Shown here: positions 1 through 64,000 of the stretch, in pieces | Numbering within the stretch: position 1 is the first letter of the stretch | Layout: each line of letters begins with the position of its first letter | Source: Streptomyces sp. NL15-2K | GTDB lineage: Bacteria > Actinomycetota > Actinomycetes > Streptomycetales > Streptomycetaceae | NCBI RefSeq assembly: GCF_030551255.1 | Contig: NZ_CP130630.1 | Location: forward strand, 6,181,501-6,245,500 | Length of the DNA: 64,000 bases | Direction: 5' to 3' | The notes under the pieces: model-generated | What the model saw: only the letters and a program-made list of their open reading frames with translations | Databases searched by the model: none | What the model was told of the DNA's origin: nothing | Translations under genes and position numbers: made by a program

Positions 1-163
1 GGAACTCCTCGTCCTGCGCGTACGGCGGGTGCACGACCTTGACTGCGACCTGCCGTCCCGAGGCCGAGCGGCCCAGATAGACGATGCCCATGCCGCCACT
101 TCCGAGTCGGTCGGTCAGCGCGTAGCCGCCTATGGACTCCACATCGCCGGGTCTCAGCGGCAT
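1..163 (-). CDS. Ser/Thr protein kinase, N-terminal part (cut by window edge)
   Basis: Reading the minus strand from the ATG at 163 gives about 54 residues that continue off the left edge. They begin MPLRPGDVESIGGYALTDRL and run into the glycine-rich loop GSGGMGIVYLG and the strand-3 lysine in QVAVKVV. This is the start of a Hanks-type (PknB-like) kinase domain, which binds ATP and phosphorylates Ser/Thr of partner proteins. Only kinase subdomains I-II are visible, so membrane anchors or sensor domains cannot be judged. It diverges from a 1.2-kb stretch without recognisable genes. Family assignment is firm; substrate is unknown. Confidence 0.85.
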   Translation of the reverse strand, partial: MPLRPGDVESIGGYALTDRLGSGGMGIVYLGRSASGRQVAVKVVHPPYAQDEEF

Positions 164-1334
164 CACCCGTCACCTTTTCCACGTGCCGTGCCTTCGAAAG
201 GCTGCTCAGTGGGATCAGACTAGTCCGGGGCTTTCCCAGCGAGACAGGCTTCGCGAGTCGCGCTGATCTCCTCTTTGCCAAAAGGTCTCGACATCGTGCG
301 CCGAGGGACGAGAACCTCGATCGTCCCTCCCCAACGTCCGCTTCCCTACGTCGTTGGGGACCGCCGAGTTGACGATCCGCCACGAGCGGGACCCGACGCC
401 GTGACCTGCCGGTGTGGCAAGCGGACGGTGCCGGCGGACTGGCCGGCCCTCGACGTCGGGGCGTTGTCGGAAGCCGGCGGGCGGCACTGGCCCTCGGCGC
501 GACCGAAGGTGCGCTGCACTGCTACCTGGGGTTCTCATGGAGCGGGTGACGAGAATCGAACTCGCGCTTGGTGAGTCGGCCCGCCTCGGGCGCCTGCCTG
601 CTCAGGTTTGATCGTCGGGGTGGGCCAACTGGGAGGCTGCGAGAGCCATGTGTACCCGCAGCACATCCCGCGCGCCGGCTTCGTCGCCGCGTTCGATGCG
701 TTGACATCGTTTCGTGCCGAGCGGCGGACATGGGCAGGCGGCGTTGCTCGTTGCCCGCGCTCATCACGGTCACCGGGATCGGTCCTTCCAGGTGTCGCCA
801 CGTCCTGACCGGCATGGAGTTGCCGGAAGTTGCCGATACAGGAGAGTTTGACCTCCGGCGAACGCCGCAGCCGCCGTGCCTGGCGCACCATTCCAGAAGC
901 CTGGAGGGCGCTGGGGGCTCAGGCATTGCCTGAGCGTCGGCGTAGAGTTGCTCAGGGCGGGCGGCCGGTTCGTCGGTCCGATCTCGTCATTGTCCGCAAC
1001 GCCGATACCGATGGGGGATACCCGCTCACTCGATCGGAGTGGGCACCGAGGTGGTACTGCACGACCTCGGGCTCTGCGACCGGATTGACCAGTTGGTCGC
1101 GGTGGGGCTGTACGACGTGCGATGGACACCCGTCGCCGTAGGTCACGAACCACGGAATCAACATGCATCACGCACCTGTCGACGACTGCGTCCGGTTGCC
1201 CTACCGGCAGGCAGACTCCGGTCCCGATCTGCTGCCCGTGCGCGGAACTCGCCGAAGAGCCCACTCGGCTCACGCCGGTCGGATACTGCATGGGCGACGC
1301 CGTCAGCCGCACGGCGGTGGGAAGCGTGGCGTTC
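164..1334. other. Long stretch without a recognisable gene
   Basis: Apart from the tRNA-Gly fragment at 538-568 I see no reading frame with recognisable protein content. The open frames on both strands look like GC-rich chance frames. The stretch separates two kinase genes and starts the series of att scars. Confidence 0.5.
538..568 (-). repeat. tRNA-Gly(CCC) 3'-end fragment (att scar 1)
   Basis: About 31 nt match the acceptor stem plus T-arm of a tRNA-Gly: on the minus strand GCGAGTTCGATTCTCGTC, then ACCCGCTCCA. The anticodon arm and 5' half are absent, so it is not a tRNA gene. The same segment recurs seven more times to the right, which marks it as a recombination scar. Confidence 0.75.
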
Positions 1335-2888
1335 ATGTCTGAGCAAGGACGTCTTGTGGCCGGCAGATACCGGCTGGTGGAGCGCATCGGCCGGGGCGGC
1401 ATGGGTACCGTGTGGCGTGCCCGGGACGAGTTGCTCAACCGCGAGGTAGCGGTCAAGAGGCTCCACTACTCCTCTCTGGACGACGACGTCGACAGGCTCT
1501 TCGAGCGCACAGGCCGCGAGGCGCGCATCGCCGCCCGGCTCAGCCACCCCAACGTCGTCGTGGTGCATGACGTCGTGGACGATGGGGGGTCGCCCGCCAT
1601 CGTCATGGAATACGTGCCGTCCGTCACCCTCGCCGAGGTGATCAGGAAGCTCGGGCCGGTCCCGCCGGAGGAGGCCGCCCGCATCGCAAGCGGGGTGATC
1701 GCCGCGCTGCGCGCCGCTCATGACGCCGGGGTGGTGCACCGCGACATCAAGCCCGGCAACGTCCTGCTCGGCCGTGACGACCGCGTGGTGCTGACGGATT
1801 TCGGCATCGCCGTGGCCCCGGACACCTCCCCGCTCACCATGGCCGGCCAGCTCATGGGTTCCATCGACTACTGCTCGCCGGAACGGCTCGACCGCGGCAC
1901 GCCGGGCCCGGAGTCCGACCTGTGGGCGCTCGGCGTGCTGCTCTACGAGGCGGTGGAGGGCGAGCCACCGTTCCGCCGGGAGACCGGGGTCGAGACGGCA
2001 TACGCCATCGTGTGGGCGCCGGTGCCGTCCGCGCCCGCCGCCGGGCCCTTGGCTCCGCTGATCGAAGGGCTGCTGGTCAAGGACCCCGTCGGGCGGCTGA
2101 CCGTCGAGGATGTGGAGCAGATGCTCCAGGCACCGCAGTCGCCAGCCGCAGGCGCGGCAGTCCCGGCCCGGCGCGCGGCCGCCGGACCGGGGACATCCGT
2201 GCCGCCCGCCGGGAGCCGGCACAGATCGGCCGGAGTCGCCAAGGGCCTCCGGCCCCGGAACAGAAAAGCGCGGTGGCTCGCCGCGGCAGCGGCCGTCGTC
2301 GCCAGCGTGGCATGCGCGGTGATCACGGTCGACTGGATGCGCGGCGAGATGGATCAGTCTCCCCATCACGCAAGGGCGGAAATCATGCCGGGGGCCTCCT
2401 CCCCGTCGCCTTCATCGTCCGAGACCGCAGCTTCCTCCACGCCCCGTCCCACGGCGCGCACCCCGCAGGCGCCGCCGGCGGCGGAGACCGAGTACGGGCC
2501 ACTGTGGTCGGACGGATGGATCGACCCGGGCAGCAATGAGTACTGGGCGCAGAGCGATATCACGGTCAGGACGACGGAGACCCTGACGACGCTCACCGTC
2601 GAGCTGCGTCTCGCACAGACCGGCGGGGTCTCCTCGACCGGCTCCTGGCGGACCCGGCCCGAGGAGGACTTCACCCTCAATGTGGAGGAGACGGACGGCT
2701 TCCTCGTCTACCGCTGGACACTCAAGGACGGGCGGACGGTGTCGGCCGGTGAGCACATGTTCGCGGGGCAGTACAACCATGAGACCGGCAACCGGGACGC
2801 CGGCGGCGACTCGTATGTGGCCACCGCCACGGCGGACGGCGAAACATACTCGGTGCAAGGCACCTTCGCGTCGGCCTCCACCGACTGA
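1335..2888 (+). CDS. Membrane-anchored Ser/Thr protein kinase
   Basis: 517 aa from the ATG at 1335. The kinase domain covers about residues 11-265: glycine loop IGRGGMGTV, lysine in VAVKRL, catalytic HRDIKPGN, DFG, then the SPER motif and the GPESDLWALG segment of subdomain IX. A Pro/Ala-rich linker follows, then one membrane helix near residues 312-335 (WLAAAAAVVASVACAVITV). The remaining 180 residues should be outside the cell and end in a beta-rich domain of no family I recognise; there are no PASTA repeats. It probably transmits an external signal to cytoplasmic substrates. In-frame starts further upstream lack a better ribosome site. Confidence 0.88.
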   Translation: MSEQGRLVAGRYRLVERIGRGGMGTVWRARDELLNREVAVKRLHYSSLDDDVDRLFERTGREARIAARLSHPNVVVVHDVVDDGGSPAIVMEYVPSVTLAEVIRKLGPVPPEEAARIASGVIAALRAAHDAGVVHRDIKPGNVLLGRDDRVVLTDFGIAVAPDTSPLTMAGQLMGSIDYCSPERLDRGTPGPESDLWALGVLLYEAVEGEPPFRRETGVETAYAIVWAPVPSAPAAGPLAPLIEGLLVKDPVGRLTVEDVEQMLQAPQSPAAGAAVPARRAAAGPGTSVPPAGSRHRSAGVAKGLRPRNRKARWLAAAAAVVASVACAVITVDWMRGEMDQSPHHARAEIMPGASSPSPSSSETAASSTPRPTARTPQAPPAAETEYGPLWSDGWIDPGSNEYWAQSDITVRTTETLTTLTVELRLAQTGGVSSTGSWRTRPEEDFTLNVEETDGFLVYRWTLKDGRTVSAGEHMFAGQYNHETGNRDAGGDSYVATATADGETYSVQGTFASASTD

Positions 2889-3721
2889 CGCAGCAATGAG
2901 GCTGCCGCGCATCCTGCAGGCGCTGTCTCTTCCCCCGTCCTCAAAGAGATCGAGGTCGAAGGCACTCTCCTCCGTCGCCCGCAAGCGGGTGAGCGCCGGA
3001 GCGCGCCGCCGGTTCTCCAGTACTTCGCAGCGCGAAGCCCGTTCCGACCCTGGCGGCCCTGGAGAACACCCCCGTATGCGCGTTGCGCAGTGGATGAGCC
3101 GGGCCTCGTTGTCATGTCGGAGATCACGGAGGATCTACCTCCTGACCTGCGCAGATCCGTTCGGCTGTTGTTGGAGTGGGGGTCTGGTGGCACCGCTGTT
3201 GACCGTGGTCGTCCGCTCTTACGGGCACGCCGTGGGCACGAGCCGCGATGACCGTGCCAGGGCGGGTGACCGTCCGCCGTCGGGCAAGCAGTGCCAATCG
3301 TGAGAGGTTCATGTCAGGATCGCGTCAAGAACTTGGCTGGAACGGATCCCCGTCGATCGCGGACTTGGGAACCACAGTGAACCGAGCGCGGCGTTTCCCG
3401 GCGTACCTGCTCATCATGCTCACGGCAAGGTCACCGACCAAGCCGCCGGTGCCCCGGCGTCACCGTCAGCGGCCATGACCCTCGCGGCCCGCACGAGAAA
3501 GAGCCTCGTTCACGTCCGCGGAGGTAGCCGTCCCGCTGCCACTGCCCGCCGGACAGGGCCGGGTACGGCCGTCGCCGGGCGGGCCTCCTTCTTGAGTAAC
3601 TCTCTTTGTCCGAGTGGGAGTTCGGTGGGGACAGGGTATTGCGAAGCGGTGCTTGAACGTGAAACATAATGCCGAAGTAACCGTCGGTAACCCTGGCCCC
3701 ACAACAGAGAAGGAGTCACAC
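2889..3721. other. Gene-poor spacer with one arm-site repeat
   Basis: No convincing gene. It contains the family A repeat at 3191-3241 without an attached tRNA fragment, plus a short ORF-like stretch (ATG 3321) that I cannot assign. The last 60 bases hold the presumed promoter and ribosome site of the secreted protein at 3722. Confidence 0.45.
3191..3241. repeat. Family A arm-site repeat, copy 1
   Basis: Contains TTGACCGTGGTCGTCCGC followed by the heptamer pair GGGCACG-N4-GGGCACG (11-bp period). The same block occurs at 5081, 15021, 20437 and 27125, in those cases 80-110 bp to the right of a tRNA-Gly fragment. Here the tRNA piece itself is missing. Likely an attP arm remnant. Confidence 0.6.
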
Positions 3722-4171
3722 GTGATCCGTGTGAGGAGAACCGTTGCGGCCCTCGGCGCGCTCGTGGCCGTCACAGCGGCGGCAGCCCCGGCCTCAGCCG
3801 CGACGGCCGACGACAACCGTACTTACATCGGCTTCATCGCGCCGACAGCCGGCCAGGCCGTGCAACTCGGGGTCGACGGAGGGACGATCCACTACTGCTT
3901 CCGCTGGGCCGGCGGCGTCAACACGGGCGCGCCGACCGACGCCATGTCCGGAATGGAGCTGTGGAACCCCTACATCGGCCGCTGGGACAAGGATGCCGAC
4001 TGGAAGTTCAGCCGGAATCTGCGCTGGACCGAACTCACGGCCCAGCTCTTCGCGAACGCGGACAACGTGTCGGGCGACACCTTCCCCTGCGAGGGGAAGC
4101 CGCTGTCGGCGGAGCGGAAGCTCCCCAACCCCCTTCCGGACGTCGACGTCTACTACGTGGACTTCCGCTGA
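3722..4171 (+). CDS. Small secreted protein of unknown function
   Basis: 149 aa from a GTG at 3722, with a good ribosome site AGAGAAGGAG 7 nt upstream, which decides the start. The N-terminus is a Sec signal peptide (VIRVRRTVAAL..., Ala-rich core, cleavage likely after ASAA near residue 28). The mature part is about 120 residues, rich in aromatic residues, with two cysteines (HYCFRW and FPCEGK) that could form one disulfide once exported. No catalytic motif or known domain is recognised. It stands alone between att scars and may be cargo of an old element. A secreted cell-surface or inhibitor protein is possible but not shown. Confidence 0.75.
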   Translation: MIRVRRTVAALGALVAVTAAAAPASAATADDNRTYIGFIAPTAGQAVQLGVDGGTIHYCFRWAGGVNTGAPTDAMSGMELWNPYIGRWDKDADWKFSRNLRWTELTAQLFANADNVSGDTFPCEGKPLSAERKLPNPLPDVDVYYVDFR

Positions 4172-4616
4172 CAGCCTCGCGGGTGAACGCCGACTGAGGT
4201 GACTCGCGGGCGGCCGAATCGGACGGTGCGGTGCCCGGATTCCGCACCGCGCCGCCCATCGCGCCAAGGAGCCGTACGGCGCCCGGCGGTAGTGCCTGGA
4301 CCACGCGATGGGCGGCCCCCGGCGGAGCGTCGCATCCCCACCGTGGCTCAGGTCGACGCCCTCGCCGATCACGTCGGACCTCGCCGGCGTCCCACGGTCT
4401 GCCTCGGCGAGCACGGCCTTCTCCGCCCGCAGAGCCGACGGGCCTCCGCCACAGGGGCATCGATCGCCAGCCGCTGAAGATCGCGGACAGGCGCGCCGAC
4501 ACTGAGTGGACGAACGGTCGTCGCGCACCCCGGCGACACCAAGCCCGAGGCGGGCACCCGCACCGTGTACCTCCTGGAGTTCCTCCGCTCGGACCTCCGC
4601 ATCCACGTGGAGCTGT
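4172..4616. other. Spacer without a recognisable gene
   Basis: No coding content I can support. Immediately to the right the reading becomes the C-terminus of a tyrosine integrase, so this stretch probably contains the deletion junction that removed the integrase body. Confidence 0.4.
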
Positions 4617-4903
4617 ACGCGGGCTTCCGCTTCTACGACCTCCGCCACAGGGGACACGCCCTGTCGACCCGCTCGAGCGCCACCCTCAAGGCCAGGCCGG
4701 TGCGGGGCGGCCAGCCCTCGGAGAGGGCCGCGCTGATCTATCAGCACTCCGACGACGATCGACAGCGGGGACGTCGCAGCCGATCTGGACAGGACCGTAC
4801 GCGAGGCGCGGGAGCAGGCGCAGGAAGCTGCACCCGTGCCAGAACAACAGCCCCCCGCCCCGACGATCAACCATCCGGCACGAATCTGGCACGCGACAAC
4901 TGA
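4617..4903 (+). pseudogene. Tyrosine-family integrase, C-terminal relic
   Basis: Translation gives GFRFYDLRHRGHALSTR, then RAALIYQHSDDDRQR: the Arg-x-x-Arg/His region and the YQH-type end of phage/AICE tyrosine recombinases, where Y in LIYQHSD is the probable nucleophile. The rest (about 300 residues) is missing. After DDDRQR the family-like continuation (DVAADLDRTVREAREQAQE) lies in another frame, and the normal-looking end PSGTNLARDN returns to the first frame, so at least two frameshifts exist. It ends 50 bp before a tRNA-Gly att scar, the usual int-att arrangement. Clearly inactive. Confidence 0.8.
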
Positions 4904-4923
4904 TAACCACGGACAACAAAAAA

Positions 4924-4946
4924 GGCCCAGGTCGCTGACCTGGGCC
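4924..4946 (-). terminator. tRNA-Gly terminator hairpin with T-run
   Basis: Perfect stem GGCCCAGGTC-gct-GACCTGGGCC, followed on the minus strand by a run of six Ts (4918-4923). It lies directly downstream of the tRNA fragment at 4954, so it was the terminator of the tRNA gene. Related hairpins accompany the fragments at 12043, 13787 and 18498. Confidence 0.8.
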
Positions 4947-4953
4947 TTCGCCA

Positions 4954-4999
4954 TGGAGCGGGTGACGAGAATCGAACTCGCGCTCTCAGCTTGGGAAGC
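4954..4999 (-). repeat. tRNA-Gly(CCC) 3'-half fragment (att scar 2)
   Basis: 46 nt covering the acceptor 3' strand, T-arm, variable loop and the 3' side of the anticodon arm (anticodon CCC within TTCCCAA on the minus strand). Homology stops in the anticodon stem, the typical crossover point of tRNA-targeting integrases. CCA is encoded. The rightward flank is element DNA of family A. Confidence 0.82.
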
Positions 5000-5080
5000 G
5001 ACGGCGCTTGCGTGGGCTCATTGGCCCTGACCAGCGCGGACGCCGTCTCCTTGGACCGACGTGTGAGCCAGGTCGCACCT

Positions 5081-5127
5081 TGGCTGACCGTGGTTACCCG
5101 CCCTTACGGGCACGGCTGGGGCACGGC
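5081..5127. repeat. Family A arm-site repeat, copy 2
   Basis: Carries CTGACCGTGGTTACCCGC and GGGCACG-gctg-GGGCACG, about 85 bp right of att scar 2. Same order and spacing as the other copies. Confidence 0.6.
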
Positions 5128-5282
5128 CTCGGCTCACGCCGGCCGGCCACGCCCTGCTTCCCGTGGAGAGGTGCCTCACATGCTTCCTCGGTAAGGCGCA
5201 CAAACGCGATATCGCATGTGCCATCAGTTTCCGGGACCGCGCGGACCTCCCGTCGGCTGTTGTCGTCTGCCCGTCGGCATTA

Positions 5283-5514
5283 GGGCCCTTCTGATGGATC
5301 TCCGTGGCGTCGCGACGCCCGGCACGCTCCCCCACTGCCTTAAAGGCGTGGGAGGTGCCCCCACTCGCCGCACCGGACAAAAGCCCTAGTAGCTCCTCCC
5401 CCACGCTCGGCTCCGCTCGCGCGGGGGGACCCCCATCGAGGGCTTCCGCCCGGCACGCCGAGAGCACGCACCGAACGCCGCTCCTTCTCCCACGGAGATC
5501 CATCAGAAGGGCCC
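5283..5514. mobile_element. MITE with perfect 25-bp inverted ends and TA duplication
   Basis: The ends 5283-5307 and 5490-5514 are perfect inverted repeats of 25 bp beginning GGGCCCTTCTGATGGATC. Each end is flanked by TA (5281-5282 and 5515-5516), the target duplication of IS630/Tc1-mariner-type transposases. The 180-bp interior encodes nothing but holds smaller palindromes (for example the CTCCCCCAC/GTGGGAG type) that are common in Streptomyces intergenic DNA. It must be mobilised in trans, if at all. Confidence 0.82.
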
Positions 5515-5557
5515 TAGTCCCGGGGTGGGGTTCCGGCGTCAGGCGGGGCGGAGGGCC

Positions 5558-7111
5558 TCATGCTCGTCCCTTGTGCCGAGTGTTTGTCGCCCTCGTCGCC
5601 CCGGCCCCGTGCCTGGCGTGTCGGCGGTAGCGGAACAGGGCGAGGGCACGGGCGTTGATGACCGAGATGGAGGCGAGGCCACCGGCCGCCGCGCATACGA
5701 CAAGCGCCGGCCAGGCGTAGGCGGTCTGTGCCAGGGTTCCGGAGCGGTTCATCAACAAGCCGAGCAGCGAGGCGAGTTGAGTGAGGAGGAGGACCGGGAG
5801 GGCTTGGGGCAGCAACCGCAGGACCGTTCGCCACCATGGTCGCCGTGCGGTGTGCCGCGCCCATCGACGCGCACGCAGGACACCGCGGATGCCGAGGCCC
5901 GTCGCCAGCAGGGTCAGCGCCGCCAGGACCCAGTCGGCCGTCATCGAGAAGGGCTTTGCCACCTCGGGGCTCTTGCCCCGCGCGAGGTCGACGAGGCCCT
6001 GGGAGAGCTGAGCGGCGTCGTCTCCGGAGATCAGGCCGGTATTGGTGACGACCGCGATGCCGACCCTGCTGTCGGGCAGCAGGGTGGCCATGGAATTGTG
6101 GGTCAGGAGTTGGCCCGTGTGCTGGATCTCCCCGGGCCCGTCACTGTGCTGGTTCCGCATCCAGCCCATCGCATAGTCCGTGTCCTTCGGCGCTTTCGGC
6201 GGGGTGTGCGTGAGCTCGATGGTGCGGGCCGTGGCGATACGGCGGCCGTCGGCGGACACGCCCTGGTTGTTCTGGGCGATCAGCCACTGGGAAAGGTCGT
6301 CCGCGTTGGTGACGACACCGTGGCTGCCGGCGGTGAACCAGCGGGGGTGAGCACGGGAGAACGTTGTGCCGTAGGCGCGGACGTAGCCGCGGGCCCGGTC
6401 GGGCATCTCGGTGGTCGTGTCGACGGATGCGGTGTGCGTCATGCGCAGCGGCTTGAAGAGCTTGGCGGACAGGTAGTCGGTGAAGGGCTGTCCGCTGACC
6501 ACCTCGACCAGGCGGGCCGCGACGAAGTAGTTGGGGTTGTGGTAGCGGTGCCGGGTGCCCGGCGCGGTGGCGAGGTGCGCCTCGCGCATCGCGGCGATGG
6601 CCTCCTTGAGGGTGTGCGGTTGGGCGCGGGTCAGGTCCGGGTAGGCAGAGTCGGCCATACCGGAGGTTTGGGTCAGGATCTGCCGGACGGTGATCTCCTG
6701 GGAACGCCGGTCGGCCATGGTGAACTCGGGCAGATAGCGGTGCACAGGCTGATCCAGGTCGACTTTGGCCGCCTCGACCAGTTGCATGACGGCGAGTGCG
6801 GTCATGGACTTCGACAGTGACGCCACTGGCAGGCGAGTCCGCTCCGTCATGGCCTGCCCTGACGCGGTGTGCCCGTACCCCGCAGTGTGGACAACCCTGT
6901 CACCCCTGGTGACGGCGACCACCGCGCCCGGCAGGCGGGTCTGCTCCAGGTAGTCGCGTACGAATCGGTCGATCGGGGCCGGCTCCAAGTCGGCGGTGGA
7001 CCGAGCGGCCGAGGAGGCCGGTACGGCGGCCGCCGCGATCGCGATACCGAGCGCGGCCACCACGGTGCCGAGTCGGCGACGCGTACCGGCATGGACGGTG
7101 AACAGCTTCAT
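5558..7111 (-). CDS. Serine beta-lactamase-like / PBP4*-type membrane protein
   Basis: 517 aa from the ATG at 7111. Signal peptide near residues 1-37, then a class C beta-lactamase/DD-peptidase-like domain: SxxK motif SLSK at residues 98-101, YHN (YxN) in RHRYHNPNY, and a Q-H-T-G stretch where KTG is expected. The C-terminal 130 residues contain three or four membrane helices, the usual layout of Streptomyces serine hydrolases of this family (peptidoglycan or D-amino-acid peptide hydrolysis, or esterase). It diverges from the sensor kinase gene at 7221; the 109-bp gap should hold both promoters. An upstream in-frame start at 7183 exists but would run into that promoter. Confidence 0.85.
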   Translation of the reverse strand: MKLFTVHAGTRRRLGTVVAALGIAIAAAAVPASSAARSTADLEPAPIDRFVRDYLEQTRLPGAVVAVTRGDRVVHTAGYGHTASGQAMTERTRLPVASLSKSMTALAVMQLVEAAKVDLDQPVHRYLPEFTMADRRSQEITVRQILTQTSGMADSAYPDLTRAQPHTLKEAIAAMREAHLATAPGTRHRYHNPNYFVAARLVEVVSGQPFTDYLSAKLFKPLRMTHTASVDTTTEMPDRARGYVRAYGTTFSRAHPRWFTAGSHGVVTNADDLSQWLIAQNNQGVSADGRRIATARTIELTHTPPKAPKDTDYAMGWMRNQHSDGPGEIQHTGQLLTHNSMATLLPDSRVGIAVVTNTGLISGDDAAQLSQGLVDLARGKSPEVAKPFSMTADWVLAALTLLATGLGIRGVLRARRWARHTARRPWWRTVLRLLPQALPVLLLTQLASLLGLLMNRSGTLAQTAYAWPALVVCAAAGGLASISVINARALALFRYRRHARHGAGATRATNTRHKGRA

Positions 7112-7220
7112 GGACCCCAGTGCACCGGCCCGTCCCTCGTCGGCGCACTGGCGCACACGCGAGTCCGGGGGTAGTGCTTGCACTACTGCTTCAAGATCCC
7201 CGGCTCGCTAGGGTCGAGGG

Positions 7221-8441
7221 ATGCGACATCGGACCGCGTGGCAGGCGCTCGGCCAGAACCCGCTGAAGGTGCTCGGCTCCAGCTGGCCCTGGCGGTCCTT
7301 GGCATACCTGCTGTCCGGTGTCGTGTTCGGTGCCGTCACCAGCGTCGTCCTCGTGGTCGCGCTCGTCGCGGGAATCGTCTCGCTGGTGGTGTCGATCGGG
7401 GCGCTGATCCTGCTCGGTGTGGCACTGTCCGGCGTCGCCGTCACCCGCTTCGAGCGGTGGCGCCTGCGGCTGGTGGACCTGGACCCGGTGCCCGACCCGC
7501 ACCGGGCTCCCGAACGCGCGGGACTCGTGGGATGGGTGCGAACCCGGCTGCGGGAGCCTGCGACCTGGCGCGAGCTGGGCTTCACCGCGGTGTCGGCGAC
7601 CGCGCTGTGGTGGATGGACTTCCTCGTCCTGGGCTTCGCCCTGGCCGTCCCCGTGCTGGTGATCACGTCGCCTCTCGATGATCCCGGAGCCTGGCCGCTG
7701 GTGATCGTCGGCCTCTGCCTGCTCGCCGCCGCGCCGTACACCATCACCGCCTGGGCCGGCGCCAGGGCCGCTGTCACACGTCTCATGCTGACGCCGCGCG
7801 ACAGCGAACTGGGCCGCGAGCTCACTGACGTACGAGCCTCCCGGACGCGGCTGGTCGACGCCTTCGACGCGGAGCGGCGGCGGATCGAGCGGGACCTGCA
7901 TGACGGGGCGCAGCAGCGGCTGGTCTCCCTCAACGTGATGCTCGGCCTGGCCGCCCTCGACACCGAGCCGGACTCACCGCTGGCCGGGCAGCTCACCAAA
8001 GCGCGGGAACAGGCCGCCCTCGCCGTCGAGGAGTTGCGTGAGCTCAGCCGCGGCGTCCACCCGAAGGCGCTCACCGACCACGGTCTGGCCGCAGCAGTGG
8101 AGAATCTGGCGGGGCGCTCAGCGCTGCCCGTCACAGTCGACATCAGCCTGCCGCACCGCATACCCGTCTCCTCGGAGACCACGGCGTATTTCGTGATCGC
8201 CGAGGCCCTGACCAACGCCGTCAAGCACAGCGGGGCGAACCGGTTCGAGGTGCACGCCCGCCTGCACACCGACATGCTCACCCTGTCTGTCAGCGACGAC
8301 GGTGTCGGTGGCGCCACCCCGGAGGAGGGCACCGGCCTCATCGGCCTGGCCGACCGCGTCGCCGCGGCGGACGGCAGACTCCATCTGTCCAGCCCGCCGG
8401 GCGGGCCCACCCTGCTGCACGTGGAGCTGCCGTGTCGCTGA
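7221..8441 (+). CDS. NarL-family sensor histidine kinase
   Basis: 406 aa. The N-terminal half holds four hydrophobic helices (about residues 25-80 and 125-180). The dimerisation/phosphoacceptor helix follows, with the H-box ERRRIERDLHDGAQQRL (His about 227, HisKA_3 type). A HATPase_c domain comes next, with N-box EALTNAVKHSG and G-boxes DDGVGG and GTGLIGLADR. It should autophosphorylate and pass phosphate to the regulator encoded by the next gene, which it overlaps by 10 bp. The signal is unknown. The divergent beta-lactamase-like gene is the obvious candidate target, which would suggest cell-envelope sensing. Confidence 0.92.
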   Translation: MRHRTAWQALGQNPLKVLGSSWPWRSLAYLLSGVVFGAVTSVVLVVALVAGIVSLVVSIGALILLGVALSGVAVTRFERWRLRLVDLDPVPDPHRAPERAGLVGWVRTRLREPATWRELGFTAVSATALWWMDFLVLGFALAVPVLVITSPLDDPGAWPLVIVGLCLLAAAPYTITAWAGARAAVTRLMLTPRDSELGRELTDVRASRTRLVDAFDAERRRIERDLHDGAQQRLVSLNVMLGLAALDTEPDSPLAGQLTKAREQAALAVEELRELSRGVHPKALTDHGLAAAVENLAGRSALPVTVDISLPHRIPVSSETTAYFVIAEALTNAVKHSGANRFEVHARLHTDMLTLSVSDDGVGGATPEEGTGLIGLADRVAAADGRLHLSSPPGGPTLLHVELPCR

Positions 8442-9079
8442 CCGTCGTACTCGCCGAGGACTCCCCGCTGATGCGGGACGGCCTCGTCGGTGTGCTCACC
8501 CGCTTCGGCCACCGGGTGGTCGCCGCCGTCGACGACGCGGAAGCCCTGATCTCCGCCGTCCGGGAACACGGCCCCGACATCGCCGTCACCGACGTCCGCA
8601 TGCCACCGGACAACACGGACGACGGCCTGCGCGCCGCCGTCGCCCTGCGCCACGAGTACCCCACCCTGCCGGTCCTGGTCCTCAGCCAGTACATCGAGCA
8701 GTCCTACGCCGCCCATCTGCTCGACCTGGGCAGCGACACGGGGGTCGGCTACCTCCTCAAGGACCGCGTCAGCGCCGTCGGCGAGTTCGTCGACGCCGTG
8801 GCCCAAGTCGCCGCAGGCGCGACGGTCATCGACCCCGAAGTCGTCCGCCAACTCCTCAACCGCCGCCGCGACCCCCTGCAACGCCTCACCCCACGAGAGC
8901 GCGAGGTCCTCGCGCTTATGGCCGAGGGCCGCACCAACGCCGCCATCGCCCGCGAGCTGTACGTCACCGAAGCGGCGGTCAACAAGCACGTCAGCAACAT
9001 CCTTCAGAAACTCGACCTTCACCTCGACGGCCTGGGACACCGCCGCGTCCTCGCCGTCCTGACCTACCTACGCGCGTGA
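8432..9079 (+). CDS. LuxR/NarL-type response regulator
   Basis: 215 aa from a GTG at 8432 that overlaps the kinase stop. Receiver domain residues 1-125 with acidic pocket E9-D10, phosphoacceptor D54 (VTDVRMPP) and lysine in YLLKDR; LuxR helix-turn-helix at about 150-212 (LTPREREVLALMAEGRTNAAIARELYVTE in pieces). All signature residues are intact, so it should be a phosphorylation-dependent DNA-binding protein paired with the upstream kinase. Confidence 0.93.
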   Translation: MSLTVVLAEDSPLMRDGLVGVLTRFGHRVVAAVDDAEALISAVREHGPDIAVTDVRMPPDNTDDGLRAAVALRHEYPTLPVLVLSQYIEQSYAAHLLDLGSDTGVGYLLKDRVSAVGEFVDAVAQVAAGATVIDPEVVRQLLNRRRDPLQRLTPREREVLALMAEGRTNAAIARELYVTEAAVNKHVSNILQKLDLHLDGLGHRRVLAVLTYLRA

Positions 9080-9123
9080 TCGGCGACGATCGTCGTACCA
9101 GGTGACCCGGCCCCGCACGGCCG

Positions 9124-9253
9124 CCGGGGCTTCGTCATCGCCGCTACAGCGGCACACCACGGTCTGGTCGTTCTCCACGACGAAGCCGACTACCGCGCTC
9201 TTGCCCGGCACGCATCCGACCTGACCCACGCACAACCTCCACGACATCGCCTG
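9124..9253 (+). pseudogene. vapC (PIN toxin) 3'-end relic
   Basis: Translates to VIAATAAHHGLVVLHDEADY and RALARHASDLT, then after a 1-nt shift HNLHDIA-stop. This matches the end of the intact VapC encoded at 27579-27989, and similarity continues about 40 bp past the stop into the downstream sequence. The first two thirds of the gene and any antitoxin are gone. A decayed copy of the same toxin-antitoxin module. Confidence 0.75.
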
Positions 9254-9550
9254 AGACGCTTCCGCGCCCCACAGGTTGTGGATGGGGAAGGTTTCCGAAC
9301 AGGGCGGGGGCGATCGGGTCCCTCGGCAACCGGTCCGCAAGCTGGGGGTGGACGGAACCAGACGTCCAGGGAACTCACCCTGGATCGCTCACCCAAGAAC
9401 AGTCAGCGTCAGAGATCGCCATTAATGATCTATGTCTGTGCTGATGCCCGTATCTGCGGCAGACTTCTGGGCCCCGGGTTTGGTCACGGTCCGTAGTGGC
9501 TCACCCACCAGTAGCGTCTGGAAGGGCCGGTGCAACGGTAGATGGGGCGC

Positions 9551-10114
9551 ATGCGTTCTCGGCATCTGAGGCTGGGGTGCCTTGTGCTGGTGGTGGCCGC
9601 CTCGGTCGGCTCGTCTGCAGGCTGCTCCTCCACGTCCGCCCGTGAACCCGGTCCGGACGCACCGCGTGCTCCTCTGGGTGCACCGCCGGCTGACTCATCC
9701 ACCACCAGCCCCCATGCCCCGCCGGACGAACGCACCCGGCACGGCAGGCACAGCTCGTCGAGCATGCCCCTGAACAGCGCCGCTCCGGCGGAGACTCCCG
9801 CGAAGCCGACAGGTGGGTCGAGTACGCCACCGCCTCTCGGTGGAGACCCCGTCGACCCTGTGCCCGAGCCGACGCGGGTTTCGAGCCCGGAACCCGACCC
9901 CGCGGTGGTGCCGGCACCAGATCCAACGCCGTTGCCGCCGGGCACGGAATCCGACTGTCCGACCGAGCCGTGTTCCACCGATGGCTGTTCCGGCGATCCG
10001 TCTTCCAGCGCATCCGCGTCTCCGGGCCCTTCAGCCGGCAGCCGCCCGCATCCGTGCGGCTCCACATCCACGGCATCACCTGAGACACAGTCAACGCCGA
10101 CGTCGACATCATGA
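9551..10114 (+). CDS. Pro/Ser-rich putative lipoprotein
   Basis: 187 aa from the ATG at 9551 (an ATG three codons earlier is also possible). A hydrophobic signal segment ends in the lipobox-like GSSAGC at about residues 19-24, so Cys 24 would be lipidated. The rest is low-complexity Pro/Ser/Thr/Ala sequence with a small Cys-containing tail (CPTEPCSTDGCS) and no folded domain. Its stop overlaps the start of the membrane protein at 10111 (ATGA), so the two are translationally coupled. It may be a surface tether or spacer protein. Confidence 0.6.
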   Translation: MRSRHLRLGCLVLVVAASVGSSAGCSSTSAREPGPDAPRAPLGAPPADSSTTSPHAPPDERTRHGRHSSSSMPLNSAAPAETPAKPTGGSSTPPPLGGDPVDPVPEPTRVSSPEPDPAVVPAPDPTPLPPGTESDCPTEPCSTDGCSGDPSSSASASPGPSAGSRPHPCGSTSTASPETQSTPTSTS

Positions 10115-11142
10115 ACGACGCTCGGTCCCTTCCCGCTCCCCGCACCCGAGCGTCCACGCCGGAGGGCGAACGGCGTCTGCGGCGTGCCAGTGCCCGGCGA
10201 CGTCTCAGGCGGATGTTGCGGCGCGATCCGGACCGCCGCCGCACAGAGCCGCCCCCTGCACGGCGTCCGGTCGCCGGTCACACCGCCGACTGGGGGACCC
10301 TCATGTGGCTCGCCGCGGCGCTGTTGTTCTATGCCGGCACGGTGCATACCCGGGCGTTCTTCGAGTACTTCCACATCGACGTACTGGCTCTGGGCCTGAG
10401 CTTCCCGGAGTTCGTCATGCGCAGCCTGCGGCTGGTGACCGCCCCCGTGGTGTTGACCGCTGTGGTGGCTGTGGTGGTGCTGCGTGACCCGCAACTGCCC
10501 ATCCGGTCAGTCCTGCCTCTTCTGCCCCCCGCCTTCATCCGCCGGTGCCGAAGATTCGCGCGGCGGGCCGCCCGTTTCCATCTGCTCGTGCTGTGCGTGG
10601 CTGTTGTCATGTTGTTCAGCTGGGGCCGAATCCAGCCGTACCAATGGCTGGTGCCCGTTCTCCTGGCCATCGGCATCCTTTTGGGCCAGTTGCCCGCCGC
10701 GCACAACGGCCGCTGCCCAAGCGGCATCCGTGCACGGGGCGCACCGCTCACGGCAGCATGCCTGTGCCTGCTCTGGGCTGTCGCGCTGGCGGCGCATCAG
10801 TCAGGTCAACGCGACGCTGAGCGCAGCGCAGATCATCTGGTCGGCAGGACGGCGATCGTCGTCTTCAGCACCGACCGACTGAGCATGACCGGCCGCGGAC
10901 TGGAGGTGAGAGATCTCGGAGAGCAGGTCCACTACCGCTACCGGTATACCGGACTGAGGCTCCTCATCGAGCGCGGCGGGCGCTATCACGCCGTCGCTGT
11001 CGGCTGGCAGCATGACACGGACTCGACTTATGTCATCCGAGAAACCGACGACGTACGCGTGGAACTCATGCCGGGAGCCCGATGGTCGCCCGGCCGGCCG
11101 CTGCCGGGCGACCGCGCCGCGGCACGGTGGCCGGCCGGGTAG
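10111..11142 (+). CDS. Polytopic membrane protein, unknown function
   Basis: 343 aa. A basic, Arg-rich 55-residue N-terminus is followed by about five hydrophobic helices (for example LMWLAAALLFYAGTV, VVLTAVVAVVVL, LLVLCVAVVMLF, WLVPVLLAIGILLGQL, AACLCLLWAVALAA). A soluble C-terminal domain of about 110 residues with alternating beta-like segments follows. No family recognised. The ATGA overlap with the lipoprotein gene implies joint expression. Confidence 0.72.
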   Translation: MNDARSLPAPRTRASTPEGERRLRRASARRRLRRMLRRDPDRRRTEPPPARRPVAGHTADWGTLMWLAAALLFYAGTVHTRAFFEYFHIDVLALGLSFPEFVMRSLRLVTAPVVLTAVVAVVVLRDPQLPIRSVLPLLPPAFIRRCRRFARRAARFHLLVLCVAVVMLFSWGRIQPYQWLVPVLLAIGILLGQLPAAHNGRCPSGIRARGAPLTAACLCLLWAVALAAHQSGQRDAERSADHLVGRTAIVVFSTDRLSMTGRGLEVRDLGEQVHYRYRYTGLRLLIERGGRYHAVAVGWQHDTDSTYVIRETDDVRVELMPGARWSPGRPLPGDRAAARWPAG

Positions 11143-11214
11143 CAGCACGGACTCCGCGTCGTACCGCGAGCCCCGCTTTTCGACGCGCTGCTGGATGTCG
11201 GCCTCGTTGAGCGC

Positions 11215-11427
11215 GTTCAACGCCTCCATGCGTCGTTGCTCGGCGAGGACGAGATCATCCGACAGGGGATCCATCTCGCGGCCATGGCGAACCGCGTCTG
11301 GGACGAGCCGCTGTTCTCCCGCACCTTCGGTGGGTCGAGGCGTACACCGTCCAAGGCAGAGGTCCGTGACACGGTCGCAGACGCGGTCCGACGTGAGACC
11401 GACTCGGGAGCCGGGACCACCGCGTGA
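11215..11427 (+). pseudogene. vapB-like antitoxin relic, copy 1
   Basis: Encodes EDEIIRQGIHLAAMANRVWD and continues to AEVRDTVADAVRRE, matching the C-terminal two thirds of the antitoxin relic at 13216-13473. The expected N-terminus (MKRTNVYADPDPA-type ribbon-helix-helix start) is replaced by unrelated sequence, so it is 5'-truncated. It would overlap the following toxin start by 4 bp, the usual vapBC coupling. Confidence 0.65.
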
Positions 11428-11728
11428 TCATCGTCATTGCCGACACGTCCGGTCTCCTGGCCGCTCTTGACTCGACGCACCCGGAGCACGGGGCAGCGAA
11501 CGCGTCATCATGCCGGAGATCACGGAGGACCACCTGGGCGCCGCCCAGTCCGTCCGCGTCCGCTGTCGCGCGTTGGACCTGGACCGTGTCGATGCGGTGA
11601 ATGTGGCGCCGGCCGCCGACTACGACACCGACGCTATCCTCACCCTCGACCGCCGTGACTTCTGGGCCGTACGTCCATTGGGCCGCCATAAGGCATTCCG
11701 GGTCGTGCCCGACGACCTGCCGCTCTGA
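11424..11728 (+). pseudogene. vapC-like PIN toxin relic, copy 1
   Basis: Starts GTG-ATC-ATC with VIIVIADTSGLLAALDSTHP (first catalytic Asp present). It then loses frame, and recovers as DRVDAVNVAPAADYDTDAIL and DRRDFWAVRPLGRHKAFRV. The middle PIN segment with the second acidic residue is deleted or shifted. Same family as the relic at 13470, so the module was present twice. Confidence 0.68.
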
Positions 11729-11742
11729 CACGGATTTCCAAT

Positions 11743-11775
11743 GCTGAAGTCCCGGCTGGCGGGAGGGACTTCAGC
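11743..11775 (+). terminator. Hairpin after vapC relic
   Basis: Perfect 11-bp stem GCTGAAGTCCC / GGGACTTCAGC with an 11-nt loop, 14 bp after the toxin relic stop. No clear T-run follows, so termination strength is uncertain. Confidence 0.5.
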
Positions 11776-12010
11776 AGCCGTCGTCTCCGTGGCGCAAGGA
11801 GACGCCAATCAGCCTCGCCGAGAGAACAGCAGGCTGAGGGCCTCTCGTGTGGGAAGGCCGTGGGCGCGCTACGAAGCACCAGGTCAACGACACGTTCCGA
11901 TGGCGGGAGCGGTGAGCGTACAGCGCCCACCCAGCACTCGTGCCCGTCGCGTGCCCGATCTTCGTGAGTTCGGCGGGCCGGAACCGACGAAGAACCCTCA
12001 GCAACACACA

Positions 12011-12036
12011 AAACCCCAGGCCGCTGACTTGGGGTT
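12011..12036 (-). terminator. tRNA-Gly terminator hairpin
   Basis: Inverted repeat AAACCCCA...TGGGGTTT 7 bp downstream (minus strand) of att scar 3, with TTTTGTG following. Equivalent of the hairpin at 4924. Confidence 0.65.
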
Positions 12037-12042
12037 TCACGC

Positions 12043-12070
12043 TGGAGCGGGTGACGAGAATCGAACTCGC
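12043..12070 (-). repeat. tRNA-Gly 3'-end fragment (att scar 3)
   Basis: Only 28 nt (acceptor end and T-arm) remain; homology stops before the anticodon arm. The rightward flank differs from families A and B, so this scar has been cut back by a later deletion. Confidence 0.7.
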
Positions 12071-12160
12071 AGGGCGCTGCCGCGCAAGTACTTGTGATGA
12101 CGGGCGACTCGTACGAGGGAACCCGGCCGGGAGCTGTCGCTCACCTGGTTGCCGGTGACG

Positions 12161-13141
12161 ATGATGACGGTCAGCGAGGCGGCGGGGACGGAAGGCGGGG
12201 ACGACATTGAGCGGGACGAGGGCGCAGCTGGTGGCGGCGTGTGCTTCTCCGATCAGGGCATGCTGGTGCGCTCGGTATTGCGGACCCGGCTCATCCCCTG
12301 GCGGGACGTCGCCGGCGTCGAGGCACTGCGCAGTCCGCTGGGCCGCTCGGTCCTGGTGCACCGTCTGACCGGCTTCGGGGGCAGACGGGTCATCCTGCCC
12401 TCACCGCGCACCCACTTGTTCGCGCGCGACCCGGACTTCGACACCAAAGTGGCTTCGATCCAGCGGTGGCGAGACCGACTGTCGTCCGCGCCGCGCACCG
12501 CTCCGACGAGTGCGGTGCGCCGACTGTGGTACCTCTGCGCCTACCTCGCCATTCCCACCCTGATGCTCACCCAGAGCTTGCTTTTGGAGGGCGGATACTG
12601 GAGCCAGACCTGGTGGCCATGGCGTCACGAGGCGACGTCACTCCCGAACGCGTGTCAGGTTTTCGATCGAGTCCCGGCTCGCGCCAGGGGACTCGTCGGC
12701 GAGGCGGAAGGCGATCCCTACGGAAGCGGCGCCCCGGGAGGACGGGGCGCACAGAAGACCGAGTGCCAGTGGGAGAGCGGGAGCGACCTCGGATTCAGGC
12801 TGAGCTTCCGCCGCTACGACTACGCCTGGCTAAAGACCGGCAGTCGCCATGCCCGCGAGACCTTCTACGAAGAAAAGGGCTGGGAACAGCCAGCCGTGTT
12901 GCAACCGCTGGAGGGTCTCGGCGACGTTGCGGTCATCCGTGACCCGGGCCAGACGCAGCCGGACCGTACCAACTTGGTTGAAGCCAAGGTCCTCAAGAGC
13001 AACGTGATCATTCAGGTCTCGTACATGGGGAAGATGGAGCCCCATACGGCTGCCGACAAGGTCGAGGAGATCGCCCGCATCGCGACGACCCGGATCAAGC
13101 CGTCCTTCCAGCACCGCCTGCTCGGGCTTTTCGAGGTCTGA
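12161..13141 (+). CDS. Membrane protein with PH-like N-terminal domain
   Basis: About 326 aa from the ATG at 12161 (a TTG four codons earlier is possible; no strong ribosome site decides). Residues 20-100 resemble the bacterial PH-domain proteins common in actinobacteria (SDQGMLVRSVLRTRLIPWRD, then R-SPLGRSVLVHRLTG). One membrane helix follows near 127-145 (LWYLCAYLAIPTLMLTQSL). The external C-terminal domain of about 180 residues has two cysteines (NACQVF, TECQWE) and resembles solute-binding-type alpha/beta folds only loosely. No enzyme motif. Cargo between att scars. Confidence 0.7.
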   Translation: MMTVSEAAGTEGGDDIERDEGAAGGGVCFSDQGMLVRSVLRTRLIPWRDVAGVEALRSPLGRSVLVHRLTGFGGRRVILPSPRTHLFARDPDFDTKVASIQRWRDRLSSAPRTAPTSAVRRLWYLCAYLAIPTLMLTQSLLLEGGYWSQTWWPWRHEATSLPNACQVFDRVPARARGLVGEAEGDPYGSGAPGGRGAQKTECQWESGSDLGFRLSFRRYDYAWLKTGSRHARETFYEEKGWEQPAVLQPLEGLGDVAVIRDPGQTQPDRTNLVEAKVLKSNVIIQVSYMGKMEPHTAADKVEEIARIATTRIKPSFQHRLLGLFEV

Positions 13142-13215
13142 TCTGACCTGAGCCTGTTCTGGATACCGCCCAGCACTGGCCCGCCGGTCGACAGAACCGG
13201 GCACCGCGCCGGTCC

Positions 13216-13473
13216 ATGAAGCGCACCAACGTCTACGCCGATCCCGGACCCGGCCATCATCAAGGAGGCCGCCAAGCGCCGAGGTATAAGCGAGGCAGAG
13301 ATCATCCGCCAGGGCATCCACCTCGCGGCCATGGCGAACCGGTCTAGGACGAGCCGCTGTTCTCACGCACGTTCGAGGGGCCGGGCCGCACGCCATCCAA
13401 GGCGGAGGTCCGCGACTCGGTCGCCGAGGCCGTCCGTGGTGAGGCCGACCCGGACTCCGGATCGGCCGGGTGA
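13216..13473 (+). pseudogene. vapB-like antitoxin relic, copy 2
   Basis: Starts MKRTNVYAD. With one frame correction near 13250 it reads PAIIKEAAKRRGISEAEIIR, then QGIHLAAMANR, and after a second correction near 13344 DEPLFSRTFEGPGRTPSKAE, ending EAVRGEADPDSGSAG. This is a type II antitoxin with an Arc/ribbon-helix-helix-type N-terminus. Two indels against copy 1 (AACCGCGTCTGG versus AACCGGTCTAGG) break it. Confidence 0.7.
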
Positions 13474-13743
13474 CTATTGTCATCGCCGATACGTCCGGCC
13501 TTCTGGCAGTCCTGGACTCGGCTCATCCGGACGAGAGCTCGGCAGAGAGGCTGCCCTCAGCGCGGTCGACGACCTGCGGCGCTGGACCGGGACCTCGCCG
13601 AGGCGGTGAACATGGCGCTCGCCGCCGACTACGACACCGACGCGATGCTCATCCTCGACCGACGAGACTTCCGGGCCGTACGCCCGTTGATCCGCTACAA
13701 GGCGTTCCGGGTACTCCCCGACGCCTCCCACTCACACGTGTAG
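13470..13743 (+). pseudogene. vapC-like PIN toxin relic, copy 2
   Basis: Begins GTG-ACT-ATT (VTIVIADTSGLLAVLDSAHP), overlapping the antitoxin stop. It then carries an internal deletion and ends DRDLAEAVNMALAADYDTDA, MLILDRRDFRAVRPL, HSHV-stop. First and last PIN aspartates remain; the central glutamate region is lost. Ends 10 bp before a tRNA terminator and att scar 4, so the module sat at an element boundary. Confidence 0.72.
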
Positions 13744-13753
13744 CCAATAAAAC

Positions 13754-13780
13754 AAGCCCCAGGCTGCTGACCTGGGGCTT
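13754..13780 (-). terminator. tRNA-Gly terminator hairpin
   Basis: Stem AAGCCCCAGG / CCTGGGGCTT with loop ctgctga, then on the minus strand TGTTTTATT. Six bp downstream of att scar 4. Confidence 0.75.
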
Positions 13781-13786
13781 CAAGAA

Positions 13787-13831
13787 GAGCGGGTGACGAG
13801 AATCGAACTCGCGCTCTCAGCTTGGGAAGCT
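13787..13831 (-). repeat. tRNA-Gly(CCC) 3'-half fragment (att scar 4)
   Basis: 45 nt from acceptor 3' end through the anticodon loop. The terminal CCA-side bases differ (AAGAG instead of TGGAG), shared with scar 6 at 18498. Rightward flank belongs to family B. From here to 14182 there is no gene. Confidence 0.8.
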
Positions 13832-13915
13832 GCCGGCACTTGGGGCCGGTTCGGGCGCTGACCTGGGCGAATGGACTGGGCGCGGCCTCGTCGGGCACGG
13901 CTGCTTTCACCATGA

Positions 13916-13933
13916 TTCCCCGCTGTTCCCCGC
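13916..13933. repeat. Family B arm-site repeat, copy 1
   Basis: Octamer TTCCCCGC repeated directly with 10-bp period, preceded by GGCTGCTTTCACC and followed by two GTGC-containing repeats (TTGTGCGCTTGTGGTGCGC). The same arrangement occurs at 18627, again to the right of an att scar of the same subtype. Probable integrase arm sites. Confidence 0.55.
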
Positions 13934-14182
13934 TCGTTCTTGTGCGCTTGTGGTGCGCTCGCCAACGTGGCCTCTTCATCGCGAACTCTCGGGTGGATGG
14001 TCATTGAGGTCTGGTGGACCGGCCAGTCGGCTATCGGTGGGCGGGCGCTGATCAACCCGGCATGGACATTCCTCCATCGGGTGCCTCATGGAACGCCTGT
14101 CCGGTGAACCCAAGCATCCATATGGCTCATTCGTTCGAGTCGAACTCCTCGAACGAGGTACGCGCAATCGATTCTGCGATGC

Positions 14183-14860
14183 GTGATCAAGAACCTCAGG
14201 CGTGCCTCTCTTGCGGCCGCACTCGTCGTCCTGCCCCTACTGGCACCCACTCCGGCTCGCGCACACGATCGGGCCGCCGAGACGTACACACTCCCGATCG
14301 CGGTTGCGGTCGACGTCCTCCCCCTCGCGGCGGAGGTGCGGAACGGCTACCAGCGCACGAGCTTCAAGCACTGGAACGCGGGCCAAAACCCCACCGACGG
14401 CTGCAACACGCGAGCGGAGGTGCTCATCTCCGAGGCGATCGACCCGCCCGAGATCCTCCCCGGCTGCAAGCTCTCAGGAGGCCGATGGTGGTCGTACTAC
14501 GACGCCAAGTGGATCACCGCAGCCTCCGCCCTGGACGTCGACCACATGGTGCCGCTCGCCGAGGCATGGGACTCCGGGGCGTCGCAATGGACCGCCAAGC
14601 GGCGTGAGGCGTACGCCAACGACCTGGACGCCAGGACCTCGCTCATCGCCGTCTCTGCGGCCTCCAACCGCAGCAAGGCCGACCAGGACCCGGCCGAATG
14701 GCTGCCGCCGGCCGTCGACATCACGTGCCGTTACACCTCGGAATGGCTCGCAACCAAGCTCCGCTGGGAACTCACCATCGACGCCGTCGAGCTCGAAGCA
14801 CTCACACAACTCGCGGAAGCCTGCACCGACACCACCGTGACCTACGAGCCCGCTCCATAG
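14183..14860 (+). CDS. Secreted HNH endonuclease family protein (DUF1524/GmrSD-C type)
   Basis: 225 aa from GTG 14183. Signal peptide residues 1-28 (LRRASLAAALVVLPLLAPTPARA). The mature protein carries the HNH core: LDVDHMVPLAEAWDSGA (first His), then ANDLDARTSLIAVSAASNRS (Asn) and KADQDPAEWLPP. This is the common Streptomyces secreted nuclease family of this type. Two cysteine pairs (GCNT, GCKL; ITCRY, EACTD) fit an exported fold. It should cleave nucleic acid outside the cell, for nutrition or competition. A strong hairpin follows 4 bp after the stop. Confidence 0.85.
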   Translation: MIKNLRRASLAAALVVLPLLAPTPARAHDRAAETYTLPIAVAVDVLPLAAEVRNGYQRTSFKHWNAGQNPTDGCNTRAEVLISEAIDPPEILPGCKLSGGRWWSYYDAKWITAASALDVDHMVPLAEAWDSGASQWTAKRREAYANDLDARTSLIAVSAASNRSKADQDPAEWLPPAVDITCRYTSEWLATKLRWELTIDAVELEALTQLAEACTDTTVTYEPAP

Positions 14861-14864
14861 AATG

Positions 14865-14896
14865 GTGGCCCCGCCTCATCGACGAGGCGGGGCCAC
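14865..14896 (+). terminator. Terminator of the HNH nuclease gene
   Basis: Perfect 13-bp stem GTGGCCCCGCCTC / GAGGCGGGGCCAC with a 6-nt loop, starting 4 bp after the stop codon. No T-run, as is common in Streptomyces. Confidence 0.78.
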
Positions 14897-14912
14897 AACT
14901 GGCCGCCAGTCA

Positions 14913-14942
14913 GAGCGGATTGAGCTCTGAGCTTGGGAAGCT
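14913..14942 (-). repeat. Rearranged tRNA-Gly fragment (att scar 5)
   Basis: Holds GAGCGG (acceptor end) joined directly to the anticodon-arm part TGAGCTCTGAGCTTGGGAAG; the T-arm is deleted. The family A flank (CTACGGCGCTTGGACGGCTG) follows, so this is a degraded scar of the 27003 type. Confidence 0.6.
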
Positions 14943-15020
14943 ACGGCGCTTGGACGGCTGCATGGCTGCTGAACTGCGGGGATGCCGTTTTGACGGCTCG
15001 GTCGTACGGCCTGGTTGTAC

Positions 15021-15070
15021 CGCTGTTGACCGTGGTTGTCCGCTCTTATGGGCACGCTATGGGCACGGCG
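15021..15070. repeat. Family A arm-site repeat, copy 3
   Basis: TTGACCGTGGTTGTCCGC and GGGCACG-ctat-GGGCACG, 80 bp right of scar 5; nearly identical to the copy at 27125. Confidence 0.65.
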
Positions 15071-15285
15071 TCGTGTATCTGCGGGATATTGCGTGAGTGC
15101 GATGGCTGAAGCGCCGGGCTCGGCTCGCTCTGTTGCCTGGACCAGAGACCGCGTCGCGAGTGCACACACCGGTTCGTCAGGGAGCCACGCTATGCCAGAC
15201 ATGCCGGGCCAGCGTCACTTCCGCAGATCAGTGTTGAAGTCCGTGATCGACAGGGAAGATCAACTCCCGTTGAAGGGAGGGGATC

Positions 15286-16947
15286 GTGCAGGCAGACCAA
15301 AGGCAGGGGCACGGAGGAGCGCTGCTCACCGTCCGGGTGGAGGCAGCTCTCACAGGGCCGGCCGAGCACCGGAGAAAGGTCCGCGCCTTGTTCGAGGAGA
15401 TGGGCTGGGAAGTACTGGACGCTCAAGAGGAGGAGTACCCGGAGGTTCGCACCCCGGGCGGAGTCCTTCCGGGCGAGGCGGTCCGGAATTCGGTCTACGT
15501 GCTCGGCATCCCCGTCGGGCGTGATTCCGGTCGGCGACCCGAACGGTGGGCGATCCAGGAGGTCAAGGACCTCGCGGACGATGCCGAGCTTGATCTGCGG
15601 CCCGTGAGCGCGCGGATGCGGCGGAGGCAGCGCCGTCAGGAACCGCACTGGTTCGTTTGCGCCCCGCCCAGCGCGCACTCCAATTGGTGGCTGCGGTGGT
15701 TGTTCAATCTGGAGCGGCGCATGGGGTTGCACGACACCGGGACGGTGCTGTTCGGCTCGTTGGAGGAGGCCGAGCGGCACGCTGGTGAGGGTCGGGTGCG
15801 TCCCCCGTTTCCGCGTCGAGTGCGGGCACACGACGGAATGCGCCGGACAAGGGTGGGAGAAAGCCACGGGTGGGTGGTGAGGGCGACGGCGCTGAGTTGG
15901 GCCGCGGGTGTGCTCGGCATCCCGGCTGCTTCTGGGCCTTGGTGGCTGGCTCTGCCTGCGCTGGTGGCGTGGGCGCTGCTGAGTTGGTGGTGTGCGACCA
16001 TCATGCTTCCGTTCGTCCGTCGACGTCGTGTCGTCCGTCGGCGCCGCACCAGTCCGCTCACGTCGGATGGCCGTCGCACGGCAGCTGGGGAGGGGGGTGA
16101 TGCCCCGCGGGACGAGGACGCGGTGGTGGTCCACCGGCGCCGGCGCAGTCACGCATGGCTGGCGGCGCTGGCGACCAGCGGAGCGCTCTTCGCGGTCACG
16201 GCTTGGGTGACCTGGATCGCTGATCCGACTGCCGCTGTACGCCTGCACCTCCTCCTGGCAGGCGCGGTGTTCGTCACGGGCGGCATCCGACGCCTGGCCC
16301 GCGAGGGTAGCCGGAGACCGTTTCTGGTGGCGGTGTTCGTCGCTCTGCTGCCGGTGGCCGTTCCGGCACTTGGCGGGCTCAGCCCTGTGCTCTTCACCTT
16401 CTACGGTGCCGCGTTCCACGTCCGCGCGGAGGAGATGGACGTTGCGGAGGTGTGGCAGTTCCTGGCCTCGGTGTACGTGTTGGGGATCTCGGTAGCGCTG
16501 ACGCTCTTCTTCCTGGCCTGCTGGGGCTACTTGCGGCTGCCCCTGTTCCGCCACCGTACGCTGCGCCTGTTCCACCCGATCGCCGCCTTGACCGGGGCCA
16601 TGGCGCTCACGTTGGCGTGGGCGGTGACCGTACTGGACGGCGCCGGCGCGGCCGGTGATGATGCGGTACGGCAGTGGCGATCGGGCCGAGTACCTGATCA
16701 CTACTACGGTGCCAATCCCCGACCGGTCTGCGTGACTCCGATCGGCTCCCTGGACGAACTGCCGTTGTACGGGCACCGACTGGATCCCAAGCAGGTGTAC
16801 GGCACGTTCGGCGTGGTCGGTGGTCAGGTGACACTGTGGGACCCCGAATCGGGCGACGCCTTCCCAGTGCCCTCCGATGCGGTCCGGGTGCTCTCTGCAG
16901 GGGAGGGTGAACCAGGCGCCGCGATTCCCCGTGGTTGTCGTTCCTGA
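15286..16947 (+). CDS. Large membrane protein of unknown function
   Basis: 553 aa from a GTG at 15286 with ribosome site GAAGGGAGGGG at good spacing. The N-terminal 150 residues are soluble (a beta/alpha segment VRVEAALTGPAEHRRKVRAL followed by acidic stretches). About eight hydrophobic helices lie between residues 200 and 460, with an Arg-rich cytoplasmic loop between helices 2 and 3. The C-terminal 90 residues are soluble with a single Cys. No transporter signature or family recognised. Lies between two att scars, so likely element cargo. Confidence 0.75.
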   Translation: MQADQRQGHGGALLTVRVEAALTGPAEHRRKVRALFEEMGWEVLDAQEEEYPEVRTPGGVLPGEAVRNSVYVLGIPVGRDSGRRPERWAIQEVKDLADDAELDLRPVSARMRRRQRRQEPHWFVCAPPSAHSNWWLRWLFNLERRMGLHDTGTVLFGSLEEAERHAGEGRVRPPFPRRVRAHDGMRRTRVGESHGWVVRATALSWAAGVLGIPAASGPWWLALPALVAWALLSWWCATIMLPFVRRRRVVRRRRTSPLTSDGRRTAAGEGGDAPRDEDAVVVHRRRRSHAWLAALATSGALFAVTAWVTWIADPTAAVRLHLLLAGAVFVTGGIRRLAREGSRRPFLVAVFVALLPVAVPALGGLSPVLFTFYGAAFHVRAEEMDVAEVWQFLASVYVLGISVALTLFFLACWGYLRLPLFRHRTLRLFHPIAALTGAMALTLAWAVTVLDGAGAAGDDAVRQWRSGRVPDHYYGANPRPVCVTPIGSLDELPLYGHRLDPKQVYGTFGVVGGQVTLWDPESGDAFPVPSDAVRVLSAGEGEPGAAIPRGCRS

Positions 16948-17093
16948 GTGGGTGACGATCTCGGTGAAGCCCAGCTCCATGTGCTTACGAGTATCGCGGT
17001 GCCGCATGCGCACCGCGGGCCTGCGCGTCCGCCGACTGACGGACGCAGCGGGGTGTGCACGGCCGCTGCCTGTTGCCTGCTTGGGAACGGCAG

Positions 17094-17660
17094 TCAGGGC
17101 GTGATTGCAAGCGTTCGTAGGGCTGCCGCGGAGGCGACCAGGCCCTGCCGCTCCAGTCTGGAGATCACGTCGTCCACTGTGCCGGGTGGCTTTCGCCAGC
17201 TGTCCGCGATTCTCTGCACCGCGCCGTAGACGACCTGTGGGGCCAGATCGATCTGTGCCTCCAGGAAGGCGTCCGGATGCAGAGCTTCGACGTCCCAGGG
17301 GGTCAGGGCATCGGTCGGGAAGTCCTTCAGGTTGAAGGTGACGATCGCCTGTGCTTTGGCCCGGATCGCCGCGGCCAGGACATGCCGGTCGTCCGGGTCT
17401 GGCAGTTCTACGGCGTCGATCAGTGGTTCGTGTCCCCTGACCAGGCAGTCTCGGATTGCAGCGTTCATCAAGGTGCGGACGCGGTCGAGCTTCTCGGGCG
17501 GGATGTCCGGGCAGTCCTTGAGGATGTTGCGGAAGGTCTCGTCGAGGATCTGATCGGTCCACTTGGCTTGGACGATGCCGCTCTGCGCGACGCGGATGAG
17601 GACGTCGCGCAGGGTGCTGGGGTACAGAACGTTGGCGTCGTAGATGGCGACGAAGGCCAT
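17094..17660 (-). CDS. PIN-domain toxin (VapC-like)
   Basis: 188 aa. Starts MAFVAIYDANVLYPSTLRDV with the first catalytic Asp, contains the acidic residue in ILDETFRNIL, and the LPDPDDRHVLAAAIRAKAQA segment followed by IVTFNLKDFP, the third and fourth acidic positions. This is the COG1569-type PIN nuclease, which cleaves RNA when free of its antitoxin. Its gene starts 3 bp after the stop of the HTH gene at 17664, the normal antitoxin-toxin order. All catalytic positions look intact. Confidence 0.85.
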   Translation of the reverse strand: MAFVAIYDANVLYPSTLRDVLIRVAQSGIVQAKWTDQILDETFRNILKDCPDIPPEKLDRVRTLMNAAIRDCLVRGHEPLIDAVELPDPDDRHVLAAAIRAKAQAIVTFNLKDFPTDALTPWDVEALHPDAFLEAQIDLAPQVVYGAVQRIADSWRKPPGTVDDVISRLERQGLVASAAALRTLAITP

Positions 17661-17663
17661 GTG

Positions 17664-18122
17664 CTAGATCATTCCCATTTCCTGGCCGAGCTGGGTGAGC
17701 TCGTCGGCGGCTTCGCGGCGGCGCTGGTCGTCCTTGCGCTTGTACTCCAGCAGTGAGGACGCGGTGATCCGCCGGTGTGTGCCGACGGTTCGGTACTCGA
17801 TTTCTCCGGCCTCGAGCAGCCCGATCAGGAACGGCCGCGACACGTTGAGCATGTCCGCTGCCTGCTGTGTGGTGAGCTCGGCGTCGGACGGGACGACCGA
17901 GACGGCGCGGCCAGCCCCCAGGTGGGCCAGCATGCCGGCGAGCAGTTCCACGGCCTCGCGGGGTAGGGCGAGGGGCTCGCGCTCTCCGTCCTCGACTGTC
18001 ACGGTGATCTCTGCGAGGTCCTGGTGTGCCGCCAGGTAGCTGCGGACCTGTGCGAGCGCGTGAGCTGCAGCCGCGGCCTTCTCGGGAGGCAGTCGCACGG
18101 GCCGGATGTCCGTCTTGGTCAT
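17664..18122 (-). CDS. Excisionase-like HTH antitoxin
   Basis: 152 aa from ATG 18122 (ribosome site AGGGGCG). The C-terminal half has an excisionase/MerR-like winged helix, LTTQQAADMLNVSRPFLIGL then EAGEIEYRTVGTHRRITASS and LLEYKRKDDQ, the known antitoxin type partnered with this PIN family. The N-terminal half is probably the toxin-binding part. It should neutralise the PIN protein and repress its own promoter, located upstream of 18122. Confidence 0.82.
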   Translation of the reverse strand: MTKTDIRPVRLPPEKAAAAAHALAQVRSYLAAHQDLAEITVTVEDGEREPLALPREAVELLAGMLAHLGAGRAVSVVPSDAELTTQQAADMLNVSRPFLIGLLEAGEIEYRTVGTHRRITASSLLEYKRKDDQRRREAADELTQLGQEMGMI

Positions 18123-18466
18123 GGTGCGCCCCTGTCGGTGCGGGAGGCAGGCGTCGAGTCTGCGTGTACCCAGTATCCGAAACAATCGAAGTAAACGCAA
18201 TAGATGAAACGAGGTGATGGTTCGGGAGACTCTCGAGCCCGCGGTACTCCGAACATCCGGCCCTCTTCGTCAAGGGAACGGCAAGCTGATGGCTTTAGCT
18301 CGAGTCTTGCCATGGCCCGTGCGCCAAAGGATCGGCCAGGCAGCGCAGTTGAGGAGAGGTAGGTCGCGGCCAAATGTGCCGAGGGGGAACCCCGGGCCCT
18401 CCGTGTGCCCTATCTCGAGCCGTGTCGGGGGTGCGAGGGGCGACAAAATGCCTGGACAACGAGTAG
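18123..18466. other. Toxin-antitoxin promoter and spacer
   Basis: Contains the promoter side of the antitoxin gene, including an AT-rich patch around 18178-18210. No gene is recognisable up to the tRNA terminator hairpin at 18467. Confidence 0.4.
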
Positions 18467-18489
18467 GCCCCAGGCTGCTGACCTGGGGC
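18467..18489 (-). terminator. tRNA-Gly terminator hairpin
   Basis: GCCCCAGG-ctgctga-CCTGGGGC, same sequence as at 13754; T-run lost on this copy. Confidence 0.65.
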
Positions 18490-18497
18490 TTCAAGAA

Positions 18498-18542
18498 GAG
18501 CGGGTGACGAGAATCGAACTCGCGCTCTCAGCTTGGGAAGCT
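18498..18542 (-). repeat. tRNA-Gly(CCC) 3'-half fragment (att scar 6)
   Basis: Same length and same AAGAG variant end as scar 4, with a family B flank to the right. The region from here to 18840 holds no gene. Confidence 0.8.
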
Positions 18543-18626
18543 GCGATCATTTAACGTCGATCTGGGCTCTGACCTGGCCCAACGGCCGAGGCGTGGCGTC
18601 GTCGGGCCCGGCTGCTTTCACCGTGG

Positions 18627-18644
18627 TTCCCCGCTGTTCCCCGC
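18627..18644. repeat. Family B arm-site repeat, copy 2
   Basis: TTCCCCGC twice at 10-bp period within GGCTGCTTTCACCGTGG...CTCG, then TGGTGCACGTGTGGTGC. Matches the copy at 13916 in order and spacing. Confidence 0.55.
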
Positions 18645-18840
18645 TCGATCTGGTGCACGTGTGGTGCAGCGATGATTCGCGCACCACGGCCGCACCTTCT
18701 GATCCGTAGCCCTACAGTGACCGGTCGTCGGAGGCCATGCAGGCTGCAGTACAGCTCGTGAGAGTCAGTGAGGGACCCTGCCGGTTGCTGGGTTTGCTGT
18801 ACGTTGCTGCTGAGCTTCGAGTATGCGCCGGGGGGCCGCG

Positions 18841-19212
18841 ATGGATGAGCGTACGTACGCGATCATGGAAACGATGAGATCTGCGCAAGCGGACACGATG
18901 GTGCGAGCCGTCAAGAAGGCTGTCGACGACGAGCCCGGTATCTCCGGGCGTGAGGTCTTGGCCCTACTTGAAGAACTGGCCCACAAGGCTCAGGAGCGCG
19001 CCACTGAAGCGATGGCGGACAGTGAGCCCGATCGCGAAACATGCGCTAAGTGTGGGCAGCCTATTCAGACGGACTCCCGGGACCGGGAACGTTGGTTGCA
19101 CAGCTCTGATCGAAGCCGGGGCTGCCGAGCAGCCACCTTCGACCGAGAGAACGGCTGGAACGACGACATCCCGAGGTCTTGGATGGCTACCCCCCGTCGG
19201 CGTCACTCCTGA
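18841..19212 (+). CDS. Small protein with zinc-ribbon-like motif
   Basis: 123 aa from ATG 18841. The N-terminal half is helical and charged (MDERTYAIMETMRSAQADTM...). The middle carries CAKCGQPI, a CxxC half-knuckle; the second pair is not evident (a single C in SRGCRA). Not recognised; short helical proteins like this occur among actinophage and ICE accessory genes. It lies beside att scar 6. Confidence 0.55.
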   Translation: MDERTYAIMETMRSAQADTMVRAVKKAVDDEPGISGREVLALLEELAHKAQERATEAMADSEPDRETCAKCGQPIQTDSRDRERWLHSSDRSRGCRAATFDRENGWNDDIPRSWMATPRRRHS

Positions 19213-19458
19213 CGGGCAGGTAACTCTACGGCCCGGCGTCTCCGGCGGAGATGGAACAGACCCGCACGCTTTCCAACTGTGTTGGTAGTGGCTTGGCCTG
19301 TGTACAGGGGCGTTCACCTGCGTTCATGGGCGGTCAGCTGTGACAGTGGCACTCAGCTTCGGTTCCGTCTGAACGGCTGTGAACGGAGCTGAATGAGACG
19401 GAAACTGAGACGGGCGCTGGCACCGCCATGCGTGTTCCTGCAGGACCAGGGTGGGTGG

Positions 19459-20187
19459 TCATCCGTTGCCTGCTGAGGCTGCTTCACGCAGCAGTGTGCG
19501 GATGCGCTCGCGCACCAGATGCTGCGATGAGAGGTACATGCTCACAACAGATGCTTCGGCGGGAGGCGCATCGTCCCTGAGAGTCGCGGCGTACGGAGCA
19601 GTGGGCTCTACGTAGGCGACCTCTCCAAGCCCACGGCGGAGTGAATCCCACGACCGTCCGATCTCCCTCCACCGTTCTAGGCCCGTCTGCCTTGCCAAGG
19701 GAATGAACGGATTCACGTGCTGACCGATGTCGGTGAAGACAGACGAGAGCACCCTGACATCATCGGTGAGCAGGTTCCATGCGCGCACCAAGGTGCGGTT
19801 CTCGCCGGTCGGTCCGCCGCGGTGACGACCTACCGGGTGGACGGGCCGTACCTCTTCATTGAGAGCTGCAAGTGCTTGTGCGGCGAGCTTTGGGTACTCC
19901 TCCATTTCGGCTAGCTCTTGGTCCGGTGCTATAGGACCCGATGGCCCTGCGGTGTCCGCAGACGTGCCCGTGTCTCCGACTCGCGGGTCGATCCGGGGAT
20001 CAATTGCAGCATCGGCCTCGGCCGAGGCACGGGTCAGCGCGATGTTTGCTCCGAGGGCCTCGACCTGCACGTCTCGGTCACGCAGCAGCATCCGGAGTTC
20101 ACGCCGGAAGGCTATGGCAAGGGCGGCCAGTACGGATGGCCACACGAGGACCTTGACGTACTCAAGGGCGAGCTTCCAGTACTCCAT
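19459..20187 (-). CDS. Membrane-anchored helical protein, unknown
   Basis: 242 aa from ATG 20187 with a good ribosome site (GGAGGGG). One membrane helix near residues 8-28 (YVKVLVWPSVLAALAIAF), then a charged segment with a VQVEALGANIALTRASAEAD helix, a disordered Pro/Asp stretch and a helical C-terminal domain. No known motif. Topology suggests a cytoplasmic domain held at the membrane; similar one-helix proteins occur in phage and defence loci, but no function is claimed. Confidence 0.65.
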   Translation of the reverse strand: MEYWKLALEYVKVLVWPSVLAALAIAFRRELRMLLRDRDVQVEALGANIALTRASAEADAAIDPRIDPRVGDTGTSADTAGPSGPIAPDQELAEMEEYPKLAAQALAALNEEVRPVHPVGRHRGGPTGENRTLVRAWNLLTDDVRVLSSVFTDIGQHVNPFIPLARQTGLERWREIGRSWDSLRRGLGEVAYVEPTAPYAATLRDDAPPAEASVVSMYLSSQHLVRERIRTLLREAASAGNG

Positions 20188-20343
20188 GCTTCCCCTCCCG
20201 TTACTCGTGAGCATATGAGGTACAGCAGGATCGGCGGTGACTCGGCCAGCCACTTCGAGCCTGTCGGTGCTTTGCTGAGGTTGCAGGTCGTCGTGGCTAC
20301 TTCGCGTGCCGCCGGCCGTGCTGAGGAGATGAGGAGACAGACA

Positions 20344-20358
20344 CTGAGCTTGGGAAGC
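20344..20358 (-). repeat. tRNA-Gly anticodon-arm fragment (att scar 7)
   Basis: Only CTGAGCTTGGGAAGC remains, but the next 45 bp (GACGGCGCTTGCGTGGGCTC...) match the flank of scar 2 at 4999, which confirms it as an att junction remnant. Confidence 0.55.
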
Positions 20359-20436
20359 GACGGCGCTTGCGTGGGCTCCATGGCTCTGACCAGCACAGAT
20401 ACCTGGCCCTTGAGGTGGTCGTGTGGGCCGGATTGC

Positions 20437-20486
20437 ACCGCCGTTGACCGTTGTTGTCCGCCCTTACGGGCACGCGGAGGGCACGG
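20437..20486. repeat. Family A arm-site repeat, copy 4
   Basis: GTTGACCGTTGTTGTCCGC and GGGCACG-cgga-GGGCACG about 80 bp right of scar 7. Confidence 0.62.
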
Positions 20487-20701
20487 GATCTCGGAAGGGG
20501 GAGGCCAGCGCCGCTGAGGTGACAACTGTGCACGGGCCGCCCCCGTATGGAGATCAGCAGTTTGAAGCGGCGTTGCGGCTGCATACGCGTGGTCCCGGCA
20601 GGGTCATCACGGAGGCCAGATCAATCAGATGGTGGTCTTCAACGATCACCGCGCCGTATTCCACCACCCGGCGGATTCCTGTCCGTGCGGCGGCGGATCC
20701 G

Positions 20702-21285
20702 TCAGGCGGGGGTGGCGGGGCGTGGAGTCCTGTGGAAGACCTGACTGGTGTGCCAGGCGCGGTGATCGGCCGTGACAGGGTGTGCGCCCGACTGCGGGCC
20801 GACGAGCGGACGCCCCGCGAGCGCTATGACGTGCTCGCGGGCAGCGGGGCTGTGTCCGACGAAGCGAGACCAGTATGCGGTAGCCGTTGTCGACCCCGAG
20901 GACGCCCTTGTCGAAGAGATTGTGGTGCAGCGAGCACAGGCACAGCCCGTTGTCGACGTTGTCCGGGCCACCGAACGCCCACCAGCGCACGTGTGCGGCC
21001 TCCAGCCCGACCGGGAACCGTGCCGATCCTGCCGTCGTAGCCGCAGAAGGCGCACCGGTACTCGTAAGCGGTCAGCACCAACTCCCGCATGCGCCGGTCT
21101 CGCTGCCTTCGCACGGTCGAGAGCTGCTCGGTCTCCGTCTGCTCCAGTTCCAAGCCGATGGCTTCGCACGACTTCTCTCGCTCTGCGAGGGGCCCGAACA
21201 GATCGGCCCCCGCTTCGACCAGCGCTCCGGTGAGCCTCTTCACCCCCCGGCGACGCGGCCTGCCCGCCCTCATCGAGCTGACCAC
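20702..21285 (-). pseudogene. HNH restriction endonuclease (McrA/SBD-HNH type) relic
   Basis: Across three frames the minus strand reads RRMRELVLTAYEYRCAFCGY, then VPVGLEAAHVRWWAFGGPDN, NGLCLCSLHHNLFDKGVLGV, and FVGHSPAAREHVIALAGRPL with the end HRAWHTSQVFHRTPR. The CxxC, AAHVRWW and LHHNLFD parts are the HNH core of the actinobacterial type IV enzymes that cut modified (including phosphorothioated) DNA. One extra C near 21017 and another shift near 20873 break the frame, and the N-terminal DNA-recognition domain is absent. Inactive relic. Confidence 0.75.
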
Positions 21286-21341
21286 CGCCCGTGACGGCCA
21301 GTAGCGCTCCTGGGCGTCACCCTGGGGGCCTTCTCAGGGAA

Positions 21342-21390
21342 GCATCGAAGCGATGTATCATTCTCCGAGCTGTGCATCGAAGTGATGCAT
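21342..21390. promoter_or_regulatory. Paired palindromic operator upstream of DUF1254 gene
   Basis: Two similar dyads, GCATCGAAGCGATGt at 21342 and TGCATCGAAGTGATGCA at 21373-21389 (perfect GCATC...GATGC arms), 31 bp apart and 33-80 bp upstream of the start at 21422. The spacing of about three helical turns fits cooperative binding of a dimeric repressor whose gene is not in the window. Confidence 0.5.
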
Positions 21391-21421
21391 ACACACCCCC
21401 CACGGTGAAGAGGTTCATGTC

Positions 21422-22918
21422 ATGCCGGTGAGTCGAAGGAGCACGTTCAAGGCGGCGACCGCCCTCGCGGCGCTGGGCGCCTCCGCCGCCACCGCGAACG
21501 CGGCGGAGGGCAAGGCCGGTGGCGAGGCGATAGGGGCTGGGGTCGACTCCCTGGGGTTCGATCTCGGGATGCCCACGCCCGACAGGGCGGACAAGCTCTA
21601 CGACGCGCTGGACTTCCAGCAGGCGGTGCTCTGTTACCTGTGGGCCATACCCACGGTCGGCATGGAGAGCGCCCGGCAGATGCTCGTCGACAACGCGGGC
21701 GCCCGCAGCGGCGATCTCGTGCTGGTCACGGGCTATCGCGAGGTCAGCGTGATGCTCGGCTCGAACGTGACGACCCCCTACGTCTTCGCCCACATCGATC
21801 TCGCGGACCGCCCTGTCGTCTTCGAGTATCCCGAAGGCGCCACCGCCGGGTCCCTGGTCGACTGGTGGGACCGCCCGCTCATCGATGTCGGCGCCTCGGC
21901 TCCCGATGCGGGGAAGGGTGCCGTTTTCATCCTCGTGGGACCTGGTCAGGAGGCGCCGAAAGACCTCCCGCGCGGCGCTCGGGTGCTGCGTTCGCGCACC
22001 CGGAAGGTACTGCTGTTCAGCCGGGGCCTGGACTCCGATCCACGGAAGGTCGAGGAGATCTTCGAGACCGCGAGGATCTACCCGTACGGCCAGAGCCCCG
22101 GCCAGGGGCGCACCCGCGTTCTTCGCTTCAAGCCCGAGGGCCGGCTCACGAGCATGAAACATCCCGAGGGTTTCGCCTACTGGCGGCGCCTCGTGAACGC
22201 GCTCGAGCAAGAACCGGTCGAGGACCGTGACCGTTTCTTCGCGGCGATGCTGAAGCAGCTCGGCATCGAGTCCGGCCGGACCTTCGAGCCGGACGCCAGG
22301 CAGCGGAAGATCCTGCAGAAGGCCGCCGTCGTCGGCGAAGAGACGGCGAAGGCCATCGCGTTCAACACGCGTATCCCCGGCATGCGTTACCGCGCCGACG
22401 CGCAGTGGGAGTACCTCATCCCGCCGTCGTTCTCGAACGAACAGGACGTGCCCGGCGGCACGCTGTTCGAGGAGCGGACGAAGTTCTTCTACGAAGTCAC
22501 GGGCACGTCCGAGGCCGTACTGACCAGGACGCCCGGCGCGGGTTCCGCCTACCTCGTCGCCTATCACGACACGAACGGCGCGGCGTTCGACGGAGGGCGG
22601 TCCTACCGGCTTCGCGTACCGGCCGACGTGCCGGCCAAGTTGTTCTGGTCGATCACCCTCTACGACACCGACACGCGCGGCCTGATCCAGAACAGGCAGC
22701 AGATCGTGGACAAGTCCTCACACCAGAAGCTGCGGAAGAATCCCGACGGCACCATCGACATCGTCATGAGCCCGACCGCACCCGCCGGCCTGGAGAAGAA
22801 CTGGATTCCCACCACGCCGGGGAGGTCCTGGTACGCCTACTTCCGGCTCTTCGGCCCCCTGGAGCCGTACTTCGACCGCTCCTGGGGCCTGCCGGACATT
22901 CAGGCGACCACGTCCTGA
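21422..22918 (+). CDS. Tat-exported DUF1254/DUF1214 protein
   Basis: 498 aa. The N-terminus SRRSTFKAATALAALGASAA looks like a twin-arginine signal. The DUF1254 domain covers about residues 75-200 (QAVLCYLWAIPTVGM, SNVTTPYVFAHIDL) and DUF1214 about 370-480 (ITLYDTDTRGLIQN, DIVMSPTAPAG, WYAYFRLFGPLEPYFDRSW). Full length for the family, whose members are widespread exported proteins without a settled function. Stands alone with its own operator-like repeats. Confidence 0.85.
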   Translation: MPVSRRSTFKAATALAALGASAATANAAEGKAGGEAIGAGVDSLGFDLGMPTPDRADKLYDALDFQQAVLCYLWAIPTVGMESARQMLVDNAGARSGDLVLVTGYREVSVMLGSNVTTPYVFAHIDLADRPVVFEYPEGATAGSLVDWWDRPLIDVGASAPDAGKGAVFILVGPGQEAPKDLPRGARVLRSRTRKVLLFSRGLDSDPRKVEEIFETARIYPYGQSPGQGRTRVLRFKPEGRLTSMKHPEGFAYWRRLVNALEQEPVEDRDRFFAAMLKQLGIESGRTFEPDARQRKILQKAAVVGEETAKAIAFNTRIPGMRYRADAQWEYLIPPSFSNEQDVPGGTLFEERTKFFYEVTGTSEAVLTRTPGAGSAYLVAYHDTNGAAFDGGRSYRLRVPADVPAKLFWSITLYDTDTRGLIQNRQQIVDKSSHQKLRKNPDGTIDIVMSPTAPAGLEKNWIPTTPGRSWYAYFRLFGPLEPYFDRSWGLPDIQATTS

Positions 22919-22936
22919 TCTTCCGCTCGCCCTGGC

Positions 22937-23274
22937 TCAGGAGTGCAGGAATGTGCCCAGGAGGGCGAGCAGTGCGCACAGCCCGAGGTTGACCACCCGG
23001 TAGTGCGGGAAGATCGCGGCGAACTCGCGGATGGTCGCGCTGGGCCAGAAGTAGGCGGCGGTGGGCGAGCCGATGACCTTGCCGTTCACGCCGGTGCGAC
23101 GAGCAGCGTGGGGGCGCTGCCGCCGGCCAGCTCGGCGAGCAGGGCCACGGTCAGGAGGACGAGGGCCAGGCCGAGGAGGACGGCGTTGCTGAAGCGACGT
23201 GGGTCGTGCCGCAGCCGGGCGACGAAGAGGAAGAAGATCAGGCCAGCGGGGATCGCGAGCATGAGGGACGGCAT
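22937..23274 (-). pseudogene. YdcF-family membrane protein with the core deleted
   Basis: The minus strand encodes an N-terminal membrane segment (LMLAIPAGLIFFLFVARLRH, DPRRFSNAVLLGLAL) up to 23086. After a stop and frame change it gives a C-terminal part, GSPTAAYFWPSATIREFAAI, FPHYRVVNLGLCALL, LGTFLHS. Both ends are typical of actinobacterial YdcF/SanA-like proteins. The central DUF218 domain (about 200 residues) is missing, so the gene is an internal-deletion relic. Confidence 0.6.
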
Positions 23275-23347
23275 ACGTTCGCCTCGGCTTCCGTGGTGAG
23301 TGGGGGTGGTGGGCGGGGTGCCGCTGCGGGGGTGCGGCGGCGGCCGT

Positions 23348-23698
23348 TCATTCGGCGCGCGGGCCCGCCTGCTCCGTGACCGTCCGCAGCAGTGGCCGAC
23401 TGAGCGCGCTCGCCGCGATCAGTCCCCCGACGCCGAGGCCGAAGCACCCGGCGAGCAGGGCGATGCCGCCCATGTCGAGGGAGGACGAGCCGCCGAGGAT
23501 GGTGAGCGGGGCGGCGGTGAAGATGCCGGTGAGGACGGCACCGCCGGCCAGTACGGCCACGGGGACGAGGGTCTCCTCGCGGCGGGCCGCGTCCAGAACC
23601 CGCAGCGGGGTGCCGGCGAGCCGGAGCAGGCCGTAGGTGCGGCGGCGGTCCAGGACCGAGGAGGCGGCGGTGATGGTCGACGCAAAAGGATCGCGTAC
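23348..23698 (-). pseudogene. FtsX-like ABC permease, C-terminal fragment
   Basis: Encodes RDPFASTITAASSVLDRRRT, YGLLRLAGTPLRVLDAARRE, then two hydrophobic helices ending ASALSRPLLRTVTEQ. This is the last part of an FtsX-family permease (MacB/antimicrobial export type). The upstream 300+ residues and any ATPase gene are absent; the fragment abuts the end of the hydrolase gene. Confidence 0.65.
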
Positions 23699-23724
23699 GA
23701 CTACACGGTGACGGCCGACTGGTT

Positions 23725-24546
23725 TCAGGGGCGTGGCTGCTCGGCGACCCGGTCGAGCCATTCGCCGATGAGCATGTTGAACAGGTCCGGCTGTTCGATC
23801 TGTAGGTTGTGGCCGGCCACGTCGAGGACCGCGTACGTGGCTCGCGGGTAGTGCGGCAGCAGGGCGAACTGGTCGAGGTAGCCGACCATGTGGTCTTGGC
23901 GTCCGGCCAGGATCAGCGTCGGGCGGGTGAAGGGCTCGCCGTCCTCGGGGGCGTCGGTGAGCGTCCAGTTCTGCCGGATGCGTGCCATGGCGTCGGTGTC
24001 GGCCACGTCCAGCCCGGCGAGGACCTCCTCACGGGTGCGTCGCAGGGTTTGTGGGGTCTGGACGACGGCGAGGTCCGTGAACTGCTCCGCGGTCCGTTCG
24101 TCGAGCGTGGCGATGAGGTCGGGGTCGGCGCGCAGAACGTGTGGGGGAGGCAGGCGGCGGTCGGTGTGTTCGACGGCCGTACCGATGGGGCAGATCAGGG
24201 CGAGGCCGAGCACCTGCTCGGGCCGGGCGCGTGCGAGACCGCGGGCGAGGTAGCCGCCGTAGGACTCGCCGACGAGCAGGAACGGCTCGTCCCCGATGTG
24301 GTCATCCACGAAGTCCTGTACGGCGGCGAATATGTCGTCGGTACCGGCGATCTCCGCCGGTGCCGGGGACTTGCCCATCGCCGGCAGGTCCGGATACAGC
24401 CGTCGGTACCCGGGGCGGTCGGCGAACGTCGGCTCCAGGCAGCCCAGCATCAGACGGTGGTCGGGGGTCCACCCGTGCACCGCCAGCACCGGCGTGCCCT
24501 CGCCGCGCTCCACGAAGTTCAACGCCACCTGCGTACGCCGCGACAT
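23725..24546 (-). CDS. Alpha/beta hydrolase
   Basis: 273 aa from the ATG at 24546, chosen because AGGAAGGA lies just upstream of it rather than of the ATG at 24579. Catalytic elements: oxyanion HGWTPDH, nucleophile elbow GESYGG (Ser near residue 95), acid in LAGRQDHMVG, His in VAGHNLQIEQ. Fits the soluble haloperoxidase/esterase branch, substrate unknown. Follows the PadR gene by 37 bp on the same strand and is probably cotranscribed and controlled by it. Confidence 0.85.
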   Translation of the reverse strand: MSRRTQVALNFVERGEGTPVLAVHGWTPDHRLMLGCLEPTFADRPGYRRLYPDLPAMGKSPAPAEIAGTDDIFAAVQDFVDDHIGDEPFLLVGESYGGYLARGLARARPEQVLGLALICPIGTAVEHTDRRLPPPHVLRADPDLIATLDERTAEQFTDLAVVQTPQTLRRTREEVLAGLDVADTDAMARIRQNWTLTDAPEDGEPFTRPTLILAGRQDHMVGYLDQFALLPHYPRATYAVLDVAGHNLQIEQPDLFNMLIGEWLDRVAEQPRP

Positions 24547-24583
24547 CTGTGGTCCTTCCTCATCCTGTTCGTACGACAAGCAG

Positions 24584-25147
24584 TCAGATCTGCTGCTTCC
24601 CCGCCGACTGCTGGGGGATGTCGCTGTCCTGGTCGCCGTCCAGTACCCCGTGGAGCCAGGCGCATTCGGCGCGGGTGATCGCGCGGGCAGTGAGCAGCAT
24701 GCCGCGGCGGTAGGGGTCGGCGACCTCCTCCGCGCGCAGCGGACGGTCGTCGTCGTAGAAGAAGCTCGAAGGCGTCTCCAGGAACTCCAGCCGTCGGCGC
24801 AGCACCGCGTGCTGCTCCTCCTTGTCGGGGAGCAGGGACAGGAACGCCAGGATGGTGAAGAACCGGGTGAAGTCGGTGATTTCGTGCTGGGCGGGATTGC
24901 GCAGGCGCTGCAGCAGCTCGGCGCGGCCGGCGTCGGTCAGGGTCAGCACGTATCGCTGGGCGGCGGCCGTGCCCGGTTCGGTGTGGCGGGTGAGCAGGCC
25001 GCGGTTCACCAGGCGCTTGATCGCCGGGTAGAGGCTGCCCTCGCTGACCGGACGCGTGTAGCCGGACAGCCGGTCGACCCGGCGGCGCAGCTCATAGCCG
25101 TGCAGCGGGGCCTCCGCGAGATGACCCAGGATCGCAAGCTCCAACAC
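24584..25147 (-). CDS. PadR-family transcriptional regulator
   Basis: 187 aa from GTG 25147. Winged helix at residues 1-85 (LGHLAEAPLHGYELRRRVDR, EGSLYPAIKRLVNRGLL, YVLTLTDAGRAEL) and the long helical C-terminal PadR/Vir dimer domain. Typically a ligand-responsive repressor of the gene it heads, here the alpha/beta hydrolase. The promoter should lie in 25150-25300, which has no other gene. Confidence 0.87.
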   Translation of the reverse strand: MLELAILGHLAEAPLHGYELRRRVDRLSGYTRPVSEGSLYPAIKRLVNRGLLTRHTEPGTAAAQRYVLTLTDAGRAELLQRLRNPAQHEITDFTRFFTILAFLSLLPDKEEQHAVLRRRLEFLETPSSFFYDDDRPLRAEEVADPYRRGMLLTARAITRAECAWLHGVLDGDQDSDIPQQSAGKQQI

Positions 25148-25322
25148 GCCCCCATAGTCGCACAGCCACGGCGATGCAGCGGAACAAGGTACCGCGTTTC
25201 GATGTGTGATGGGTGTGTTCTGGCGGCGACCCGCTTGGGTGGCCAGATCGCGTCAAACCGGAACTTCCGCGGGTCGCTGATCCAACCGTGTCCGCCGAAC
25301 CCCACACAGGAGGACAACCACC

Positions 25323-25490
25323 ATGAGCAGCCCCGCACTGGACGTCGCCCTCGCCTACTGCAAGGCGTGGTCGAACAAGAACCTCGACTGGCTGACGTGC
25401 TATCAGAAAGCACCATGGGATGCACCCCCTGATGGCTCATTCGTGCGACTTGGGGCACGCAGAGGGCGCGCCGCCCTCGAATTGGACTAG
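25323..25490 (+). pseudogene. NTF2/SnoaL-like protein, truncated after about 28 residues
   Basis: Strong ribosome site AGGAGGACAACCACC before ATG 25323. Begins MSSPALDVALAYCKAWSNKN, the first helix of a SnoaL-like protein, then diverges after LTCYQ into sequence unrelated to the family and stops at 25490. The break abuts a tRNA-terminator remnant at 25498, so an integration or deletion event has cut the gene. Confidence 0.5.
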
Positions 25491-25606
25491 ATAACAAACA
25501 AACCCCAGGCCGCTGACCTGACCCTATGAGGGCCGGGCCCCCTTCCCTGCTCAGCCCGGTGATTCCTATCGTCCGGGTATGCACGAGCTCAGGAAGGAGG
25601 CCCTCA

Positions 25607-26614
25607 ATGTCTGTCTACGTCGGTATCGACGTGCACCGCAAGCGGTCGCAGATTGCGGTGGTCGAGGACGATGGCGCGGTGCGGGTGAACCGGAACGTGC
25701 CCAATGGGGTGGAGCCGGTGCTGTCGGTGATCGGGGATCTTCCGATCGGTGCGCCGGTCGCCTTCGAGGCCGCCTACGGCTGGGGCTGGCTGGTGGAGCT
25801 GCTGGAGGACTACGGCTTCGAGCCGCACCTGGTGCACCCGCTGCGGTGCAAGGCCATCGCCTCCGCCCGGCTGAAGAACGACAAGGTGGACGCGGCGACC
25901 CTCGCGCAGCTGCTGCGCGCGGATCTGCTGCCGGAGGCATGGATCGCCCCGCTGGGCGTGCGGCAGCAGCGGGCCCTGGTGCGGCACCGCTGCCAGCTGG
26001 TCCGTCTGCGCACGCTGCTGCGCAACCGCGTCCACGCCGTCCTGGCGGATTACGGCTGCGACCGCCCGGGCAGCTATTTCACCTCCCCGGGACGGGCCTG
26101 GCTGGAGGGCCTTGATCTGCCGGACGCCTCGCGCCGCGTGGTCGACGACCTCCTCGGTCTGATCGACGCCCTCAAAGAACCCATCGACGCTCTCGATGAA
26201 CAACTGGTCGCGCACGCGCGCGGTGATCCGCGGGTCAAAGCCCTCACCCAGCTGCCCGGCGTGGGCACGCTCACCGCCCTGATCATCGCAGCCGAGATCG
26301 GCGACGTCACCCGCTTCCCCTCCGCCCGCAAGCTCGCTGCCTGGGCCGGGCTCACCCCCACCGTCCGCAGCTCCGACCTCACCGTCCGGCACGGTCACAT
26401 CTCCAAGCAGGGCTCGCCCTGGCTGCGGTGGATCTTGTGCGAGGCAGCCCAGACCGCGAAACGTTCACCGGACTTCGCCGCTACTTACCAGCGCCTCGCC
26501 CACCGCCGCGGCAAGAAGATCGCCACCACCGCGATCGCCCGCCGCCTGCTGGCCCGCGCCTACCACCTCCTGCGCGCCGTCCCAGCCCCACACGACCGGC
26601 AGGGGGCCCGATGA
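25607..26614 (+). CDS. IS110-family DEDD transposase (bridge-RNA recombinase)
   Basis: 335 aa from ATG 25607, ribosome site AGGAAGGAGG 6 nt upstream. N-terminal RuvC-like DEDD domain: D in YVGIDVHRK, E in AFEAAYGWGW, DD region in NDKVDAATLAQLLRADL. Coiled linker about 130-215. C-terminal Tnp_20 domain with LPGVGTLTALIIAAEIGDV, AAWAGLTPTVR and the catalytic serine region SKQGSPWLRW. Known members recombine target and donor DNA guided by an RNA made from the element's own end. Full length, no stops. Confidence 0.93.
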   Translation: MSVYVGIDVHRKRSQIAVVEDDGAVRVNRNVPNGVEPVLSVIGDLPIGAPVAFEAAYGWGWLVELLEDYGFEPHLVHPLRCKAIASARLKNDKVDAATLAQLLRADLLPEAWIAPLGVRQQRALVRHRCQLVRLRTLLRNRVHAVLADYGCDRPGSYFTSPGRAWLEGLDLPDASRRVVDDLLGLIDALKEPIDALDEQLVAHARGDPRVKALTQLPGVGTLTALIIAAEIGDVTRFPSARKLAAWAGLTPTVRSSDLTVRHGHISKQGSPWLRWILCEAAQTAKRSPDFAATYQRLAHRRGKKIATTAIARRLLARAYHLLRAVPAPHDRQGAR

Positions 26615-26639
26615 CACTGACCGACAACAACCGCCAGGG

Positions 26640-26800
26640 GCGGCCGAAGACACCGGGTGAGCTCGTAAAACCCCATGAGACGGCCTCGCGGCCGCGCTCG
26701 ATGACCTGACTGAGCAGCCCGGATCCCCGAACCACGGTCATGGCGCCGGCCTGTCCAGCCGGACGCCGAATGGGTGGATGCGAGACCACTCCGCCGGCCA
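26640..26800 (+). ncRNA. Candidate bridge RNA in IS right end
   Basis: Two guide-bearing loops can be drawn. Loop 1: GGG/CCC and GCTC/GAGC outer stem (26655-26664 with 26712-26720), inner hairpin CGGCC-tcgc-GGCCG, AAACCCCA (26668-26675) on the 5' side and TGACCTG (26702-26708) on the 3' side. These equal the two halves of the occupied target read on the minus strand. Loop 2: ACGGTCA (26734-26740) and ATGGGTG (26770-26776) around hairpin GGCG-CCGGC...GCCGG-a-CGCC, matching the element's own joined ends (6 of 7 and 7 of 7). Each guide includes the core dinucleotide. Exact transcript ends are not visible. Confidence 0.75.
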
Positions 26801-27002
26801 CAAGAGCATCGGGGACGTCAACGACCGCAGCCCTGAACATCCGTGACGCTTCCTCGGCGTCCGAGCCGGAGGCCGACGAGCGGCGGTCGGGACCGCGAGG
26901 AAGCTCCACAAGGAAAACGCCCCGGCATCCAACCGAAAGGCCGCAGGCGGTGGCCGTCTACGACCCTTGACAGGCCCGGCCCTCATGGGTGGGGTTTCTC
27001 TC

Positions 27003-27049
27003 TGGAGCGGGTGACGAGAATCGAACTCGCGCTCTCAGCTTGGGAAGCT
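27003..27049 (-). repeat. tRNA-Gly(CCC) 3'-half fragment (att scar 8)
   Basis: 47 nt, acceptor through anticodon loop, CCA encoded. Its terminator is split by the IS at 25521-26991. Family A flank follows (CTACGGCGCTTGGGCGG). The rightmost scar; no 5' half exists on its right. Confidence 0.82.
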
Positions 27050-27124
27050 ACGGCGCTTGGGCGGCTGTACAGCTGCTGACCTGTGTGGATTCATCGTGCC
27101 GACGCCGTTGCCGGGCTTCGGTCG

Positions 27125-27176
27125 CACCGCTGTTGACCGTAGTTGTCCGCTCTTACGGGCACGCTATGGGCACGGG
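27125..27176. repeat. Family A arm-site repeat, copy 5
   Basis: TTGACCGTAGTTGTCCGC and GGGCACG-ctat-GGGCACG, 76 bp right of scar 8. The vapBC module starts 185 bp further right; nothing else is seen between. Confidence 0.65.
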
Positions 27177-27360
27177 TGCTGCCAGCAGCCGGGCCATACG
27201 TCCGCGTGCCGCTTGCGCCGACGGACTGCTCGCCTGTCGGCCTGATCGGGAGTTTCCGTCACGACTGCACATGCCGGGATCCGACACTCAGACGTGGCGC
27301 CGTGAATGTTGGTGACGTATTCTTCTATGTACATCATCAACATTGTGTGGGAGGTGCGGT

Positions 27361-27582
27361 ATGTCTGTGACCCAGATCGACATCGACGACGACGCCCTGG
27401 AACGCGCCATGGCTCTGTCCAAGGTCAGGACCAAGAAGGAGGCGGTCAACCTCGCTCTGCACTTCTACGCCGAGCAGCAGGAGCGTGCGGCGCGCATCAG
27501 CCGTCACTTCGAGCGTGCGCGTGAGTGGGGTGCCGTCGAGGATGCCGAACGGCTGCACCGGGCGGAGAAGCACAGCCGGTGA
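27361..27582 (+). CDS. vapB: VapB-type antitoxin
   Basis: 73 aa from ATG 27361 (ribosome site GGGAGG). MSVTQIDIDDDALERAMALS followed by KVRTKKEAVNLALHFYAEQQ is the VapB ribbon-helix-helix domain (type II TA antitoxin, CopG/MetJ-like). The C-terminal tail binds toxin. The stop overlaps the vapC start (GTGA). Upstream, ATGTACATcatcaACAT around 27328 may be the autorepression site. The gene is intact, unlike its relatives further left. Confidence 0.88.
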   Translation: MSVTQIDIDDDALERAMALSKVRTKKEAVNLALHFYAEQQERAARISRHFERAREWGAVEDAERLHRAEKHSR

Positions 27583-27989
27583 TCTACTTGCTCGACACGT
27601 CCGGCCTGGTCCGGCTGCTCCGCGATCCCAAACTGCAATCGGGCTGGTACGACGCAATCGATGCCGGAGCCGTCGCCTCCTGCTACGTGCAGCGCACCGA
27701 GTTCCTCCACAGTGCTCGGAACGGACGCGAGTACGACGAGATCGTCGAGATGTTCACGGACCTCTATCCCGACGTGTCGGTGCCGAAGAACGCGGGGCGC
27801 TGGATTGGCGCGGTGCAACACCGTATGGCCCAGGCAGGGGAGCACCGCAGTGCCTCGGCGGTGGACCTCGTCATCGCCGCCACCGCGGCCCACCACGGCC
27901 TGGCTGTCCTCCACGACGATGCCGACTACCGTGCCATTGCCCGGCACGCATCCGACCTGGTCGAGCACAACGTCCACGACATCGCCTGA
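27579..27989 (+). CDS. vapC: VapC-type PIN-domain ribonuclease toxin
   Basis: 136 aa from GTG 27579. Acidic PIN residues are present: D6 in YLLDTSGLVR, E in YVQRTEFLHS, D in SASAVDLVIAATAAHHG, D in VLHDDADYRAIA. A Mg-dependent RNase held inactive by VapB. Coupled by a 4-bp overlap with vapB. A truncated copy of this gene's end exists at 9124-9253. Confidence 0.9.
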   Translation: MIYLLDTSGLVRLLRDPKLQSGWYDAIDAGAVASCYVQRTEFLHSARNGREYDEIVEMFTDLYPDVSVPKNAGRWIGAVQHRMAQAGEHRSASAVDLVIAATAAHHGLAVLHDDADYRAIARHASDLVEHNVHDIA

Positions 27990-28149
27990 GGCGGTTTGTC
28001 GCCCGACAGGTTTTGGATGGCGGCGTTCTGCGAACACACGACCTCTGTTCCGTGGCGGGTTGACCAGCGGCCTTGACTCCCGTAGAATCTAGGATCATTT
28101 TTGGTGACCTGAGAGAAGGGGCACTGATCGCTTGTTGCCCCGGGGTGCT

Positions 28150-28485
28150 TCAGCACGCCGGAGGCGATGGACGAGGCACTCTCAGGATTGGGTTCCAGGC
28201 GAACCAGTCGAGAACCTCGGCGCCCAGTTCCCAGGGGGCGTTCAGCAGCGCCCTTTCCGTCGTCTCCAGGTCCGAGGCGACCGTGTCCGGTGCCGGGCCG
28301 ATGCGCTGCATCACATCGCTGCGCTTACGGAAGAACTCCTCGTCCTCGCCGCGCAGGCGACGGATCGCCGCTTCCACACAGGCAGGCCACCTCGGCATGC
28401 CGAAGTGGTCGTCGTGCGTGCCGAGTTGAGGGGCAACGATGAAGATCAGGAAGTCGTCGTGCGGCAGCTGTTCCTCGAAGTGCAT
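28150..28485 (-). CDS. Hypothetical protein, possibly truncated
   Basis: 111 aa from ATG 28485. MHFEEQLPHDDFLIFIVAPQ, WPACVEAAIRRLRGEDEEFF and NAPWELGAEVLDWFAWNP look like real protein (balanced charge, helices), and the opposite strand has none of this character. There is no good ribosome site, and coding character seems to continue a few codons upstream, so it may be a 3' fragment. Family not recognised. Confidence 0.4.
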   Translation of the reverse strand: MHFEEQLPHDDFLIFIVAPQLGTHDDHFGMPRWPACVEAAIRRLRGEDEEFFRKRSDVMQRIGPAPDTVASDLETTERALLNAPWELGAEVLDWFAWNPILRVPRPSPPAC

Positions 28486-28771
28486 GAGTGTGTCGATGCG
28501 TCTCTTGACGATGATCCGGGCCCGCCAGGTGGGTAGGTTGTCGTGTCGGCCACCCCGCGAGTGTCGTGACGCAGTCGGCCTCCGTGGAGTGGAAAGAGCG
28601 ACGGAGTCCCCTGCCGTTGACGTCCCAAGACGGACGCGTCGTTCACCGTCACCAGGTCCACGGCGCCCCACCTGGCTATCCGATCCGGCCGTGGCCGACT
28701 TGCGCCCTTCTCGCGCTGTCTCGGGCTGCTCAGACTTCCGTACACGGACCTGTGGGGGAGGGGCTTCGATC

Positions 28772-29473
28772 ATGGCTAGGCGTGGACGGGGTGCGGCTGC
28801 TCGCCGCAGGCGGGCGGCGCGACTGAAGTCGGTCGCGGTCGGCGGTGGCGTGGCGTTGGTTCTGCTGGTGGTGTTCTGGTCGGTGGTGTGGCCGTACGTC
28901 ACGGGGGCTTTGGTCCTCGGCGGTGTCGCAGCGACAGGGTGGTGGCTGTGGCGTACGGACCGGCTCGTACGTGGGCGGGACCGTGTCTGGCGGCAGGAAG
29001 AGGCGGTGAGGAACGGTCACCGGACACTCGCCGAGGTCGACGCGATGACCGGTACCGAGTTCGAGGAACTGGTCGCAAGTCTCTGCCGACGGGACGGGTG
29101 CACCGAGGTCCGGCGGGTGGGCGGTGCGAACGACAACGGCGCCGATGTCGTGGGGCGGCTTCCGGACGGCCGGAGCGTGGTGATCCAGTGCAAGCGCTAC
29201 ACGCCGACCAGCACGATCGCGAGCCGTGAACTACGCGATCTGCTGGGTGCCAAGGTGCACTTCGGGGCGGACCTGGCCGTGTTCGTCACCACCACGCGGT
29301 TCAGCCGCCCCTCTGAGGAGTTTGCGGTGCAGCACGGAATCCTCGCCGTGCACCGGGACCACCTCGGGCTGTGGAACAACGGGGCCTCCCTGCTGGCTCT
29401 GAGTGAGGTGAACGGCCAGGGGCAGGGCGACTCCCGTCACCGAGTGCGCTGGAAGCGGGCGTACGGGAAGTGA
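28772..29473 (+). CDS. Mrr-like restriction endonuclease with membrane anchor
   Basis: 233 aa, ribosome site GGGGGAGGGG before ATG 28772. An Arg-rich start and two membrane helices (about 20-60) precede a soluble Mrr_cat domain: MTGTEFEELVASLCRRDG, then the PD-(D/E)xK-type core GADVV...VIQCKRYTPTS and FVTTTRFSRPSEEFA. In this family D and QxK coordinate metal for DNA cleavage. Membrane-tethered Mrr-like nucleases are frequent in Streptomyces; a role against incoming or modified DNA is inferred. It precedes the HTH/repeat protein gene. Confidence 0.86.
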   Translation: MARRGRGAAARRRRAARLKSVAVGGGVALVLLVVFWSVVWPYVTGALVLGGVAATGWWLWRTDRLVRGRDRVWRQEEAVRNGHRTLAEVDAMTGTEFEELVASLCRRDGCTEVRRVGGANDNGADVVGRLPDGRSVVIQCKRYTPTSTIASRELRDLLGAKVHFGADLAVFVTTTRFSRPSEEFAVQHGILAVHRDHLGLWNNGASLLALSEVNGQGQGDSRHRVRWKRAYGK

Positions 29474-29523
29474 TCCCGGCCCCTTCGGAGAACGAGGCCG
29501 GTTCACGCGCCTACAGAATCGGG

Positions 29524-29670
29524 CTAGCCGCCTCGCAGCCACCACACCAGCAGACTCACCACCCCCGAACCGGCAGCACCAGCGGCGCCGAGAGCCGCCT
29601 GACGGGTGAGACGGCGCCAGAAGGAAGCCCGGGCGGCACGCGGCCGCTTGGCGTCGTCGGTCATGGTCAT
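29524..29670 (-). CDS. Micro-membrane protein (48 aa)
   Basis: 48 codons from ATG 29670 preceded by GAGGAAAAACC, a good ribosome site. MTMTDDAKRPRAARASFWRR is a basic amphipathic start; then a Gly/Ala helix and VVSLLVWWLRGG-stop form one membrane helix. No homology recognised. It lies divergent to the HTH/repeat gene, which suggests a shared control region at 29671-29860. Could also be a phage-holin-like or leader protein. Confidence 0.5.
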   Translation of the reverse strand: MTMTDDAKRPRAARASFWRRLTRQAALGAAGAAGSGVVSLLVWWLRGG

Positions 29671-29860
29671 GGTTTTTCCTCTCGCTCACGATCGGCGCGT
29701 GCGCCCTGGGACCGATCGTGGCCCATCGTCGACAGGAGGCGAGTGCCGAAGACGGTTGCGGGTGTTGCCGTTCGCAGTGGCAGCACTTGTGAGTGTTGCC
29801 GTCCCAGATGGCAACGCCTCTTTGTCTTAAGGGGAGTTGGAATGCCGCAATACTGGCGGG

Positions 29861-32191
29861 ATGTACGACGGACAGGTGCGCACCCCTGGTGAGGCGGCTG
29901 TGGCCGCCCCAGCTCGGCCGGTAAATCTGGCCCCGCTGAAGGACGGCTTGGCCACGGAGAAGCGGGCGTTGGCTGAGGACCTGCGCCGGATCTTTCTCGT
30001 GCTCGGGATCAGCGTGCGGCGCTATGCGGCACGCCGGTTCCTCAACCCGAGTTCCGTGACCCGCTACCTCAACGGTGAGCGGGTCCCGCCGTGGGAATTC
30101 GTCGCAGGCGTCATCGCGGACGTCCAGGAGGCCCAGGCTCCCCTTACCCCCGAGGCGGAGGCGGCCCTGCGGGATCTGCACCGGGCGGCACTGAAGAGCA
30201 ACCAGCACAGCAGCGAGGTGCAGGCACTGCAGGACAAGCTGGCCGAAGCCGACGAGGAGACCCGGCGCATCACGACTCGGCAGAGGGCTCTGGAGGAGGC
30301 GCTGCTGGACCGGGAGGGCCGTCTGGCGAAGGTGCGGGGTCGGTGCCGGAACCTGGAGACGCAGCTGGAAGAACAGCGTCTCGCTCACCGGGGCGAAGTA
30401 GAGCTGTGGCAGGGCGAGTATGCGCGGCTGCAGGAAGAAAGCGGCGACCTGCAGGAGCAGGTCATCTACTTGCAGGAGGCACTGGCGGTCACTCGCGCCG
30501 AACTGATCGCTGCCGAGGATCGGTGCCACCGGTTGGAGACCAGGCTCGAAACCCTCCAGGAGCTGGGCGGGGATGGGCAGGAGGACGATGGACCTCCCTC
30601 GATCATGGTGATGCTGGAGGAGGCCGACCGCAGGTCCTCGGTGCCCGAGCTGGTGAGGGCCGTGGGGGACCTGGAGTTGCGTACTCGGAAGGCCATGGCA
30701 AGTGAGCTGGTGAGGTCGGCCAGCCAGTCGCGCACCATCGAGGAGGTGGCGGGTCTCCTGTCCGCGCTGCGGCAGGCAGGGTTCGACGCGCACGCTCAGA
30801 CTGCGTTGCCCGCCATGGTGATGGTGCGCTCGGTCGACGACACCAGCGCCTTGGCCCGGGAACTGTTCCGAGAGGGCCTCGAAGAATACGTACTGATCCT
30901 GGTGCAGGCGTCGGTGAAGTTTCACCAGCCTGAGGATGTGGCCGACTTCGCCCTCGCGCTGCACCGGGCCGGGCTCCCCCAGCATGCCGAGGGCCTTCTG
31001 GGAGCCGCAGCCGTGGTCCGTCCGGTCCCCGACTTGGTGTCTGTGACCCTCACGCTGAGGAGCGGCGAACTCGACGACTCGGTGGTCGCCGCTATGGCCG
31101 CCGCTGCCGCTCAGCGATCGGTGTCTGACCTGGTAACGCTGAGCATCACGCTGCGTGACGTGGGCCTGGCCCGGTACGCCGATGCCCTCCAACTGGCGGC
31201 GGCAGCCGGACGGTCCGCGTCGGACGTGGCCGAGTTCATTCGCTCGCTGACCCGCCACGGGCTGGAGCAGGATGCCGAGACTGTCTTCGCCCAGACCCAG
31301 AACCGCAGCGTCGGGCATCTGATCCCGCTCGTCCAAACCCTCCGGGACAACCGAGCCTGGTTGGTGGTGTCCCGGGCCGCGGAGTGCCGTCCCGTCGATG
31401 ATGTCGCCGTCCTGATCAGCGAGCTCCATATGACAGGACGCCATCAGTTCGCGGCGAACCTGCTGGTTCTGATCGTGCGGATGAGACCGGTGGGCCAGAT
31501 CGCGAAGCTGCTGGAAAATCTGGGCGGTATGGCTCCGGGCCCAGAGGCGATCATGCGGACGGCGGCCAGGGTCCTCACGCCCGCTGAGGCCGCCGCACTG
31601 CTCACCTGGCTGGAGCACCACGGACTGTCCCAGCCTGCCGAGGTCATCTTCCGTTGTACGGTGCACGACGAACTCGTCGGACAGGCGGGCCTCTTCCTCG
31701 CGGCCCTCGCCGGATCCGGATCGCGCTACGCCAGCCAGGAGGTCCTGTGCCGGTATGCCGGCGACATGGAGGTGGCGACCCTGGCATCCCTGATGCTGGC
31801 CCTCGAATCAGCCTCGCTCATTGGTCATCTCGACGCAGTCATCCACGACAGGTACGTCGATTGCCCGGTCCTCAATGTCGTCCTGCTGGCCAAGCGGCTC
31901 GACTCGGCCGGCGGGGTCGGGCTGCGAGTCGAACGCGTGCTGCGACGGGTCGTGGACCACATGGTCCGCGCGCGTTCTCTCGCCGATCAGGCGGCCCTGG
32001 TTGGCGCCCTGCAGTCGGCCGGACTGGGCACGATTGCTGAAAGACTCACTACCGAGGCCCTCAAGGCGTACGGACGACGGTTCAAGGAACAGCTGACGCG
32101 AGAGCAGACCAAACACGAGCAGAAGGTCATGTCCCGGGCCTTCTGGCTCCCGGACCCCACTCGTCCCCGCCGCCGGAGCAGGCCCACCTAG
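29861..32191 (+). CDS. HTH, coiled-coil and helical-repeat protein
   Basis: 776 aa from ATG 29861 (an upstream TTG at 29837 is possible; the start is uncertain). Residues 25-95 form a Cro/XRE-like HTH (ALAEDLRRIFLVLGISVRRY, AARRFLNPSSVTRYLNGERV). A coiled coil follows at 110-245 (VQALQDKLAEADEETRR, LEEALLDREGRLAKVRGR). From about 270 to 740 come 13-14 degenerate repeats of about 34 residues of the form R-(S/P)-V-x-D-(L/V)-x-x-L-x-x-x-L-R-x-x-G-L, predicted helix pairs like an alpha-solenoid. There is no enzyme domain. Similar Streptomyces proteins are known only as hypothetical regulators; DNA-tethered scaffolding is my inference. Confidence 0.75.
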   Translation: MYDGQVRTPGEAAVAAPARPVNLAPLKDGLATEKRALAEDLRRIFLVLGISVRRYAARRFLNPSSVTRYLNGERVPPWEFVAGVIADVQEAQAPLTPEAEAALRDLHRAALKSNQHSSEVQALQDKLAEADEETRRITTRQRALEEALLDREGRLAKVRGRCRNLETQLEEQRLAHRGEVELWQGEYARLQEESGDLQEQVIYLQEALAVTRAELIAAEDRCHRLETRLETLQELGGDGQEDDGPPSIMVMLEEADRRSSVPELVRAVGDLELRTRKAMASELVRSASQSRTIEEVAGLLSALRQAGFDAHAQTALPAMVMVRSVDDTSALARELFREGLEEYVLILVQASVKFHQPEDVADFALALHRAGLPQHAEGLLGAAAVVRPVPDLVSVTLTLRSGELDDSVVAAMAAAAAQRSVSDLVTLSITLRDVGLARYADALQLAAAAGRSASDVAEFIRSLTRHGLEQDAETVFAQTQNRSVGHLIPLVQTLRDNRAWLVVSRAAECRPVDDVAVLISELHMTGRHQFAANLLVLIVRMRPVGQIAKLLENLGGMAPGPEAIMRTAARVLTPAEAAALLTWLEHHGLSQPAEVIFRCTVHDELVGQAGLFLAALAGSGSRYASQEVLCRYAGDMEVATLASLMLALESASLIGHLDAVIHDRYVDCPVLNVVLLAKRLDSAGGVGLRVERVLRRVVDHMVRARSLADQAALVGALQSAGLGTIAERLTTEALKAYGRRFKEQLTREQTKHEQKVMSRAFWLPDPTRPRRRSRPT

Positions 32192-32414
32192 GCGAGGGCG
32201 CCCGCCACCGGCAGATCGCTCGTCCCTGCTGTTTGGGCGGCACTCGGGGGCGATGTCGCGGGTTGCCCCTGTGGCCCCCGCGAACGCCAGGCGAACATCT
32301 GTCCACCAGGCGCCGACGCTACGGCGAAAGCGCCCGGCGCACGCGCCCCGGCTCCATACGGTGTGCGGACACACGTATGGCACGTGCGGCGAGCGAGGGT
32401 GCGGGGGCGGACTC

Positions 32415-33959
32415 GTGGAATGGCTGAACGCCGAGAACCTGGTGGCGGTGGGCACGGCGGTACTCGGCCTCGCGGCGTCCGTCGCCGTCGTCTGGTACGA
32501 GCGCCGGGTTCCGCGCCGCAAACGCATCGGCTTCCGCGTCCAGATGGACACCCCGATCGGAAGCGACGCTCGCAACGGCGGACGGCCCAACGTACGGTTC
32601 GGCCTGTTCGACGAGTTCTCCGACCTGTCCGACGCCACCCTCGTCCTGCTGCGCATCGAGAACGACGGCTCCGTGGGCATCGCCGGCGAGGACTACACCA
32701 GCCGTGAACGACACGGTCTCACCGCCGTCTTCGCCGACCGCACCATCCGGGGCATCGCTGTCACCCAGCCCTTGGACGCCGTCCATCTGATGGAGCACTT
32801 CACCCCGGTCGCGGGCCTGCGCCACGACGGCGGCACCTTGTACCTGCCGAAGGTTCCCCTCAACAAGGGCCAGCATTTCAAGGTGCTGGCGCTACTGACC
32901 GGTGGCGGGGTCGGCTGTGACGTCAGGGTGATCGGCGGGATCCGGGACGGCGAGGTGAAGCCCAACCGGGGGATGACCGCCGACGACAAGCCGCCTCTCT
33001 TCAGCCGCCCGGCCCGACTGATCACGGTTCTGTTCACCGCGTGCGTCATCACCCTCGCGTCCATAATCGTCATACGCAACGACGACGTACCCCCGCCCCC
33101 GCCCATCGGCTGCGCCAAGGGAACCCTGACCGTCACCGGATCCACCGCCTTCGCCCCGGCTGCGGAGAAACTTGGCGAAAGTTACGAGAAGGCATGCCCC
33201 GGCTCGGACATCAAGGTGGAGCCGCACGGCAGTACCGCCGGGATCCGGGCACTGGACACGGCGGGCGCCGAGGCGGCCTCGTCCGGAGGCTCCCCGTCCG
33301 TCATCGCCTTCTCCGACGGCCGCAAGCCGAACGGCTACCCCGAACTCCGGGAGAACCCCGTCGCGGTCTCCGTCTTCACCCTGGTGGTGAACGACCGGGT
33401 CACGGTGAGGGATCTGAGCCTGGACGAGGTGCGGAAGATCTACCGGGGCGAGATCCGCAACTGGCAGGACGTGGACGGCCCGAACATGCCCATCCTCCTG
33501 GTCAGCCGCGACGCCAATTCGGGTACCCGTGAGGTCTTCCAGCGGCAGGTTCTGGAGAGCAACGAGCCCGCCAACTCCTCCCGCGACTGCCGTACCAAGG
33601 ACGACACCAACGCCACGGTCATCCGCTGCGAACTCGACAGCACAGCACAGGTGCTGAGCACGGTGGCCCGCCTGTCCGGCGCGATCGGTTACAGCGAACC
33701 GCGTTCCGCCGCCGCCACGAAGGGCCGGCACTCGCTGAGCATCGACGGGCAGACGGCATCCATCGAAACCCTCGGCACCAGCGACTACCCCTATCGGGAG
33801 ATCGAGTACGCCTACACCTACGGCCGCCCGCCAGCCGACTCTCTCTCCGTGAGCTTCATCAACTACGTGACTCGCGGCGCCGGGCAGGACGTCGTACGCG
33901 ACCAGGGGCACTTCCCGTGTCTCAGCCCGGAGGGCCTGCGGCTCTGCGGCGGGCGGTGA
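32415..33959 (+). CDS. Membrane protein with C-terminal PstS-like binding domain
   Basis: 514 aa from GTG 32415. Helix 1 at about residues 8-25 (VAVGTAVLGLAASVAVVWY). A 180-residue domain follows that should be cytoplasmic (RIGFRVQMDTPIG, DATLVLLRIENDGS). Helix 2 is near 205-225 (LITVLFTACVITLASIIVI). The external periplasmic-binding-protein fold comes next: LTVTGSTAFAPAAEKLGESY, HGSTAGIRAL, LDEVRKIYRGEIRNWQDVDG, SRDANSGTREVFQRQV. The phosphate-type loop (TGST, SGT) is kept, so it may bind an oxyanion but has no own ABC permease. It may act as a sensor. Not the transport PstS, which is at 36985. Confidence 0.8.
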   Translation: MEWLNAENLVAVGTAVLGLAASVAVVWYERRVPRRKRIGFRVQMDTPIGSDARNGGRPNVRFGLFDEFSDLSDATLVLLRIENDGSVGIAGEDYTSRERHGLTAVFADRTIRGIAVTQPLDAVHLMEHFTPVAGLRHDGGTLYLPKVPLNKGQHFKVLALLTGGGVGCDVRVIGGIRDGEVKPNRGMTADDKPPLFSRPARLITVLFTACVITLASIIVIRNDDVPPPPPIGCAKGTLTVTGSTAFAPAAEKLGESYEKACPGSDIKVEPHGSTAGIRALDTAGAEAASSGGSPSVIAFSDGRKPNGYPELRENPVAVSVFTLVVNDRVTVRDLSLDEVRKIYRGEIRNWQDVDGPNMPILLVSRDANSGTREVFQRQVLESNEPANSSRDCRTKDDTNATVIRCELDSTAQVLSTVARLSGAIGYSEPRSAAATKGRHSLSIDGQTASIETLGTSDYPYREIEYAYTYGRPPADSLSVSFINYVTRGAGQDVVRDQGHFPCLSPEGLRLCGGR

Positions 33960-34040
33960 CCCGTCGGCGTATCACCCGCAGAGAAGCTCCCGGGGTGGAG
34001 TTCCCGGGGGCTTCGGGTACGAGGCGCGTGGCCGCGAGCC

Positions 34041-34382
34041 CTACAGCTCGTCGAACTTGTAGGACGCCCACACCCACTGGCGGTCGCGGATCTCGGCGAT
34101 GAGGACCAGGTCGTCTTCGTTGTTGGCGGCCTGCTTGCGCAGCGCGCCAAGTCTGGCCATCAGCTCAATGTGGAAGTTGGGCGGTAGGGGAGGCTGGCCG
34201 TGCTGCTTGCCGTCCTGCCAGTCAGCCACCACGACGGTCTCCTGCGACGCCTTGTCCGCCACCACCACCCGGGTACCGATGGTTGTGCTGACATCCGTGA
34301 TGGCGTCCGCGCGGATCAGTCTGGCCGTCTTCTCGCCTTTGTGTGCTTTGTCGCTCTGCCTCAGGATCCAGACGTTCGCCAC
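34041..34382 (-). CDS. Hypothetical protein of 113 aa
   Basis: Begins MANVWILRQSDKAHKGEKTA. Beta-rich first half, then a helical PPNFHIELMARLGALRKQ segment and a WVWASYKFDEL end. No signal peptide and no known domain. Convergent with the PstS-like fusion gene. Looks like a genuine conserved small protein by composition; function unknown. Confidence 0.6.
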   Translation of the reverse strand: MANVWILRQSDKAHKGEKTARLIRADAITDVSTTIGTRVVVADKASQETVVVADWQDGKQHGQPPLPPNFHIELMARLGALRKQAANNEDDLVLIAEIRDRQWVWASYKFDEL

Positions 34383-34574
34383 GCTTCCCTCCCGGTGGCC
34401 TGGTGATCGTGGCGCTCTCGGTCGACAGGCGGCAGAGGGCAGCCGGTCTTCTGACGCCAGAGCCGCGGGAGCGCGCCGTGGCTTCCCACGACCGGCCAGA
34501 CCGGCCAGACCGGCCGGTCCGGACCTAGGCCATCGAGGACTCTGCGGGCCGGACCGGCGCGGTTGTCGGCGGTA

Positions 34575-36632
34575 CTAGTTCTTCCATACCGCGACCACGG
34601 ACGGCCGCGGGATGCTGCCCGGTCCGTCGGGCCACACGGACCCCGGCTTCTCGGCCGTCGCGCCATCGGTCTCGCCCGGGTGCTGGGGTGCGACCAGGAT
34701 GCGGTCCTCGGTGATGATCGGGCCGCAGCACTCGGCGCCCTTGGGCACGGTCAGGAACTGCTGCACGTGCCCGCGCTCGGTGCCCTTGACCGGCACCGCG
34801 AACAGGCCGTCGTTGGTGCCGAGGGCGTTGCCGTCGGTGGCGATCCACAGGTTGCCGTGGGCGTCGAAGGCGACGTTGTCGGGGCAGGAGACGGGGCTGA
34901 CCTGGTTCTTGTCGAAGCCGGCGAAGTACGTCGAGGGGTCGTCGGGGTCGCCGCACACCAGCATCAGGCGCCAGGCGAAGGACTTCGAGGCCGCGTCGCC
35001 CCGGCGCTCCTCCAGCTCCAGGATGTGGCCGTGCTTGTTGCCGGTGCGGGGGTTGGCCTCGTCGGGGCCGGCCTTGCCGGTGGCGCCGCGGTCCTTGTTG
35101 TTGGTGAGGGCGACGTACACGCGGCCGGTGTACGGGTGGGGCTCGACGTCCTCGGGGCGGTCCATCTTCGTGGCGCCCACCTTGTCGGCGGCCAGGCGCG
35201 TGAAGACGTACACCTCCTCCGCCGTCATGCCCGGCACGTGCGAAACCGAGCCCGACGCGAGCGGGATCCACTCACCGCCGCCGTCGAACTCCCCATCGCT
35301 CGGCAGCTTTCCGGTGCCGTCGATCTCGGCGGCCGGGCTGTCGCCGGTGAACTTCGCGACGTACAGGGTGCCTTCGTCGAGCAGGCGCATGTTGTGCTCG
35401 CGGGTGGCGCGGCTGGTGCCCTTCTTGTACGCGTGCTTGGAGACGTACTTGTAGAGGTAGTCGAAGCGTTCGTCGTCGCCCATATAGAGGGCGACGCGGC
35501 CGTCGGCGGTCAGGCGGGGCTCGGCGGCCTCGTGCTTGAAGCGGCCCAGCGCCGTGCGTTTGCGGGGAGTCGAGGTCGGGTCGTACGGGTCGATCTCCAC
35601 CACCCAGCCGTGCCGGTTCGGCTCGTTGAGCTCCTTGCCGATGTCGAAGCGGTCGTCGAAGAGCTCCCACTTGCGCTCGCTGGCCCCGGCGGGCAGGCCG
35701 TAGCGGGCCAGGCGGGCCTTGGCGACGGGGTCGGTGACCGCGGCGGCGTTCGCGAAGTACTGGTTGAAGTTCTCCTCGCCGGAGAGCACCGTGCCCCACG
35801 GGGTGATGCCGCCGCCGCAGTTGTTGAGCGTGCCCAGGACGCGACGGCCCGTCGGGTCGGCGGTGGTCTTGAGCAGGTCGCTGCCCGCGGCCGGTCCGGT
35901 GAAGGCGAACGGGGTGGTGGCGGTGATCCGGCGGTTGAGGACGTCGCCGACGACCGGCCACAGGCGGCCGGAGCGGCCGTCTTCCCGTACGACGAGGACG
36001 GTCAGCCCGTGCGCGGCCCAGGCGATCTCGGCCTGCTCGCGGGTCGGGTTGGCCGGGTCGTACCCGAAGTGCATGATCTGTTCGCTGGTGTACTCGTGGT
36101 TCACCACGAGCACCTTCTGCCCCCGCCGGTGCGGTATGTCGAGCAGGGCCATGTAGTCGGCGTTGTATCCGAACTGCTTCGCCTGGGCCTTGGCGCTCTG
36201 CTTGCGTGCGTCGAAGCGGGGAGCGCCGGCGAGGACCGGGTCGCCCCAGCGGATGACGACCTGCTGGGCGTAGCCGTCGGGGACGGTCAGGGCGTCGGCG
36301 GTGTTCGGCGCGACGGGCTCGAAGTCCAGGCCGCGCGGCGGGCGCCATCCGGAAGCGGGCGCGGCCGCCGCGGTGGGGGAGGAGGTCGCGAGTGTGGCGC
36401 CGCCGGCGGCCAGTGCCAGTACGGCGCCGCCTTTCAGCGCGCCTCTGCGGGACAGGGCTCGCTGCACGATGTCACCGAAGTACGGGTTGAGCGAGCGGTT
36501 GGGCGCGTCGTGGGAGCAGGCGTCGCCGCACCGGTACCGGCAGGTCAGGGCAGACCGCGCGGTGTTGTGGGCGGCGGGCAGCAGGGGCAGGTCGGCGGGG
36601 CGGCCGGTACGGGCGCCGGGCTGATCGGGCAC
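34575..36632 (-). CDS. phoX: PhoX-type alkaline phosphatase (DUF839), Tat-exported
   Basis: 685 aa from GTG 36632, chosen for the GGAGG site 5 nt upstream. Tat signal LSRRGALKGGAVLALAAGG near residues 63-85. The beta-propeller DUF839 domain follows, with VVNHEYTSEQI, LNNCGGGITPWGTVLSGEEN, GRFKHEAAEP, RPEDVEPHPYTGRVYVALTN and PDNVAFDAHGNLWIATDG: the Ca/Fe-binding and active-site segments of PhoX enzymes, which release phosphate from organic esters outside the cell. It diverges from pstS, with PHO-box-like repeats between, so it is expected to be induced by phosphate starvation through PhoP. Confidence 0.9.
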   Translation of the reverse strand: MPDQPGARTGRPADLPLLPAAHNTARSALTCRYRCGDACSHDAPNRSLNPYFGDIVQRALSRRGALKGGAVLALAAGGATLATSSPTAAAAPASGWRPPRGLDFEPVAPNTADALTVPDGYAQQVVIRWGDPVLAGAPRFDARKQSAKAQAKQFGYNADYMALLDIPHRRGQKVLVVNHEYTSEQIMHFGYDPANPTREQAEIAWAAHGLTVLVVREDGRSGRLWPVVGDVLNRRITATTPFAFTGPAAGSDLLKTTADPTGRRVLGTLNNCGGGITPWGTVLSGEENFNQYFANAAAVTDPVAKARLARYGLPAGASERKWELFDDRFDIGKELNEPNRHGWVVEIDPYDPTSTPRKRTALGRFKHEAAEPRLTADGRVALYMGDDERFDYLYKYVSKHAYKKGTSRATREHNMRLLDEGTLYVAKFTGDSPAAEIDGTGKLPSDGEFDGGGEWIPLASGSVSHVPGMTAEEVYVFTRLAADKVGATKMDRPEDVEPHPYTGRVYVALTNNKDRGATGKAGPDEANPRTGNKHGHILELEERRGDAASKSFAWRLMLVCGDPDDPSTYFAGFDKNQVSPVSCPDNVAFDAHGNLWIATDGNALGTNDGLFAVPVKGTERGHVQQFLTVPKGAECCGPIITEDRILVAPQHPGETDGATAEKPGSVWPDGPGSIPRPSVVAVWKN

Positions 36633-36734
36633 TTTTCCTCCACGCATTCGGGGACGAGCGCGATGCCACCGGTGTATAGGTGGGTGTCGATGCATGACGC
36701 TAGGCGCGCTCTGTGCGCGTAGAGGCGGCCGAAC

Positions 36735-36752
36735 GGTGAACTCCCGTCGAAC
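36735..36752 (-). promoter_or_regulatory. PHO box upstream of phoX
   Basis: Minus strand GTTCGACGGGA-GTTCACC: two GTTC direct repeat units with 11-bp period, the Streptomyces PhoP-box pattern, about 105 bp upstream of the phoX start. Confidence 0.6.
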
Positions 36753-36855
36753 TCTGACCTCGTTCTCCCCTCCCGGCTCAGCGAGTTGGCCCTCTGCTTC
36801 CGAAGCGCCTCCCGTCATTTAAAACAAGATCGATCTATATAGATGAATGACTATA

Positions 36856-36899
36856 GTTCATGCAAGATGGGCTACCCGTACACCGTCCGTTCATATAGT
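36856..36899 (+). promoter_or_regulatory. PHO-box-like 11-mer array upstream of pstS
   Basis: Four 11-bp units: GTTCATGCAAG, ATGGGCTACCC, GTACACCGTCC, GTTCATATAGT. Units 1 and 4 match the PhoP-box start, unit 3 partly, unit 2 poorly. Located 86-129 bp upstream of pstS. Confidence 0.5.
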
Positions 36900-36984
36900 C
36901 GGACTTCGATCCAGGTGTCCGAACGGAGCGCCCAGCGCACCGGTCCACCGCCGGAGCACCCGGCAGACACGAGGATCGAGAGAC

Positions 36985-37956
36985 GTGAACATTTCCACTT
37001 CGTTGCGCCGGGCCAAGGCTCCCCTGGCTCTGACGGCTGCTGTGATGCTGGCTGCGAGCGCGTGTGGCGGCGGTGACGCCGGCTCGGGCGGCAGTGGCGA
37101 TGAGCTGTCGGGCACGGTCAAGGTCGACGGCTCCAGCACCGTCGCCCCGCTGACCAGTGCCGCCTCGGAGTTCTACGCCGAGGAGCAGCCGAAGGTGCGG
37201 GTCACCGTCGCCACCTCGGGTACCGGTGGTGGTTTCAAGAAGTTCTGCGTCGGCGAGACCGACATCTCCGACGCCTCCCGTCCGATCAAGGACGAGGAGA
37301 TCAAGACCTGCGAAGAGAACAGCATCAAGTACGAGCAGTTCGCCATCGCCAACGACGGTCTGTCCGTCGTGGTCAGCAAGGACAACGACTGGGCGGACTG
37401 CCTCACCGTCGCGCAGCTCAAGAAGATCTGGGAGCCCGGCTCGAAGGTGAACAACTGGAACCAGGTCGACCCCAAGTTCCCCGACGAGCCGCTGAAGCTG
37501 TTCGGGGCGGGCACCGACTCCGGCACCTTCGACTACTTCACCGACGCCATCAACGGTGAGGAGGGCGCCTCGCGCACCGACTACAGCGGCAGCGAGGACG
37601 ACAACGTCACCGTGACCGGTGTGTCCGGGACCAAGGGCGGACTGGGCTACTTCGGCTTCTCCTACTTCGAGGAGAACGCGGACAAGCTGAAGCTCGTCCA
37701 GATCGACGGTGGCGACGGCTGCGTCACCCCGAGCGTGGAGACGGTGCAGGACGGCTCGTACAAGCCGCTGAGCCGGGAGCTGTTCATCTACCCCTCGGCC
37801 AAGGCGCTGGAGCGGCCCGAGGTGGTCGACTTCGTCGAGTACTACGTCGAGAACAACAAGAAGATCGCCGAGGACGCCAAGTTCATCCCGCTCAACGCCG
37901 AGCAGGAGAAGGAGCTTCAGACAGCCCTGGACAAGCTGAAGGCAGCCACCAAGTGA
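36985..37956 (+). CDS. pstS: Phosphate-binding lipoprotein PstS
   Basis: 323 aa from GTG 36985 (GAGGATCGAGAG upstream). Lipobox LAASAC near residues 23-28, then a Gly/Ser linker and the phosphate-binding fold: [56 protein letters not shown]. The TGxGxGFKKF and SGTFDYF loops bind phosphate. It delivers phosphate to PstCAB. The stop overlaps pstC (GTGA). Under the PHO-box region shared with phoX. Confidence 0.95.
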
Positions 37957-38900
37957 GCGGCTCCGCTCCTCAGTCCGCTGCGGGGGCCGGTGTTCGGTCC
38001 CTGCGGCGGACTCGTCCGCGTTACGGCGAAGCCGTGATCAAGGGGCTGCTGCTGACCGCCGCCCTGGTCTCGGTGGCCACCACAGTGGGGATCGTCATCT
38101 CGCTGATCCCCCCGGCCGTGGACTTCTTCCGGACGGTCAGCCTGTCCGAGTTCTTCACCGGCACGGAGTGGACGCCGCTGTTCGCCGACAAGCACTTCGG
38201 CGTGCTCCCGCTGGTGGCCGCCACCCTGGTGATCACCGGCATCGCCCTGATCATCGCCGTGCCCGTCGGCCTCGGTGCGGCGATCTACCTCAGCGAGTAC
38301 GCCAACCCGACTCTCCGTAAGTGGCTCAAGCCCAGCCTGGAGGTCCTCGCCGGGATCCCCACCGTGGTCTACGGCTTCTTCGCGCTGGCCTTCATCACGC
38401 CCTTGCTGAAGGACATCTTTCCCAGCGGCTGGACGCCCGACGTCCGCAACGGCCTGGCGGCGGGTCTGGTGATGGGCGTGATGATCGTGCCGACCATCGC
38501 CTCGCTCACCGAGGACGCGCTGTCCGCGGTGCCGCACGCTCTGCGCGAGGGTGCCTTCGCGCTCGGCTCGGGCAAGCGCACGGTCTCCGTCCGCGTAGTC
38601 GTCCCCGCCGCCCTGTCCGGCATCGTCGCCGCCTGCGTTCTCGGTATCTCCCGGGCCGTCGGCGAGACCATGATCGTGCTCATCGCGGCGGGCGTGAGCT
38701 CCGAGTTCACCATCCGGCCACTGGGCGAGATGGAGACCATGACCGCGTTCATCGCGCGTGCCGCCTCCGGCGACGTGCCGGTGGGCTCGATCTCGTACAA
38801 CACCATCTTCGCCGTGGGCGCGCTGCTGTTCCTGGCGACCTTCGTGATGAACCTGATCAGCATCCGGCTGGTGCGCAAGTACCGGGAGGTGTACGAATGA
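37953..38900 (+). CDS. pstC: Phosphate ABC transporter permease PstC
   Basis: 315 aa from the GTG overlapping the pstS stop. Six membrane helices and the EAA-type loop (EDALSAVPHALREGAFALGS) that docks on PstB; VLAGIPTVVYGFFAL is a typical PstC segment. Forms the channel with PstA. Overlaps pstA by 4 bp (ATGA). Confidence 0.95.
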   Translation: MSGSAPQSAAGAGVRSLRRTRPRYGEAVIKGLLLTAALVSVATTVGIVISLIPPAVDFFRTVSLSEFFTGTEWTPLFADKHFGVLPLVAATLVITGIALIIAVPVGLGAAIYLSEYANPTLRKWLKPSLEVLAGIPTVVYGFFALAFITPLLKDIFPSGWTPDVRNGLAAGLVMGVMIVPTIASLTEDALSAVPHALREGAFALGSGKRTVSVRVVVPAALSGIVAACVLGISRAVGETMIVLIAAGVSSEFTIRPLGEMETMTAFIARAASGDVPVGSISYNTIFAVGALLFLATFVMNLISIRLVRKYREVYE

Positions 38901-39802
38901 CCGCCCCCGTCCTGGACAAGCCGTCAGCGGCGCCCGGCCGCGGAACCCTGGCCGGGCCCCGGTTCCGGCCGGGCGAGAGCCTGTTCCGCTGGCTGCTGCT
39001 CGCCTGCCTCGCCGTCGGCATCATCTTCCTGATCTCGCTGCTGACCTACGTCCTCGTCGAGGCGTGGCCGCGCCTGGACTCCCGGCTGTGGAACAACTTC
39101 CCCTCCATCCGCCGCCCGGAGAACGCCGGCGCCCAGTCCGCGATCTACGGCACGATCTGGGTCATCTCCTTCACCGCCCTGTTCTGCCTGCCCACCGGCA
39201 TCATGGCGGCGATCTACCTGGAGGAGTACGCCGACCCCAACCGCTGGTACAACCGGCTGATCGAGCTCAACATCCAGAACCTCGCCGCGGTCCCGTCGAT
39301 CATCTACGGCATCCTCGGACTCGGCCTGCTGGCCCGCCAGTTCGGGCTGGGCACCACGGTCCTCACCGCCGCGCTGACGCTGTCCCTGCTGGTGCTCCCG
39401 GTCGTGATCATCGCTTCGCGGGAGGCGATCCGGGCCGTACCGCAGTCCATCCGGCACGCATCCCTCGCCCTGGGCGCCACCCAGTGGCAGACCATCTGGC
39501 GCCAGGTGCTGCCCGCCGCGGTGCCGGGCATGGCCACCGGGTCGATCCTCGCGCTGTCCCGGGCGATCGGTGAGGCGGCGCCCGTGATCATGCTCGGCGC
39601 GGTCACCTTCGTCATGTTCAACCCCGAGGGTCTGCAGAGCTCGTACACCGTGCTCCCGGTCCAGATCTACAACTGGATCAGCCAGTCCCGCGAGGAGTTC
39701 CACCACCTGGCCGCCGCAGCGATCATCCTGCTGCTCGGGATCCTGCTGGTGATGAACGCCGCCGCGATCTGGCTCCGCAACCGCTACAGCCGCCGGTGGT
39801 GA
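38897..39802 (+). CDS. pstA: Phosphate ABC transporter permease PstA
   Basis: 301 aa. Six helices; conserved [40 protein letters not shown] (EAA loop) and [16 protein letters not shown]. Heterodimer partner of PstC in the inner membrane. Translationally coupled on both sides. Confidence 0.95.
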
Positions 39803-39864
39803 CCGCCGTGGACGACACAACCAGCTCCCCCGAGACTCCAGTTACCGCTGTGCAGGAGACCGCC

Positions 39865-40716
39865 ATGTCCTCTTCCGACGACGCCGTACGCGGCGGCACC
39901 AAGGCCCCGCAGGTCAACTATCGCGAGGCGCCGTCCCTGGCCAGCCCGGTCTTCGAGGTCGGCGGCCTGTCGGTGTTCTACGGCGACCACGAGGCCGTCC
40001 GCGACGTCAACATGACCATCGGCGACCGGCAGATCACCGCGATGATCGGCCCGTCCGGCTGCGGCAAGTCCACCGTGCTGCGCTGCTTCAACCGGATGAA
40101 CGACCTCATCCCGACCGCGCGCGTGGCCGGCAAGATCCACTACCACACCGAGGACCTGTACGGCCGGGACGTCGACCCCATAGAGGTGCGCCGGCGGATC
40201 GGCATGGTCTTCCAGAAGCCCAACCCGTTCCCCAAGTCGATCTACGACAACATCGCGTACGGGCCCCGGGTGGGCGGCTTCAAGGGCAACCTCGACGACC
40301 TGGTCGAAGAGACGCTCACCCACGCGGCCCTCTGGGACGAGGTCAAGGACAAGCTCAAGACCTCCGCCCTGGCACTGTCCGGCGGTCAGCAGCAGCGGCT
40401 GTGCATCGCCCGCACCATCGCGGTCAAGCCCGAGGTGATCCTGATGGACGAGCCCTGCTCGGCCCTGGACCCGATCGCCACCGCCAAGATCGAGGACCTG
40501 ATGGAGCACCTCTCCCAGGAGTTCACGATCGTCATCGTCACGCACAACATGCAGCAGGCCGCGCGCGTTTCGCACCGTACGGCCTTCTTCACCGCGGACG
40601 TCGACGACAAGGGCGTACGCCACGGCCGCCTCGTCGAGTACGACGAGACCGAGCGCATCTTCTCCAACCCCTCCGACCAGCGCACCGAGGACTACATCTC
40701 CGGCCGCTTCGGCTGA
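39865..40716 (+). CDS. pstB: Phosphate ABC transporter ATPase PstB
   Basis: 283 aa from ATG 39865, which has CAGGAG 8 nt upstream; a GTG at 39799 overlapping the pstA stop is the alternative and would add 22 residues. Walker [11 protein letters not shown]-loop [14 protein letters not shown], signature LSGGQQQRL, Walker B VILMDEP, switch His in THNMQQA. Powers phosphate import. No phoU follows, unlike many pst operons. Confidence 0.94.
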
Positions 40717-40772
40717 TGATGCCCAGTCCGACGTCCGCCCCTTTGCGCGCTACACGTGAAGGAGTACTACGG

Positions 40773-41567
40773 GTGACACCCGAGGCCCACCCGCCACCGG
40801 GGACCGCAGCCGGCGGTTCCGGCGGCTCAGACGACGGCACGAGCCCCGACCTGCTGTTGGTCGAGCCCGACAAGGAGCTCGCCGCCAAGGCTTTCGCTCG
40901 TTTCGAGGGCGCGGGCATCCGCACCCTCGTCTGCCACGACGGAGCCGAGGCTTTGCTGCAGGCCGGTGCTTGGCGACCGCGCGCTGTCCTGCTCGGGGCC
41001 CCGCTGCCGGTGGTGGACGCCGCCCGGGTCACCGAGCTGATCGCCCGGCTCCACCCGGTGCCGGTCCTGGTGGGAGCCGGGCCCGACGGGGCGGCGGAGG
41101 CGACGGCGGCGGTGGCGGCCGGCGCGATCGCCTTCGTCGCCCGCCCGTACCGGATCGAGGAGATCACTCCGCTCCTCAGGTCCGGCCGGGACGAGGGCGA
41201 CGGCTCGGCCGCGCCCCTCGTGGTCGGTGACATCGAGCTTGATCCGGCGGGCTTTCACGTCTATGTCCGGGGCCGCTCGCTGCAGTTGCCGGTCCGTGAA
41301 TTCCTGCTGCTGCGCTACTTCATGGAGCGCCCCAACAAGCTCATCACCCGCCGTGAGCTGACCCAGGCGCTGTGGGGCGTCGACTCCCTGGACAGCAACA
41401 CCCTCACGGTGCACATCCGCCGGGTGCGCAACAAGCTGCGGGACGAGGGGGGAAGCCGCTGCACCATCGACGCGATTCGCGGCATGGGTTACCGGCTGGA
41501 GTGCGGTTCGTCATGCTCCAAGGGGTCGGACGCGGAATCGTCGGCCACTCAGACGCCCACGGCATGA
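40773..41567 (+). CDS. Atypical OmpR/PhoB-type regulator lacking the phospho-Asp
   Basis: 264 aa from GTG 40773 (GAAGGAG, 8 nt). Residues 25-145 keep the receiver fold (LLLVEPDKELAAKAFARFEG...). However, the acidic pocket is reduced to E-P-D, the phosphoacceptor is Gly in AVLLGAPLPVVDA, and the switch lysine is Arg in FVARPYRIEEI. The winged helix (about 160-250) is intact: LPVREFLLLRYFM, ITRRELTQALWGV, TVHIRRVRNKLRDEGGS, GMGYRLE. It probably binds DNA without phosphorylation. Starting 57 bp after pstB, it may belong to the pst unit. Confidence 0.85.
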   Translation: MTPEAHPPPGTAAGGSGGSDDGTSPDLLLVEPDKELAAKAFARFEGAGIRTLVCHDGAEALLQAGAWRPRAVLLGAPLPVVDAARVTELIARLHPVPVLVGAGPDGAAEATAAVAAGAIAFVARPYRIEEITPLLRSGRDEGDGSAAPLVVGDIELDPAGFHVYVRGRSLQLPVREFLLLRYFMERPNKLITRRELTQALWGVDSLDSNTLTVHIRRVRNKLRDEGGSRCTIDAIRGMGYRLECGSSCSKGSDAESSATQTPTA

Positions 41568-41579
41568 GGTGACGGGCGG

Positions 41580-41870
41580 ATGGGCGGAGGGCCGGAGGAG
41601 GACTCGTACATCGACCTGCCGATGTGGGCGAGCGGGTACCCACGGTGGGGCACGGTCCATGGACGGCACCACATCCCGGCGATCGGCACGCTCTTCCACC
41701 GCAAGCCGTGGTACTCCGCGAGGGTCCGCGTCCGGTTCCTGGCCGCGGGCCAGACGCACTGGCAGACCTTCACCACTGACCCGACGACCCTGATGGAGAT
41801 CATCACCGCGGGCACGTCGGCCGAGGTCCGGACGCTGATCTCCCTGTGCCTGACCGACGCGGATCCGTGA
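41580..41870 (+). CDS. Hypothetical protein of 96 aa
   Basis: Starts MGGGPEEDSYIDLPMWASGY 12 bp after the regulator stop; contains RVRVRFLAAGQTHWQTFTTD and ends ISLCLTDADP. Soluble alpha/beta composition, unrecognised. Same strand and tight spacing suggest it is the last gene of the pst transcript, before the hairpin at 41894. Confidence 0.6.
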   Translation: MGGGPEEDSYIDLPMWASGYPRWGTVHGRHHIPAIGTLFHRKPWYSARVRVRFLAAGQTHWQTFTTDPTTLMEIITAGTSAEVRTLISLCLTDADP

Positions 41871-41893
41871 GAGCGGGCCCATTTTCAAAGACT

Positions 41894-41931
41894 CCGGCCG
41901 ACGGGCTGCATGGCGGTGCCCCGTCGGCCGG
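41894..41931 (+). terminator. Terminator after the pst block
   Basis: Perfect 12-bp stem CCGGCCGACGGG / CCCGTCGGCCGG, loop 14 nt, 23 bp after the last stop. Confidence 0.75.
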
Positions 41932-41999
41932 TTCACTTCATCCTTCACTTCATCCGTGTTCCCGCGACCAGGCTTGGGTTGCCGCCTGGACAGCGTCCC

Positions 42000-42226
42000 A
42001 AGGGGAGCCGAGCGGCGGGGCGCCTGTCCGAGGCGCTGGGGGAACAGGTCTGGCGGGAGCCGGTCTGGGCGCTCCGGCTGACATCGAGGAACTGCGGCGT
42101 CGCATCACGCGGCTGGAACAGGACAAAGTCGACCTCGCCGGGCACCTTGAGGAGTATCTGGCGGATCTGGAGGCAGCCCGCAGCGCGAACCGCGAGCTGA
42201 CCCGGGCCTTGAACCAGCGCGGGTGA
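42000..42226 (+). pseudogene. DUF6262 (TnpC-like) C-terminal relic
   Basis: RLSEALGEQVWRE, then after a frame change GLGAPADIEELRRRITRLEQ, DKVDLAGHLEEYLADLEAAR, SANRELTRALNQRG. This is the coiled-coil end of the DUF6262 proteins that accompany paired integrases in Tn554-like transposons. The N-terminal DNA-binding half and both integrases are absent. A transposon end was left here. Confidence 0.65.
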
Positions 42227-42244
42227 TTGCCTGATGGGGTCCTG

Positions 42245-42934
42245 TTATTGCGGCGCTGGTGTGGAGTGCAGATCCAAGGCAAGGCTCGCGGGGATGGCAT
42301 CGAAGGCTTCTTCGACGCGGCGGGCCAGGGTCTTGGTGCCTCCGTGGCCGCGGCGCTTGTCGTAGCCGTCGGGGCCGCGGCCGGCGACCCAGTTGCGGGC
42401 GCCGCAGCGCCAAGCGCTGAGGGCGAATTCTCCGAGGAGACGCAGCCGTACGTCCTCGCGGCTGTCGGTGCTGAGTCGTTCTTCGAGGATCTCCACCAGG
42501 CGCTGCTGGACCTTCATGGAGGACACGAGGCTGTGGTCGTGCAGGACGGGGGTGCCGGCGGCGAGGCGGCGGGTGCGCAGGAAGCGTTGGTCCCAGTCGT
42601 CGGGCATGGACAGGATGGCCGCGGTCAGCGAGGTGCGCAGGGCGTCGAGTGCGGGGCCGGGGGCGGTGTGCGCTTCGAAGTGGGTGGTGTAGGCGTCCCA
42701 GAGTTCGCCCTCGGCGGCCATGGCGACGTCTTCCTTGGTGCCGTAGTAGCGGAAGAAGGTGCTGCGGCCGATCTCGGCGTGGGCGGTCAGTTCTTCGAGG
42801 GTGACGCGGTCGAAGCCGCGCTCGCTGAACAGGGTCAGCGCGATGTCGGCGAGCGCGCGGCGGGTGCGCTGCTTCTTGCGTTCGCGCAACGGCAGGGCGC
42901 TGTCGTCGCCGGGGGCGGGGGTGTCGGTGGCCAC
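42245..42934 (-). CDS. TetR-family regulator
   Basis: 229 aa from GTG 42934. HTH at residues 18-65 (ERKKQRTRRALADIALTLFS, VTLEELTAHAEIGRSTFFRY); helical ligand domain after that. Divergent from the monooxygenase gene at 43081, with a 146-bp gap containing the imperfect dyad CACTCA...TGAGTG (about 42991-43030). It likely represses that operon and itself. Confidence 0.88.
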   Translation of the reverse strand: MATDTPAPGDDSALPLRERKKQRTRRALADIALTLFSERGFDRVTLEELTAHAEIGRSTFFRYYGTKEDVAMAAEGELWDAYTTHFEAHTAPGPALDALRTSLTAAILSMPDDWDQRFLRTRRLAAGTPVLHDHSLVSSMKVQQRLVEILEERLSTDSREDVRLRLLGEFALSAWRCGARNWVAGRGPDGYDKRRGHGGTKTLARRVEEAFDAIPASLALDLHSTPAPQ

Positions 42935-43080
42935 GAGGCCAGATTACCGATGCGGGACCCGGACCTGAATGGCACTGGAGTCATTTCGGCACTCATGACA
43001 GGCTTGGACTCAGTCTCACTTTCTTGAGTGTGGGCCGGGCTTCGCCCTGCCCGCCCGTTCGACGTGTGAGGAGAGCTGTC

Positions 43081-43746
43081 GTGATAGGCCGTACCGAAAC
43101 TCCGCCCGAGATCACCCGCGCCGATGCGCGCACGGTGGTGATCACCGTGCGACACGCAGGCGACGCCGCGCGCCAGCAGGCCCTGGCCAGGGCAGCGGCA
43201 GATGGCCGGGAGCAGGAGCCGTGGCCGGATGGGCTGTTGAGCTGGTCGTTGTTCGCCGGTACCGACGGGCAGGCGCTGATGGCGTACGAGCAGTGGGCCG
43301 ACGATGCGTCCCTCGATGCGGCGCTGGCCTTACCGGCGCCGTACGTGCCGGGGATCGTGGGCACCGAGCCGTCCGCGCCGGTCCGCTACCGCGTGCACCG
43401 CTCCCATGTGAGCGCGGCCGGGCGGGCTGAGGTGGGGTGTGTGGTCACCCCGGTGTTCGATGTGGACGGGCCGGAGCGGCAGCGGCACTTCATCGACGAG
43501 GTGTTCATGATGATCAAGGACGTGCCGCCGATGCCTGGTTCGATCGCCGCGCACTTCCACACCAGCACCGATGGCACCCGGGTCTTCAACTATGCGGAGT
43601 GGACGGACGAGCAGGCCCACATCGACGCCGTCACCGCCGACGACCCGCAGCGCATCCGGAGCCGCATCACCGGCGAGATCGAGGGTGTGCGGCCGTGCGG
43701 ATACCGCCGCTGGCACCTGCACACCGCCCTGACCACGGCACCGTGA
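43081..43746 (+). CDS. Antibiotic biosynthesis monooxygenase-like (ABM) protein
   Basis: 221 aa from GTG 43081 with ribosome site GAGGAGAG. Two tandem ABM-like ferredoxin-fold halves: RTVVITVRHAGDAARQQALA... ALMAYEQWADDAS, and GCVVTPVFDVDG... FNYAEWTDEQAHIDAV. ABM proteins oxidise aromatic or quinone-like compounds without cofactor. Its stop overlaps the MFS start (TGATG). Together with the TetR it looks like an inducible detoxification unit. Confidence 0.82.
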   Translation: MIGRTETPPEITRADARTVVITVRHAGDAARQQALARAAADGREQEPWPDGLLSWSLFAGTDGQALMAYEQWADDASLDAALALPAPYVPGIVGTEPSAPVRYRVHRSHVSAAGRAEVGCVVTPVFDVDGPERQRHFIDEVFMMIKDVPPMPGSIAAHFHTSTDGTRVFNYAEWTDEQAHIDAVTADDPQRIRSRITGEIEGVRPCGYRRWHLHTALTTAP

Positions 43747-45008
43747 TGTCCGCTGACGCCGCGACATCGAAGGGCACCCCGGATGCGGGGCGGGGCTCGC
43801 TGACGGTGCTGCTGCTTGCCTCCACGCTGGGTGTGATGGGCGGCGCCACCATCGCCCCGGTCATCGAGGTGATCCGCCAGGCCCTCGATGTGGGCGGCAC
43901 CGAGGCCGGGCTGGTCCTGACCTCCCACAGCCTGGCCATCGCCGTGGTCAGTCCGCTGGTCGGGCGGGCCACCGACCGCTTCGGCGTCCGGCTCCCACTC
44001 GCCGCGGGGCTGGTGGTGTACGGGCTGGGCGGCGGCGCGGGCCTGGTCATCGACTCCTACCCGGTGCTGTTCGCCTCCCGCCTGGTTCTGGGCGTGGGTG
44101 CGGCGGCGGTGTTCACCTGCTCCACCGCCGCCCTGCTGGGCCTGTACCGGGGAGAGATGCGCGACAAAGTGATGGGCTGGCGCACCGCCGCCACCACAGC
44201 GGGCGGCTTCGCCTACCCCCTGGCGGCCGGCGCGCTGGGCAACCACTCCTGGCACGCACCGTTCGCCATCTACCTCATCGGACTCCCGCTGGGCCTTGCC
44301 ACCCTGCTCGCCCTGCCCAAGGCCACCCCGGCACGCGAGAACAACCCTGGGACGAAGGGAGATCGGGGCGGGGCTGTCCGGCTGCTGCGCGAGCACCCGC
44401 TGGTGCTGGGGTTGTGCGGCCTGTGGGTGGCCAGCACCGGGCTGATGATGGTGCTGGCGGTCTCCCTGCCTCGCCGCCTGGACCAACTGGGCGTTCACGA
44501 CACGCTGGTGGTCGCGCTGTACGGCATCGTGCTGTCCTCCGGGGCCGCGAGCCTGATCGGCCTGACCTACGCCAAGCTCACCGCCCGCTTCGGCTATGCG
44601 GTGTTGATGCGGTGCGCGGTCGGTGCCTGGACAGCGGGGCTGCTGCTGTTCGCCGTCGCCGGACACTGGGGGCCTTTGCTGCTCGTGCCGGTGCTGACCG
44701 GCATCGGCAGCGGCATCATGATGCCCACCCTCACCGTCCTGGTCGACCGCGCGGCCCCAGCCGAACAGCGCGGCACCGCGACCTCGTTGCAGGCCACGGC
44801 GCTGTTCGGCGGGCAGTTCGGCTCGCCTCTGGTGTTCGGTCCGTTGATCGACGCCACCTCGATCGCCACCGGCGCCCTGGTCGCCGCCGCAGGCACCGCG
44901 GGCATCCTGGTTGCGCTGTTCCGCCTGCAAGAACCCGCCCCGCCGAGCGACGACGCGGTGGTGGGTGAGGGAGATCTGAGCGAGGCCCCGGTCGGCGAAC
45001 AGCCTTGA
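43746..45008 (+). CDS. MFS exporter
   Basis: 420 aa, 12 predicted helices. Motif A variant GRATDRFGVRL after helix 2 and a second in VDRAAPAEQRGTATS. Likely a proton-driven drug exporter cotranscribed with the ABM gene (1-bp overlap). Substrate unknown. Confidence 0.88.
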   Translation: MSADAATSKGTPDAGRGSLTVLLLASTLGVMGGATIAPVIEVIRQALDVGGTEAGLVLTSHSLAIAVVSPLVGRATDRFGVRLPLAAGLVVYGLGGGAGLVIDSYPVLFASRLVLGVGAAAVFTCSTAALLGLYRGEMRDKVMGWRTAATTAGGFAYPLAAGALGNHSWHAPFAIYLIGLPLGLATLLALPKATPARENNPGTKGDRGGAVRLLREHPLVLGLCGLWVASTGLMMVLAVSLPRRLDQLGVHDTLVVALYGIVLSSGAASLIGLTYAKLTARFGYAVLMRCAVGAWTAGLLLFAVAGHWGPLLLVPVLTGIGSGIMMPTLTVLVDRAAPAEQRGTATSLQATALFGGQFGSPLVFGPLIDATSIATGALVAAAGTAGILVALFRLQEPAPPSDDAVVGEGDLSEAPVGEQP

Positions 45009-45058
45009 CCGTGCCTGGTGGGAGCGGTGGTCTGGGCGAGCGGGCAGTGGCCCCGGGC

Positions 45059-46498
45059 TTACTGATCCGGTGCACCGGGAGCTTCTGGCCGGCGTGGGGC
45101 GGGCAGTGCGAAGGCGAGGGTGGCAACGGTCGTGCACACGGCCGCGAGGGCCACGAACACCGTCCGGTAGGAGGCAGCCGTGCCTGCGGTGGCTGCGGCG
45201 AGGGTGACCAGAGCGGCCAGACCGACGGCACCGCCGATCTGCCGGGTGGCGTTCATCAATCCCGAGGCAGCGCCGGCGTCCTGCTCGGCGATGCCGGAGG
45301 TGACCGTGGTGGTGATCGGGGTGATCAGCAGGCCCATCCCGGCCGACATCACGATCGCGGGCCCCAACAGACCCTCCCAATAGGTGCTGTCCACTCCGAT
45401 CCGGCTCTGCCACACGAAGCCCACCGCGGCCATCAGCGCGGCCAGCACGATCAGAGTTCGGGGGCCGGTGCGGTGCATGACGGCGGGAGCCAGGCGGGCG
45501 GCGGCGATCCCGACCAGGGTGTGCGGCAGGAACCCGACACCGGTGGCCAGCGCCCCGTAGTGCAGGACGTCCTGCATGTAGAGCGAGAGGAAGTACCACA
45601 TGGGGATGAAGCAGGCCCCGGCCAGCAGCATCACCGCATTGCCCGCCCAAACGGGCCGCAGACGCACCAGACGGGGCGGCATGAGCGGAGCCGTCGCCCG
45701 CGTCTCGGCCCACACGAACGCGGCCAGCGCCAGCACACCGACGGCGAGGCTCGCCACGGTCGGCAGCCCGCTCCAGCCGTGCGCCTGGGCCTGGGTGACG
45801 CCGTGGACGAGGGCGGTGACACCGAGCGTGGCAAGCACCGCGCCCGGCACGTCGAGCTTCCGGCCCTGCGTACGAAAACGGTCGGCGGGCAGCAGCCGCA
45901 GAGCGGCGAGCACGGCCACAGCACCGATGGGAACGTTGATCAGCAGGATCCACCGCCAGGACAGGGACTGGGTGAGCACCCCGCCGATCAGATTCCCCGC
46001 CGCTCCGCCCGCTGAGCTGACCGCGGTCCAGATCGCCAACGCCCGCGTGCGAACCGGGCCTTCGCTGAACGTGGTGGTCAGGATCGTCAGCGTGGCCGGG
46101 GCCAGCACGGCGGCCCCCAGCCCCTGCACGGCCCGCATCGCGATCAGCACGCCCGGCGAGGTGGCGAGCCCGCCCACCAGACTTGAGGCGGCGAACAGCA
46201 CCAGGCCCCACAGGAAGACACGACGGCGGCCGTACACGTCGGCCAGTCGGCCCCCGAGCAGCAGGAAACCGGCGAAGACCAGCGCATAGCCACCGACCAC
46301 CCACTGCAGGTCCGCGGCGTCGAAGCCCAGGGCGGACTGCATCGAGGGCAGGGCGACGTTCACCACCGACACGTCGAGCACCACCATGAACTGTGCCGTG
46401 CACGCCAGCCACAGCACCGCCGCCCGCAGCCCCGGTCCCTCAAGGGCCGGCTCCGTGTCCGGTTGACTGTCGGCGCTGTGCGCCTCGCGAAAACCCAT
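45059..46498 (-). CDS. DHA2-family (EmrB/QacA-type) drug exporter
   Basis: 479 aa, 14 helices. DHA2 hallmarks: VVLDVSVVNVALPSMQSALG (motif D1), GGRLADVYGRRRVF (motif A), RAVQGLGAAVLAPATLTILT (motif C side). Proton antiporter for hydrophobic or cationic drugs. Divergent from its probable TetR repressor at 46585, with a dyad between. Confidence 0.93.
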   Translation of the reverse strand: MGFREAHSADSQPDTEPALEGPGLRAAVLWLACTAQFMVVLDVSVVNVALPSMQSALGFDAADLQWVVGGYALVFAGFLLLGGRLADVYGRRRVFLWGLVLFAASSLVGGLATSPGVLIAMRAVQGLGAAVLAPATLTILTTTFSEGPVRTRALAIWTAVSSAGGAAGNLIGGVLTQSLSWRWILLINVPIGAVAVLAALRLLPADRFRTQGRKLDVPGAVLATLGVTALVHGVTQAQAHGWSGLPTVASLAVGVLALAAFVWAETRATAPLMPPRLVRLRPVWAGNAVMLLAGACFIPMWYFLSLYMQDVLHYGALATGVGFLPHTLVGIAAARLAPAVMHRTGPRTLIVLAALMAAVGFVWQSRIGVDSTYWEGLLGPAIVMSAGMGLLITPITTTVTSGIAEQDAGAASGLMNATRQIGGAVGLAALVTLAAATAGTAASYRTVFVALAAVCTTVATLAFALPAPRRPEAPGAPDQ

Positions 46499-46526
46499 CG
46501 GCCCTCACCGTCGTCGCCCGCTCTGA

Positions 46527-46554
46527 TTTTCATCGTACAGCGGTACTATAAAAA
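46527..46554. promoter_or_regulatory. Dyad operator between DHA2 exporter and TetR genes
   Basis: TTTTcATcGTAC-agcg-GTACtATaAAAA, 10 of 12 positions symmetric. It is the only AT-rich patch in the 86-bp divergent gap and overlaps where both promoters must lie. Confidence 0.6.
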
Positions 46555-46584
46555 TCGGTTGCCGAAGGAAGAAAAGGGGCCGGG

Positions 46585-47235
46585 GTGCCGAAACGGGTGG
46601 ACCACGCCCAGCGCCGGGCGCACATCATTGACGCCCTGGTGCGCGTGGCAGCGGCCGAGGGCCTGCACGCGGTGACCATGCGCGCGGTCGCCGCCGAGGC
46701 GGGCATGTCACTGAACCTGGTGCAGTACTACTTCGAAACGAAGGCCCACCTGCTGCACGCCGCTCTTGACCGCCTGGAGCAGCAGAGCCACCAGCGGTGG
46801 TCGGCCCGGCTGGCCGGCCTGCCGCGCCCAGTGACCGCGCACGCCTTCATCGAGGCGTTCCTCGCCGAGGCGCTGCCCACCGACGAGGCCAGCCGGACCT
46901 TCCATCTGGTGTGGACCTCGTACGCGGTGCTGGCGATGACCGACCCGGAACTGGCGGCGCAGCCCTTCGTCGAAGGGCCCGACCGCCTGGAGAGGCAGCT
47001 GACCGCCGTGCTGGAGCAGGCCCAGCAGGAGGGCACCTTGGACCAGCAGCGCGATGCGGCGGCCGAAGCCGTTCACCTGCTGTCTCTCAGCCATGGCCTG
47101 GGCACCAGCGTCCTGGTCGGCCAGCGCAGTGCGGACGCGGCCATGGGCATCCTGCGAGCACACCTCGACCAGCTCTTCCAGCCCCCTGCCTGCCCCCTAC
47201 CAAGCCCGGATACCGCAGCAGGCCGTGCCGAATAA
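46585..47235 (+). CDS. TetR-family regulator of the DHA2 exporter
   Basis: 216 aa from GTG 46585. HTH RRAHIIDALVRVAAAEGLHA, VTMRAVAAEAGMSLNLVQYY; BetI/TetR_C-like helical domain. Expected to bind the dyad at 46527 and be released by the exporter's substrate. Confidence 0.9.
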   Translation: MPKRVDHAQRRAHIIDALVRVAAAEGLHAVTMRAVAAEAGMSLNLVQYYFETKAHLLHAALDRLEQQSHQRWSARLAGLPRPVTAHAFIEAFLAEALPTDEASRTFHLVWTSYAVLAMTDPELAAQPFVEGPDRLERQLTAVLEQAQQEGTLDQQRDAAAEAVHLLSLSHGLGTSVLVGQRSADAAMGILRAHLDQLFQPPACPLPSPDTAAGRAE

Positions 47236-47634
47236 CCCCTCCCGGGGAAAGCGGGGTCGTACGGCGCTGATGCGTATCGCGGCCGGATCGTGGACAGACA
47301 CTTTCCAAGTCGTCGACGCCGATGGCCAGTTCCCACTGAGGGGCGGAAGAGTCGGACTCGCATGTCGTGATGAAGTCGGCGTCGGAGAGCGGAGCACCGG
47401 CTGTCTCCCGGTAGAAGTGCCGGGCCTGGTCTGGTTCATTGCAGGCCAGGACCATGCGGTGCGGGGCGTACACGATATGCGGCGGGAACTCCCAGCCGCT
47501 GAACCGGTGGGGTTGCCACGACTCGGGTCCAGCAGCAACAGCGACGGGGCCAAGAACGCCGCCCCGAGCCGCCTCTACTACTGAGTACGGGTACTCATGC
47601 ACTGGGCCCGACCACGCTGGCAGCCTTTGGGCCT
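47236..47634. other. Spacer with a possible minus-strand gene relic
   Basis: On the minus strand, 47320-47602 reads APHRMVLACNEPDQARHFYR, ETAGAPLSDADFITTCESDS and PQWELAIGVDDLES, which has protein-like composition, then loses character. No family recognised and no good start signal, so I do not call a gene. Confidence 0.35.
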
Positions 47635-47960
47635 ATGAGCACGAGCGCAAACCTGTGGGGCTGGGCAAAGGAGTACGACGGGCCGGTGGCGTTCCTGGTT
47701 GCCGTTGGGGACCTGGTGCTGTCCGGTGTCCTGCTGTGGTCGACGATCGCGTCCGGGATCACGTTGGGGCGCCGAACGATACAGAGCAAGCGGCCATGCA
47801 GCAGGCTCAGGACACCGCGCAGACGATCTGGGGCGTGTGGCTCGCCGCCGGACTCCTGATCGCCGCCGCGCTACGGATGCCGCGTACGGCGATGGTGCAC
47901 TTGGTCGCCATGCTCGCGATCCCTGGCGCCTTCGTGGCCTACGTCGCGGCGCACAACTGA
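47635..47960 (+). pseudogene. Small four-helix membrane protein, frameshifted
   Basis: Starts MSTSANLWGWAKEYDGPVAF with VLSGVLLWSTIASGITLG. A 1-nt shift near 47772 moves the natural continuation to another frame: APNDTEQAAMQQAQDTAQTI, WGVWLAAGLLIAAALRM, AMLAIPGAFVAYVAAHN-stop. Joined, it would be a 108-aa membrane protein. Either a recent mutation or a base error. Confidence 0.6.
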
Positions 47961-48186
47961 GAGTCGCGACGTGGGGCCGAGCTGGGGCCAGCGGCAACAG
48001 GGCGCCTGAGTGGGCGGTGCCGGCCGCGCATCTGTCTGCGGGAGGATCGCCTGTGTCATTGTGACCTCGCCCGAAGATCGCCGAACTGCATTCGGTCCCG
48101 TAGAAGGGCTGGAGAGTCCGGTGGCTGGTACCTCTCGAACATGTCTGAACAACCATCGGATACTTGTAAAGCACAGGCCCCTGGGG

Positions 48187-48345
48187 CTACTTGCCAGACT
48201 TGCCTGTCGCCTCCCAGACGCACTGGATCTTGAGCCAGTCGTCCTCGTCCACCGCGAAGTGCCAGCCAGTGCTGTCGAGAAGAAGGCCGCAGTGCCGGGC
48301 AGGTCGCGGGTTTTGACGTCCATCCAGCAGAACCTGTTCAAGGTG
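48187..48345 (-). pseudogene. VOC/glyoxalase-like fragment
   Basis: LNRFCWMDVKTRDLPGTAAF, then with one frame change WHFAVDEDDWLKIQCVWEAT and GKSGK-stop. This is the first module of a VOC-fold protein, cut short. It lies directly downstream of the merR gene in the same direction, where a MerR-controlled glyoxalase would be expected. Confidence 0.55.
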
Positions 48346-48391
48346 GCTCCCTGTCGTCCGGATGTCGGCGTGTCGGGTGACCGGACGGCTT

Positions 48392-48802
48392 TCAGGTTGT
48401 GGCGACCTGGTCCCGTGCCAGGCGCTCGCGCAGCGTGGCGGCGAATTCCTCGGCCCGCGTCAGCTGGGTGCGGAGCTTCTCCACCTGCTCGGCGGCGCCC
48501 CGCTCGTATCCGCGGACGCGCTCCAGCAGGGCCTCCCGCTCGTCCGCCGTCAGCTCCTCGTCGGAGTCGAGGCGGTCGGTGACCTCCAGCAGATCGCGCA
48601 TCTCGTCCAGGGTGAAGCCGAGCGGCTTCATGCGGCGGATGACCATCAGGCGGGCGACGTCGGCCTCGGTGTAGAGGCGGAAGCCGCCCTGGGATCGGGC
48701 GGAGGGGATGACCAGCCCGGTCTCCTCGTAGTGCCGGATGGTCCGCAGCGACAGCTCGGTCCGTGCGGCGACCTCGCCGATCTGCATGTGCTCGCTGCTC
48801 AC
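48392..48802 (-). CDS. MerR-family regulator
   Basis: 136 aa from GTG 48802 (AGGAAGG 8 nt upstream). HTH MQIGEVAARTELSLRTIRHY, then RRMKPLGFTLDEMRDLLEV, and a long dimerisation helix. There is no conserved metal-binding cysteine, so it is more like the non-metal branch. The palindrome at 48853 is its likely operator. Confidence 0.88.
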   Translation of the reverse strand: MSSEHMQIGEVAARTELSLRTIRHYEETGLVIPSARSQGGFRLYTEADVARLMVIRRMKPLGFTLDEMRDLLEVTDRLDSDEELTADEREALLERVRGYERGAAEQVEKLRTQLTRAEEFAATLRERLARDQVATT

Positions 48803-48852
48803 GCGGGCGCCCTTCCTCATCTGTCGCCAAGGCCACAGGCGGCCGACGTCAT

Positions 48853-48876
48853 CTCTACCCTAACGTTAGGGTAGAG
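48853..48876. promoter_or_regulatory. Perfect 24-bp palindrome, MerR operator candidate
   Basis: CTCTACCCTAAC / GTTAGGGTAGAG with no spacer, 50 bp upstream of merR. Length and symmetry fit the 19-bp-spacer MerR promoters, in which the palindrome sits between -35 and -10. Confidence 0.7.
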
Positions 48877-49005
48877 TAAGTGATCGTCGGGGTCGGCTCC
48901 GCGCCGTCCCCGCTCCCATGGTGCGGGATGGATCGTTCCCGTGACCGTCAGCCGTGTCGGGGGCGACGATGCCCCCGGCGAAGACCGATGCCTGCAGGAG
49001 AGAGC

Positions 49006-49050
49006 GTGCGCATGCCCATGACGCCCAGCGCCGCCGCCTGCCCGCCGTGA
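49006..49050 (+). promoter_or_regulatory. Possible Cys-containing leader peptide ahead of SulP
   Basis: GCAGGAGAGAGC precedes a GTG opening a 14-codon frame (MRMPMTPSAAACPP-stop) 164 bp before the SulP start. Actinobacterial sulfur genes are often preceded by such small Cys-bearing frames that couple ribosome stalling to cysteine supply. One Cys only, so tentative. Confidence 0.35.
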
Positions 49051-49213
49051 TCCTTCGCCCCTAAGCAGCCCCGCAGATTCCATCTTGGCCCGCTGCTGCC
49101 TTCTGACTTCAGCCCGCCGTACGTGGGCTTCGCGGATGGCTGTCCCGGCCTTCCTGCGCCTTCCGCACGCACCGAGTGATGCCGGGCGTGCCCGAGCACG
49201 ACAGGTACCTTTC

Positions 49214-50719
49214 TTGTCTACGTCCGCTTTGTCCCCGGCCGCGCGGCTGCGCGGCCTGCGCCCCGACTGGCTGTCCGACCCGAAGGTCTGGCGCACCGAG
49301 GTCCTGGCCGGCCTGGTGGTCGCGCTCGCGCTGATCCCCGAGGCGATCTCGTTCTCCATCATCGCCGGAGTCGACCCGGCGATCGGTCTGTTCGCGTCTT
49401 TCACTATGGCCGTGACCATCTCGATCGTCGGCGGTCGCCGCGCGATGATCTCTGCTGCGACCGGCGCCATCGCCCTGGTCATCGCTCCGCTCAACCGCGA
49501 GCACGGCCTGGGATTCCTGATCGCCGCCGTCATCCTGGCCGGTGTCTTCCAGATCGTCCTCGGTGCGCTCGGCGTCGCCAAGCTGATGCGGTTCGTGCCC
49601 CGCAGCGTGATGGTCGGCTTCGTCAACGCCCTCGCCATCCTGATCTTCATGGCCCAGGTGCCCGAGATGCACGACGTGCCCTGGCCCGTCTACCCGCTCA
49701 TCGCCGGCGGGCTGGCGCTCATGGTGTTCTTCCCGAAGGTCACCACAGTGATCCCGGCCCCGCTCGTGTCCATCGTCATCCTCACCGTGATCACGGTCGC
49801 CGCCGGCATCGCGGTGCCGACCGTGGGCGACAAGGGCGAGCTGCCCTCCTCCCTCCCCGTGCCCGGCCTGCCGGATGTGCCTTTCACGATGGACACCCTG
49901 ACCACCATCGCCCCCTACGCGCTCGCGATGGCGTTGGTTGGTCTGATGGAGTCGCTGATGACGGCCAAGCTGGTCGACGACATCACCGACACGCACTCCT
50001 CCAAGACGCGAGAGTCGATCGGGCAGGGCATCGCCAACATTGTCACCGGCTTCTTCGGCGGCATGGGTGGCTGCGCGATGATCGGCCAGACCATGATCAA
50101 TGTGAAGGTGTCCGGCGCCCGTACCCGCCTGTCCACGTTCCTGGCGGGCTCTTTCCTGATGGTGCTGTGCATCGTCTTCGGGCCGGTTGTCTCCGACATC
50201 CCCATGGCAGCCCTGGTCGCAGTCATGGTCATGGTGTCGTTCGCGACCTTCGACTGGCACTCCATCGCCCCCAAGACCCTCAAGCGGATGCCCGCCGGGG
50301 AGATCGCAGTCATGGTCATCACCGTCGCCTGCGTGGTTGCAACCGACAACCTCGCCATCGGCGTCGTCGTCGGCTCTGTCACCGCCATGGTCATCTTCGC
50401 CAAACGCGTCGCCCACCTCGCGAACGTCACGGCGGTCACCGACCCCGATGGCAGCAACGTGGTCTACTCCGTGACCGGCGAACTGTTCTTCGCCTCCTCC
50501 AACGACCTCGTCGGCCAGTTCAACTACGCCACCGACCCCGACAAGGTCGTCATCGATCTGAGCGCCGCCCACATCTGGGACGCATCCTCCGTCGCCGCCC
50601 TGGACGCCATCGAGACCAAGTACGCCCAGCGCGGCAAGACCGTCGAGATCATCGGCCTGAACAAGCCGAGCGCCCACATCCACGAAAAGCTCAGCGGCGA
50701 GCTCACCGGCAGCCACTGA
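49214..50719 (+). CDS. SulP/SLC26-family anion transporter with STAS domain
   Basis: 501 aa from TTG 49214, where family-like sequence begins (STSALSPAARLRGLRPDWLS); no strong ribosome site decides. About 12 helices, with the SulP signature region near EVLAGLVVALALIPEAISFS and GFFGGMGGCAMIGQTMINVK. C-terminal STAS domain after residue 400 (VVIDLSAAHIWDASSVAALD). Moves sulfate, bicarbonate or similar anions. In front of an arsenic island it may serve sulfur supply for thiols; arsenate or selenate are not excluded. Confidence 0.88.
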   Translation: MSTSALSPAARLRGLRPDWLSDPKVWRTEVLAGLVVALALIPEAISFSIIAGVDPAIGLFASFTMAVTISIVGGRRAMISAATGAIALVIAPLNREHGLGFLIAAVILAGVFQIVLGALGVAKLMRFVPRSVMVGFVNALAILIFMAQVPEMHDVPWPVYPLIAGGLALMVFFPKVTTVIPAPLVSIVILTVITVAAGIAVPTVGDKGELPSSLPVPGLPDVPFTMDTLTTIAPYALAMALVGLMESLMTAKLVDDITDTHSSKTRESIGQGIANIVTGFFGGMGGCAMIGQTMINVKVSGARTRLSTFLAGSFLMVLCIVFGPVVSDIPMAALVAVMVMVSFATFDWHSIAPKTLKRMPAGEIAVMVITVACVVATDNLAIGVVVGSVTAMVIFAKRVAHLANVTAVTDPDGSNVVYSVTGELFFASSNDLVGQFNYATDPDKVVIDLSAAHIWDASSVAALDAIETKYAQRGKTVEIIGLNKPSAHIHEKLSGELTGSH

Positions 50720-50736
50720 CTCTCTATCACGCCCAC

Positions 50737-50776
50737 GAGGGCCGCCGCGGACCCACCAGCGTCCACGGCGGCCCTC
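50737..50776 (+). terminator. Terminator after SulP
   Basis: GAGGGCCGCCG / CGGCGGCCCTC stem with GGAC/GTCC extending it; 18 bp past the stop. Confidence 0.78.
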
Positions 50777-50797
50777 GCTGTGTCTGCTGGGGAGGTG

Positions 50798-50917
50798 CTA
50801 GTTGGGGTAGGCGTCGGCCACCACCACGGTGACCTCACTGTCCGGGTCGAGCTCCCGGGCGCGAAGGGCGGCACTGATACCGGCGTCACTGCCGCCGACG
50901 GCGATCACACGGGTCAC
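50798..50917 (-). pseudogene. FAD-dependent oxidoreductase, first 39 residues only
   Basis: AGGAGG precedes GTG 50917; the product VTRVIAVGGSDAGISAALRA, RELDPDSEVTVVVADAYPN stops at TAG where the family continues with a Cys-containing NFSICG-type active-site loop. It matches the Rossmann start of CoA-disulfide-reductase-like enzymes frequent in actinobacterial ars clusters. It lies downstream of arsC in the same direction. Confidence 0.7.
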
Positions 50918-50985
50918 GGGAGGGCCTCCTGGGAGTGGCGATCTGCGCGCCTACGACGCTACGGACCGCCCCTCACCTGGGTAAC

Positions 50986-51666
50986 TCACGCCCGGGGCAC
51001 CTCTGTCGGCAGGAGTTCACCCACCAGTACGTCGATTCGGGTGGCGAGCGCGTCCCGAACCGCCCGCGCACTCTCGATGTCCAGACCGCTCAGGTCCGGC
51101 AGATCCCAGTCCAGATACCGGCGCCCGGGCCGGACCGGGCACGCATCACCGCAGCCCAGGGTGACGACGACGTCGGCGGCGGTGACGACCTCGGCGGTCA
51201 GCGGCTTGGGGAACTCGTCGTGCGGGTCCAGCCCCTGCTCGGCGAGCAGTTGGAGCCCGATCGGGGCGATCTCCGTGCCGGGTTCGGAGCCGGCCGTCAG
51301 CACCCGGATCCCGTCCTCCGCCCGGTGCCGCATCAGCGCGGCGGCCAGCTGCGAACGCCCCGCGTTCTCGGTGCACACGAACAGCACCTCGGGCACCGGC
51401 TTCGGCGACAGCCCCATGCCGCGGGCCAGGGCGCCGAGCCGCTGGTCCGCGAACCGCTCGACCAGGACCGGCAGATGCGTCCCGACGCGGGCCTTCGCCG
51501 ACAGCAGCCAGGAGCACTCCTCCACGTAACCCTCGACCGTCTCCCGGGAGAAGGCCCTGCCGTGGCGTGCGGCCAGCCGGGCTGTGATGCGTTCAAGGAG
51601 AGGGCTGATGTCTCGCAGGGGCGGGGCTGCTCGGCGGCCTGGGCCGAGAGAACTTTGCTCGTCCAT
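50986..51666 (-). CDS. arsC: Arsenate reductase ArsC with N-terminal three-helix domain
   Basis: 226 aa from ATG 51666 (GAGGAG). Residues 15-85 form a helical dimerisation-type domain (ISPLLERITARLAARHGRAF). The LMW-phosphatase-fold ArsC domain follows, with P-loop VLFVCTENAGRSQ and the second Cys pair in TLGCGDACPV. It reduces arsenate using low-molecular thiol (mycothiol) or thioredoxin. Divergent from arsR at 51832. Confidence 0.92.
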   Translation of the reverse strand: MDEQSSLGPGRRAAPPLRDISPLLERITARLAARHGRAFSRETVEGYVEECSWLLSAKARVGTHLPVLVERFADQRLGALARGMGLSPKPVPEVLFVCTENAGRSQLAAALMRHRAEDGIRVLTAGSEPGTEIAPIGLQLLAEQGLDPHDEFPKPLTAEVVTAADVVVTLGCGDACPVRPGRRYLDWDLPDLSGLDIESARAVRDALATRIDVLVGELLPTEVPRA

Positions 51667-51831
51667 GGGGCGGCTCCTCGGTTGACGGCTCTCGCACCTC
51701 TCTCACCGCAGATAATAGGCACTTATCTATGTATTGGATAGACGGAAACCTAAGTGAACGGTTGGTGAACAAGGTCGTCGGTGTGTCTTCGAACACATGG
51801 TTGCTGCTGGGCCCACACTTATGGTGAATAG

Positions 51832-52233
51832 ATGGCTATCACTGAATTGGGCGCCGCGGAGGTGGCGGACGAGACGAAGGCTGAGGCCTGCAGTCCCGGC
51901 CTCGCGTGTCTGCTCATCGAGCGCGATGAGGCCGAGCGACTGGCCCTCATGCTCAAGGCCATCGCCGACCCCACGCGGCTGCAGATCTTCCGCATCATCG
52001 AACGCGCACCGGCCGGCGAAGCCTGCGTCTGCGACCTGGTCGACTGCCTGGGCTTCCGCCAGCCGACGATCAGTCACCACCTGAAGATCATGACCGAGGC
52101 GGGACTGCTGAACCGCGACCGCCGCGGGACCTGGGCCTGGTACTCCGTCAACTACGACGGCCTGAACAGGGTGCGCGCGATCCTGGAGCCGTCGGTCGGC
52201 AAGCTCGCGGCCGAGGCTCTCGAGCGGGTGTAG
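51832..52233 (+). CDS. arsR: ArsR-family As(III)-responsive repressor (first copy)
   Basis: 133 aa. Winged helix with ACVCDLVDCLGFRQPTISHH: the CVC-D type metal site at the recognition helix plus a further Cys. An N-terminal CSPGLAC pair may also bind arsenite. The 165-bp gap to arsC contains TATCTATG...GGATAGA near 51723, a likely operator. It controls the divergent arsC and itself. Confidence 0.92.
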   Translation: MAITELGAAEVADETKAEACSPGLACLLIERDEAERLALMLKAIADPTRLQIFRIIERAPAGEACVCDLVDCLGFRQPTISHHLKIMTEAGLLNRDRRGTWAWYSVNYDGLNRVRAILEPSVGKLAAEALERV

Positions 52234-52289
52234 CCGCGGCGCTGCGGAAGGACCGGCCCTCTAGGGGGCCGATCCCTCCACCATGTGAC

Positions 52290-52610
52290 TCAGCCGAGGT
52301 AGTCGCCGAGGTCGCGCTCCAGCGCCGCCCTCGGCTTCGCGCCGACGATGGTCTTGGCGACCTCGCCGCCGACGTAGACGTTCATCGTCGGGATGGACAT
52401 CACTCCGTACTGGGCGGCGGTGGCCGGGTTTTCGTCGATGTTCAGCTTGACGATCTCGATCTTCTCGCCGTGCTCGGCCGCGATCGCCTCCAGGGAGGGG
52501 GCGAGTTGGCGGCACGGGCCGCACCAGGCCGCCCAGAAGTCGACGACGGGCTTGTCGCTCTTGAGGACGTCCTGGTCGAAGGAGTCGTCGGTGACGTTCT
52601 TGAGGGCCAT
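52290..52610 (-). CDS. trxA: Thioredoxin
   Basis: 106 aa, WCGPC at residues 29-33, cis-Pro in SIPTMNVY. Reduces ArsC and other disulfides. Third gene of the minus-strand unit arsC-trxB-trxA. Confidence 0.95.
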   Translation of the reverse strand: MALKNVTDDSFDQDVLKSDKPVVDFWAAWCGPCRQLAPSLEAIAAEHGEKIEIVKLNIDENPATAAQYGVMSIPTMNVYVGGEVAKTIVGAKPRAALERDLGDYLG

Positions 52611-52641
52611 GGGGACCTTCTCTTTTGGCCTTTACGGCTGG

Positions 52642-53637
52642 TCAGACCGCGACCGCGGCCGGCTCGGGGTTCTTCTCGTTGTCGGCGAGGGCCGCCAGAT
52701 ATCGCTCGGCGTCCAGAGCGGCCGCGCAACCCGAGCCCGCGGCCGTGATGGCCTGGCGGTAGGTGTGGTCGACGACGTCGCCGGCGCCGAAGACGCCCAC
52801 GATGTTCGTGCGGGTGGAGGGCGAGGCGACCTGGAGGTAGCCCTCGTCGTCCAGGTCCAGCTGGCCGGTGACCAGGTCGGTGCGCGGGTCGTGCCCGATC
52901 GCGACGAACAGGCCGGTGGCGGCGAGTTCGGAGGTCTCGCCGGTGGCGGTGTCGCGCAGGGTGAGCCCGGCGAGCTTGCCCCCGTCCTCATGGACTGCGG
53001 CGACCTCGCGGTTCCAGGCGAAGGAGATCTTCGGGTCGGCGAAGGCGCGGTCCTGCATGGCCTTGGAGGCCCGCAGGGCATCGCGCCGGTGAACGATGGT
53101 CACGGACTTGGCGAAGCGGGAGAGGAAGGTGGCTTCCTCCAGTGCCGTGTCGCCGCCGCCGACCACGACGATGTCGTGCTCGCGGAAGAAGAAGCCGTCG
53201 CAGGTCGCGCAGTACGACACGCCTCGGCCGGAGAGCGCGTCCTCGCCCGGCAGGCCGAGCTGGCGGTGCTGTGAGCCGGTCGCCACGATGACGGCCTGCG
53301 CCCGGTGGACCGTACCCGCGCTGTCGGTGACGGTCTTGACGGTGCCGGTGAGGTCGGCCTCGACGATGTCGTCGGGGACGAGTTCGGCGCCGAAGCGTTC
53401 GGCCTGGGCCCTCATGTTGTCCATGAGGTCCGGGCCCATGATGCCGTCGCGGAAGCCGGGGAAGTTCTCCACCTCGGTCGTCTGCACCAGCGCGCCGCCG
53501 GCCGTGACCGCGCCCTCGAAGACCAGCGGCTTCAGCGAGGCGCGGGCCGTGTAGAGGGCGGCGGTGTATCCGGCGGGGCCGGAGCCGATGACGATGACGT
53601 TGCGTATGTCCGTGGATGTGCTCGCCGCTGTGCTCAT
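52642..53637 (-). CDS. trxB: Thioredoxin reductase
   Basis: 331 aa from ATG 53637, overlapping the arsC stop (ATGA). FAD motif [18 protein letters not shown], redox CATC in [15 protein letters not shown] motif [15 protein letters not shown], end [20 protein letters not shown]. Regenerates the thioredoxin encoded next. A dedicated TrxAB pair in the ars unit implies thioredoxin-coupled arsenate reduction. Confidence 0.95.
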
Positions 53638-54047
53638 GCCTGGGGCTCCGGCGCGATCTCCTTGATCAGGCCCTCGACCAGCACCTTGATCTCGTCCCGG
53701 ATCGGCCGCACGGCCTCGACGCCCTGGCCCGCCGGGTCCTCCAGCGTCCAGTCCAGGTACCGCTTGCCGGGGAAGACCGGGCAGGTGTCGCCGCAGCCCA
53801 TGGTGATGCAGACGTCCGACTCCTTCACCGCGTCCACGGTGAGCATCTTCGGGACCTCGGCGGAGATGTCGATGCCGACCTCGCGCATGGCCTCGACGGC
53901 GGCCGGGTTGACGCCCGCGCCCGGGTTGGAGCCGGCGGAGCGGACCTCGACACGGTCCCCGGCCAGGTGGGTCAGCCACGCGGCGGCCATCTGGGAACGG
54001 CCGGCGTTGTGGACACAGACGAACAGCACGGAGGGCTTGTCGGACAT
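53634..54047 (-). CDS. arsC: Arsenate reductase ArsC (thioredoxin-coupled type)
   Basis: 137 aa from ATG 54047 ([20 protein letters not shown]), preferred over the ATG at 54077. P-loop CVHNAGRSQ, distal Cys pair [19 protein letters not shown]. First gene of arsC-trxB-trxA; divergent from the second arsR. Confidence 0.94.
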
Positions 54048-54139
54048 CAGGCGGTCTCTCTTGTCTCGCGACGGCATCAGGCCCGATTGATATCAGCACC
54101 CGGTGGCATCACTTGCCACTGATGTGACAGTATCAGCCC

Positions 54140-54454
54140 ATGATGACGTCAGCCAACACTGAACTGATGAGAGTCCTGGCGGACCCGCTCAGGCTTCAGA
54201 TCGTGACCCTGCTCGCCCACGAGACCCTGTGTGCGACCCACCTCGTGGAGCAGACGGGCGCGCGGCAGACGAACGTCTCCAACCATCTGAAGGTGCTGCG
54301 CGAGGCAGAGGTCGTGGAGACCGAGCCCTGCGGCCGCTTCACCTACTACAAGCTCCGTCCCGAGGTGCTGGACACTCTCGCCGCGATGTTCGGCGAGCTG
54401 GCGGAGACCGCGCGCACGACCATCGAGACCGACCGAAAGCGAGCCTGTCCGTGA
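54140..54454 (+). CDS. arsR: ArsR-family repressor (second copy)
   Basis: 104 aa. Winged helix ADPLRLQIVTLLAHETLCAT, HLVEQTGARQTNVSNHLKVL. Cysteines at LCATH, EPCGRF and the C-terminal ACP form an arsenite site unlike the CVC type. The divergent gap holds TGATATCA at 54092 and a further half-site near 54125. Overlaps acr3 (GTGA). Confidence 0.92.
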   Translation: MMTSANTELMRVLADPLRLQIVTLLAHETLCATHLVEQTGARQTNVSNHLKVLREAEVVETEPCGRFTYYKLRPEVLDTLAAMFGELAETARTTIETDRKRACP

Positions 54455-55551
54455 CCCGCACCGAAGCAACCGCGACCGTGGAGGAATCCTCGGTCGTCGC
54501 GAAGCTCTCCACCCTGGACCGCTTCCTCGCAGTGTGGATCCTTCTCGCCATGGCCCTCGGCCTCGGCCTCGGCCGCCTGATCCCCGGCCTGAACGACGCC
54601 CTCGCCAAGGTCGAGATCGGCGGCATCTCCCTGCCGATCGCCGTCGGCCTGCTGATCATGATGTACCCGGTGCTGGCCAAGGTCCGCTACGACAAGCTCG
54701 ACGCCGTCACCGGCGACAAGAAGCTCATGATCTCGTCGCTGGTCATCAACTGGATCGTCGGCCCGGCGATCATGTTCGCGCTGGCCTGGATCTTCCTGCC
54801 CGACCTGCCCGAGTACCGCACCGGCCTGATCATCGTCGGCCTGGCCCGCTGCATCGCCATGGTCATCATCTGGAACGACCTCGCCTGCGGCGACCGCGAG
54901 GCGGCTGCCGTACTCGTCGCCCTGAACTCGGTCTTCCAGGTGCTGACGTTCGGCCTGCTCGGCTGGTTCTACCTCGACCTGCTCCCCGGTTGGCTGGGCC
55001 TGGGCGACGGCGAGCACCTCGACATCTCCATGTGGAAGATCGCCCTGAACGTCGTCATCTTCCTCGGCATCCCGCTGCTGGCAGGTTTCCTGACCCGCCG
55101 TATCGGCGAGCAGAAGCTGGGCCGGGAGAAGTACGAGTCCGACTTCCTCCCGAAGATCGGCCCTTGGGCCCTGTACGGCCTGCTCTTCACGATCGTCATC
55201 CTCTTCGCCCTGCAGGGGAAGACCATCACCTCGCAGCCGCTGGACGTGGCCCGCATCGCGCTCCCGCTGCTGGTGTACTTCGCGGTGATGTGGTTCGGCA
55301 CGTTCGCGCTCGGCAAGATCATCGGTCTGGCCTACGACCGCACCGCGACGCTCGCCTTCACGGCGGCCGGCAACAATTTCGAGCTGGCCATCGCGGTCGC
55401 CATCGCCACCTTCGGCGTGACCAGCGGCCAGGCCCTGTCGGGCGTGGTCGGCCCGCTGATCGAGGTCCCGGTCCTGGTGGCGCTCGTCTACGTCTCGCTG
55501 GCCTGGCGCAGGAAGTTCACGGCCGACGCGACTGTGCGGGTGGGTGCCTGA
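54451..55551 (+). CDS. acr3: Arsenite efflux permease Acr3
   Basis: 366 aa, 10 helices. Key segment GLARCIAMVIIWNDLACGDR with the conserved Cys of helix 4, and NNFELAIAVAIATFG with the helix 9 Glu. Exports arsenite by proton antiport. Cotranscribed with arsR upstream and DUF2180 downstream. Confidence 0.95.
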   Translation: MTRTEATATVEESSVVAKLSTLDRFLAVWILLAMALGLGLGRLIPGLNDALAKVEIGGISLPIAVGLLIMMYPVLAKVRYDKLDAVTGDKKLMISSLVINWIVGPAIMFALAWIFLPDLPEYRTGLIIVGLARCIAMVIIWNDLACGDREAAAVLVALNSVFQVLTFGLLGWFYLDLLPGWLGLGDGEHLDISMWKIALNVVIFLGIPLLAGFLTRRIGEQKLGREKYESDFLPKIGPWALYGLLFTIVILFALQGKTITSQPLDVARIALPLLVYFAVMWFGTFALGKIIGLAYDRTATLAFTAAGNNFELAIAVAIATFGVTSGQALSGVVGPLIEVPVLVALVYVSLAWRRKFTADATVRVGA

Positions 55552-55553
55552 CG

Positions 55554-55805
55554 GTGAACTGCCTGGACTGTTACAGCGGAGGACACCAGACCCCGGCGTT
55601 AGGGGTGTGCCAGCAGTGCGGCGGCGCCGTGTGCGGACAACACGGCAAGCTGACGGAACAGTTCCTGACCTGCACCAAGCCCATCTCCCGGACGGTGGCC
55701 GTCGAACAGCCCGTACGGCGCCTGCTGTGCCGTACGTGCGCACAGGCCCGTCAGGCATACAGCAAGTGCTGCCCGCAGTTCGCGACCCCCGTCCGGACGT
55801 CGTGA
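55554..55805 (+). CDS. DUF2180 Cys-rich small protein
   Basis: 83 aa from GTG 55554, 2 bp after the acr3 stop. NCLDCYSGG, GVCQQCGGAVCGQHG and LLCRTCAQAR provide a double zinc-finger-like Cys/His set, typical of DUF2180. In this position it may sequester metalloid or metal; function is unproven. Overlaps the next gene by GTGA. Confidence 0.82.
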   Translation: MNCLDCYSGGHQTPALGVCQQCGGAVCGQHGKLTEQFLTCTKPISRTVAVEQPVRRLLCRTCAQARQAYSKCCPQFATPVRTS

Positions 55806-56872
55806 CGGGCACCCGGCACACGCAGGTGGTGGTGATCGGCGGCGGCCAGGCCGGGCTCGCCGCCGGCTACCACCTGCGCCGCCTCGGCCTGGACTTCGTC
55901 ATCCTCGACGCCCAGGCCGAGCCGGGCGGCGCCTGGCAACACGCCTGGGATTCACTGCACTTGTTCTCCCCGGCCGCGTACTCCTCGCTGCCGGGGCGGC
56001 CGATGCCGGTCCAGGCGGGGGAGACGTATCCCGACGCACGCCACGTCGTCGGTTACCTCACTGAGTACGAGCGGCGCTACGACCTTCCAGTGCACCGGCC
56101 CGTACGTGTCGCCGGGGTCCACCGGGAAGGTGGGGGCCTGCGCGTCGACACGGACTCTGGGGCTTGGCGCGGGCAAGCGGTCATCAGCGCCACTGGCACG
56201 TGGTGGCGTCCCTTCCTACCTGCCGTTCCCGGCCGTTCGGACTTCCGCGGCCGACACCTGCACACCGTCGAGTACCGCAGCCCACGGGACTTCGCCGGGC
56301 AGCGCGTCGTCGTGGTCGGCGGCGGCAACTCCGGCGCGCAGATCGCCGCCGACCTCGCCTGCGACACCGAACTGACCTGGGTGACGCAGCGCCCGCCCCG
56401 CTTCCTGGCCGACGACATCGACGGCCGCGCCCTGTTCGACGCGGCCACGGCCCGCCGCCGTGCCCTCGACGAGGGCCGCACGGACACCGGGGGCGTGGCA
56501 TCGCTGGGCGACATCGTCGCCGTACCGCCCGTGCGGGAGGCCCGGGACGCCGGTCTGTTGAAGGCGTCGCCGATGTTCGTACGCCTCGACCGCGACGGAG
56601 TCGTCTGGGCCGACGGGACCCGTACCCCGGCGGACGCGGTCATCTGGTGCACCGGCTTCCGGCCGGCCCTCTCGCACCTGGCGCCCCTGGGAATGCGCGG
56701 CCCGCGAGGCCACATCGCCACCGCAGGCACGCGGGCCGTGGACGAGCCGCGCCTGCACCTGCACGGCTACGGCGACTGGACCGGTCCCGCCTCCGCCACC
56801 CTCATCGGCGTGGGCCGCCCGGCCCGCGACGCGGCCCGCGAGATCGCCCAACTCCTCAATACCGGAGGCTGA
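55802..56872 (+). CDS. arsO: ArsO-like flavin monooxygenase
   Basis: 356 aa. FAD site VVVIGGGQAGLAAGYHLRRL; NADPH site VVVVGGGNSGAQIAADLACD; LHLFSPAAYSSLPG and WCTGFRPALSHLAPLG are typical of ArsO-type FMO-like proteins in ars operons. Proposed in other bacteria to oxidise arsenic or thiol compounds. Last gene of arsR-acr3-DUF2180-arsO. Confidence 0.85.
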   Translation: MTGTRHTQVVVIGGGQAGLAAGYHLRRLGLDFVILDAQAEPGGAWQHAWDSLHLFSPAAYSSLPGRPMPVQAGETYPDARHVVGYLTEYERRYDLPVHRPVRVAGVHREGGGLRVDTDSGAWRGQAVISATGTWWRPFLPAVPGRSDFRGRHLHTVEYRSPRDFAGQRVVVVGGGNSGAQIAADLACDTELTWVTQRPPRFLADDIDGRALFDAATARRRALDEGRTDTGGVASLGDIVAVPPVREARDAGLLKASPMFVRLDRDGVVWADGTRTPADAVIWCTGFRPALSHLAPLGMRGPRGHIATAGTRAVDEPRLHLHGYGDWTGPASATLIGVGRPARDAAREIAQLLNTGG

Positions 56873-56893
56873 AGCGCGCTGAGATCCGCGCCG

Positions 56894-58033
56894 TCAGCTC
56901 AGGGTGCTGATGACCTGGCGCACCTCGGCGGCGACGGACTCCGGCAGCGGCACGTAATGAAGTCTGGCCAGCGGCTTCTGCCCCTCGCTGCTGGCGGTAT
57001 AGGTCAGGAACGACTTGAGGGCGGGCAGGGTCTCGGCCACGTTGCCTTTGTCGCACACGATCTCGTAGCTGACCAGGACGATCGGGTAGGTGTCCACGGC
57101 GGACGTGCGGTAGTCGAACTGCAAGGTCAGGTCCTTGCCCTTACCGACCACCTCGCCGGCGGCGATACCTGCGGACGAGCTCTCCTCGGTCGCCGCCACG
57201 GGCTCGGAGGCCCCGGTATCGATCCGCACCGTCTTCATGTCGAGCTTCTCCGCGAAGGACAGCTCGAAGTAGCCGATCGAACCGGACGTGGAGTTCACCG
57301 TCCCAGCGACGGCGTCCGATCCGTCGGCGGAATCTCCCCCTCGTCCCTGCCACGCCTTCTCCGCCGGGTGCGACCAAACCTCTGGGGCCGCGCCCGCGAG
57401 ATACGCCTGGAAGTTCTGCGTCGTGCCCGAGTCGTCGGACCGGTGCACCGCGCGAATGGGCAGCGACGGCAGCTCAGCGCCGGGGTTCAGCTTCCGGATC
57501 GCCGGGTCGTCCCAGGTCGTGATCTGTGAGTCGAAGATCTTGGCCACGGTCGGCGCGTCCAGCACCAGATCGTCCACGCCGGGCACGTTGAAGCCGATCG
57601 CGACGGCGCCGCCCACCATCGGCAGATTGATGGCCCTGCCGCCCGGGCACACGCCGTCCGCCGGCTTGGAGTCCTCCGGTTTCACAGGGCTGTCGGAGCC
57701 GCCGAACGAGGTTGCCCCGCGCATGAACTGGGCTACTCCGGCGCCGGAGCCGATGGGCTTGTAAGCGACCTGCACCGGTGAGCACGCCCGCTGGTACTGC
57801 TTGATCCAGTACTCCATCACGTTCTGCTGTGCGGTCGATCCCGAGCCCGGCACCTGCCCCCTCTTGGCGCAGTCGGCCCGCGCGACAGCGGGCGCAGCCG
57901 ACGACGAGTCCCGAGGGGTATCGGCGTCACAGGCTCCTCGCCCCCAGACCAGTACCCCGCCCGTAGCAGCCACTGCGGCTGCTACCGCGCCGACCGGTAG
58001 GAGAAGGCTTCGTTTCCTGCGCCGATGCTGCAC
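56894..58033 (-). CDS. PstS-like substrate-binding protein in the ars island
   Basis: 379 aa from GTG 58033 (AAGGGACC). N-terminal membrane helix (LLLPVGAVAAAVAATGGVLV). PBP fold: GSGSTAQQNVMEYWIKQYQR, IGSGAGVAQFMRGATSFGGS, DDSGTTQNFQAYLAGA. Resembles PstS but has no permease neighbours. In the arsenic context it may capture phosphate or arsenate selectively. Its promoter carries the dyad at 58120. Confidence 0.85.
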   Translation of the reverse strand: MQHRRRKRSLLLPVGAVAAAVAATGGVLVWGRGACDADTPRDSSSAAPAVARADCAKRGQVPGSGSTAQQNVMEYWIKQYQRACSPVQVAYKPIGSGAGVAQFMRGATSFGGSDSPVKPEDSKPADGVCPGGRAINLPMVGGAVAIGFNVPGVDDLVLDAPTVAKIFDSQITTWDDPAIRKLNPGAELPSLPIRAVHRSDDSGTTQNFQAYLAGAAPEVWSHPAEKAWQGRGGDSADGSDAVAGTVNSTSGSIGYFELSFAEKLDMKTVRIDTGASEPVAATEESSSAGIAAGEVVGKGKDLTLQFDYRTSAVDTYPIVLVSYEIVCDKGNVAETLPALKSFLTYTASSEGQKPLARLHYVPLPESVAAEVRQVISTLS

Positions 58034-58119
58034 CCTTGGTCCCTTTCGGAAGGCGTTTGGGTGGCAGGCCGGATGTCATCGCCGTGGTCTGGTCGTTGCA
58101 GCGCGCCCCCACCCGCCAG

Positions 58120-58139
58120 GACATAGATGCTTGCCTATG
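58120..58139. promoter_or_regulatory. ArsR-type dyad upstream of the PstS-like gene
   Basis: ACATAG-atgcttgc-CTATGT, perfect 6-bp arms, 86 bp upstream of the GTG. Shares the CTATGT element with the dyads at 58604 and 59727. Confidence 0.55.
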
Positions 58140-58245
58140 TGGCTCCTGTGCTGGCGACGCGGAGGCGAACGTCTGTTGACGTGCTCGTGTCGTACAGGGG
58201 GTGTCGCCATGGTGCGAGCGGTTGCGACGGTCCTGTCGGTGCGGG

Positions 58246-58611
58246 CTAGCGGACGGTGAGCAACTGCCCCATGGCCGCCAGCACCGAGGGCTCGACCTTG
58301 TAGTACACCCAGGTGCCGCGCCGCTCGGAGGTCAGCAGCCCGGCCTCCTTGAGCTTCTTCAGGTGGTGGGAGACCGTCGGCTGTGAGACGCCGACATCGG
58401 AGATGTCGCAGACGCACGCCTCGCCGCCCGCGTGCGACGCGACCGCCGAGAACAGCCGCAGCCGCACCGGGTCCCCGAGTGCCTTGAACATCCGCGCGGA
58501 ACGCTCGGCCTCCTCCGCGGTGAAGGGGCGCTCGGTCAGTGGCGGGCAGCACGGCGCCACGGCATCGAGGGCCTCGGGATCCAGCAGCGGCAGCGCACTG
58601 ACATTCGACAT
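58246..58611 (-). CDS. arsR: ArsR-family repressor (third copy)
   Basis: 121 aa from ATG 58611. ARMFKALGDPVRLRLFSAVA, ACVCDISDVGVSQPTVSHHL (CVC-D arsenite site), TSERRGTWVYYKVEP; extra PCCPP near the N-terminus. Its start lies inside the dyad at 58604, so binding there would block its own transcription. Confidence 0.92.
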   Translation of the reverse strand: MSNVSALPLLDPEALDAVAPCCPPLTERPFTAEEAERSARMFKALGDPVRLRLFSAVASHAGGEACVCDISDVGVSQPTVSHHLKKLKEAGLLTSERRGTWVYYKVEPSVLAAMGQLLTVR

Positions 58612-58635
58612 GCGTCTATGTTGACACATGTCGAA
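58604..58635. promoter_or_regulatory. ArsR operator dyad 1
   Basis: TTCGACATG ... CATGTCGAA with the centre CGTCTATGTTGACAC. The central CGTCTATGTTGAC recurs exactly at 59737-59749. Confidence 0.68.
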
Positions 58636-58656
58636 CTAGTGCGACCAGGGTCGAGC

Positions 58657-59712
58657 TCAGTGCCCGCGCAGACGGGCCGCCAGGCGACGGGCGACACGGG
58701 CGGCGTCCCGGCCGACCCCGCGCAGGGAGTTCGAGGACAGGCTTCGCTGCCATTCCAGGCCGACGTACGCCAGCCCCGGATGTGTCAGCGACAGTCCTTC
58801 ACGGTGGCGGGGGTGCCCATGCTCGTCGAGCGCCCCCAGCGAGGCGAGGTAGCCCAGGTCTGGCCGGTAGCCGGTGGCCAGCAGAATCGTGTCCACCTCC
58901 TCGGTGCTGCCGTCCTCCCAGGTGACCTTGGTGCCGTCAGCGCCGGTGAACACCGAGCGCCGGTCCGGGGCGCCGGCCGCGACCGCGGCCCGGTAGCGGC
59001 CGTCGTCGATGACCAGTTGCGAGGGCGGGGTGCGCAGGAACCGGCCGATGGGCAGCGTGTCCACCCCGGTGTGGATCAGCCACCAGTGCAGGTCCCGGCC
59101 CAGCGTGTGCTGGCGGGCGAAGCGGACCGGGTGCCGTGCCGCCAGGGTGACGTGGGCGTGCGTGGCCAGCTCCGCGGCGATCTGTACGGCGGAGTTCCCC
59201 GCACCAACGATCACGACCCGCTCTCCGGCGAACGGCTGGGGCGTGCGGTACTCGGCCGCGTGCAGCACCGAGCCGGCGAAGCCCTCCAGCCCGGGAAGCG
59301 CCGGGCGGTGGGGGCGGCCGAAGGTGCCGGACGCCGCGACCACGGCCCGAGCGGACAGGCCGCCCCCGCCTTCCAGGGTGAGAGTGAAGTCGCCGTCGGC
59401 CGCTCGCACTTCCCGCACACGGATCCCCGTACGAATGTCGGCGTCCAGGCGTTCGGCGTAGCGCAGCAGGTAGGCGACGACCTCGTCCCGGTGCGGGTAG
59501 CGTTCCGGGTCGCCGCCGAAGGGCATCCCGGGCAGGGAGCTGTACCCGGCGGGGGAGAAGAGAGTGAGGCTGTCGTAGTAGCGCGGCCACGACCCGGCCG
59601 ACCGCTCGGACGCCTCCAGCACCACCGGCTGAAGCCCCTGCCCGCGCAGAGCGTGCGCGGCGACGAGCCCGGACTGGCCGCCGCCGATCACTGCGACATC
59701 GATGCGATCCAC
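58657..59712 (-). CDS. ArsO-like flavoprotein monooxygenase (second)
   Basis: 351 aa. FAD motif VAVIGGGQSGLVAAHALRGQ, SLTLFSPAGYSSLPGMPFGG, NADPH motif VVIVGAGNSAVQIAAELATH, LLATGYRPDLGYLASLGA. Same family as the protein at 55802. Reads toward arsR3; divergent from the Cys-tailed flavoprotein, with operator dyad 2 between. Confidence 0.85.
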   Translation of the reverse strand: MDRIDVAVIGGGQSGLVAAHALRGQGLQPVVLEASERSAGSWPRYYDSLTLFSPAGYSSLPGMPFGGDPERYPHRDEVVAYLLRYAERLDADIRTGIRVREVRAADGDFTLTLEGGGGLSARAVVAASGTFGRPHRPALPGLEGFAGSVLHAAEYRTPQPFAGERVVIVGAGNSAVQIAAELATHAHVTLAARHPVRFARQHTLGRDLHWWLIHTGVDTLPIGRFLRTPPSQLVIDDGRYRAAVAAGAPDRRSVFTGADGTKVTWEDGSTEEVDTILLATGYRPDLGYLASLGALDEHGHPRHREGLSLTHPGLAYVGLEWQRSLSSNSLRGVGRDAARVARRLAARLRGH

Positions 59713-59726
59713 TCGCGATCCTCCAG

Positions 59727-59760
59727 TTTCGATGAACGTCTATGTTGACGCTTATCGAAA
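59727..59760. promoter_or_regulatory. ArsR operator dyad 2 in divergent promoter
   Basis: TTTCGAT ... ATCGAAA arms around CGTCTATGTTGACG, 14 bp from the monooxygenase start and 58 bp from the other. TTGACG with GATGCT 17 bp on may be the rightward promoter. Confidence 0.65.
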
Positions 59761-59818
59761 CAGGTGCGATGCTGGCAGCGCAAGGGATCGACAGATGTCG
59801 AAGCAAAGGGGAATCGTC

Positions 59819-61192
59819 GTGAGCGTGTCCATCACTGACCAGCTGCCCGTCGTGGTCATCGGAGCCGGTCCGATCGGCCTGGCTGCCGCCGCTCACCTCG
59901 TCGAGCGCGGCCTCGAACCGCTGGTCCTGGAAGCGGGCCTGTCCGCCGGTACGGCCGTGCGGGACTGGTCGCACGTCCGGCTGTTCTCCCCGTGGTCGGA
60001 AGTCACCGACCCGGCTGCCGAGAAGCTGCTGGCCCCGACCGGCTGGGTCCGCCCGGACGGCACGACCTACCCGAGCGGTGGCGACTGGGCCGGGCAGTAC
60101 CTGCAGCCGCTCGCCGACGTCCTCGGCGACAAGGTCCGCTACGGCGCGACGGTCACCGGGGTGGCCCGCGCCGGCCGGGACCGCATCGTCGACTCCGGCC
60201 GCGACGAACAGCCCTTCACGGTGCATATCCGAACCTCGGAGGGCATCGAGGAACGGATCAGCGCCAGCGCCGTCATCGATGCCTCCGGCACGTGGTCGGT
60301 CCCGAGCCCGGTGGGCGCCAACGGTCTGCCCGCCCTCGGCGAGCAGAGGGCCGCGGACCGCGTCTCCTACCGCGTCCCCGACCTCGAGGACCCAGCCGTA
60401 CGCGCCCGTTACGCGGGCAAGCGCACCGCCGTGGTCGGCTCCGGTGCCTCCGCCTTCACGGCCCTCGCGTACCTGGCCGACCTGGCGAAGGAGGAGGACG
60501 GCACGCACGCGGTGTGGATCCTGCGCCGGGGCCTGGGCGCCGACACGTACGGCGGCGGCGAGGCCGACCAGCTCCCGGCTCGCGGGGCCTTGGGCCTGCG
60601 CGCCAAGGCGGCCGTGGAGGACGGGTACGCGTCCGCCGTGACCGGCTTCCGTACACAGGCTGTGGAGAAGGAAGGTGACCGGCTTGTCCTCGTCGCCGAG
60701 GACGGCCGCCGCCTGGACCCGGTCGACGAGGTCATCGTCCTGACCGGCTTCCGCCCCGACCTCTCCTTCCTCTCCGAGATCCGCCTCGGCCTCGACGAAC
60801 GCCTCCAGGCCCCGACCGCGCTCGCCCCGCTGATCGACCCCAACGCCCACTCCTGCGGCACGGTCTACCCGCACGGCGTGCGCGAGCTCTCCCACCCGGA
60901 GCAGGGGATCTACCTCGTCGGCATGAAGTCCTACGGCCGTGCGCCGACGTTCCTCGCCATGACCGGCTACGAGCAGGTCCGCTCCATCACGGCGGCTCTC
61001 GCCGGCGACCAGGAGGCGGCCGAACGCGTGGAGCTGACCCTCCCCGAGACCGGAGTCTGCGGCGGCGCCGGCCTGTTCGACGAACCGGAGAACTCGGAGA
61101 ACGCCGAGCAGTCCGGCGGAGGCTGCTGCGCCCCCACCCCGGTCCAGACCCTCCAGATCGGCGGCCCGGCCACCACCTCCGGGGGATGCTGA
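59819..61192 (+). CDS. Large flavoprotein with Cys-rich C-terminal tail
   Basis: 457 aa from GTG 59819 (AAAGGGGA upstream). FAD motif VVVIGAGPIGLAAAAHLVER, HVRLFSPWSEVTDPAAEKLL, NADP motif TAVVGSGASAFTALAYLADL, IVLTGFRPDLSFLSEIRLGL, YLVGMKSYGRAPTFLAMTGY. The last 40 residues hold VCGGAG, GGGCCAP and GGC-stop: five cysteines including CC, suited to bind As(III). Likely an arsenic-linked oxidoreductase; reaction unknown. Overlaps the MFS gene. Confidence 0.85.
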   Translation: MSVSITDQLPVVVIGAGPIGLAAAAHLVERGLEPLVLEAGLSAGTAVRDWSHVRLFSPWSEVTDPAAEKLLAPTGWVRPDGTTYPSGGDWAGQYLQPLADVLGDKVRYGATVTGVARAGRDRIVDSGRDEQPFTVHIRTSEGIEERISASAVIDASGTWSVPSPVGANGLPALGEQRAADRVSYRVPDLEDPAVRARYAGKRTAVVGSGASAFTALAYLADLAKEEDGTHAVWILRRGLGADTYGGGEADQLPARGALGLRAKAAVEDGYASAVTGFRTQAVEKEGDRLVLVAEDGRRLDPVDEVIVLTGFRPDLSFLSEIRLGLDERLQAPTALAPLIDPNAHSCGTVYPHGVRELSHPEQGIYLVGMKSYGRAPTFLAMTGYEQVRSITAALAGDQEAAERVELTLPETGVCGGAGLFDEPENSENAEQSGGGCCAPTPVQTLQIGGPATTSGGC

Positions 61193-62406
61193 CCGCCGTG
61201 CCCCAGGCCCCAACCCGCGTGGCCGCGACCGGAACCGGGGACCGGTCGCGACCACGCGCCGCCCTGCCCGCACTCTGCGCCACGCAGATCACCAGCTGGG
61301 GCATCGTCTACTACGCCTTCCCCGTCCTCAACGCCCGCATCACCGCGGACACCGGATGGTCCACCACGGCCACGACCGGCGCCTTCTCCGCCGCCCTGGT
61401 CGTCTCCGCACTCGCCGGTATCCCCATCGGCCGCATCCTCGACCGCCGCGGCCCCCGCATCGTCATGACGACCGGTTCGCTGCTCGGCGTCGCCGCCGTG
61501 CTGGCCATCGCGTACGCGCCCAACTTCGCCGCGTTCACCGGGGCTTGGCTGGTGGCAGGACTGTCCATGGCCGCCACCTTCTACCACCCCGCCTTCGCCG
61601 CCGTGACACGCTGGTGGGGAGAGGACCGCGTCCGTGCCCTCACGATCGTCACCCTCGCCGGCGGCCTGGCCTCCACCGCCTTCGCACCCCTGACGGCGGC
61701 CCTCGCCGAGCACCTCGGCTGGCGGACCACGTACGCCGTCCTGGCGCTCATCCTGGGCGTCGTCACCATCCCCGCCCACGCGCTCGCGCTGCGCGCCCCA
61801 TGGCCACCTGCGCCCGCACACCCCACCCAAGAGGCGAAAGACGGCAGGTCAGTCGCACGAAGCCGCCCCTTCTTGGTACTGGCAGCCGCACTCACCCTCA
61901 ACGGCTTCGCGATGTACGCCGTCGTCATCGCCCTGGTCCCGCTCTTGACCGAACGAGGCGCGAGCCCGACCGCGGCGGCCTGGGCCCTCGGCCTGGGCGG
62001 TGCGGGACAGACCCTCGGCCGCACCCTCTACTCCACCCTCGCCCGCCACACCGGCGTCACCACCCGCACGGTCACGCTGATCGCCGCGGGCGGCGCCACG
62101 ACCGCGGCCCTCGCCGCCGTCTCGGGCCCGTACCCGCTCCTGCTCCTGTTGGCCATCACGGCGGGCATGGTGCGGGGCAACCTCACCCTTCTCCAGGCCA
62201 CCGCTGTCAGCGACCGTTGGGGCACCACGCACTACGGCCACCTCTCCGGCCTTCTGGCCGCCCCCGTGACCGTCGCCAGTGCGCTCGCCCCCTTCACCGG
62301 CGCAGCCCTGGCAGGAGCACTCGGGGGGTATCCCGCGCTCTTCGCCGTACTTGCCGGAATCTCGATCGGCGCGAGCGTGTTGGCAGCGGCTTCCGCCAGG
62401 CGCTGA
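61186..62406 (+). CDS. MFS transporter of the ars island
   Basis: 406 aa, 12 helices. ITSWGIVYYAFPVLNARITA, GRILDRRGPRIVM (motif A), TFYHPAFAAVTRWWGEDRVR. Overlaps the Cys-tailed flavoprotein by 7 bp, so both are made together; it may export that enzyme's product. ArsJ-like use is possible, but no GAPDH partner is present. Confidence 0.85.
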   Translation: MLTAVPQAPTRVAATGTGDRSRPRAALPALCATQITSWGIVYYAFPVLNARITADTGWSTTATTGAFSAALVVSALAGIPIGRILDRRGPRIVMTTGSLLGVAAVLAIAYAPNFAAFTGAWLVAGLSMAATFYHPAFAAVTRWWGEDRVRALTIVTLAGGLASTAFAPLTAALAEHLGWRTTYAVLALILGVVTIPAHALALRAPWPPAPAHPTQEAKDGRSVARSRPFLVLAAALTLNGFAMYAVVIALVPLLTERGASPTAAAWALGLGGAGQTLGRTLYSTLARHTGVTTRTVTLIAAGGATTAALAAVSGPYPLLLLLAITAGMVRGNLTLLQATAVSDRWGTTHYGHLSGLLAAPVTVASALAPFTGAALAGALGGYPALFAVLAGISIGASVLAAASARR

Positions 62407-62610
62407 GGAACGTTGCGGGGGAGCGCCTTCTGCGGGCCCGATTGGGCAGCCGCCTCGCTTCTCCTGACGGATATCAGCAAAGTTCTTCGAGAACGAAAGC
62501 GCCAGGCCAGGTCGGTTGTTTTTGCTTTTCCGACGAATGGTCGGGAAAAGCACAACTAGGCGAGAGCTAACATGACTTGACAGACTGTCGCCTGTCGGGA
62601 GTTGATCGCC
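62407..62610. promoter_or_regulatory. Intergenic with bulged hairpin and promoter before hemC
   Basis: 62524-62551 forms GCTTTTCC-GAC / GTC-GGGAAAAGC, probably the terminator of the ars MFS gene. TTGACAGACTGTCGCC at 62578 could be the -35 region of hemC. Confidence 0.45.
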
Positions 62611-63552
62611 GTGAAAACGTATCTGGTCGGTTCGCGCGCCAGCAATCTGGCTAAGGTGCAGGTGCGCGAATACCTTGCCCCGCTTCGCGAGCGTTTCCCG
62701 AGCGTTACGTTCACGCATCGGGTGATTCTTGAAGGCGGCGACAAGGACCGAAAGTCCCGGCTTTCCGCTGTCTCGGCGATCAGTGGTGGCAGTGCGTTCA
62801 GTTCTGAGCAGGAGGCGGCGCTGAGCAGGGGAGACGTGGACGTCGTCATCCATTCCCTGAAAGATCTGCCGACTGCGAACCCGCCCGGTTTGACTCTGTT
62901 GCCGCCCCCTGGTCGTGAGGATGTACGAGACGCCTTGTGCGGCTCCACACTGTCCGGCCTGCGAAAGGGAGCTCGGGTAGGAACTGGTGCTCCTCGGCGA
63001 ATTGCTCAGCTCCTGGCTGTCCGCCCGGACCTCGAAGTGGTACCGATCCGGGGGAATGTACCGCCTCGCCTGAAGAAGATGGAGACCATGAGCCTCGATG
63101 CAGTGGTCTTGGCGGCGGCAGGGCTTCGGCGGCTGGGGCTCGACGACGCAATTAGCGAACTACTGCCCCTGGACCTTTTCCCGCCCTCGCCCGGACAGGG
63201 CGCTCTTGGCATTCAGGTCCGAGACGACAGCCGTGAACTCCAAGAGATCCTCTCCAGCGTGGGAGATAAGGCTGTCGACGCCCACGTGCGGGCGGAGCGG
63301 GCCCTGCTCGCCGAGCTGCACGGCGGGTGCAGCGTGCCCGTGGGCGCGTACGCGGAGACCCGGCCGGATGGCTCCCTTTCGCTCTTCGCTCAGGTCACAT
63401 CGCTGGACGGTGCGCGGCGGGTCGAGGGCACCCTGTCCGGCCCGATGGGCGAGCCGGAGAAGCTCGGTGCGGCCCTGGCCGCGGAACTGATCGACCAGGG
63501 CGCGCGTTCCATCCTTGACGCGATTCGAGGCGAATCCGCGGTCAGCCGTTGA
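62611..63552 (+). CDS. hemC: Hydroxymethylbilane synthase paralogue (HemC)
   Basis: 313 aa from GTG 62611 (CGGGAG upstream). SRASNLAKVQVREYL, VIHSLKDLPTANPPG (Lys-Asp of the catalytic pocket), GTGAPRRIAQLLAVRPDL, IRGNVPPRLKKM, AAGLRRLGL, and the cofactor-carrying Cys in LHGGCSVPVGAYAE are all present. The GGKGLF segment is altered to SGGSAFSSE. It should polymerise porphobilinogen. A probable second copy in an accessory region; its end overlaps the convergent HemB-like gene by 11 bp. Confidence 0.88.
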   Translation: MKTYLVGSRASNLAKVQVREYLAPLRERFPSVTFTHRVILEGGDKDRKSRLSAVSAISGGSAFSSEQEAALSRGDVDVVIHSLKDLPTANPPGLTLLPPPGREDVRDALCGSTLSGLRKGARVGTGAPRRIAQLLAVRPDLEVVPIRGNVPPRLKKMETMSLDAVVLAAAGLRRLGLDDAISELLPLDLFPPSPGQGALGIQVRDDSRELQEILSSVGDKAVDAHVRAERALLAELHGGCSVPVGAYAETRPDGSLSLFAQVTSLDGARRVEGTLSGPMGEPEKLGAALAAELIDQGARSILDAIRGESAVSR

Positions 63553-64000
63553 GGTGGCGGGCGATGTCCAGCGCCGCGTACGTGATGCTGGCCTCCGCCC
63601 CGGCCCGCTTGAGCATGGTGAAGAGTTCCACCAGCCGGCGCACGTCCCGCTTGCCGGTCGTGCTGTCCACATGCGAGAGGGTGGTGAACTCGCCCGAGAC
63701 CGAGAACGGGAAAAGCGGCGCCAGCGTGGGCTTCCTCAGCTCGGTGAGGACGTCGGCGCTGAACATCGCGGGTTCGAGGAGGAGCATGTCCGCGCCGTCG
63801 CCGACGAGCTGAAGAGCGGTGTCGATGAACTGCTCGGGCTTGCCGGGGTTGATCTGGAACTCGCGGTCGGAGCCCGCCTGCGGGGTGGCGCCCATCGTGA
63901 GCCGGAAGCCGTCGTAGAGGCTGCTCCAGAAGATGACGTGCGGCATGATCGACACACTCTCGTGCCCTGCCGCGTTCAGCGCCTCGCGGGCGCCCTTGGT
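63542..64000 (-). CDS. HemB-like (porphobilinogen synthase family) protein lacking both catalytic Lys; 5' end off window
   Basis: C-terminal 152 residues visible. The fold markers PQAGSDREFQINPGKPEQ, FSVSGEFTTLSHVDS and LKRAGAEASITYAALDIARH align along the whole end of HemB. Where HemB has the Schiff-base Lys in VMVKPALPYLD this has LLLEPAMFSADVL, and where it has the second Lys in SAKYASAFYGPFR this has VIFWSSLYDGFR. Both are lost, so normal 5-aminolevulinate condensation is unlikely. Function unknown. Confidence 0.82.
   Translation of the reverse strand, partial: TKGAREALNAAGHESVSIMPHVIFWSSLYDGFRLTMGATPQAGSDREFQINPGKPEQFIDTALQLVGDGADMLLLEPAMFSADVLTELRKPTLAPLFPFSVSGEFTTLSHVDSTTGKRDVRRLVELFTMLKRAGAEASITYAALDIARHLNG

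Follow-up and report, generated by a model that had tools for sequence, protein, structure and literature searches.

A predicted bridge RNA in the right end of an IS1111-type insertion sequence of Streptomyces, with a left target guide that covaries with the insertion site

We describe an insertion sequence of Streptomyces sp. NL15-2K that is best explained as an IS1111-type element of the IS110 family in which an RNA encoded in the right end would guide recognition of both the target and the donor; we put the probability of this reading at about 0.93. Four lines of evidence are read from sequence comparison: the anatomy of the predicted RNA, a fold conserved among relatives, the covariation with the target of both its left target guide and a donor handshake base, and a paralogous target that is unoccupied. 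The window, that is, the whole stretch of 64,000 nucleotides that was analysed, covers 6.18-6.25 Mb of the 12.4-Mb genome. An earlier note, made from the letters of the window, had read a bridge-RNA architecture in this element, and our results support that interpretation. Right-end bridge RNAs (seekRNAs) of IS1111 elements have been in print since 2024 (PMC11187229, PMC11208160), so the type is already known, and the element is a new, well-documented case of it.

Table 1. Features of the element and its target, in window coordinates
Feature	Position	Strand	Basis
Insertion sequence, IS110 family, IS1111 layout, one TG core counted (26990-26991)	25521..26991	+	Ends from second copy L001 and unoccupied paralogous site L119
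Left flank of target, TGACC + core TG	25514..25520	+	Uninterrupted in L119
Left subterminal inverted repeat, 14 bp	25526..25539	+	Identical to right-end repeat
DEDD transposase/recombinase, 335 aa, GLTPTVRSSD (Ser-Asp) motif	25607..26614	+	PF01548, PF02371, NF033542, IS621 8wt6 alignment
Predicted bridge RNA (seekRNA)	26652..26814	+	23-relative alignment, fold, covariation, model matches
Left target guide, AAAACCC + core CA	26667..26675	+	Covaries with target over 35 insertions
Right target guide, TGACC + core TG	26702..26708	+	Invariant in 23 aligned RNAs
Target-loop handshake bases AC (= first bases of left end)	26709..26710	+	Second base tracks left end, weak
Left donor guide, ACGGTCA	26734..26740	+	6/7 complementary to left end with core
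Right donor guide, ATGGGTG	26770..26776	+	7/7 with right end and core
Donor-loop handshake base G	26777..26777	+	Tracks target base adjoining core
Right subterminal inverted repeat, 14 bp	26973..26986	+	Identical to left-end repeat
Right flank of target, core TG + GGGTTT	26990..26997	+	Uninterrupted in L119
3' part of tRNA-Gly(CCC), not an intact gene, beside target hairpin	27010..27049	-	Intact gene in L119

Results

The element and its transposase

The non-coding ends of the element measure 86 nt on the left and 377 nt on the right (core included), and the predicted RNA lies in the long right end, as is characteristic of the IS1111 group. The subterminal inverted repeats are perfect and fall within the 7-17 bp given for that group (PMC11208160). 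The earlier assignment to the IS1111 type, with the RNA in the right end, is borne out by this short left end, long right end and pair of repeats. A second copy (L001), 1.4 Mb away, is identical at 1487 of 1491 positions, in an alignment that takes in some flanking target bases; it occupies another locus, where the 13-bp target is identical, and carries the same guide. The closest named relatives come mostly from Streptomyces and Kitasatospora. In one relative (L031), the left end occurs twice in tandem upstream of the transposase (2831-2878; 2908 onward). We also considered a promoter assembled across the circle junction: TTGACA is present in the right end, and the sole −10-like hexamer seen, TATGAG, lies in the left end 23 nt off, as counted by eye, so we claim no promoter.

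The transposase carries the two domains expected of the IS110 family, DEDD_Tnp_IS110 (PF01548) and Transposase_20 (PF02371), matches the NCBIfam model NF033542 ('IS110 family RNA-guided transposase'), and can be aligned with the IS621 recombinase (8wt6). In that alignment, the motifs GID, FEA and NDKVDA stand opposite GID, IEA and NKTDTVDA of IS621, as expected of a DEDD (RuvC-like) domain; we take the catalytic residues to lie within these motifs. Where measured, the transposases of relatives are 55-90% identical to the query over the best segment.

The C-terminal motif of IS1111 transposases is given as GL-P----S(t)G, with the variants SG, TG and occasionally TA (PMC11187229). Here, GL-P and the serine, the presumed catalytic residue, are retained, and the glycine is replaced by aspartate, so the motif does not conform. 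Ser-Asp is found in every relative listed in one comparison, as well as in L054 and L163 (Rhodococcus opacus), and Ser-Gly in eight more distant relatives. Since the feature is itself variable, we regard Ser-Asp as a variant of this clade, one that lowers strict membership in IS1111.

Anatomy and conserved fold of the predicted RNA

The consensus fold consists of an outer and an inner stem and two successive loops, each built around one hairpin. The target loop is closed by CCGGG (26653-26657) with CCCGG (26718-26722) on the outside and by GCTC (26661-26664) with GAGC (26712-26715) on the inside, and contains the hairpin CGGCC-TCGC-GGCCG (26681-26694); the donor loop contains GGCG-CCGGC...GCCGG-A-CGCC (26742-26767). 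The two loops thus display segments complementary to target and donor, respectively, as in seekRNAs. All strings quoted in the earlier note are present base for base, AAACCCCA being the last 8 bases of the left target guide. The two-loop structure indeed lies within the region proposed there, 26640-26800, and the conserved RNA extends slightly further, to about 26814. The count of donor matches given there, 6/7 and 7/7 against the joined ends (AGGGT-CA-CCCAT on the minus strand), is correct. An order like that of IS621 had also been claimed: inside the RNA it holds (target loop before donor loop, left guide before right guide), but relative to the transposase gene it is reversed. There, pairing is with the top strand for the 5' guide and with the bottom strand for the 3' guide, as Siddiquee et al. 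describe for IS1111; in IS110 they report the opposite arrangement (PMC11187229).

Folded singly, the window sequence is no more stable than its shuffled versions (z −0.69; 47 of 200 shuffles as good), and single-sequence folding was dropped as support for the RNA. The support for the fold therefore rests on comparison. In the alignment of 23 relatives, 97.4% of 736 cells are paired, compared with at most 42.0% in slid controls, a percentage that is biased upward because the structure was derived from the same alignment. Absence of a conserved fold in homologues, named in the earlier note as a refuting outcome, is not what we see, and compensatory changes are present: in 24 cells both partners have changed, compared with 6.1 in shuffles, and the covariation score is 0.120, against 0.056, with none of 500 shuffles as high, counts that may carry some bias from kinship among the sequences. 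The number of further pair types differs less (13 against 10.5; 16 of 500 shuffles). A covariance model built from the alignment recovers the predicted RNA in 15 of 249 genomes of the family (E 1e-4) and in 2 of 394 genomes of the class (E 1e-3), the element's own genome being included in both counts. Rfam gave no match at the gathering score, and the RNA region matched no plasmid or phage DNA at E 1e-5.

The left target guide follows the insertion site

The comparison of guides with sites comprised 35 insertions with 23 distinct guides, all of them insertions in which both guide and right flank could be read. Out of 41 groups, the six left out were one pooled group lacking a right end (L071, L073 and L084, with no element, and L067, L110 and L111, with the RNA present), L075/L033, where the right flank ends at the contig end, L049/L099, where no right end was found, L052 and L113, where no guide could be parsed, and L138, which is the window itself. 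Guides were shuffled among guide groups 20,000 times. Identity between guide and target over positions 1-7 was 5.00, compared with 2.76 after shuffling (sd 0.26, maximum 3.73), and no shuffle reached the observed value, a comparison that leaves room for misread element ends; the outcome was again 0 of 20,000 when U:G pairs were allowed. The same loop 1 guides at different targets, named beforehand as the outcome that would count against a bridge RNA, are thus not the general pattern, and the left target guide covaries with the target in relatives, as a seekRNA guide should.

Counted from the core, observed identities at positions 1-4 are 0.96, 0.81, 0.39 and 0.73 (shuffled: 0.63, 0.52, 0.29 and 0.27), and at positions 5-8, 0.76, 0.68, 0.67 and 0.35 (shuffled: 0.32, 0.38, 0.35 and 0.40). 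These values delimit the left guide as positions 1-7 plus CA, with position 8 outside; position 3 is close to chance (1319 of 20,000 shuffles). For eight insertions with 11-nt guides, a one-base bulge lifts the identity from 3.9 to 6.25 of 8; when a bulge is likewise allowed against targets belonging to other guides, the average is 4.6, and 4 of 20,000 random draws reach 6.25. The columns of the left guide have a mean entropy of 1.23 bits, compared with 0.22 bits in the rest of the target half; all other columns average 0.49 bits, and 20 of 147 are as variable as the left guide.

The fit between guide and site has exceptions. One multi-copy element carries a single guide, CAAAGCTGCA, at six imperfect sites identical to it at 3-6 of 7 positions. 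The genome concerned (G142) contains no exact site for this guide and three with one mismatch, and within two mismatches there are 48 places, compared with 79 for the reversed pattern, that is, no excess. Given the lack of exact sites, the imperfect insertions do not reflect exact sites passed over. In another relative, L042, guide and site match at only 2 of 8 positions; this is possibly a decaying copy. The donor loop region of the L042 RNA contains an extra insert (around 4036-4179).

Near-fixed guides and handshake bases

The right target guide is invariant and hence uninformative for covariation. The TGACC flank is present at 23 of 27 insertions, the remainder having AGGCC, AGACC, TGAGC or TCACC. 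Loci were chosen with patterns containing TGACCTG, which favours this invariance, and 8 of 28 places in one such set were without an element. When 44 loci obtained from protein similarity were searched with the model, free of any such pattern, there were 26 matches, among which only L044 and L052, both at contig ends, lie outside the aligned or counted set. The donor loop is mostly near-invariant among relatives, and the second base of the left donor guide differs among them.

In the IS621 handshake model, the base that follows the right donor guide pairs with the target base adjoining the core (PMC11208158). We compared these two bases at 37 places: the 35 insertions, L075 (a contig fragment of a counted element) and L113 (without a parsed guide). 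The combinations of RNA base and flank base were G/G at 8 places, C/C at 22, T/C at 6 and C/G at 1; counted by distinct guides, they were C/C 16, G/G 5, T/C 1 and C/G 1 (Fisher p 1.8e-4). The single C/G misfit is L042, the relative whose guide mismatches its site. In the target loop, the second handshake base is identical to that of the left end at 26 of 30 places (C/C 23, T/T 3, A/C 4), evidence that is weak because the T/T cases come from one genome.

Target sites in the genome

The occupied site, reconstructed on the minus strand as AAACCC-CA-GGTCA, is the one given in the earlier note. In the genome, TGACCTGGGGTTT occurs uninterrupted at 3 places exactly and at 51 with one mismatch, compared with 2 for the reversed pattern; 28 of these 54 places belong to one repeat family. 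One exact place, L119, consists of an intact tRNA-Gly(ccc) gene followed by AGAGAGAAACCCCAGGTCAGCGGCCTGGGGTTTG, in agreement with the window flanks joined, and is an unoccupied paralog of the window site. The empty site thus has a single TG core, and the flanks on either side of the element belong to the target. The window target forms the 5' arm of a terminator-like hairpin after tRNA-Gly(CCC), which presumably acts as a terminator. The 3' end of tRNA-Gly(CCC) is repeated along the window, at 4961, 13792, 18503 and 27010 and also at 545 and 14924, with 8 places in the genome between 6179458 and 6263798; most adjoin a terminator-like hairpin containing TGACCTGGG. We read this series as integrative elements arrayed in tandem at a single tRNA gene. 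As a general target, tRNA terminators are not supported: ARAGORN found an intact tRNA at 1 of 33 other insertion loci (L083, with the tRNA about 0.7 kb from the right end).

The L001 copy is placed between the arms, TGGCAGATCTGTTCCA and TGGAACAGATCTGCCA, of a palindromic repeat with a 72-bp unit and invariant 16-nt arms. The same genome (G000:C1) contains 34 other copies with perfect arms, for example, at 3377613-3377684 (L148-L162); exact arms were not found in 25 relatives searched. The loop of the repeat, AAAACC(C/G)CAGGT(G/C)A, resembles the target of the element, and none of the 34 other perfect-arm copies contains the exact 13-nt target motif or an intact element. In one copy (L153, G000:C1:4308753-4308824), 19 nt of the right end of the element are fused to half of the target, likely a relic of a third insertion, now lost.

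Discussion

Of IS1111 elements, 93.0% have a predicted bridge RNA, which in most cases lies in the right end (PMC11208160). Biochemical work has shown seekRNAs and their reprogramming, and one case of natural redirection has been described (PMC11187229). The element shares with the seekRNA elements ISEc11, ISPa11, ISKpn4 and ISPst6 an RNA downstream of the transposase gene, subterminal inverted repeats and the order of the guides, and with some of the IS1111 seekRNA elements a palindromic target (there REP or attC). It differs from them in its own target, a frozen right guide and the Ser-Asp motif; moreover, their RNAs and function are known from experiment (PMC11187229), whereas the present case is known by comparison. 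With the IS621 bridge RNA it has in common the succession of target loop and donor loop, left and right guides, a 2-nt core and handshake bases (PMC11208160, PMC11208158). IS621, however, belongs to the IS110 group, has its RNA in the left end and prefers matches at all nine non-core positions (PMC11208160), whereas position 3 is near chance in the natural sites described here.

If the element works as we propose, the right-end RNA would bind the DEDD recombinase and bridge target and donor. The 5' loop would read the target through the 9-nt left and the 7-nt right guide, and the 3' loop would read the joined ends of the element; the circle would then be inserted by recombination at the shared TG/CA core, with no target duplication beyond the core. 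To judge by published IS110/IS1111 work, the RNA is probably transcribed and bound by the transposase, and insertion probably runs through a circular intermediate and an exchange of strands. New sites in the clade would be reached mostly through an altered left target guide together with the handshake base, with the right target guide and the remaining donor guides near-fixed; mutation of the left guide is presumably what retargets the element.

We give hardly any credence to the notion that target recognition is due to the transposase protein alone and that the resemblance of guides to sites is coincidence or inherited similarity. The RNA is here predicted from sequence, and a protein could well read the constant right half, TGACC; yet the left half of the target varies and the left guide follows it beyond all shuffles, among transposases that are 55-90% identical to the query where measured. 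It is also very improbable that a folded hairpin, such as a terminator or a REP-like palindrome, is what the element recognises, and not a sequence. Both sites in this genome are palindromic, one a terminator-like hairpin and the other the palindromic repeat, but the covariation of guide and target requires that sequence be read; the 34 other perfect-arm repeats, devoid of the exact motif and of intact elements, and the scarcity of intact tRNA genes near the other insertion loci scanned likewise argue against this idea.

Similarity of guide and flank would also arise if an inserted element took its guide from the flank, the guide then following the site. We regard such copying as very unlikely: one element has an unchanged guide at six imperfect sites that differ from one another, a single guide is common to the two loci occupied in this genome, and a matching empty site, L119, exists without an element. 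Guidance of the recombinase by the right-end RNA is the explanation that we prefer.

One-arm retargeting, the lax third guide position, the longer guides and the Ser-Asp motif are possible additions to the known type. A precedent from the IS110 group is ISMch6 compared with ISEc21, where, as here, a related element has a modified target and one changed guide segment; that, however, is one case in a single copy (PMC11187229), whereas the clade described here provides 23 distinct guides over 35 insertions and a permutation test. In the passages that the literature search covered, we found no large natural series in which closely related IS1111 elements are retargeted through one arm, and likewise no handshake rule in IS1111, lax third position or Ser-Asp motif. 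We lean towards a general description of the clade in which the left guide and the matching handshake base change together and the rest is near-frozen, position 3 is free, longer guides are accommodated by a bulge, the motif is Ser-Asp, and the sites, in this genome, are palindromic.

If this description is correct, the handshake rule would extend from IS621 to IS1111 elements, and rules of natural reprogramming would be available for the latter. The bridge RNAs of both groups make their elements candidate programmable recombinases, the IS621 side being the better characterised. The clade is a natural reprogramming series, with 23 left guides, known sites and related transposases, that gives direct access to guide length, to the mismatch tolerated, to the bulge and to the constraint set by the handshake, and it illustrates how an element may change its home while its own ends stay the same.
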